Source: a virus. From it: a stretch of DNA of 20,407 nucleotides. The DNA is taken from positions 1-20,407 of the IMG/VR virus record IMGVR_UViG_3300009481_000144; one strand, given 5' to 3'. This document shows positions 1 to 20,407 of this stretch, piece after piece (positions within the stretch are counted from its first letter, which is position 1; every line of letters begins with the position of its first letter). The notes beneath the pieces were generated by a model that saw nothing but the letters and a program-made list of their open reading frames with translations, made no database searches and was not told where the DNA came from. The position numbers and the translations under genes were made by a program.

Positions 1-108
1 ATTTCTGGATTGCAAAAACATAAGCTAAACATTTCTAGCGCTAGGAATACTTACCTCAAGTCACACGGTAAGAAATATATCGGTAGTCGCTTCAATATGG
101 TGAATTAA
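1..108 (+). CDS. C-terminal end of an unidentified phage protein (5' partial)
   Basis: Frame 1 is open from the window edge to TAA at 106-108 and encodes 35 residues ending in GSRFNMVN. The fragment is basic and polar (QKHKLN, KSHGKKY), with no membrane segment and no motif I can assign. Only one base separates its stop from the GTG of the next gene, and the ribosome binding site of that gene lies inside its last codons, so the two are probably co-transcribed and translationally coupled. Its place just before a baseplate cluster makes a tail or baseplate role plausible, but that is inference from context only. The gene start lies outside the window. Confidence 0.6.
   Translation: MSGLQKHKLNISSARNTYLKSHGKKYIGSRFNMVN
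99..103 (+). promoter_or_regulatory. Ribosome binding site fixing the GTG start at 110
   Basis: GGTGA sits six bases before GTG at 110, inside the last codons of the upstream gene. In the same frame there is a TGA at 101-103 and no ATG, GTG or TTG between it and 110, so the GTG is the only usual start available for the long frame that follows. Confidence 0.6.
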
Positions 109-109
109 C

Positions 110-2089
110 GTGCCTACACTTCCAAAATTTGTAATACATCTTGATAGATTAACCGATGATGTTAATAGACTCTCTTTGTTGATGAATAAGTTTGCATCAG
201 AGATATCATCAGCTGGCTTCTATACGCCTGGCTTCAACTTCTCGATTCAATCAGCTGCTCTTCGGGTATTTCCTGGTGAGTTAGCTTTTTTGATTGAAAA
301 AATGGTTGACGAAACAAGTGATGTGGATATTTTTGGAAATACTTTCCAAGGATATGAATCTTATCAATTTGTTGAGATTGTAGTAGATTCTAGTTTTAAA
401 ACATTAACAGCTATACGCCTTCTCGGCAACACTGAAGAGGAAAGTGAAAAGCAAATACGCTTTGCTTTATTTGATGTTCCAAACACTCTGTTCACTCCTA
501 CTACGATTAATACCGTCTCAGATATTAGAGAGATTTCAGATGGCATAACAGAATTCTTTGGAGGCACTAATGCGCCCGCTGCACGTTGTGGACAAGACAA
601 TAACAGTTTAGAAAATATTGTCGGCAGTTTAGCTGAAAATGTTTTTCCAGAATCAACAGTGCGTTCTGATATGACGTGGAGTGGATATCTTGAACAGTAT
701 GTGGTTCCTAAAGTAAAAACTCAACCTAAACCTTCTACTGGTCTTTCGAGAGACGAATTGAAAGGATTGTTGAACAAATATGAATCAACTTCAATTAAGA
801 CAGAGGCAGACAGGCTAGCAGAAGAAGCAGAATGGTCAAGTGTTGCTTTTAAAGGTAGAGTAACAGCTTCACGCCAAAACGCTGTAGATATTGTTAATGC
901 TTCTGCTGAGATTTTAGCTGATCCAGAAGGACTTTCAGCAAAGATTCAAACTCTTGGCGATGCATATTCTCAAATATTAGATAAAGTTTCTCTAGGGTGT
1001 TTGATTAAGTCTGCTATGGAATGTATTATTCCTCCTTTAACCTGTAAAGAAATACTTCACGGCTTGAGCATTGAAAATATTGAAGAGAAAATATCCCTCG
1101 CTTTTCCAAACATTCCTCGGCTTGCTGATAGGATAAAAGAAGAATCTATTAAGGCTAAAGCAGAAAATCCAGATGCGACGGCAGCTGCCGATGCTTTTCT
1201 TAATAGTATTGAGACTTTTGTTGATTTAGAAGCTATTTGCGATGCTGTAAGCTTTGCTGCCGGTGGTGGCTTCCAGATACCTACTATCGAACTTCCAGAA
1301 GTAGATATCGTTGATTTATTTGGTAGCGTTGAGATTGCCATCGAAGACGCTATTATGACTGCTTTAACAACGGCTATTGTTGAGATGATTACTGGCGTGT
1401 TGGACGATTTGTTGTCTTGCGATAATTTAGATGCTTTTGTCGCAGGCGCCATTAACGGTGAAATCCCAACAGATACTGCTCTTGGTTCTGATTTGAATAA
1501 ATTGTTTTCTGAACCTACATCATTGGTTGATCCTGAGGTTGGCGCAATCGCTTCTAGTCTTGCAGGTCGATGGGAAAACTTTGTCAACAAAGTTGATGGT
1601 CTTTTGGAAAACTCTGTAAAAGTTGAGATTGACGCAGGCGCTGACATCCTTGGAGATGTAGTCCAACTACGTGCCCAAATAGATGCCGCAGGCGGTCTGG
1701 AAGGCTTACAGGAAGCCATAGAGGGTAACATAGGTAAGGCTGCGTCTCGCGCTGCATTTGAAAGTTTCTTTCAAGGGCATATTGATTTAACTAAGCTGTT
1801 GAGATTTAGTGGCGACGAAAATGCAGATGTATTAAACTTTCTTGTTGCAGAAATAGGACAGTTTGAAATCAGCGCAGATAAAAACAGCTTTACGCTTGAT
1901 CGAATCAATGGCGAACAAACGATGGTTATTTTTAGTGCTTTGGCAAATGCACCAGCTTCTAATCTTAATGTCAACGGCAGAGATTTAGCCAACTCTATTG
2001 GTCTTTTGTTGGACGATGTTGCAGCTATTTTATCGCCAGGAGATGTTTTAAACCTTCTTGCAGGTACTCCAAAAAAGAAAACAGTTTAA
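110..2089 (+). CDS. Helix-rich phage structural protein of unknown function (659 aa)
   Basis: This 659-residue protein starts at GTG, one base after the previous stop. I do not recognise a named domain. Residues 1-150 look mixed alpha/beta. Residues 210-350 are charged and helical. Residues 293-440 hold most of the cysteines (C297, C305, C312, C377, C437), with a compact CLIKSAMECIIPPLTC block at 297-312. A hydrophobic stretch near 395-435 alternates with acidic residues, which fits a long amphipathic helix or a helical bundle better than a membrane span. There is no signal peptide, and the protein ends in a short basic tail (KKK). Position upstream of the gp25/gp6 wedge genes suggests a virion role, perhaps at the hub, tube end or baseplate; this is inferred from context. 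Its stop codon lies in the same frame as the next gene. Confidence 0.75.
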   Translation: MPTLPKFVIHLDRLTDDVNRLSLLMNKFASEISSAGFYTPGFNFSIQSAALRVFPGELAFLIEKMVDETSDVDIFGNTFQGYESYQFVEIVVDSSFKTLTAIRLLGNTEEESEKQIRFALFDVPNTLFTPTTINTVSDIREISDGITEFFGGTNAPAARCGQDNNSLENIVGSLAENVFPESTVRSDMTWSGYLEQYVVPKVKTQPKPSTGLSRDELKGLLNKYESTSIKTEADRLAEEAEWSSVAFKGRVTASRQNAVDIVNASAEILADPEGLSAKIQTLGDAYSQILDKVSLGCLIKSAMECIIPPLTCKEILHGLSIENIEEKISLAFPNIPRLADRIKEESIKAKAENPDATAAADAFLNSIETFVDLEAICDAVSFAAGGGFQIPTIELPEVDIVDLFGSVEIAIEDAIMTALTTAIVEMITGVLDDLLSCDNLDAFVAGAINGEIPTDTALGSDLNKLFSEPTSLVDPEVGAIASSLAGRWENFVNKVDGLLENSVKVEIDAGADILGDVVQLRAQIDAAGGLEGLQEAIEGNIGKAASRAAFESFFQGHIDLTKLLRFSGDENADVLNFLVAEIGQFEISADKNSFTLDRINGEQTMVIFSALANAPASNLNVNGRDLANSIGLLLDDVAAILSPGDVLNLLAGTPKKKTV

Positions 2090-2173
2090 GTAATCATTGA
2101 ACTTATTAAGATTAGTTATGAGCAGATTTCTTTTATAAACAAGCCAGATGAAATCATCACCCTGTTTAAGACG
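2090..2173 (+). other. Open in-frame leader before the next gene; possible non-standard start or stop readthrough
   Basis: The 84 bases between the TAA at 2087-2089 and the TTG at 2174 contain no stop in frame 2, the frame of both flanking genes. The 28 codons look like ordinary protein (for example ELIKISYEQISFINKPDE) and contain no ATG, GTG or TTG. ATT at 2096 follows AAG at 2088-2090 with five bases between, the same spacing as AAGG before the ATG at 14387. Initiation at ATT would add 26 residues to the next protein. The alternatives are TTG at 2174, readthrough of the TAA to give a protein of about 1928 residues, or a sequence error. The only nearby ATG (2118) is in another frame and stops after six codons. 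Confidence 0.5.
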
Positions 2174-5100
2174 TTGGGCGATCTTACTGGAACTTCCAAT
2201 ATAAAAGATGGTGTTATCTTAGCATCAAATGTGCGCAGAACAAGAAATATCCCAAGAAAGTTTTGTCCCGAAGATGACGAAGCTATAGTCCTTCAAGAAG
2301 AAATTCTTACTAGAAGCTTTCCACCTGAAGAAGTGCGAACCATTATTGATGAAATCATTGAAAAACGTCGCCTGCGCTATAATGATCTCGGTGATATTTT
2401 GGTTCGTCTTGACCAAGACGATTTTTCTCCAACCGAAGTCTTAGAGCCGATTATTTGTGGTTTAAATCCAGATGGCTCTCGTCCTCCTGTGGTTGATGAT
2501 GCACTTGACATTACCATAAACACTATGTTTGAACCAACAAAAATGGCATTTGATAGAGAGATACCAAGATATCCCGACGCCTTGTCTTCTGAGGACAAAG
2601 TGACAAGAACTATTCCAAGAACTATTAGGCGTTCTGGCAATAGACCTGTCTTCGGAGCTGGCGCAGGGAGTCTATTTGGTTCATTTAATGATTTCATTGG
2701 AAACCTTGGTCTTGAAAGTCCTTTTGGAGAAAACGGAGAAATAGAAGAAGAAGTGGCTAATCCAGAATGGGTGAAGTTAGTATCAGACGGGATGATTCCG
2801 CCAGAAGACGATCCAGGTACTCCTTCTGATCCTTTGGGACCATATACAGCTGGACCACCTATCCAAGTTCAGGATGTTGTTAAGCGAGTTGGTTCCAACT
2901 TTAAGAGAAGCTTCCAGTTTGAAGACGCAGTAGAACTACAACAAGCTGATGTAAACTCGTTTGTGGTTCAAATTAAAGGTTCGCTTCCAGTTCAATCACC
3001 AGTTCAGGATTTCTCACCTTATCCTGCCCCTTCTCCAGAATGGGTTATTTCTTACAAAGAACGAGAGCAAACTTTAAGCTTATCTCTTTCTGCAAACGGT
3101 TCACTTTATTCGACGAGATTTGGTCGCGTCCAATTTTCAGAAAACTTTTATTTCGGTGAAGATTTTAGCAGAGAGTTGTCTCCAGATGTCCGAGAGCGCA
3201 GTGAAGAATTAAACTCTTCTATCAATGGGAATAGTTCTAAACCAGACGTATTTGTTGGCTTAATGCAAGAAAAACTTCGACCCGCTGTTAAGACTAGCGA
3301 AATAGAAAACTTCAACAATTGGTCTAAATCATTTTTCAACGATCGATATGAAGAGTTCGTTAAAAGCTTTATGTCCAATGCTGGCAGAAGAGTGGCAAAC
3401 AATAGGTTGTTGAAGAAGATCCCTAATCGCACTTTAGACAACTTGGGACCAGGAACATCTGAGTTTAGTTCAAAAGAGCAAGCCGAAACACTAATCATCA
3501 ACTTGATTAATTTTTCCGCAACCCCAACAGATGAACAAAAAAGGTGTAAAGCTGACCCTCACTTGCTAGATTTAGAATTCATTAAATCTGTTGTGAAAGA
3601 TGAATACGACAAAGATTGTGAAACAGAAAATAATAACAATGGAATTAGCCGCGCACGCGGACCCATTAACTCTTCTGGTTATGTTGGCGTAGTTTTAACT
3701 ATTATTCGCTTGTATGTTATCGAATATGTGATGCGCGGCTTGTTTGTTTTTGATGAATATGGTTATAAAACTGACTTTGCCAACGATCAGCTGTTGATTA
3801 GTTACATTGCTTTTAGGTTAAAGAGGGATATTGGCAGACAGGGCGAACTAGCTCCAGGTGTCAGATATTATGATGCTTTTGAAACAGAAATGAAGATTGT
3901 TTACGATAAGCTCGTTACGAACAAAGAGTTTGATATCCCCAATGAACCACTTCCAGAGCCAAGTGCTGATGGTGTTCCTTCTGAGCTTAAGGTGCTCGTT
4001 AGAGAACAGCTAAAGTCTGTTCTTGAAAAAGTGGGAGACATTATTGGAATAAACCCTAAAAATGTTGGTAATAATCTCGTTCAAGATTTGGTAAGCAATA
4101 TTCCTGTTTTAGATACTTATTCTGATTTTGAAGCCGATTCAGGTTTTACATCTTTTAACTCAAGAATGGATTCATTGTTTGAGCCAATAAAGAAAGACAG
4201 TATTCCATTCCCGCCTTCACCTCTTGAGCCAGAGTCAATCGTTATTGAAAGTGATGAGGGAAAATACATTGTTGAAAGATATGTGAGAGTGACCCTATCT
4301 TCAGATGTTTCAGTAGCACAAGAACAAGGCGCGAACGGCTTGCACGGAGTAGTTAATCTGCAAAACTGGGAAGAATTTATTGACAACAATCCATCAATAA
4401 AAGAAGAGAATATTTCCGATCTTTGGGAAGAGCCTTGGAGATACGGATACAGAATGGTTTTTGTTTCTCCCACTCTTGAGGATTCGAGAACTAAAGAGCA
4501 GCTAAACAATGTGGGAAAAAGTTTTGTTCTATCTGGTGGCAATAAAGTTGAGTTGAAAAGTTCACTTTCTGACGTTGAAAAAGCATTTCACGTCTTGGAA
4601 AAAGAAGAAAAAGAGGTGGAAGATTCTACTATAATTCCTCCTGCAACTTTCAAACAATTTAATACAGTTCCAATTTCTCAAGTCGAGATTCCTATTGATG
4701 ATTTCGGTAAAGTTGGTGAAGCAGAAGGAAAGATTAAGAGCCTCTTTCAGGAAAAATATGCCCCTTCTCTTATTAAAGATTTAGCTAATAGTTTAGATTC
4801 GCGCACATTGTTCGACTATTGTTTCTTGTCTAAGAGATTGGTAACCTTTATGTTGATTCAAAGTTCTATGGTTCTTAATAGCGAAGATATGAAATTCTTA
4901 TTTGAAGGAACTAAAATTGAACTTAAGAGACTGTTCAATGCTCTTCGCAATATGGGAGATTATACAAGTCGCAATGAAGAACAGCTTCTAAACGGAGTTC
5001 CTGGTAATGCAGGTGCATATAAAGCAGACTTTGATCAAATCGGAAGCCCATCGGGTCCACGAGGACCAGACGCTTTTTATCTTGCTTCTATCACGCCTAT

Positions 5101-5896
5101 CTTGATTATTCGTGGTCTTGCAGAAATGTCTGACCCTAACATCGCAGTCACAGCAAAGGTAGTCGCAGCTGGCAATTCGGGATATTTGATTCCTAAATTT
5201 GTACGTAATGGTGACGGTACGATTAAGCTATCTGGCACTGAAGAGGAACCAGGTCAGCCAGTTATTCAATATTCGCCTATTGGTGTTGTGGCTCCAGATG
5301 AATTTGAGTGTATTGTGAGAGGCTCCGACGAAGAGTTGCCAGATTTTGTTGAAAATGGCACTTTGGTTGATTGGAAATCACCTGATGTTCCTATTATTCC
5401 GGGTCTTCCACCTTTGGAACTTCCAGATTTGGGGCAGCCGTTATTTATTCCACGCGGTCCAGCTGGTCCTAATGGTATCCCACTGATTTATGGTCTGGAC
5501 AGAAGTCCTAGTGCTGAAGATCCTAACGCTATTGTGGCAAGTTTGCCAGAGTTCCCTGGCGAGTCTGTTAACCTTCCATACGGCTTAGTGTCGATGGCTT
5601 TGCTTCCACTTCAGTTATTTTTCCCAATGCTTGGTCCATTTACGGGTCCTCCTTATAATATGCTTATTGCTTTGGGGCTCGATTTCCTTCGATTAGAACC
5701 TTTGATTTATCAACTACCAAATTACAAATTTGCTTTTGAGAAAACAGATGTTGCCGAAGAGCTTTTGGCTGCTGAAGGTATTGATTTGAGTGGCGGAAGC
5801 AAGGTTAAATGTAAGGATGGTACTAATCCACCAACTTCAGAACCAGAAGTTCTTCCACCAGATCCGAATCTGCCTCCACGAAGTGATAATTGTTAG
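2174..5896 (+). CDS. Large phage structural protein of unknown function, probable baseplate component (at least 1240 aa)
   Basis: The gene is given here from TTG at 2174, but its frame is open back to 2090 and translation may begin earlier (see 2090-2173). TTG 2174 has only a weak AAG before it. No known domain is recognised. Residues 1-100 are charged and helical. Residues 160-240 are rich in Gly, Pro and acidic residues and look like a flexible linker. Residues 285-330 hold beta-like sequence. A block RCKADPHLLDLEF lies near residue 455. About 1080-1130 is Pro/Gly-rich, with a short collagen-like GPAGPNGIP. About 1137-1175 is strongly hydrophobic, and the end is a proline-rich tail closing on Cys. 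It stops at TAG, with an in-frame TGA two codons later. It directly precedes the gp25-like gene, so a baseplate or hub role is likely but inferred. The hydrophobic segment could pack into the virion or contact membrane. Confidence 0.72.
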   Translation: MGDLTGTSNIKDGVILASNVRRTRNIPRKFCPEDDEAIVLQEEILTRSFPPEEVRTIIDEIIEKRRLRYNDLGDILVRLDQDDFSPTEVLEPIICGLNPDGSRPPVVDDALDITINTMFEPTKMAFDREIPRYPDALSSEDKVTRTIPRTIRRSGNRPVFGAGAGSLFGSFNDFIGNLGLESPFGENGEIEEEVANPEWVKLVSDGMIPPEDDPGTPSDPLGPYTAGPPIQVQDVVKRVGSNFKRSFQFEDAVELQQADVNSFVVQIKGSLPVQSPVQDFSPYPAPSPEWVISYKEREQTLSLSLSANGSLYSTRFGRVQFSENFYFGEDFSRELSPDVRERSEELNSSINGNSSKPDVFVGLMQEKLRPAVKTSEIENFNNWSKSFFNDRYEEFVKSFMSNAGRRVANNRLLKKIPNRTLDNLGPGTSEFSSKEQAETLIINLINFSATPTDEQKRCKADPHLLDLEFIKSVVKDEYDKDCETENNNNGISRARGPINSSGYVGVVLTIIRLYVIEYVMRGLFVFDEYGYKTDFANDQLLISYIAFRLKRDIGRQGELAPGVRYYDAFETEMKIVYDKLVTNKEFDIPNEPLPEPSADGVPSELKVLVREQLKSVLEKVGDIIGINPKNVGNNLVQDLVSNIPVLDTYSDFEADSGFTSFNSRMDSLFEPIKKDSIPFPPSPLEPESIVIESDEGKYIVERYVRVTLSSDVSVAQEQGANGLHGVVNLQNWEEFIDNNPSIKEENISDLWEEPWRYGYRMVFVSPTLEDSRTKEQLNNVGKSFVLSGGNKVELKSSLSDVEKAFHVLEKEEKEVEDSTIIPPATFKQFNTVPISQVEIPIDDFGKVGEAEGKIKSLFQEKYAPSLIKDLANSLDSRTLFDYCFLSKRLVTFMLIQSSMVLNSEDMKFLFEGTKIELKRLFNALRNMGDYTSRNEEQLLNGVPGNAGAYKADFDQIGSPSGPRGPDAFYLASITPILIIRGLAEMSDPNIAVTAKVVAAGNSGYLIPKFVRNGDGTIKLSGTEEEPGQPVIQYSPIGVVAPDEFECIVRGSDEELPDFVENGTLVDWKSPDVPIIPGLPPLELPDLGQPLFIPRGPAGPNGIPLIYGLDRSPSAEDPNAIVASLPEFPGESVNLPYGLVSMALLPLQLFFPMLGPFTGPPYNMLIALGLDFLRLEPLIYQLPNYKFAFEKTDVAEELLAAEGIDLSGGSKVKCKDGTNPPTSEPEVLPPDPNLPPRSDNC

Positions 5897-5910
5897 TTGT
5901 GATATATACT

Positions 5911-5917
5911 TAAGGAG
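5911..5917 (+). promoter_or_regulatory. Strong ribosome binding site of the gp25-like gene
   Basis: TAAGGAG lies six bases before the ATG at 5924. It is the closest match to the Shine-Dalgarno consensus in the window and sits in the 27-base gap after the TAG stop of the previous gene. Confidence 0.7.
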
Positions 5918-5923
5918 CAAACT

Positions 5924-6298
5924 ATGTCTGGATTAACACCAAAACTACCACTCTCATTTGGCGACAAGCCAAGCTATCAATCTATTGACACTACTAAGGA
6001 ATTGGTCAAACAAAATCTGAAAAATCTTTGTTTGACTGTTCCAGGCGAACGATTAATGGACGCAGATTTTGGAGTTGGAATAAAGACTTTTCTTTTTGAG
6101 CAAAGTGTAGCATCAGTTTATGGCGATATATCTGCAAAAATTGAAGAACAAGTTAACATTTATATGCCTTTTGTCGATATAGACGAGATTGTTATTACTC
6201 CAGATTCTGATGATGAAGGGATAATCTATGTGCAGGTACAATATTTTATTGTCCCCACTTCAGAAGAAGATATTCTTAATCTGTCTGTTAATAGATAA
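5924..6298 (+). CDS. gp25: gp25-like baseplate wedge protein
   Basis: This 124-residue protein matches the length and pattern of the T4 gp25 / type VI secretion TssE family. These small proteins sit in the baseplate wedge beside gp6 and gp7 and contact the first sheath ring, helping trigger contraction. Visible family features are a helix leading to NLKNLCLTVPGER (31-43), the DADFGVG turn (46-52), TFLFE (55-59), a second helix (67-80) and C-terminal strands (86-110). The family's usual EPR motif, expected just after the second helix, reads MPF at 81-83, so its Glu and Arg are missing. The gene has a strong ribosome binding site and is followed immediately by the gp6/J-like gene, the usual pairing. 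Assignment to the family is confident; equivalence in mechanism is inferred. Confidence 0.92.
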   Translation: MSGLTPKLPLSFGDKPSYQSIDTTKELVKQNLKNLCLTVPGERLMDADFGVGIKTFLFEQSVASVYGDISAKIEEQVNIYMPFVDIDEIVITPDSDDEGIIYVQVQYFIVPTSEEDILNLSVNR

Positions 6299-6312
6299 CT
6301 ACTTACCTGAAA

Positions 6313-6318
6313 GAAGGA
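6313..6318 (+). promoter_or_regulatory. Ribosome binding site of the gp6/J-like gene
   Basis: GAAGGA lies nine bases before the ATG at 6328, in the 29-base gap after the gp25-like gene. Confidence 0.55.
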
Positions 6319-6327
6319 AAATCAAAG

Positions 6328-8124
6328 ATGACGCGCAAAAACATATTTATCAACTATTCTGGTAGAGATTTCGAATCCATCAAGGCTTCTTTGGTAGAGC
6401 ACGCCAAGAGGTATTATGCAGATACGTTTAAGGACTTTAATGAAGCTGGCTTTGGTGCTCTTGCGTTGGATACTGTTGCTTACACAGGCGACATTCTCTC
6501 CTTTTATTTAGATTATCAAGCTAATGAATCATTTCTTGACTCTTCTAACGAATATGACAATATACTTAGACATGCCAAACCTTTGGGATTTAGACTTCAA
6601 GAAAATCCTTCATCTCACGGTATTGCAACATTCTTTATTTTGGCACCAGCAAACTCTGTTGGTTTGGGACCAGATACTAGATATCTCCCTATTCTAAAGA
6701 GAAACAGCACAATTTCAGCAAAAAATGGAAATAACTTTACATTAATTGAAGATGTTCATTTTGATAATCCTGACAATGAAATAGTAGTAGGTCGTGTCGA
6801 CGCTGATACAGGGTTGCCAACTTATTATGCGGTGCGAGCTTATGGGCGAGTAGTTTCTGGTAGACTAGAAGAAGCATTGATTACAGTCGGAGATTATCAG
6901 AGATTTTTAAAAGTATTGGTTGATGTAGGAAACGTAGCCGAAGTTATTCTCGTTGAAGATGCAGAAGGCAACGAATATTATCAAGTAGATTATCTTTCTC
7001 AAGATGTCGTCTATCGCCCTGTGTTGAATCGCTCAAGCACTAGCCAACAAGCGCCAGATATCTTAAAGCCTTTTATTGTTCCCCGCCGTTTCGTTGTGGA
7101 CAATCTACAAGGACAAACATATCTTCAATTTGGTCACGGCGCAGATGATTCTGACAGAACTTCAGAAAGAATCGTAGACCCAAGCCGAGTAGTGCTGAAT
7201 GTTCACGGTAGAACTAGTATTTCTGATACATCATTTGATCCTTCCAACTTAATTAAGACTGATAAGTTTGGAGTTGTACCCTCTAGCACTACTTTGAGAG
7301 TGATCGTGAGAGCCAACACTATCGACGATGTTAACGCAGCAGCAGACACGGTAACAGGAATACTTTCTGCTGACTTTGATTTTGATGATATTTCCACACT
7401 TGATAGCTCGTTGGTGAACTCAGTAAAAGCTTCAATCGAAGTTACCAATGAAGAACCTATTGTTGGGGATGTTTCATTGCCGAATGCAGAAGAATTAAAG
7501 ATTCGTGTTTTCAACTCTTTTGCTGCTCAAAACCGAGCTGTCACCCTTCAGGATTACGCAGCTTTGACATACAAGATGCCTGCCGAGTTTGGCGCTGTAA
7601 AGCGCGTAAATGTTGTAAGAGACCCAGACTCTTTTAAGAGGAATCTAAATCTATATGTTGTTTCTGAAAACCAAGATGGGACATTAGCTGAAACTTCCTC
7701 AACAATCAAAGAGAACTTAAAAGTTTGGCTAAACAAGAATAGAATGATCAATGATACAATTGACATTTTGGATGCTAGAATTGTGAATATTGGAGTAAAC
7801 TACAAAGTGATTGGAGATTTGGAGAGAGACAAATACGACATTCTAGCTGATGCCAACTTTGCAATAGCTACCCTACTTAACGAGGTTAAGGATATTGGAG
7901 AATCCTTCTTTATCACAGACATTTATGATGCTTTGAAAAGGGTTACAGGTGTTGTAGACGTTACAAACGTTAAAGTCTTTCAGAAGGTAGGTGGTGTTTA
8001 TTCCGACATTCGTTTCAATATAAACGAACAAACATCTTCAGACGGTCGCTTCATTAAAGCGCCACAAAACGTGATTTTCGAAGTGAAATACGTCAAAGAC
8101 GACATTAAGGGAGCAATTAGATAA
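6328..8124 (+). CDS. gp6: gp6 / baseplate J-like wedge protein
   Basis: At 598 residues this protein is close to T4 gp6 (about 660) and longer than P2 gpJ. This family forms the ring of dimers that ties baseplate wedges together around the hub and rearranges at contraction. The N-terminal helical part has the family pattern: a short strand, SGRDFESIKASL (11-22), then FGALALDTVAYTGDILSFYLDYQANESFL (split across 43-70). A beta-rich middle includes YLQFGHG at 265-271, where relatives often have FGNG, and DKFGVVPSSTTLRV at 312-325. The C-terminal J-type domain has QNRAVTLQDYAALTYKMP (401-418) and FFITDIYDALKRVTGV (527-542). It follows the gp25-like gene, and its TAA overlaps the next ATG by one base. 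The family call is strong. Confidence 0.91.
   Translation: MTRKNIFINYSGRDFESIKASLVEHAKRYYADTFKDFNEAGFGALALDTVAYTGDILSFYLDYQANESFLDSSNEYDNILRHAKPLGFRLQENPSSHGIATFFILAPANSVGLGPDTRYLPILKRNSTISAKNGNNFTLIEDVHFDNPDNEIVVGRVDADTGLPTYYAVRAYGRVVSGRLEEALITVGDYQRFLKVLVDVGNVAEVILVEDAEGNEYYQVDYLSQDVVYRPVLNRSSTSQQAPDILKPFIVPRRFVVDNLQGQTYLQFGHGADDSDRTSERIVDPSRVVLNVHGRTSISDTSFDPSNLIKTDKFGVVPSSTTLRVIVRANTIDDVNAAADTVTGILSADFDFDDISTLDSSLVNSVKASIEVTNEEPIVGDVSLPNAEELKIRVFNSFAAQNRAVTLQDYAALTYKMPAEFGAVKRVNVVRDPDSFKRNLNLYVVSENQDGTLAETSSTIKENLKVWLNKNRMINDTIDILDARIVNIGVNYKVIGDLERDKYDILADANFAIATLLNEVKDIGESFFITDIYDALKRVTGVVDVTNVKVFQKVGGVYSDIRFNINEQTSSDGRFIKAPQNVIFEVKYVKDDIKGAIR
8107..8113 (+). promoter_or_regulatory. Ribosome binding site of the propeller gene, inside the upstream gene
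   Basis: AAGGGAG lies ten bases before the ATG at 8124, inside the last codons of the gp6/J-like gene. Stop and start share one base (TAATG), an arrangement typical of translational coupling. Confidence 0.6.
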
Positions 8125-10655
8125 TGGGAATCAAGAGGTTCGTAGCAGACAAAGACGCAACTATTACAGATGCATTTAAGGAAAATCTTACCACTAGAGC
8201 TTCAGAAGCCAATATGGGCGCCAGTGATGTGCTTGAAGTGTTTTCTATCTTTGGACAAGCCGAATCTACTCCTACGACACTCGGTGATGACACTTACGAT
8301 CTTGAAAATAGATTTGAGTCAAGTTCATCTGGGTTCGGTGCAAATATCAGTAGATTTGATGATAAAGTGTTTGTTACATCGGCGGAAACTATTTTTTCCC
8401 GTTCTCAAGCCGGAGCCGTGTATATTTACAATAGTAGTAGCACTGGTTGGGAATTTGAACAGAAAATTACCTCTTCCACTCCAGAAGTGAACGCTAGGTT
8501 CGGCGAAAAAACTCAAGGTTATGAAGGTCATGTGTTGGTTTCTAGTGCTTTTACGACTGCCGTTGATGGTACAGGATCAGTTGAGGATTTTGCTAGCGGT
8601 AGTAATGGTTGGGTTTCCACACAAAAGTTTAGTGGCTCTGCCTTGACGGCATCTTCTTCGCATTTCGGTGCTTCTATGGATTTAGAATCAACAACTATGA
8701 AACTGTTAGTTGGAGGCTACGGTTCTGATAGAGCTTTTGTATTCAAAAGCGGTAGTGCTGGCTGGACTGAAGAAGCTGCTCTATCTGGTTCTTTGGTGGC
8801 TGGTCCTTTGGCTTTTGGTTTTAATCTTGCTATTAGTGGCGCATACGCTGCAATCGGGTCTGGTTTTGATAATAAGTATTTTGCTTATGCTGGAGCTGGC
8901 TATGTTTTTAAGAGTGGCAGCACTGGTTGGCTTGAAGAAGCCCATATTACAAGTTCAGACTTGGCGGCATATGATTATTTCGGTGCTGGAATTGATATAG
9001 ACAAGGGCAAAATAGTTATTACTTCTTTTGGAGACGCCTCCGCCGCTGGCGCTGCATATATTTTTAACAGCAGCAGCACCGGTTGGACCCAAGAAGAAAA
9101 ATTAGTTGCAGATGTAAGTTTTGCTGGGCTTGAGTTTGGTATAGAAGCACAGATAAAAGACAATCGTGCTTTCATTGGTTCAAGAGATTCTAGTGGTGGA
9201 CTCTATGTTTTTGATAGCGGTAGTTCTGGTTGGACACAAACATTTTTCTTAACTGCTTCAACATCTACTTATGCTGCTAAAATTATTTCTTACGGAGATA
9301 ACATTCTAGCCTCTGGCGCTCCCAGCGGCGCCGATATATGGACTTTTAGCCCATTCAGGACTAATCCTGATGCTGTTGAAGCATCCAGAGCATTGTTGCA
9401 ATTTCCAATAGATAATATTGTAACCGATAGAGCAGCAAATACCATTCCTGCTAGTGGTAGTGTTAGTTTTTATCTCAATTTGAGTAACGCTGCTCATGGC
9501 GAGACTACACCTAAAGATTTTGAACTTGTAGTTGCTCCTATGGCAGAAGCTTGGACTGAAGGGTTCGGTTTGGATATGGAAAAATATAAAGATACTGGTC
9601 CTGTCAATTGGATATCAGCTTCAGCAACAACGGTATGGAACAATCCAGGCGGCGACTTCTATTCTTCTCCCGTTTATACTTCAAGTTTTAACCAAGGAGA
9701 TGAAGATTTGAATGTTGATATTACTCCTTTGGTAGAATCTTGGATTGATGGAACAGTGGTGAACAATGGGATTGTAGTTAAACTTACTCCAACTTTTGAA
9801 AGTAGTTCTACTGATTCGTTTTACACGAAACGATTCTTTGGACGCCGAAGTGAGCATTTCTTTAAACTTCCTTGGATTGAGGCACGCTTCGATGACTCAA
9901 TAAAAGACAATAGAAATAGCTTCTATGTGAGCAGTTCTTTTGTTCCTGCCGCAGACAATTTGATGAAGTTGTTCCTTTACAACAGAACAAGAAAAGGATT
10001 GAAAAACATTCCAGCGGTCGGAACTGGTTCAATTTATGTAAGTTTGTTCTCAGGAACTCTTGCACCAACTGGTTCTGAGTTGACACTTTCTACGGGCGCG
10101 ACATCTGTTACTGGTGGTTATAGCGAGGCAGGCATTTATTCGGCTTCAGTTGCAATTGACACGCAACACAAGTGGCTTTTCGATGTTTGGCACAACAATT
10201 TGACTGGTGCATCCAGGGTTGAATACTTCACGGGCAGTGTTATTAATACTATTCAATTTAGTGGCTCTAGCCAATTTGAGATTGATGATTATGCTCTTAA
10301 TATTACTAATATGAAGCCTCAATATTCAACAACCGAAACAGCAAGGTTTAGGGTTTTCACAAGGCTCAAGAACTGGAGTCCCACCATTTACAACTTGGCG
10401 GTTGCAGACATTGAAAATGAAACTATTGAGGATGCTTATTATAAGATCTTCAGAGTGACTGATGATTTTGATGTCATTCCTTACGGAACTGGTAGTGACA
10501 ATCATACTCTTCTTTCATATGATAAAGAAGGTAACTATTTTGATATTGATATGTCTACGTTTGAGCGAGATTATCAGTATGGAATCCAGTTTGTTTTCAA
10601 ACTTGAGGATAAATATTACGAGCAAGAAGAAGTGTTTAAATTTAGGGTGAAGTAA
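8124..10655 (+). CDS. FG-GAP beta-propeller and DNRLRE-like domain protein, probable host-contact or tail-fibre-type protein
   Basis: This 843-residue protein begins with a short segment (1-65), then a propeller of about 50-residue repeats (71-408). Each blade opens with FG and a hydrophobic strand and closes with Ser/Gly-Ser-x-Gly-Trp. FG pairs fall at 71, 126, 181, 231, 286 and 338; the Trp at 109, 163, 214, 269, 321 and 370. A last degenerate unit (385-408, keeping SGAP) makes seven. The pattern fits bacterial FG-GAP repeats without obvious calcium loops. Residues 415-590 look like a DNRLRE domain: SRALLQFPI (421-429), APMAEAWTEG (471-480), ITPLVESWIDG (533-543), NNGIVVKL (547-554) and SFYTKRF (565-571). 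Residues 600-843 are beta-rich and unassigned. DNRLRE and FG-GAP folds are common in surface adhesins, so receptor or glycan binding is inferred. It lies between two wedge-type genes, so it is probably attached to the baseplate. Confidence 0.8.
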   Translation: MGIKRFVADKDATITDAFKENLTTRASEANMGASDVLEVFSIFGQAESTPTTLGDDTYDLENRFESSSSGFGANISRFDDKVFVTSAETIFSRSQAGAVYIYNSSSTGWEFEQKITSSTPEVNARFGEKTQGYEGHVLVSSAFTTAVDGTGSVEDFASGSNGWVSTQKFSGSALTASSSHFGASMDLESTTMKLLVGGYGSDRAFVFKSGSAGWTEEAALSGSLVAGPLAFGFNLAISGAYAAIGSGFDNKYFAYAGAGYVFKSGSTGWLEEAHITSSDLAAYDYFGAGIDIDKGKIVITSFGDASAAGAAYIFNSSSTGWTQEEKLVADVSFAGLEFGIEAQIKDNRAFIGSRDSSGGLYVFDSGSSGWTQTFFLTASTSTYAAKIISYGDNILASGAPSGADIWTFSPFRTNPDAVEASRALLQFPIDNIVTDRAANTIPASGSVSFYLNLSNAAHGETTPKDFELVVAPMAEAWTEGFGLDMEKYKDTGPVNWISASATTVWNNPGGDFYSSPVYTSSFNQGDEDLNVDITPLVESWIDGTVVNNGIVVKLTPTFESSSTDSFYTKRFFGRRSEHFFKLPWIEARFDDSIKDNRNSFYVSSSFVPAADNLMKLFLYNRTRKGLKNIPAVGTGSIYVSLFSGTLAPTGSELTLSTGATSVTGGYSEAGIYSASVAIDTQHKWLFDVWHNNLTGASRVEYFTGSVINTIQFSGSSQFEIDDYALNITNMKPQYSTTETARFRVFTRLKNWSPTIYNLAVADIENETIEDAYYKIFRVTDDFDVIPYGTGSDNHTLLSYDKEGNYFDIDMSTFERDYQYGIQFVFKLEDKYYEQEEVFKFRVK
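8334..9347 (+). repeat. Tandem FG-GAP blade repeats within the propeller gene
   Basis: About 150-base units encode blades with a shared FG start and GW end. The codons of the GW motif lie at 8448, 8610, 8763, 8928, 9084 and 9231, giving protein spacings of 54, 51, 55, 52 and 49 residues. DNA around the motif is recognisably repeated (forms of agtggtagcactggttgg), but third-position changes mean the copies have diverged, so this is an old protein repeat rather than a recent DNA duplication. Confidence 0.8.
10644..10650 (+). promoter_or_regulatory. Ribosome binding site of the LamG wedge-like gene, inside the upstream gene
   Basis: AGGGTGA lies six bases before the ATG at 10657, in the last codons of the propeller gene. 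One base separates that gene's TAA from this ATG. Confidence 0.6.
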
Positions 10656-10656
10656 A

Positions 10657-13600
10657 ATGGCAATCAAAGACCTTTTTGGTAAAAAGTCACAAAAATTAGT
10701 ATCAGCTACAACGATTACAAATCTCGCAGACGAAACAGAGTCTGAAGATTATGTTAAAGCTAACATCGTAGATAAAGAACGATTCGTTCCTGATGTTGAT
10801 TTCTCAGATCCTAACAATTTCGCTCGTTTTGCATCCGCTTCGAAGTATTACGAGGACGCAATCAACTTAATTCAGAGAACCTACCCTTATGATGGTTCTT
10901 TGGCTGAAAAACTTAACTTTCATAACGATGCAGTTGATTTTCAAAACTATGTTTTCGACAATGATTATCCAAGAACCAATGGATTCGTCATTATGGGACA
11001 AAACTATGGCAGTGTTACTTCAGCTTCTCACGGGTATGATGCGCCAGCCTCTAAAGAGTACATCTTTTTCAAGGGTGGACCAAACGCTGCTGTCAGTGCG
11101 TCGACAAAAGCACTTAAAACTCTTTTTGCTGAATCTAATATCTACAAAGACAGCGATGATAGAGTTTCGAATCTAGAGTTAAACGGAACTGGTGGAACAA
11201 CAGTTGAGTTTTGGCTGCGAAAAAACGACTTTTCCGGCTCTGAAAAACAAGTAATCTTTGATCTTTGGAATAGTAGTTCATATGGTACTACCGATTACGG
11301 TCGTTTTAGGGTTGAAGTGTCTGGTACTAATCAGTTCTGTGTAGAATATAGTTCTGGCTCTGACGGAGTTTTGTATACTCAATTGGGTCAAAATTTAGAT
11401 ATTACTGGCTCTGGGTGGCAACATTATGCTATCTCGACAATCAATACAGGAAGCGCATTGTCGCTCAAGTTGTTTGTGTCAGGAACACTCAATGACTCCA
11501 TTTCAACTGGTTCTTCTACTGGGCTTGTAACTGGCTCAATGCTTGGTTGGATTGGTTCGTTGGGTACGCCTGTTTATGGCGATCGTGGGGTCGAAGGAGA
11601 TGCTAAACTATCAGGTTCTATTGATGAGTTTAGATATTGGAAGTCAAAGAGAACAGACAAAAAACTTCAACGCTACTGGTTTAGACAAGTTGGCGGTGGT
11701 ACGAACACAGACGATGCCAACATAGATCTCGGCGTATACTTTAAGTTCAACGAAGGCATTGTTGATACAAGTTCAGTAAACTCAACCGATAAAGTTGTTT
11801 TAGATTATTCCGGTCGTATTTCAAATGGTTATTGGACTGGATATGGAGCATCTTCTAGAAATACAGGCTCAGCTATGACTGCTGCAAGTGCTTCTTTGTT
11901 TGAGTTTCAAGATCCTATTATCAACTCAAATCATCCTGATTTAATTTCTCTTCGTTCTACCAAGGCGCTGACAGGAAGTCTTCACGATCAGGAAAATACT
12001 TCACTTATTTATGATTCTTTTCCTTCTTGGATGACCGAGGAAGATGAAGTTTCAGGAGAGTCTCTTAAAGATTTGATGCAGATTGCTGGAGAGTTTTTTG
12101 ATGATATGTACCTCAAGATTGAAGCATTACCAACCATTAGAGACGCTGTATATCGCACAGGTAAGCCACTTCCTTTTGCTTCACGATTGTTAGAATCGGT
12201 AGGGTTTACGGCTCCAGAGATTTTCACAAAAGCTTCTATCCTTGAAGAGATTCTCTCAACAGACAATGAACGTGAGTTTGAAGAAAAGATTCACAATATC
12301 AAGAATCACATTTATCAAAACATTTACAATAACTTGATTTATATCTATCGTTCAAAAGGAACTGAGAAATCGATTAGAAACTTGATTAGATGTTTTGGCG
12401 TAGATGATGAGTTGATTAAGATCAATCTTTATGCTGATGGTGTAGATTACAAGTTTGAAGATAGCTATCGTTATACAAGTGTCAAAAAGAACTTTATCGA
12501 TTTTAATCACACTGATAGATTTGATGCTAATGTGTATCAGATGACTGCTAGCGCCAATGACAATAGTGTTTCTCACCTTTCGGGAGCTATTGGCTCTGGC
12601 TTGCTGGGAACCACTTTTGAATGCGAAGCTATTTTCCCTAAAAAGTTTGAAAAGTCTAGTGCTCTATTCTTTAGAACTGATTTTGTATCTGCTTCTTTGT
12701 TCGGGATGCACGAAGCCGACGCTACTGTGACATCGAGTACAGTCTTTTTCGGTTCGGATAGAGCAGAAATGAGTGTTTTTGCTATTAGACCAGAAGAAGA
12801 ATCAAAAGACGCTTATTTTATGTTAACCTCTTCATATCTTGGGGTCGAACTAACAAGCAGCACTTTCAGAGATGTCTATGATAATGAAAAGTGGAACTTT
12901 GGTGTTCGCTTTAAGCACGAAAAATTCCCTATTACTGATTCAGTTGTTGGTAGCTCTACGGGAGATTATAACCTTGAATTTTTTGGTGTCAATACGGTTC
13001 TAGACGTTATTCAAAATGAATTTCTCGTAACTGCTAGTGTCACTGCTTCTTTGGCAGAGGGTCATTTTACGGCAGCCAAACGAGTTTATATTGGTGCTCA
13101 TCGCCAAGATATGACAGGTTCTGTCTTGACCGGCGCAGGAGCTAATAACGAGCATTTTTGCGATGCTAAGATTTCTGGAGTGAGATATTGGCTTTCTACA
13201 CTTAGCGATGACATTATTAAAGAGCACGCAAAAGACCCAACAAACTTCGGCGCCGAACATCCCTATAGAAATGTAGAAGGTCATCTTGCTGGCACTATTA
13301 GCGCTTCATTCGTTCCTCAAATGGAGACGCTTGCACTTCATTGGGACTTCGACACTGTTTCAGGTACAGACAATGGAACAGGCACTGGTCCTTCTAACAC
13401 CTCGGACGCTGGCTTTCAAGTAGAAGATTATTCTTCTGGCTCTACTGCGTTGTCTAATCGCTGGGAGTATGTCGGCGCTATTGCTAGCAGTCAGCATACT
13501 GGTCGTGGGAACTTCTTTTTGAGAAATCAGACAAACGCAGTTCAGAGAGAATATGTTTTTGCAGCTAGAAAAAGGTTGCCAGAGACCTTGAACAGTGATG

Positions 13601-14379
13601 ATTTGATTGAAGTACGAAGTCAGGATGACGAATCTTATACTCGTGAAACTAGACCTGTAAATCACTATTTTGCTATTGAAAAAAGTATGTATCAGAACAT
13701 TTCTGAGGAAATGATTAAGTTCTTTGGAACAGTAACTGATTTCAACAATTTGATTGGTGATCCTATCAATCGCTATCGTCAAAGATATAATGACCTCGAC
13801 AAGCTTAGGACACTTTTCTTTGATAGGATTGAAAATACGCCAGATTTAGAGAGATTTGTTGATTTTTACAAATGGATTGATAACGCCATTACTCAAATGA
13901 CTTTACAACTTATTCCTGCCTCGGCTAACTTTTCGAATGAAATGAGCACGGTAGTTGAGAGTCACGTTCTTGAAAGAAATAAATATTGGAACAAGTTGCC
14001 ATCTCTTGAGCTGAAGCAAGAACCTCCTACTGCTGTAGCTCAGAGTATCGGTAGCCATAAATACAATTGGAAATACGGTCATGCGCCTTTGACTTTGGTA
14101 GAAAGTGATAACTGTTTGTGGTGGAGCAAAAAAGCGGAAAGAGATACGAGAACCGGACTTGATCTTAACACTGAAAGACAACTAATCCACTCAGCATCTC
14201 TAAGTACTCTTAACAGACGCTTCACTCAAGTGTATGATCTGGGGACGGATGCAGTAGTTATTGTAGATAAGAGACCAAAAAATGCTTCTATTGTAAAGCA
14301 AATAGGTAGATTTGGAACTTCTGGATACTTATTGATTGAAGCGGAAGATATCACAACTTTAGATTGTGACGACAAATAA
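10657..14379 (+). CDS. LamG-containing baseplate protein with a gpI/gp7-like segment (1240 aa)
   Basis: This protein appears to join a tail scaffold to sugar-binding-type folds. Residues 1-130 are a non-LamG N-terminus. Residues 176-335 form a LamG/concanavalin-like domain (TVEFWLRK 182-189, WQHYAIS 254-260, SIDEFRYWKS 321-330), followed by YFKFNEG (361-367) and LDYSGR (382-387). Residues 450-600 are helical, with NIYNNLIYIYRSKGTEKSI (555-573); this recalls the conserved KGT/RGT turn of P2 tail protein I, counterpart of T4 gp7. A second LamG-like unit covers about 650-860 (GVRYWLSTLS 841-850), with the same follow-on pattern (HWDFD 895-899, DYSSG 924-928). The C-terminus is helical (LDKLRTLFFDRI, VVESHVLERNKYW). 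Position after gp25 and gp6 supports a wedge role, which remains inference. LamG is fairly certain; gpI/gp7 kinship is tentative. Confidence 0.75.
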   Translation: MAIKDLFGKKSQKLVSATTITNLADETESEDYVKANIVDKERFVPDVDFSDPNNFARFASASKYYEDAINLIQRTYPYDGSLAEKLNFHNDAVDFQNYVFDNDYPRTNGFVIMGQNYGSVTSASHGYDAPASKEYIFFKGGPNAAVSASTKALKTLFAESNIYKDSDDRVSNLELNGTGGTTVEFWLRKNDFSGSEKQVIFDLWNSSSYGTTDYGRFRVEVSGTNQFCVEYSSGSDGVLYTQLGQNLDITGSGWQHYAISTINTGSALSLKLFVSGTLNDSISTGSSTGLVTGSMLGWIGSLGTPVYGDRGVEGDAKLSGSIDEFRYWKSKRTDKKLQRYWFRQVGGGTNTDDANIDLGVYFKFNEGIVDTSSVNSTDKVVLDYSGRISNGYWTGYGASSRNTGSAMTAASASLFEFQDPIINSNHPDLISLRSTKALTGSLHDQENTSLIYDSFPSWMTEEDEVSGESLKDLMQIAGEFFDDMYLKIEALPTIRDAVYRTGKPLPFASRLLESVGFTAPEIFTKASILEEILSTDNEREFEEKIHNIKNHIYQNIYNNLIYIYRSKGTEKSIRNLIRCFGVDDELIKINLYADGVDYKFEDSYRYTSVKKNFIDFNHTDRFDANVYQMTASANDNSVSHLSGAIGSGLLGTTFECEAIFPKKFEKSSALFFRTDFVSASLFGMHEADATVTSSTVFFGSDRAEMSVFAIRPEEESKDAYFMLTSSYLGVELTSSTFRDVYDNEKWNFGVRFKHEKFPITDSVVGSSTGDYNLEFFGVNTVLDVIQNEFLVTASVTASLAEGHFTAAKRVYIGAHRQDMTGSVLTGAGANNEHFCDAKISGVRYWLSTLSDDIIKEHAKDPTNFGAEHPYRNVEGHLAGTISASFVPQMETLALHWDFDTVSGTDNGTGTGPSNTSDAGFQVEDYSSGSTALSNRWEYVGAIASSQHTGRGNFFLRNQTNAVQREYVFAARKRLPETLNSDDLIEVRSQDDESYTRETRPVNHYFAIEKSMYQNISEEMIKFFGTVTDFNNLIGDPINRYRQRYNDLDKLRTLFFDRIENTPDLERFVDFYKWIDNAITQMTLQLIPASANFSNEMSTVVESHVLERNKYWNKLPSLELKQEPPTAVAQSIGSHKYNWKYGHAPLTLVESDNCLWWSKKAERDTRTGLDLNTERQLIHSASLSTLNRRFTQVYDLGTDAVVIVDKRPKNASIVKQIGRFGTSGYLLIEAEDITTLDCDDK

Positions 14380-14381
14380 GG
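14377..14381 (+). promoter_or_regulatory. Ribosome binding site overlapping a stop codon
   Basis: TAAGG combines the TAA stop of the upstream gene with a Shine-Dalgarno core, five bases before the ATG at 14387. This suggests reinitiation by ribosomes finishing the upstream gene. Confidence 0.55.
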
Positions 14382-14386
14382 TATAA

Positions 14387-17300
14387 ATGACACAAATATT
14401 TGAAACCAAGCACAAAATGCCTTTTGGTGTTGTTAGTTCCTCTGTAAGCACTGGAGCTGATGCTGCCATTTCATCGAGTTTTAAAGCTAATGTAACGATT
14501 GCTAACTTGCACGGAGATAACTATGCGACTTTTGAAGACTCTCCTGCACAAGGTCCGTTTACTGAAGCGCACGTTGGAGGAAACCAACACCGTCACGTTA
14601 GCTTAAATACAGGAAGCGATACGGTAGCTGATAGACCAGAAGCATTTCTTATTAACTTAGAAACTGCTGGCGAGCTTCGTGTTTATGGACCAGATTCTGT
14701 CAATGTCGATCATCCACGAGCTTCTATGTTGAGAGGCAATTCAGCTAAAAGACCTGTCAATATTTCTAACATTAGACACACTACTAGTTCAGTCGTATTG
14801 GGCAACTTCCAGCACGATTATGAGATTGTGCAAACTTCTGGAAGAAGAATCAATAATAGGTTCTTGACTAAAGCTGGTGATATTCCCATCACCTCATCGT
14901 TCTCTACATTTGTAACAAACTTGTCTGAATATAGCTTGCCAGATAGAGACAACACTGGTTCTAACAAATATATCTTTGTCGAAAGATTCAATGCTCCAGG
15001 CGGAACTGACGTAAGTTCACGTGGTGTTCTCGACGTAGAGGCGGAAGAGATTGCACCCAATAATGCTCTCCCTTTCAGAAACTACCTTGTTAGATCGCCT
15101 CTGAGGGGATTCTTTAAACAACACTCAGGACCATTCGGTTTCTCAACTTTGACAGCTGATACAGGAAGTCATTATACAGACGACCCGTCAGCTTCGTATC
15201 ATAAGGTGAATCGCAATGCTTTGGCACGACCTGAAACTTCAACAAAAGAAGGTGGAACAACATATAAGACAGAATATGACAACTGGTTCATTCAACATTC
15301 TATTCCTCGCTCAGACCTTCAATATGCTTGGATTTCAGCTTCAGCGATTACTGCAACTCGTGATTTAGCTGGTTATCAAAGAAGTGGTTCACATACTAAT
15401 AAGGGTGGTGCATTTACTGATATCACATTTGTATCTAGTAGTGAAACTTCTATTCTAGGAACTCTTGTTGAGCATATCGGAATTAATCCACCTGATAAGT
15501 CAGGTGTTTATATTTCACCATTTAAGAACACTCTCTTTAGAGACAAAAGAGTTCTGGAGCTTGACGGTACCACAGAAGCCGCGCTGGGAGGAAATCAGCA
15601 TGTCCACGGTATCGATTTGGGTCCTAATCACGGAAGATGGGATATTCTTTACAAAAGTGGCAAATTCTCAGCAGTTGCTTGGATTAAAGTAGGACTTCAC
15701 GCCGATGCCAATCCATCAATCTTTGCTGACTCTACTAGTTTTATTGATTTTCAAATCAATAGTGGTGCTTTCGGTGATGATGAGCTGAGTCTTCGTGTCA
15801 CGCAGCCAGATTATTCTATTGAAGGAGTTTGGACTACTGTAAAATCAGATTTAAGTTCTTCAATCGCTGGTGGAAATAATGCTTGGACAATGGTTGGAGT
15901 TACTTATGATTCTAACAAAAAAAGTAATGTGCCATCGATTTATGTTGATGGGGTGTTGCAAAAAATCGTAACCAATCAAGTTCCTAACGGAACTGGTTTT
16001 CGAGATGGGATAGCTCTTGGTTATGATTTCTTGAACTTTAGATTTGGTTATAATGGATATAATGCCATAGGAAATCCTTTTAGCGGTTCGATGGCAGAAA
16101 TGAGTGTGTGGGATGATGTCCTTACAACAAAAGAAATGGAAATTTTGTTCAAGGCAACAAAGAACGATAATGCTGCTCCAAAACAGTATGATGAACATCA
16201 AATTGATAAACAATATTCTTCTATGAGGGACAAAATTGTTGCTTGGTACTCAGGGCACGGCGAAGGAATAGGTAGTGTTTTTAACGATCGATATCTCACT
16301 AACTATCCGACCGGAAATGTCCTTCTTGACGTTGCTGGGAAAAACAACTTTCACGGAGTAGTGGGAAATGGCGTAACTCGCCCTTCAACCTCTGCACCTG
16401 GCTCATTCTCGTCCTGGGGTAATAGTGCTGGTGGCTATTCATCTTGGAAACAGACAAGAACTGGAGAACATCCGGTTGTTCGATTTATGAGAAAAAACAA
16501 CTATATCTCAGTACAAGATGAACCAAAGCAGTTTCAAACTCTGTCTACCAATAAGAAGCAAAGAAGTTTCAAAGAGAAAAGAGGACAAACTTCTAGGTTT
16601 TATAAAGAGCCACCTGTTTCTTGTAATAGTAAGCCCCTAGAGCACTTCCTAGTGTTGAAGGGTTCAGTAAATCCACTTCTTGGATACTCAGTTAAATATA
16701 CCCACGCAAACAGCCTTGGAACTTTAGCTAACAAGTCGTTAGCTAAACGTGTTTCTTCGAACAAGAGTGAAGCGCAAATGTACGACAAGCTTTACGAACT
16801 TTATAATGATCCAGACATTGCAGAGTCTAATAACCCTATTTCTAAATTCTTAAAATTGGTTTATAGCGAGAACGTTTTCCCAAGAGAAGAAAACACATTC
16901 TTAGCCAATGCTCGTGCTAGAACCGAATATATCGTTGATGCACCAGGAAACACCTCAGATGGTTATGATCGTCTTTTCGGAACGCAAAGAGCATTTTGGA
17001 GAGATAATATTAATGACAGACACAGGACTCGTGGACGTCATGCCTCTACATTGAATAGTATGGGATTTACGCATATATCATCATCTATTTTTGCCAGTGG
17101 AATGATCTCATCAAGCACTGAATGGCACAATAGTGATTTATCTCTTTTCCCTTTGGATATATTGAGAGACTATCATATTACTAGCGCTGAAGATGGCATC
17201 CTTGGTTTGTCTTACACTAGTGTTTGGGAAGTTAGTTCATTCTATGGTGGAGAGCTTAATGGACAAGATTGGATTATCGCAGCCGCTGGATCAGGCACTT

Positions 17301-20152
17301 TAGCCCCTCCCACCGCAGCCGGCAACGGAATCATCTATCACTACACGAGAGAGACTGCTGTTCGTTTGAATGTCGGCAACGGTATTCAAGAAAATATCAA
17401 GCCTCGCCCGCGATATGTTTCATATTTGGATGGAACTTATGTTGACACAGGTGGTGGTACTGGCGGCGGCACAATTGGTGTAGATCGGGGAACTACTTCT
17501 TCTCTTGATGCTGGTTTACAATGGAGAACTGCTGAACTTGCCGGAAAAAACCCTTGGTATGATTCATACGCAGATTACGCCTTTGATATTCGTTCAATCG
17601 CCAAAGAGAAAAGCATTCTACCAGAGTTCAGAGCTTCTGAGCATATGGATTATTTCATCGTTGACAAAGGAGGAAACTTTAGATCACAAAACAATTCCTT
17701 CTTAACTCTCGATGGCGCCGGCTCTAGAGATGCCAGTGCATTAGCAGAAGAAGATTTGTTTGATAAAGAATTCTTTAGAATCTATTCACACTCAGATGTA
17801 CTCTCTAGGCAAGAGCAAATATCCAAAGAGCATCAAGAAATTGCTGATGTTTCTCGCGTCACGCTAAAAGTAAAAGGTGTTAAAAAACTCCTTCCATACA
17901 ATGGGTTTTACCCCGTTCAGAGAACCGTACAATTGTCTTCTTTGTTATCACAATCTATCGGCTCTCATTTGCGCGGCGGTTATGTAAAGGGAGCTTCTAT
18001 AACCACTCCTGTTACAGCATTAGACGACCCACACGTTTCTGCTGCTAAAATTCATGCTCTTTTGCAATCTTTTTACGCTCCAGGGATCATGTATAATTCA
18101 ATTAAGGCGGGCATCGCAGTGGATTGGGCAACTTACACTGGTTCTTTTGCTGCTATTACACAATCCTTGACTGAGGATATTGTAGAGAATACTTCCACTG
18201 ATAATCAACCTTTTAGATTCTTCCTTAATGATGCTCCTGCTTATAGATTTCCATTTGAAAGCTTGATTTTTCCTAATGCGGGCATTCCCAGACAAAAAGA
18301 TATTGTATTGGAATCAGACACGATTAAAAACTCTATTTTTTCTATCATTCCGACTATAAATGATGTCGCAATGAGAACACCGTTCTTGATTTGGGATCAC
18401 AAAAGGGATTTTCGCTATGAGTTGGCTACGAGCAATTTCTTGGCTGAAGTTCCAAGATTCTTTTTGAAAGATGAAAAGCTATCTTCTTTTTCTTCGGATA
18501 AGAATAGCAAATGGAAGACTTTTGAAGACAATAAAACATATTACATGGATGTTGTTCTCGGTAAGACGAACGATTTTGTTATGATGGAATCATTTTGGAG
18601 CCATCGCCATAAGACAGGCTCCCTCGGCGAGAAGATGAACGGAAGATATTTTGGATTTCCAGTAAACATTTCTGCTTCAGCGCAAGACGCGCCAGACGGC
18701 GCCATTTATGACGGTGCTGCCAAATATTGGCGCCCAGGACAAGATTGTGATCCAGCTTTCGCTGCCTGGACTCCACCTTATTTTGAAGGTGCCGCCACGG
18801 CTAGATTATCATTTACTCCTGCATCCAAGGCGAAATACACCCTCGATGAAGTATTAGCAGAGCTTGTAGTGGAAAACGTATTTCCAGCACTTGATTCTTA
18901 TACAGGTTCAGCTGCTGCAAGCGGTTCAATGCCAGTAGGTTCTTCAGTTAATTTTGAAGGTAGGAGAAGTGACCTAAAAGTTAATTTCAATCTTACCAAA
19001 GGGAAGAAACAAAGGTTCAGTCCCCTCGACGCCACCAACGAATTTTCTTCTGACAATGAAACATGGGTTGTTAGTCCACGTTGGGAGTGTCCAACGTTAA
19101 ACTTCTCCAACCAAGAAGCCAATGTTAAAGCTGAACAAGTCATGACTGCTTCTACTACGTCAGCCTTCAGAAATCTTGGAAACGCATTTTCAGGCAGCGG
19201 CTACGGGCGCGGAATGTGGAGCGGCTATGGAGCCATTCCAACTGGAAGTGAAGGTATTTTCCTTGAACTTCGTGACAGCTTTCCAAAGCTCTTGAAAGGC
19301 GCCCGCGACTCAACTACTGGCTCTCTGATTGAGCAGTGTGGCTTTAAACCTTCCAAGTCTCGTATTGGTGAGCTGGCTGACAGCAAAGAGATTTCAGAAG
19401 CAGTTATCGCTATTCCCTTTCTAGAACAAGCTTCATCGAAGACGGTTGAAATCGGCTGTCATAACGTGATTAAACTCGACAAGAAAGTCTTCAACCTTCA
19501 AAGGAAAAACTTTGAAACTGCTGAACCTGCCATTAAAGTGAACGACCTCGGTAGCAAGGTAGAGATTCAAGAGACCTCTATCACTCAAATGATTGATATG
19601 ATGGAAGAATATGTTATTCCTCCACAGTTTAACTTTTTGGAGTTTGATGACATTCAGCCATTTGCAATGTATATCTTTGAGTTCAAGCACCAGCTCGACA
19701 AGCAAGATCTTGCTGATATTTGGCAGGGTGTTATGCCAAAGATTGCTATGACTCCAGAGAAGGATGAGATTGAGTTCTCACATCCAGCTGGTGAGTTTGA
19801 GTTCTTCGGAAAAGATGGTATCCCAAACAACCTTAAGTGGATGGTTTTCAAAGTTAAGAAGAAAGCAGAGAAAGATTATTTCAAGGTTACTGCTGATTCA
19901 TCAGATGATGACAGGTTTAAGTTCGACTTCGAAGTTGGTCGTAAAGCCCCGGAATACAGCTACAATTGGCCATACGATTTTTTCTCGCTTGTTGAACTTG
20001 GAAAACTTGAGGTTGAACTTGAATATTCCAATAGCAATGAAATCGAAAAACTTCGCCAAACTGAAGCAGCTGGCTCTCAAATAGCAAGCCCTCTAAAAGG
20101 TGGTAGAAACAAACGAGGTTCTAAAGGTAAAGGCAAGAAGTTGACTAAATAA
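14387..20152 (+). CDS. Giant LamG-containing virion protein (1921 aa)
   Basis: This is the largest gene in the window. Residues 1-340 are a Ser/Thr/Gly-rich beta-type region with many His (GGNQHRHVS 64-72) and NWFIQHSIPRSDLQYAWIS at 299-317. Residues 388-588 form a LamG/concanavalin-like domain (VLELDGT 389-395, FSAVAWIKV 427-435, WTMVGVTYD 500-508, SIYVDGVLQ 517-525, MAEMSVWDD 569-577). It is followed at 617-661 by WYSGHGEG and LLDVAGKNNFHG, the same follow-on pattern as in the upstream LamG protein. Later parts look like a long structural scaffold: DIRSIAKEKSILPEFRASEH (1067-1086), LPYNGFYPVQRT (1169-1180) and an alpha/beta domain at about 1745-1850 (PFAMYIFEF 1758-1766). The end is strongly basic (KGGRNKRGSKGKGKK). 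No signal peptide, membrane span, protease or hydrolase motif is evident. A large baseplate or fibre-like protein with a glycan-binding module is inferred from LamG and context. Confidence 0.75.
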   Translation: MTQIFETKHKMPFGVVSSSVSTGADAAISSSFKANVTIANLHGDNYATFEDSPAQGPFTEAHVGGNQHRHVSLNTGSDTVADRPEAFLINLETAGELRVYGPDSVNVDHPRASMLRGNSAKRPVNISNIRHTTSSVVLGNFQHDYEIVQTSGRRINNRFLTKAGDIPITSSFSTFVTNLSEYSLPDRDNTGSNKYIFVERFNAPGGTDVSSRGVLDVEAEEIAPNNALPFRNYLVRSPLRGFFKQHSGPFGFSTLTADTGSHYTDDPSASYHKVNRNALARPETSTKEGGTTYKTEYDNWFIQHSIPRSDLQYAWISASAITATRDLAGYQRSGSHTNKGGAFTDITFVSSSETSILGTLVEHIGINPPDKSGVYISPFKNTLFRDKRVLELDGTTEAALGGNQHVHGIDLGPNHGRWDILYKSGKFSAVAWIKVGLHADANPSIFADSTSFIDFQINSGAFGDDELSLRVTQPDYSIEGVWTTVKSDLSSSIAGGNNAWTMVGVTYDSNKKSNVPSIYVDGVLQKIVTNQVPNGTGFRDGIALGYDFLNFRFGYNGYNAIGNPFSGSMAEMSVWDDVLTTKEMEILFKATKNDNAAPKQYDEHQIDKQYSSMRDKIVAWYSGHGEGIGSVFNDRYLTNYPTGNVLLDVAGKNNFHGVVGNGVTRPSTSAPGSFSSWGNSAGGYSSWKQTRTGEHPVVRFMRKNNYISVQDEPKQFQTLSTNKKQRSFKEKRGQTSRFYKEPPVSCNSKPLEHFLVLKGSVNPLLGYSVKYTHANSLGTLANKSLAKRVSSNKSEAQMYDKLYELYNDPDIAESNNPISKFLKLVYSENVFPREENTFLANARARTEYIVDAPGNTSDGYDRLFGTQRAFWRDNINDRHRTRGRHASTLNSMGFTHISSSIFASGMISSSTEWHNSDLSLFPLDILRDYHITSAEDGILGLSYTSVWEVSSFYGGELNGQDWIIAAAGSGTLAPPTAAGNGIIYHYTRETAVRLNVGNGIQENIKPRPRYVSYLDGTYVDTGGGTGGGTIGVDRGTTSSLDAGLQWRTAELAGKNPWYDSYADYAFDIRSIAKEKSILPEFRASEHMDYFIVDKGGNFRSQNNSFLTLDGAGSRDASALAEEDLFDKEFFRIYSHSDVLSRQEQISKEHQEIADVSRVTLKVKGVKKLLPYNGFYPVQRTVQLSSLLSQSIGSHLRGGYVKGASITTPVTALDDPHVSAAKIHALLQSFYAPGIMYNSIKAGIAVDWATYTGSFAAITQSLTEDIVENTSTDNQPFRFFLNDAPAYRFPFESLIFPNAGIPRQKDIVLESDTIKNSIFSIIPTINDVAMRTPFLIWDHKRDFRYELATSNFLAEVPRFFLKDEKLSSFSSDKNSKWKTFEDNKTYYMDVVLGKTNDFVMMESFWSHRHKTGSLGEKMNGRYFGFPVNISASAQDAPDGAIYDGAAKYWRPGQDCDPAFAAWTPPYFEGAATARLSFTPASKAKYTLDEVLAELVVENVFPALDSYTGSAAASGSMPVGSSVNFEGRRSDLKVNFNLTKGKKQRFSPLDATNEFSSDNETWVVSPRWECPTLNFSNQEANVKAEQVMTASTTSAFRNLGNAFSGSGYGRGMWSGYGAIPTGSEGIFLELRDSFPKLLKGARDSTTGSLIEQCGFKPSKSRIGELADSKEISEAVIAIPFLEQASSKTVEIGCHNVIKLDKKVFNLQRKNFETAEPAIKVNDLGSKVEIQETSITQMIDMMEEYVIPPQFNFLEFDDIQPFAMYIFEFKHQLDKQDLADIWQGVMPKIAMTPEKDEIEFSHPAGEFEFFGKDGIPNNLKWMVFKVKKKAEKDYFKVTADSSDDDRFKFDFEVGRKAPEYSYNWPYDFFSLVELGKLEVELEYSNSNEIEKLRQTEAAGSQIASPLKGGRNKRGSKGKGKKLTK

Positions 20153-20155
20153 GAT

Positions 20156-20407
20156 ATGAGTTTCCTTAACAAAAAAGAAAATGTTCTAGACATTGAATTA
20201 ACGCAACACGGCAAGAGACTATTATCTAGAGGAAAATTCTCTCCTAAATTCTTTGCCTTCTTCGATGACGACATTTTGTATGATTCTGAATACGGTGGTT
20301 TCAGTGAGGCAAGAAATAGCGCTGGAGATAGAATCAAGGATGACACTCCAACGCTCCAAGTTCAATACGTGTTCAGTGGTATTGAAACAGATGTCAAGAA
20401 GGCAGTA
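20156..20407 (+). CDS. N-terminal part of a phage structural protein of unknown function (3' partial)
   Basis: The frame opens at ATG 20156, four codon-bases after the TAA at 20150-20152, and stays open to the window end for 84 codons. It starts MSFLNKKENVLDIELTQHG, then GKRLLSRGKFSPKFFAFFDDDILYD split across residues 19-43, and continues with ETDVKKAV at the edge. The LTQHGKRLLSRGKF and FFAFFDDDILYD stretches look well conserved and, from memory, resemble proteins next to LamG tail genes in uncultured marine phages; no function is known to me. Only a weak TAAG precedes the ATG, so coupling to the upstream gene is likely. The same tight spacing places it in the same structural operon. Confidence 0.75.
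   Translation, partial: MSFLNKKENVLDIELTQHGKRLLSRGKFSPKFFAFFDDDILYDSEYGGFSEARNSAGDRIKDDTPTLQVQYVFSGIETDVKKAV

Follow-up and report, generated by a model that had tools for sequence, protein, structure and literature searches.

Organization of the locus

The window, i.e., the whole stretch of 20,407 bases that was analysed, is a record of an uncultured tailed phage. The open reading frame (ORF) under study encodes a protein of 843 aa, and its start overlaps the last base of the gene of a gp6-like baseplate wedge protein (Table 1). In the original prediction, the feature was placed between a gp6-like and a gp7/gpI-like gene. The upstream part of this placement holds, with the gp25-like and gp6-like genes directly preceding; however, the gp7/gpI label of the following gene, encoding 1240 aa, found no support in any profile library searched. 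The 1240-aa protein is weakly similar to the large protein at the same position in Flavobacterium phage immuto, Microcystis phage Mel-JY01, and LR756508. The span first given to the feature, 8334-9920, needs correction, as the gene and the propeller have other borders and two more domains extend to aa 843 (Table 1).

Further upstream, positions 110-5896 of the window contain two ORFs in one frame (110-2089 and 2174-5896), with one in-frame TAA codon (2087-2089) between them, where the related loci L010, L083/L197, and L015 have an unbroken gene of 1948-2212 aa. The interruption may reflect a split gene, a nonsense codon, or an assembly error.

Table 1. Genes of the baseplate cluster in the window and predicted domains of the 843-aa protein.
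Feature	Position (nt)	Strand	Evidence and remarks
gp25-like baseplate wedge protein	5924..6298	+	PF04965, E 6.7e-11; phrog_261
gp6-like baseplate wedge protein	6328..8124	+	phrog_219, E 7.3e-17; TIGR02243, E 1.5e-11, below cut-off
Whole gene under study: gp6-adjacent conserved baseplate-cluster protein with inserted propeller	8124..10655	+	843 aa; directly after gp6 in 75/75 testable relatives
Initial strands of DNRLRE/CBM96-type jelly roll, as far as the insertion loop	8124..8282	+	aa 1-53; aligns to HMM positions 1-49 of propeller-free relatives
Closed seven-bladed FG-GAP propeller (integrin-alpha type)	8289..9362	+	aa 56-413; PF14312, E 5.1e-16; model; integrin match, Z 34.7
Remaining part of DNRLRE/CBM96-type jelly roll	9372..9893	+	aa 417-590; NF033679 at aa 501-568
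First Ig/MG-like domain	9906..10277	+	aa 595-718; L011 model residues 227-350
C-terminal Ig/MG-like domain	10287..10652	+	aa 722-843; kept in distant phages too; fold match
Conserved neighbour, 1240 aa	10657..14379	+	gp7-like by position and size only; 49-76% identical in relatives

A closed seven-bladed propeller

The original prediction assumed a closed seven-bladed propeller built of six clear blades and one lesser unit, and both the profile search and the structural model bear it out. The sequence contains six repeats of 45-56 aa each and a shorter seventh one, with blade-to-blade identity of 20-49%. The FG-GAP_2 profile (PF14312) matched the 843-aa protein with 59 bits, against a curated cut-off of 23, and three stretches each pass it alone. 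In the AlphaFold2 model of the protein (mean pLDDT 79.8), 28 strands are located within aa 59-407; read four per blade they give seven blades, the strand 59-64 being predicted to complete blade 7 (“velcro” closure). Alignment of aa 56-413 with VIA-align revealed a match to integrin-alpha propellers over 338 aa (rmsd 3.0, approximately 15% identity). At the level of the model, the closed seven-bladed FG-GAP ring is confirmed. DxDxDG, the canonical integrin-type Ca2+ motif, was found nowhere in the 843-aa protein.

Residues 1-50 of this model, for which the fold input consisted of C-terminal alignment fragments, are of low confidence (pLDDT 35-62) and were not used. The geometry of the domain arrangement was taken instead from alignment and from the model of L011, the nearest propeller-free relative, whose core is 67% identical to the window core. 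A full-length MAFFT alignment was rejected because it misplaced the N-terminus beside residue 417.

Nesting of the propeller within a jelly-roll scaffold

The propeller had been described as joined to a DNRLRE-like domain. A DNRLRE-type jelly roll was indeed found, but alignment and model indicate that the propeller is nested within a hairpin loop of this domain and not attached to its end, so that an insert of approximately 360 aa splits the domain into aa 1-49 and 417-590. The insertion point follows the residue equivalent to L011 residue 49, in the hairpin that links strands 36-43 and 51-59, i.e., between jelly-roll strands 3 and 4. Pairwise alignment with the nearest relatives gives a clean boundary: “QASSA”, directly followed by “SLESSR” in L011, corresponds in the window to “QAEST”, the propeller, and “DAVEASR”. 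The placing of the window and L010 inserts at position 0 by hmmalign was considered an artefact, and the pairwise alignment was used instead.

The L011 model, obtained with a 78-sequence alignment, has a pLDDT of 90.4, and its initial jelly-roll segment contains the strands E3-7, E10-16, and E36-43. Residues 1-222 form a jelly roll resembling the chondroitin-sulfate carbohydrate-binding module (CBM) 8wab (Z 18.6, 173/176 aa, rmsd 2.7) and the alginate-binding CBM96 7vbo (Z 15.1). On the sequence level, the DNRLRE profile NF033679 matched aa 501-568 of the window protein with E 4.8e-6 and 26.7 bits, under the cut-off of 34, and it matches 23 of 27 relatives (best E 3.5e-12). A PDB sequence search with the core gave nothing useful. 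The alginate-binding residues of CBM96 are largely N-terminal and line a groove within a loop region (PMC9971899); judged by overall fold, the propeller may sit near this groove.

Beyond residue 222, the L011 model resembles two Ig/MG-like domains, and matches of these domains to complement/A2M proteins were taken as indicating the general MG/Ig fold only. The first of them is absent from distant relatives, e.g., phages immuto and Mel-JY01 (gap in the HMM alignment in L004, L005, and L006). The C-terminal one retains 56-59% identity even with the divergent L037/L052 and is present in Mel-JY01, immuto, and LR756508; it is a candidate for the anchor of the protein in the baseplate.

Conservation of the core protein next to gp6

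Searching viral contigs with the whole window protein as a query revealed no relatives; these were reached via a gp6 search (80 viral contigs) and then via the core alignment. In all 75 contigs extending far enough, the gene after gp6 encodes a relative of the core protein, usually of 470-560 aa, aligning to window aa 1-49 and about 417-843. In total, at least 590 relatives were found in viral contigs. Among those linked to gp6, only L010 has a propeller at the insertion site of the window, and a propeller-only scan yielded L010's record and no other. Distant homologues of the core, of 369-420 aa and lacking the first Ig/MG-like domain, also follow gp6 in immuto, Mel-JY01, and LR756508; the one in immuto is immuto26A_160. 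None of the PHROG profiles covers the core. Gene order suggests that the core would be a structural part of the virion, probably a peripheral component of the baseplate wedge. The combination of FG-GAP and DNRLRE, regarded in the original prediction as typical of bacterial surface proteins, has to be read differently: the DNRLRE part belongs to a conserved baseplate-cluster protein of the phages themselves, and the propeller alone is the newcomer.

Five loci with the core were found in 84,980 prokaryote genomes, mostly on short contigs of metagenome-assembled genomes (MAGs). These loci (L198-L202) carry the labels Neisseriaceae, Actinomycetes, Maricaulis, Poseidoniales, and WOR-3, and the spread of labels together with the short contigs suggests phage sequence binned into MAGs.

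Divergence and exchange of the inserted modules

Between the window and L010, the propeller is 39% identical, as against 72% for aa 1-53, 68-73% for the remaining parts of the protein, 77% for gp6, and 76% for the 1240-aa protein. The mean identity of blades is 0.39 when compared in order and 0.30 out of register. Since blades of the same order match somewhat better, divergence of one inherited propeller is favoured over replacement.

FG-GAP proteins were found in 5 of the 30 related records. In L011, the propeller is carried not by the core protein but by the large protein encoded two genes downstream, at a site corresponding to residues 348-362 of the 1921-aa ORF of the window, just ahead of its LamG domain; in L073, FG-GAP repeats likewise lie in the large downstream protein. 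In the L019 genome, seven FG-GAP matches lie in a 453-aa protein that is encoded separately. The propellers are approximately 30% identical, which is compatible both with one propeller moving between genes and with separate acquisitions. The 453-aa protein (L196, G005:35500-39500) stands alone, far from the baseplate genes of its genome.

A tblastn search with the whole window protein gave FG-GAP-only matches in phages nt-1, S-TIM5, S-TIM61, and Phosso; the three inspected lie outside baseplate clusters, and the matches were ascribed to the repeat family and not to this gene. In Vibrio phage nt-1, an FG-GAP gene is found outside a tail cluster, and Sinorhizobium phage Phosso (L009) encodes a hypothetical protein of approximately 3,700 aa that contains FG-GAP-like repeats; an RNA ligase gene lies a few genes away.

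Large inserts are present in 14 of 126 unique complete proteins of the family and occupy five loop regions (L011 numbering). After residues 45-51 lie the propellers of the window and L010 and domains of approximately 115 aa in L095 and L100; after residues 125-149, a LamG domain in L072 and small domains in L028, L084, L037, and L052; after residues 175-177, an FG-GAP propeller in L033 (PF14312, E 6.2e-37) and a small domain in L075; after residues 192-193, LamG domains in L040, L069, and L081; and after residues 280-332, inserts in L037 and L052. The borders of inserts are fuzzy in L072, L037, and L052. LamG was assigned by profile in L069, L072, and L081, and in L040 by close similarity to L081. 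L033 has the propeller, whereas L025 and L034, 73-75% identical to it in the shared part, lack it; the GC content of the L033 insert is 0.50 vs. 0.42 for the host gene. Placed on the core tree, a quick tree from a sample biased to query-like sequences, the presence of inserts requires nine changes. An insert domain of approximately 110 aa, marked by a GT-x-GN motif and a terminal GG, seems to be common to L095, L100, L028, L084, L037, L052, L075, and L089, with weak similarity across loops; such small domains are likely a third family of shuffled modules.

Comparison with known systems

The closest known principle is the evolved Dit of siphophages, e.g., Skunavirus, in which inserts alter adsorption and host range (PMC10688798). 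In both cases, the N- and C-terminal parts of a conserved protein, located at the tail tip in the case of Dit, align to a shorter, insert-free form. The internal inserts of evolved Dit bind carbohydrates, vary from phage to phage, and assist adsorption (PMC10688798), and the window protein has one feature expected of an evolved Dit, an internal binding-type insert missing from shorter orthologues. However, the scaffold described here consists of a CBM96 fold and Ig/MG-like domains beside gp6/gp25 of a contractile tail, the inserts, integrin-type propellers among them, are spread over five loop regions, and the role is proposed by analogy. No Dit was among the listed fold matches of the core model, the best of which were CBM96 modules.

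The wedge protein Gp119 of the Bacillus myophage Vp4, compared with Deep-Blue Gp177 and A511 gp105, is likewise a wedge protein of a myophage that bears additional carbohydrate-binding folds; its CBMs are missing in a homologue, and it decorates host cells (PMC11406892). The modules of Gp119 are of CBM16 and Xyn10B type, with no propeller, and the conserved wedge domain of A511 gp105/Vp4 Gp119 (6HHK) was absent from the listed fold and sequence matches of the core. It is proposed that the window protein works like evolved Dit and Vp4 Gp119, as a likeness of principle and not of family membership.

With regard to the modules, the likeness to the integrin alpha-subunit beta-propeller lies in the closed ring of seven four-stranded FG-GAP blades; the phage module differs in its low identity and has no DxDxDG, integrin leg, or membrane parts. 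The scaffold shares the jelly-roll fold of CBM96/DNRLRE proteins (7vbo, 8wab; PMC9971899) and the NF033679 matches in relatives, but the window score lies under the cut-off and the domain is interrupted. A beta-propeller reportedly also occurs in the tail-tip receptor-binding protein of Staphylococcus aureus phages phi11 and 80alpha. Their proteins, gene setting, and propeller family differ from those of the window.

Proposed role and alternative explanations

Host recognition by uncultured aquatic myophages is mostly obscure because homology reveals little about their fibres. From the predicted structure, gene order, and the analogies, it is considered likely that the core is located at the periphery of the baseplate and that the propeller is an exposed module for adhesion to the host surface. 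The conserved part would dock into the baseplate, possibly via its C-terminal domain, and the scaffold would hold the propeller outward, on the baseplate exterior. During adsorption, the propeller would bind a polysaccharide or protein of the host surface, and the module may be acquired, dropped, or swapped in step with changing host surfaces. The analysis shows the predicted fold, the nesting, the gene position, the modular variation, and the fast divergence; virion presence, exposure, and host binding are the steps that we infer. The propeller is probably a swappable host grip, because the same spot in related phages is either empty or filled by sugar-binding modules or other inserts. A receptor-binding role is plausible, with indirect support from the gain and loss of modules, their exchange for lectin folds, and their rapid divergence.

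Integrin-type propellers have protein ligands as well as others, and one may ask if the propeller is a protein–protein hub within the particle, attaching a tail fibre or some other adhesin of the phage to the baseplate without contacting the host. The closest folds, integrin-alpha propellers, are protein-binding platforms, and the third wedge protein of A511 and Vp4 anchors fibres and receptor-binding proteins (PMC11406892). This explanation is nevertheless unlikely, given that insert-free orthologues exist, that LamG modules with a lectin fold occur in this protein in relatives, and that the propeller evolves far more rapidly than the neighbouring proteins, contrary to what a conserved interface within the particle would favour. 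The broad-binding types of the modules (FG-GAP, LamG, CBM folds) and their patchy presence among close relatives could also indicate a general decoration that binds particles, mucus, or environmental extracellular polysaccharide with no specific host receptor; however, the location in the wedge cluster, not on the head, and the fast divergence of the module, suggesting a changing specific partner, render it quite improbable.

The capture of a whole bacterial gene for an FG-GAP and DNRLRE surface protein, working outside the baseplate, could be imagined since both domains are common in bacterial surface proteins and the core has no PHROG match. It is already contradicted by gene order, with the propeller-free core following gp6 in every testable relative (75/75) and distant homologues doing so in immuto, Mel-JY01, and LR756508, and with the few prokaryote loci (5 in 84,980 genomes) mostly on short MAG contigs; its probability is close to negligible.

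A broader proposal can be considered, to which an even chance is given: a widespread group of uncultured contractile-tailed phages would use the gp6-adjacent protein as a display frame, several jelly-roll loops of which take interchangeable propellers, LamG lectins, and a small third family, with modules also moving to and from the large gene two downstream. The principle of swappable tail-tip modules is already known, but an integrin-type propeller in a gp6-adjacent multi-socket frame of CBM96 fold was not found in the literature searched, nor was any paper joining FG-GAP with phage baseplates. If true, myophages would have, in this frame, an equivalent of evolved Dit with several insertion sites, in which an integrin-type propeller serves as the host-binding module, and a principle known from siphophages would extend to a T4-like wedge cluster. 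Because the gene position is conserved and modules are cleanly present or absent in close relatives, the family would offer comparable pairs for matching module to ligand, and the gp6-adjacent gene is a marker that can be scanned for in metagenomes.

It would be too strong to call the protein “the receptor-binding protein”, because most relatives are without the propeller and there are other large candidate adhesion proteins, e.g., the product of the LamG-containing 1921-aa ORF. This ORF (window 14387-20152) encodes LamG at aa 423-583 (PF13385, E 4.5e-10). It is 44% identical to its L010 orthologue, vs. 77% for gp6, and this faster divergence makes it a second fast-changing candidate. Its 2521-aa orthologue in L194 (204-7766, minus strand) contains five stretches with significant FG-GAP matches, and near aa 946-996 it also matches a seven-bladed propeller of the lactonase type.
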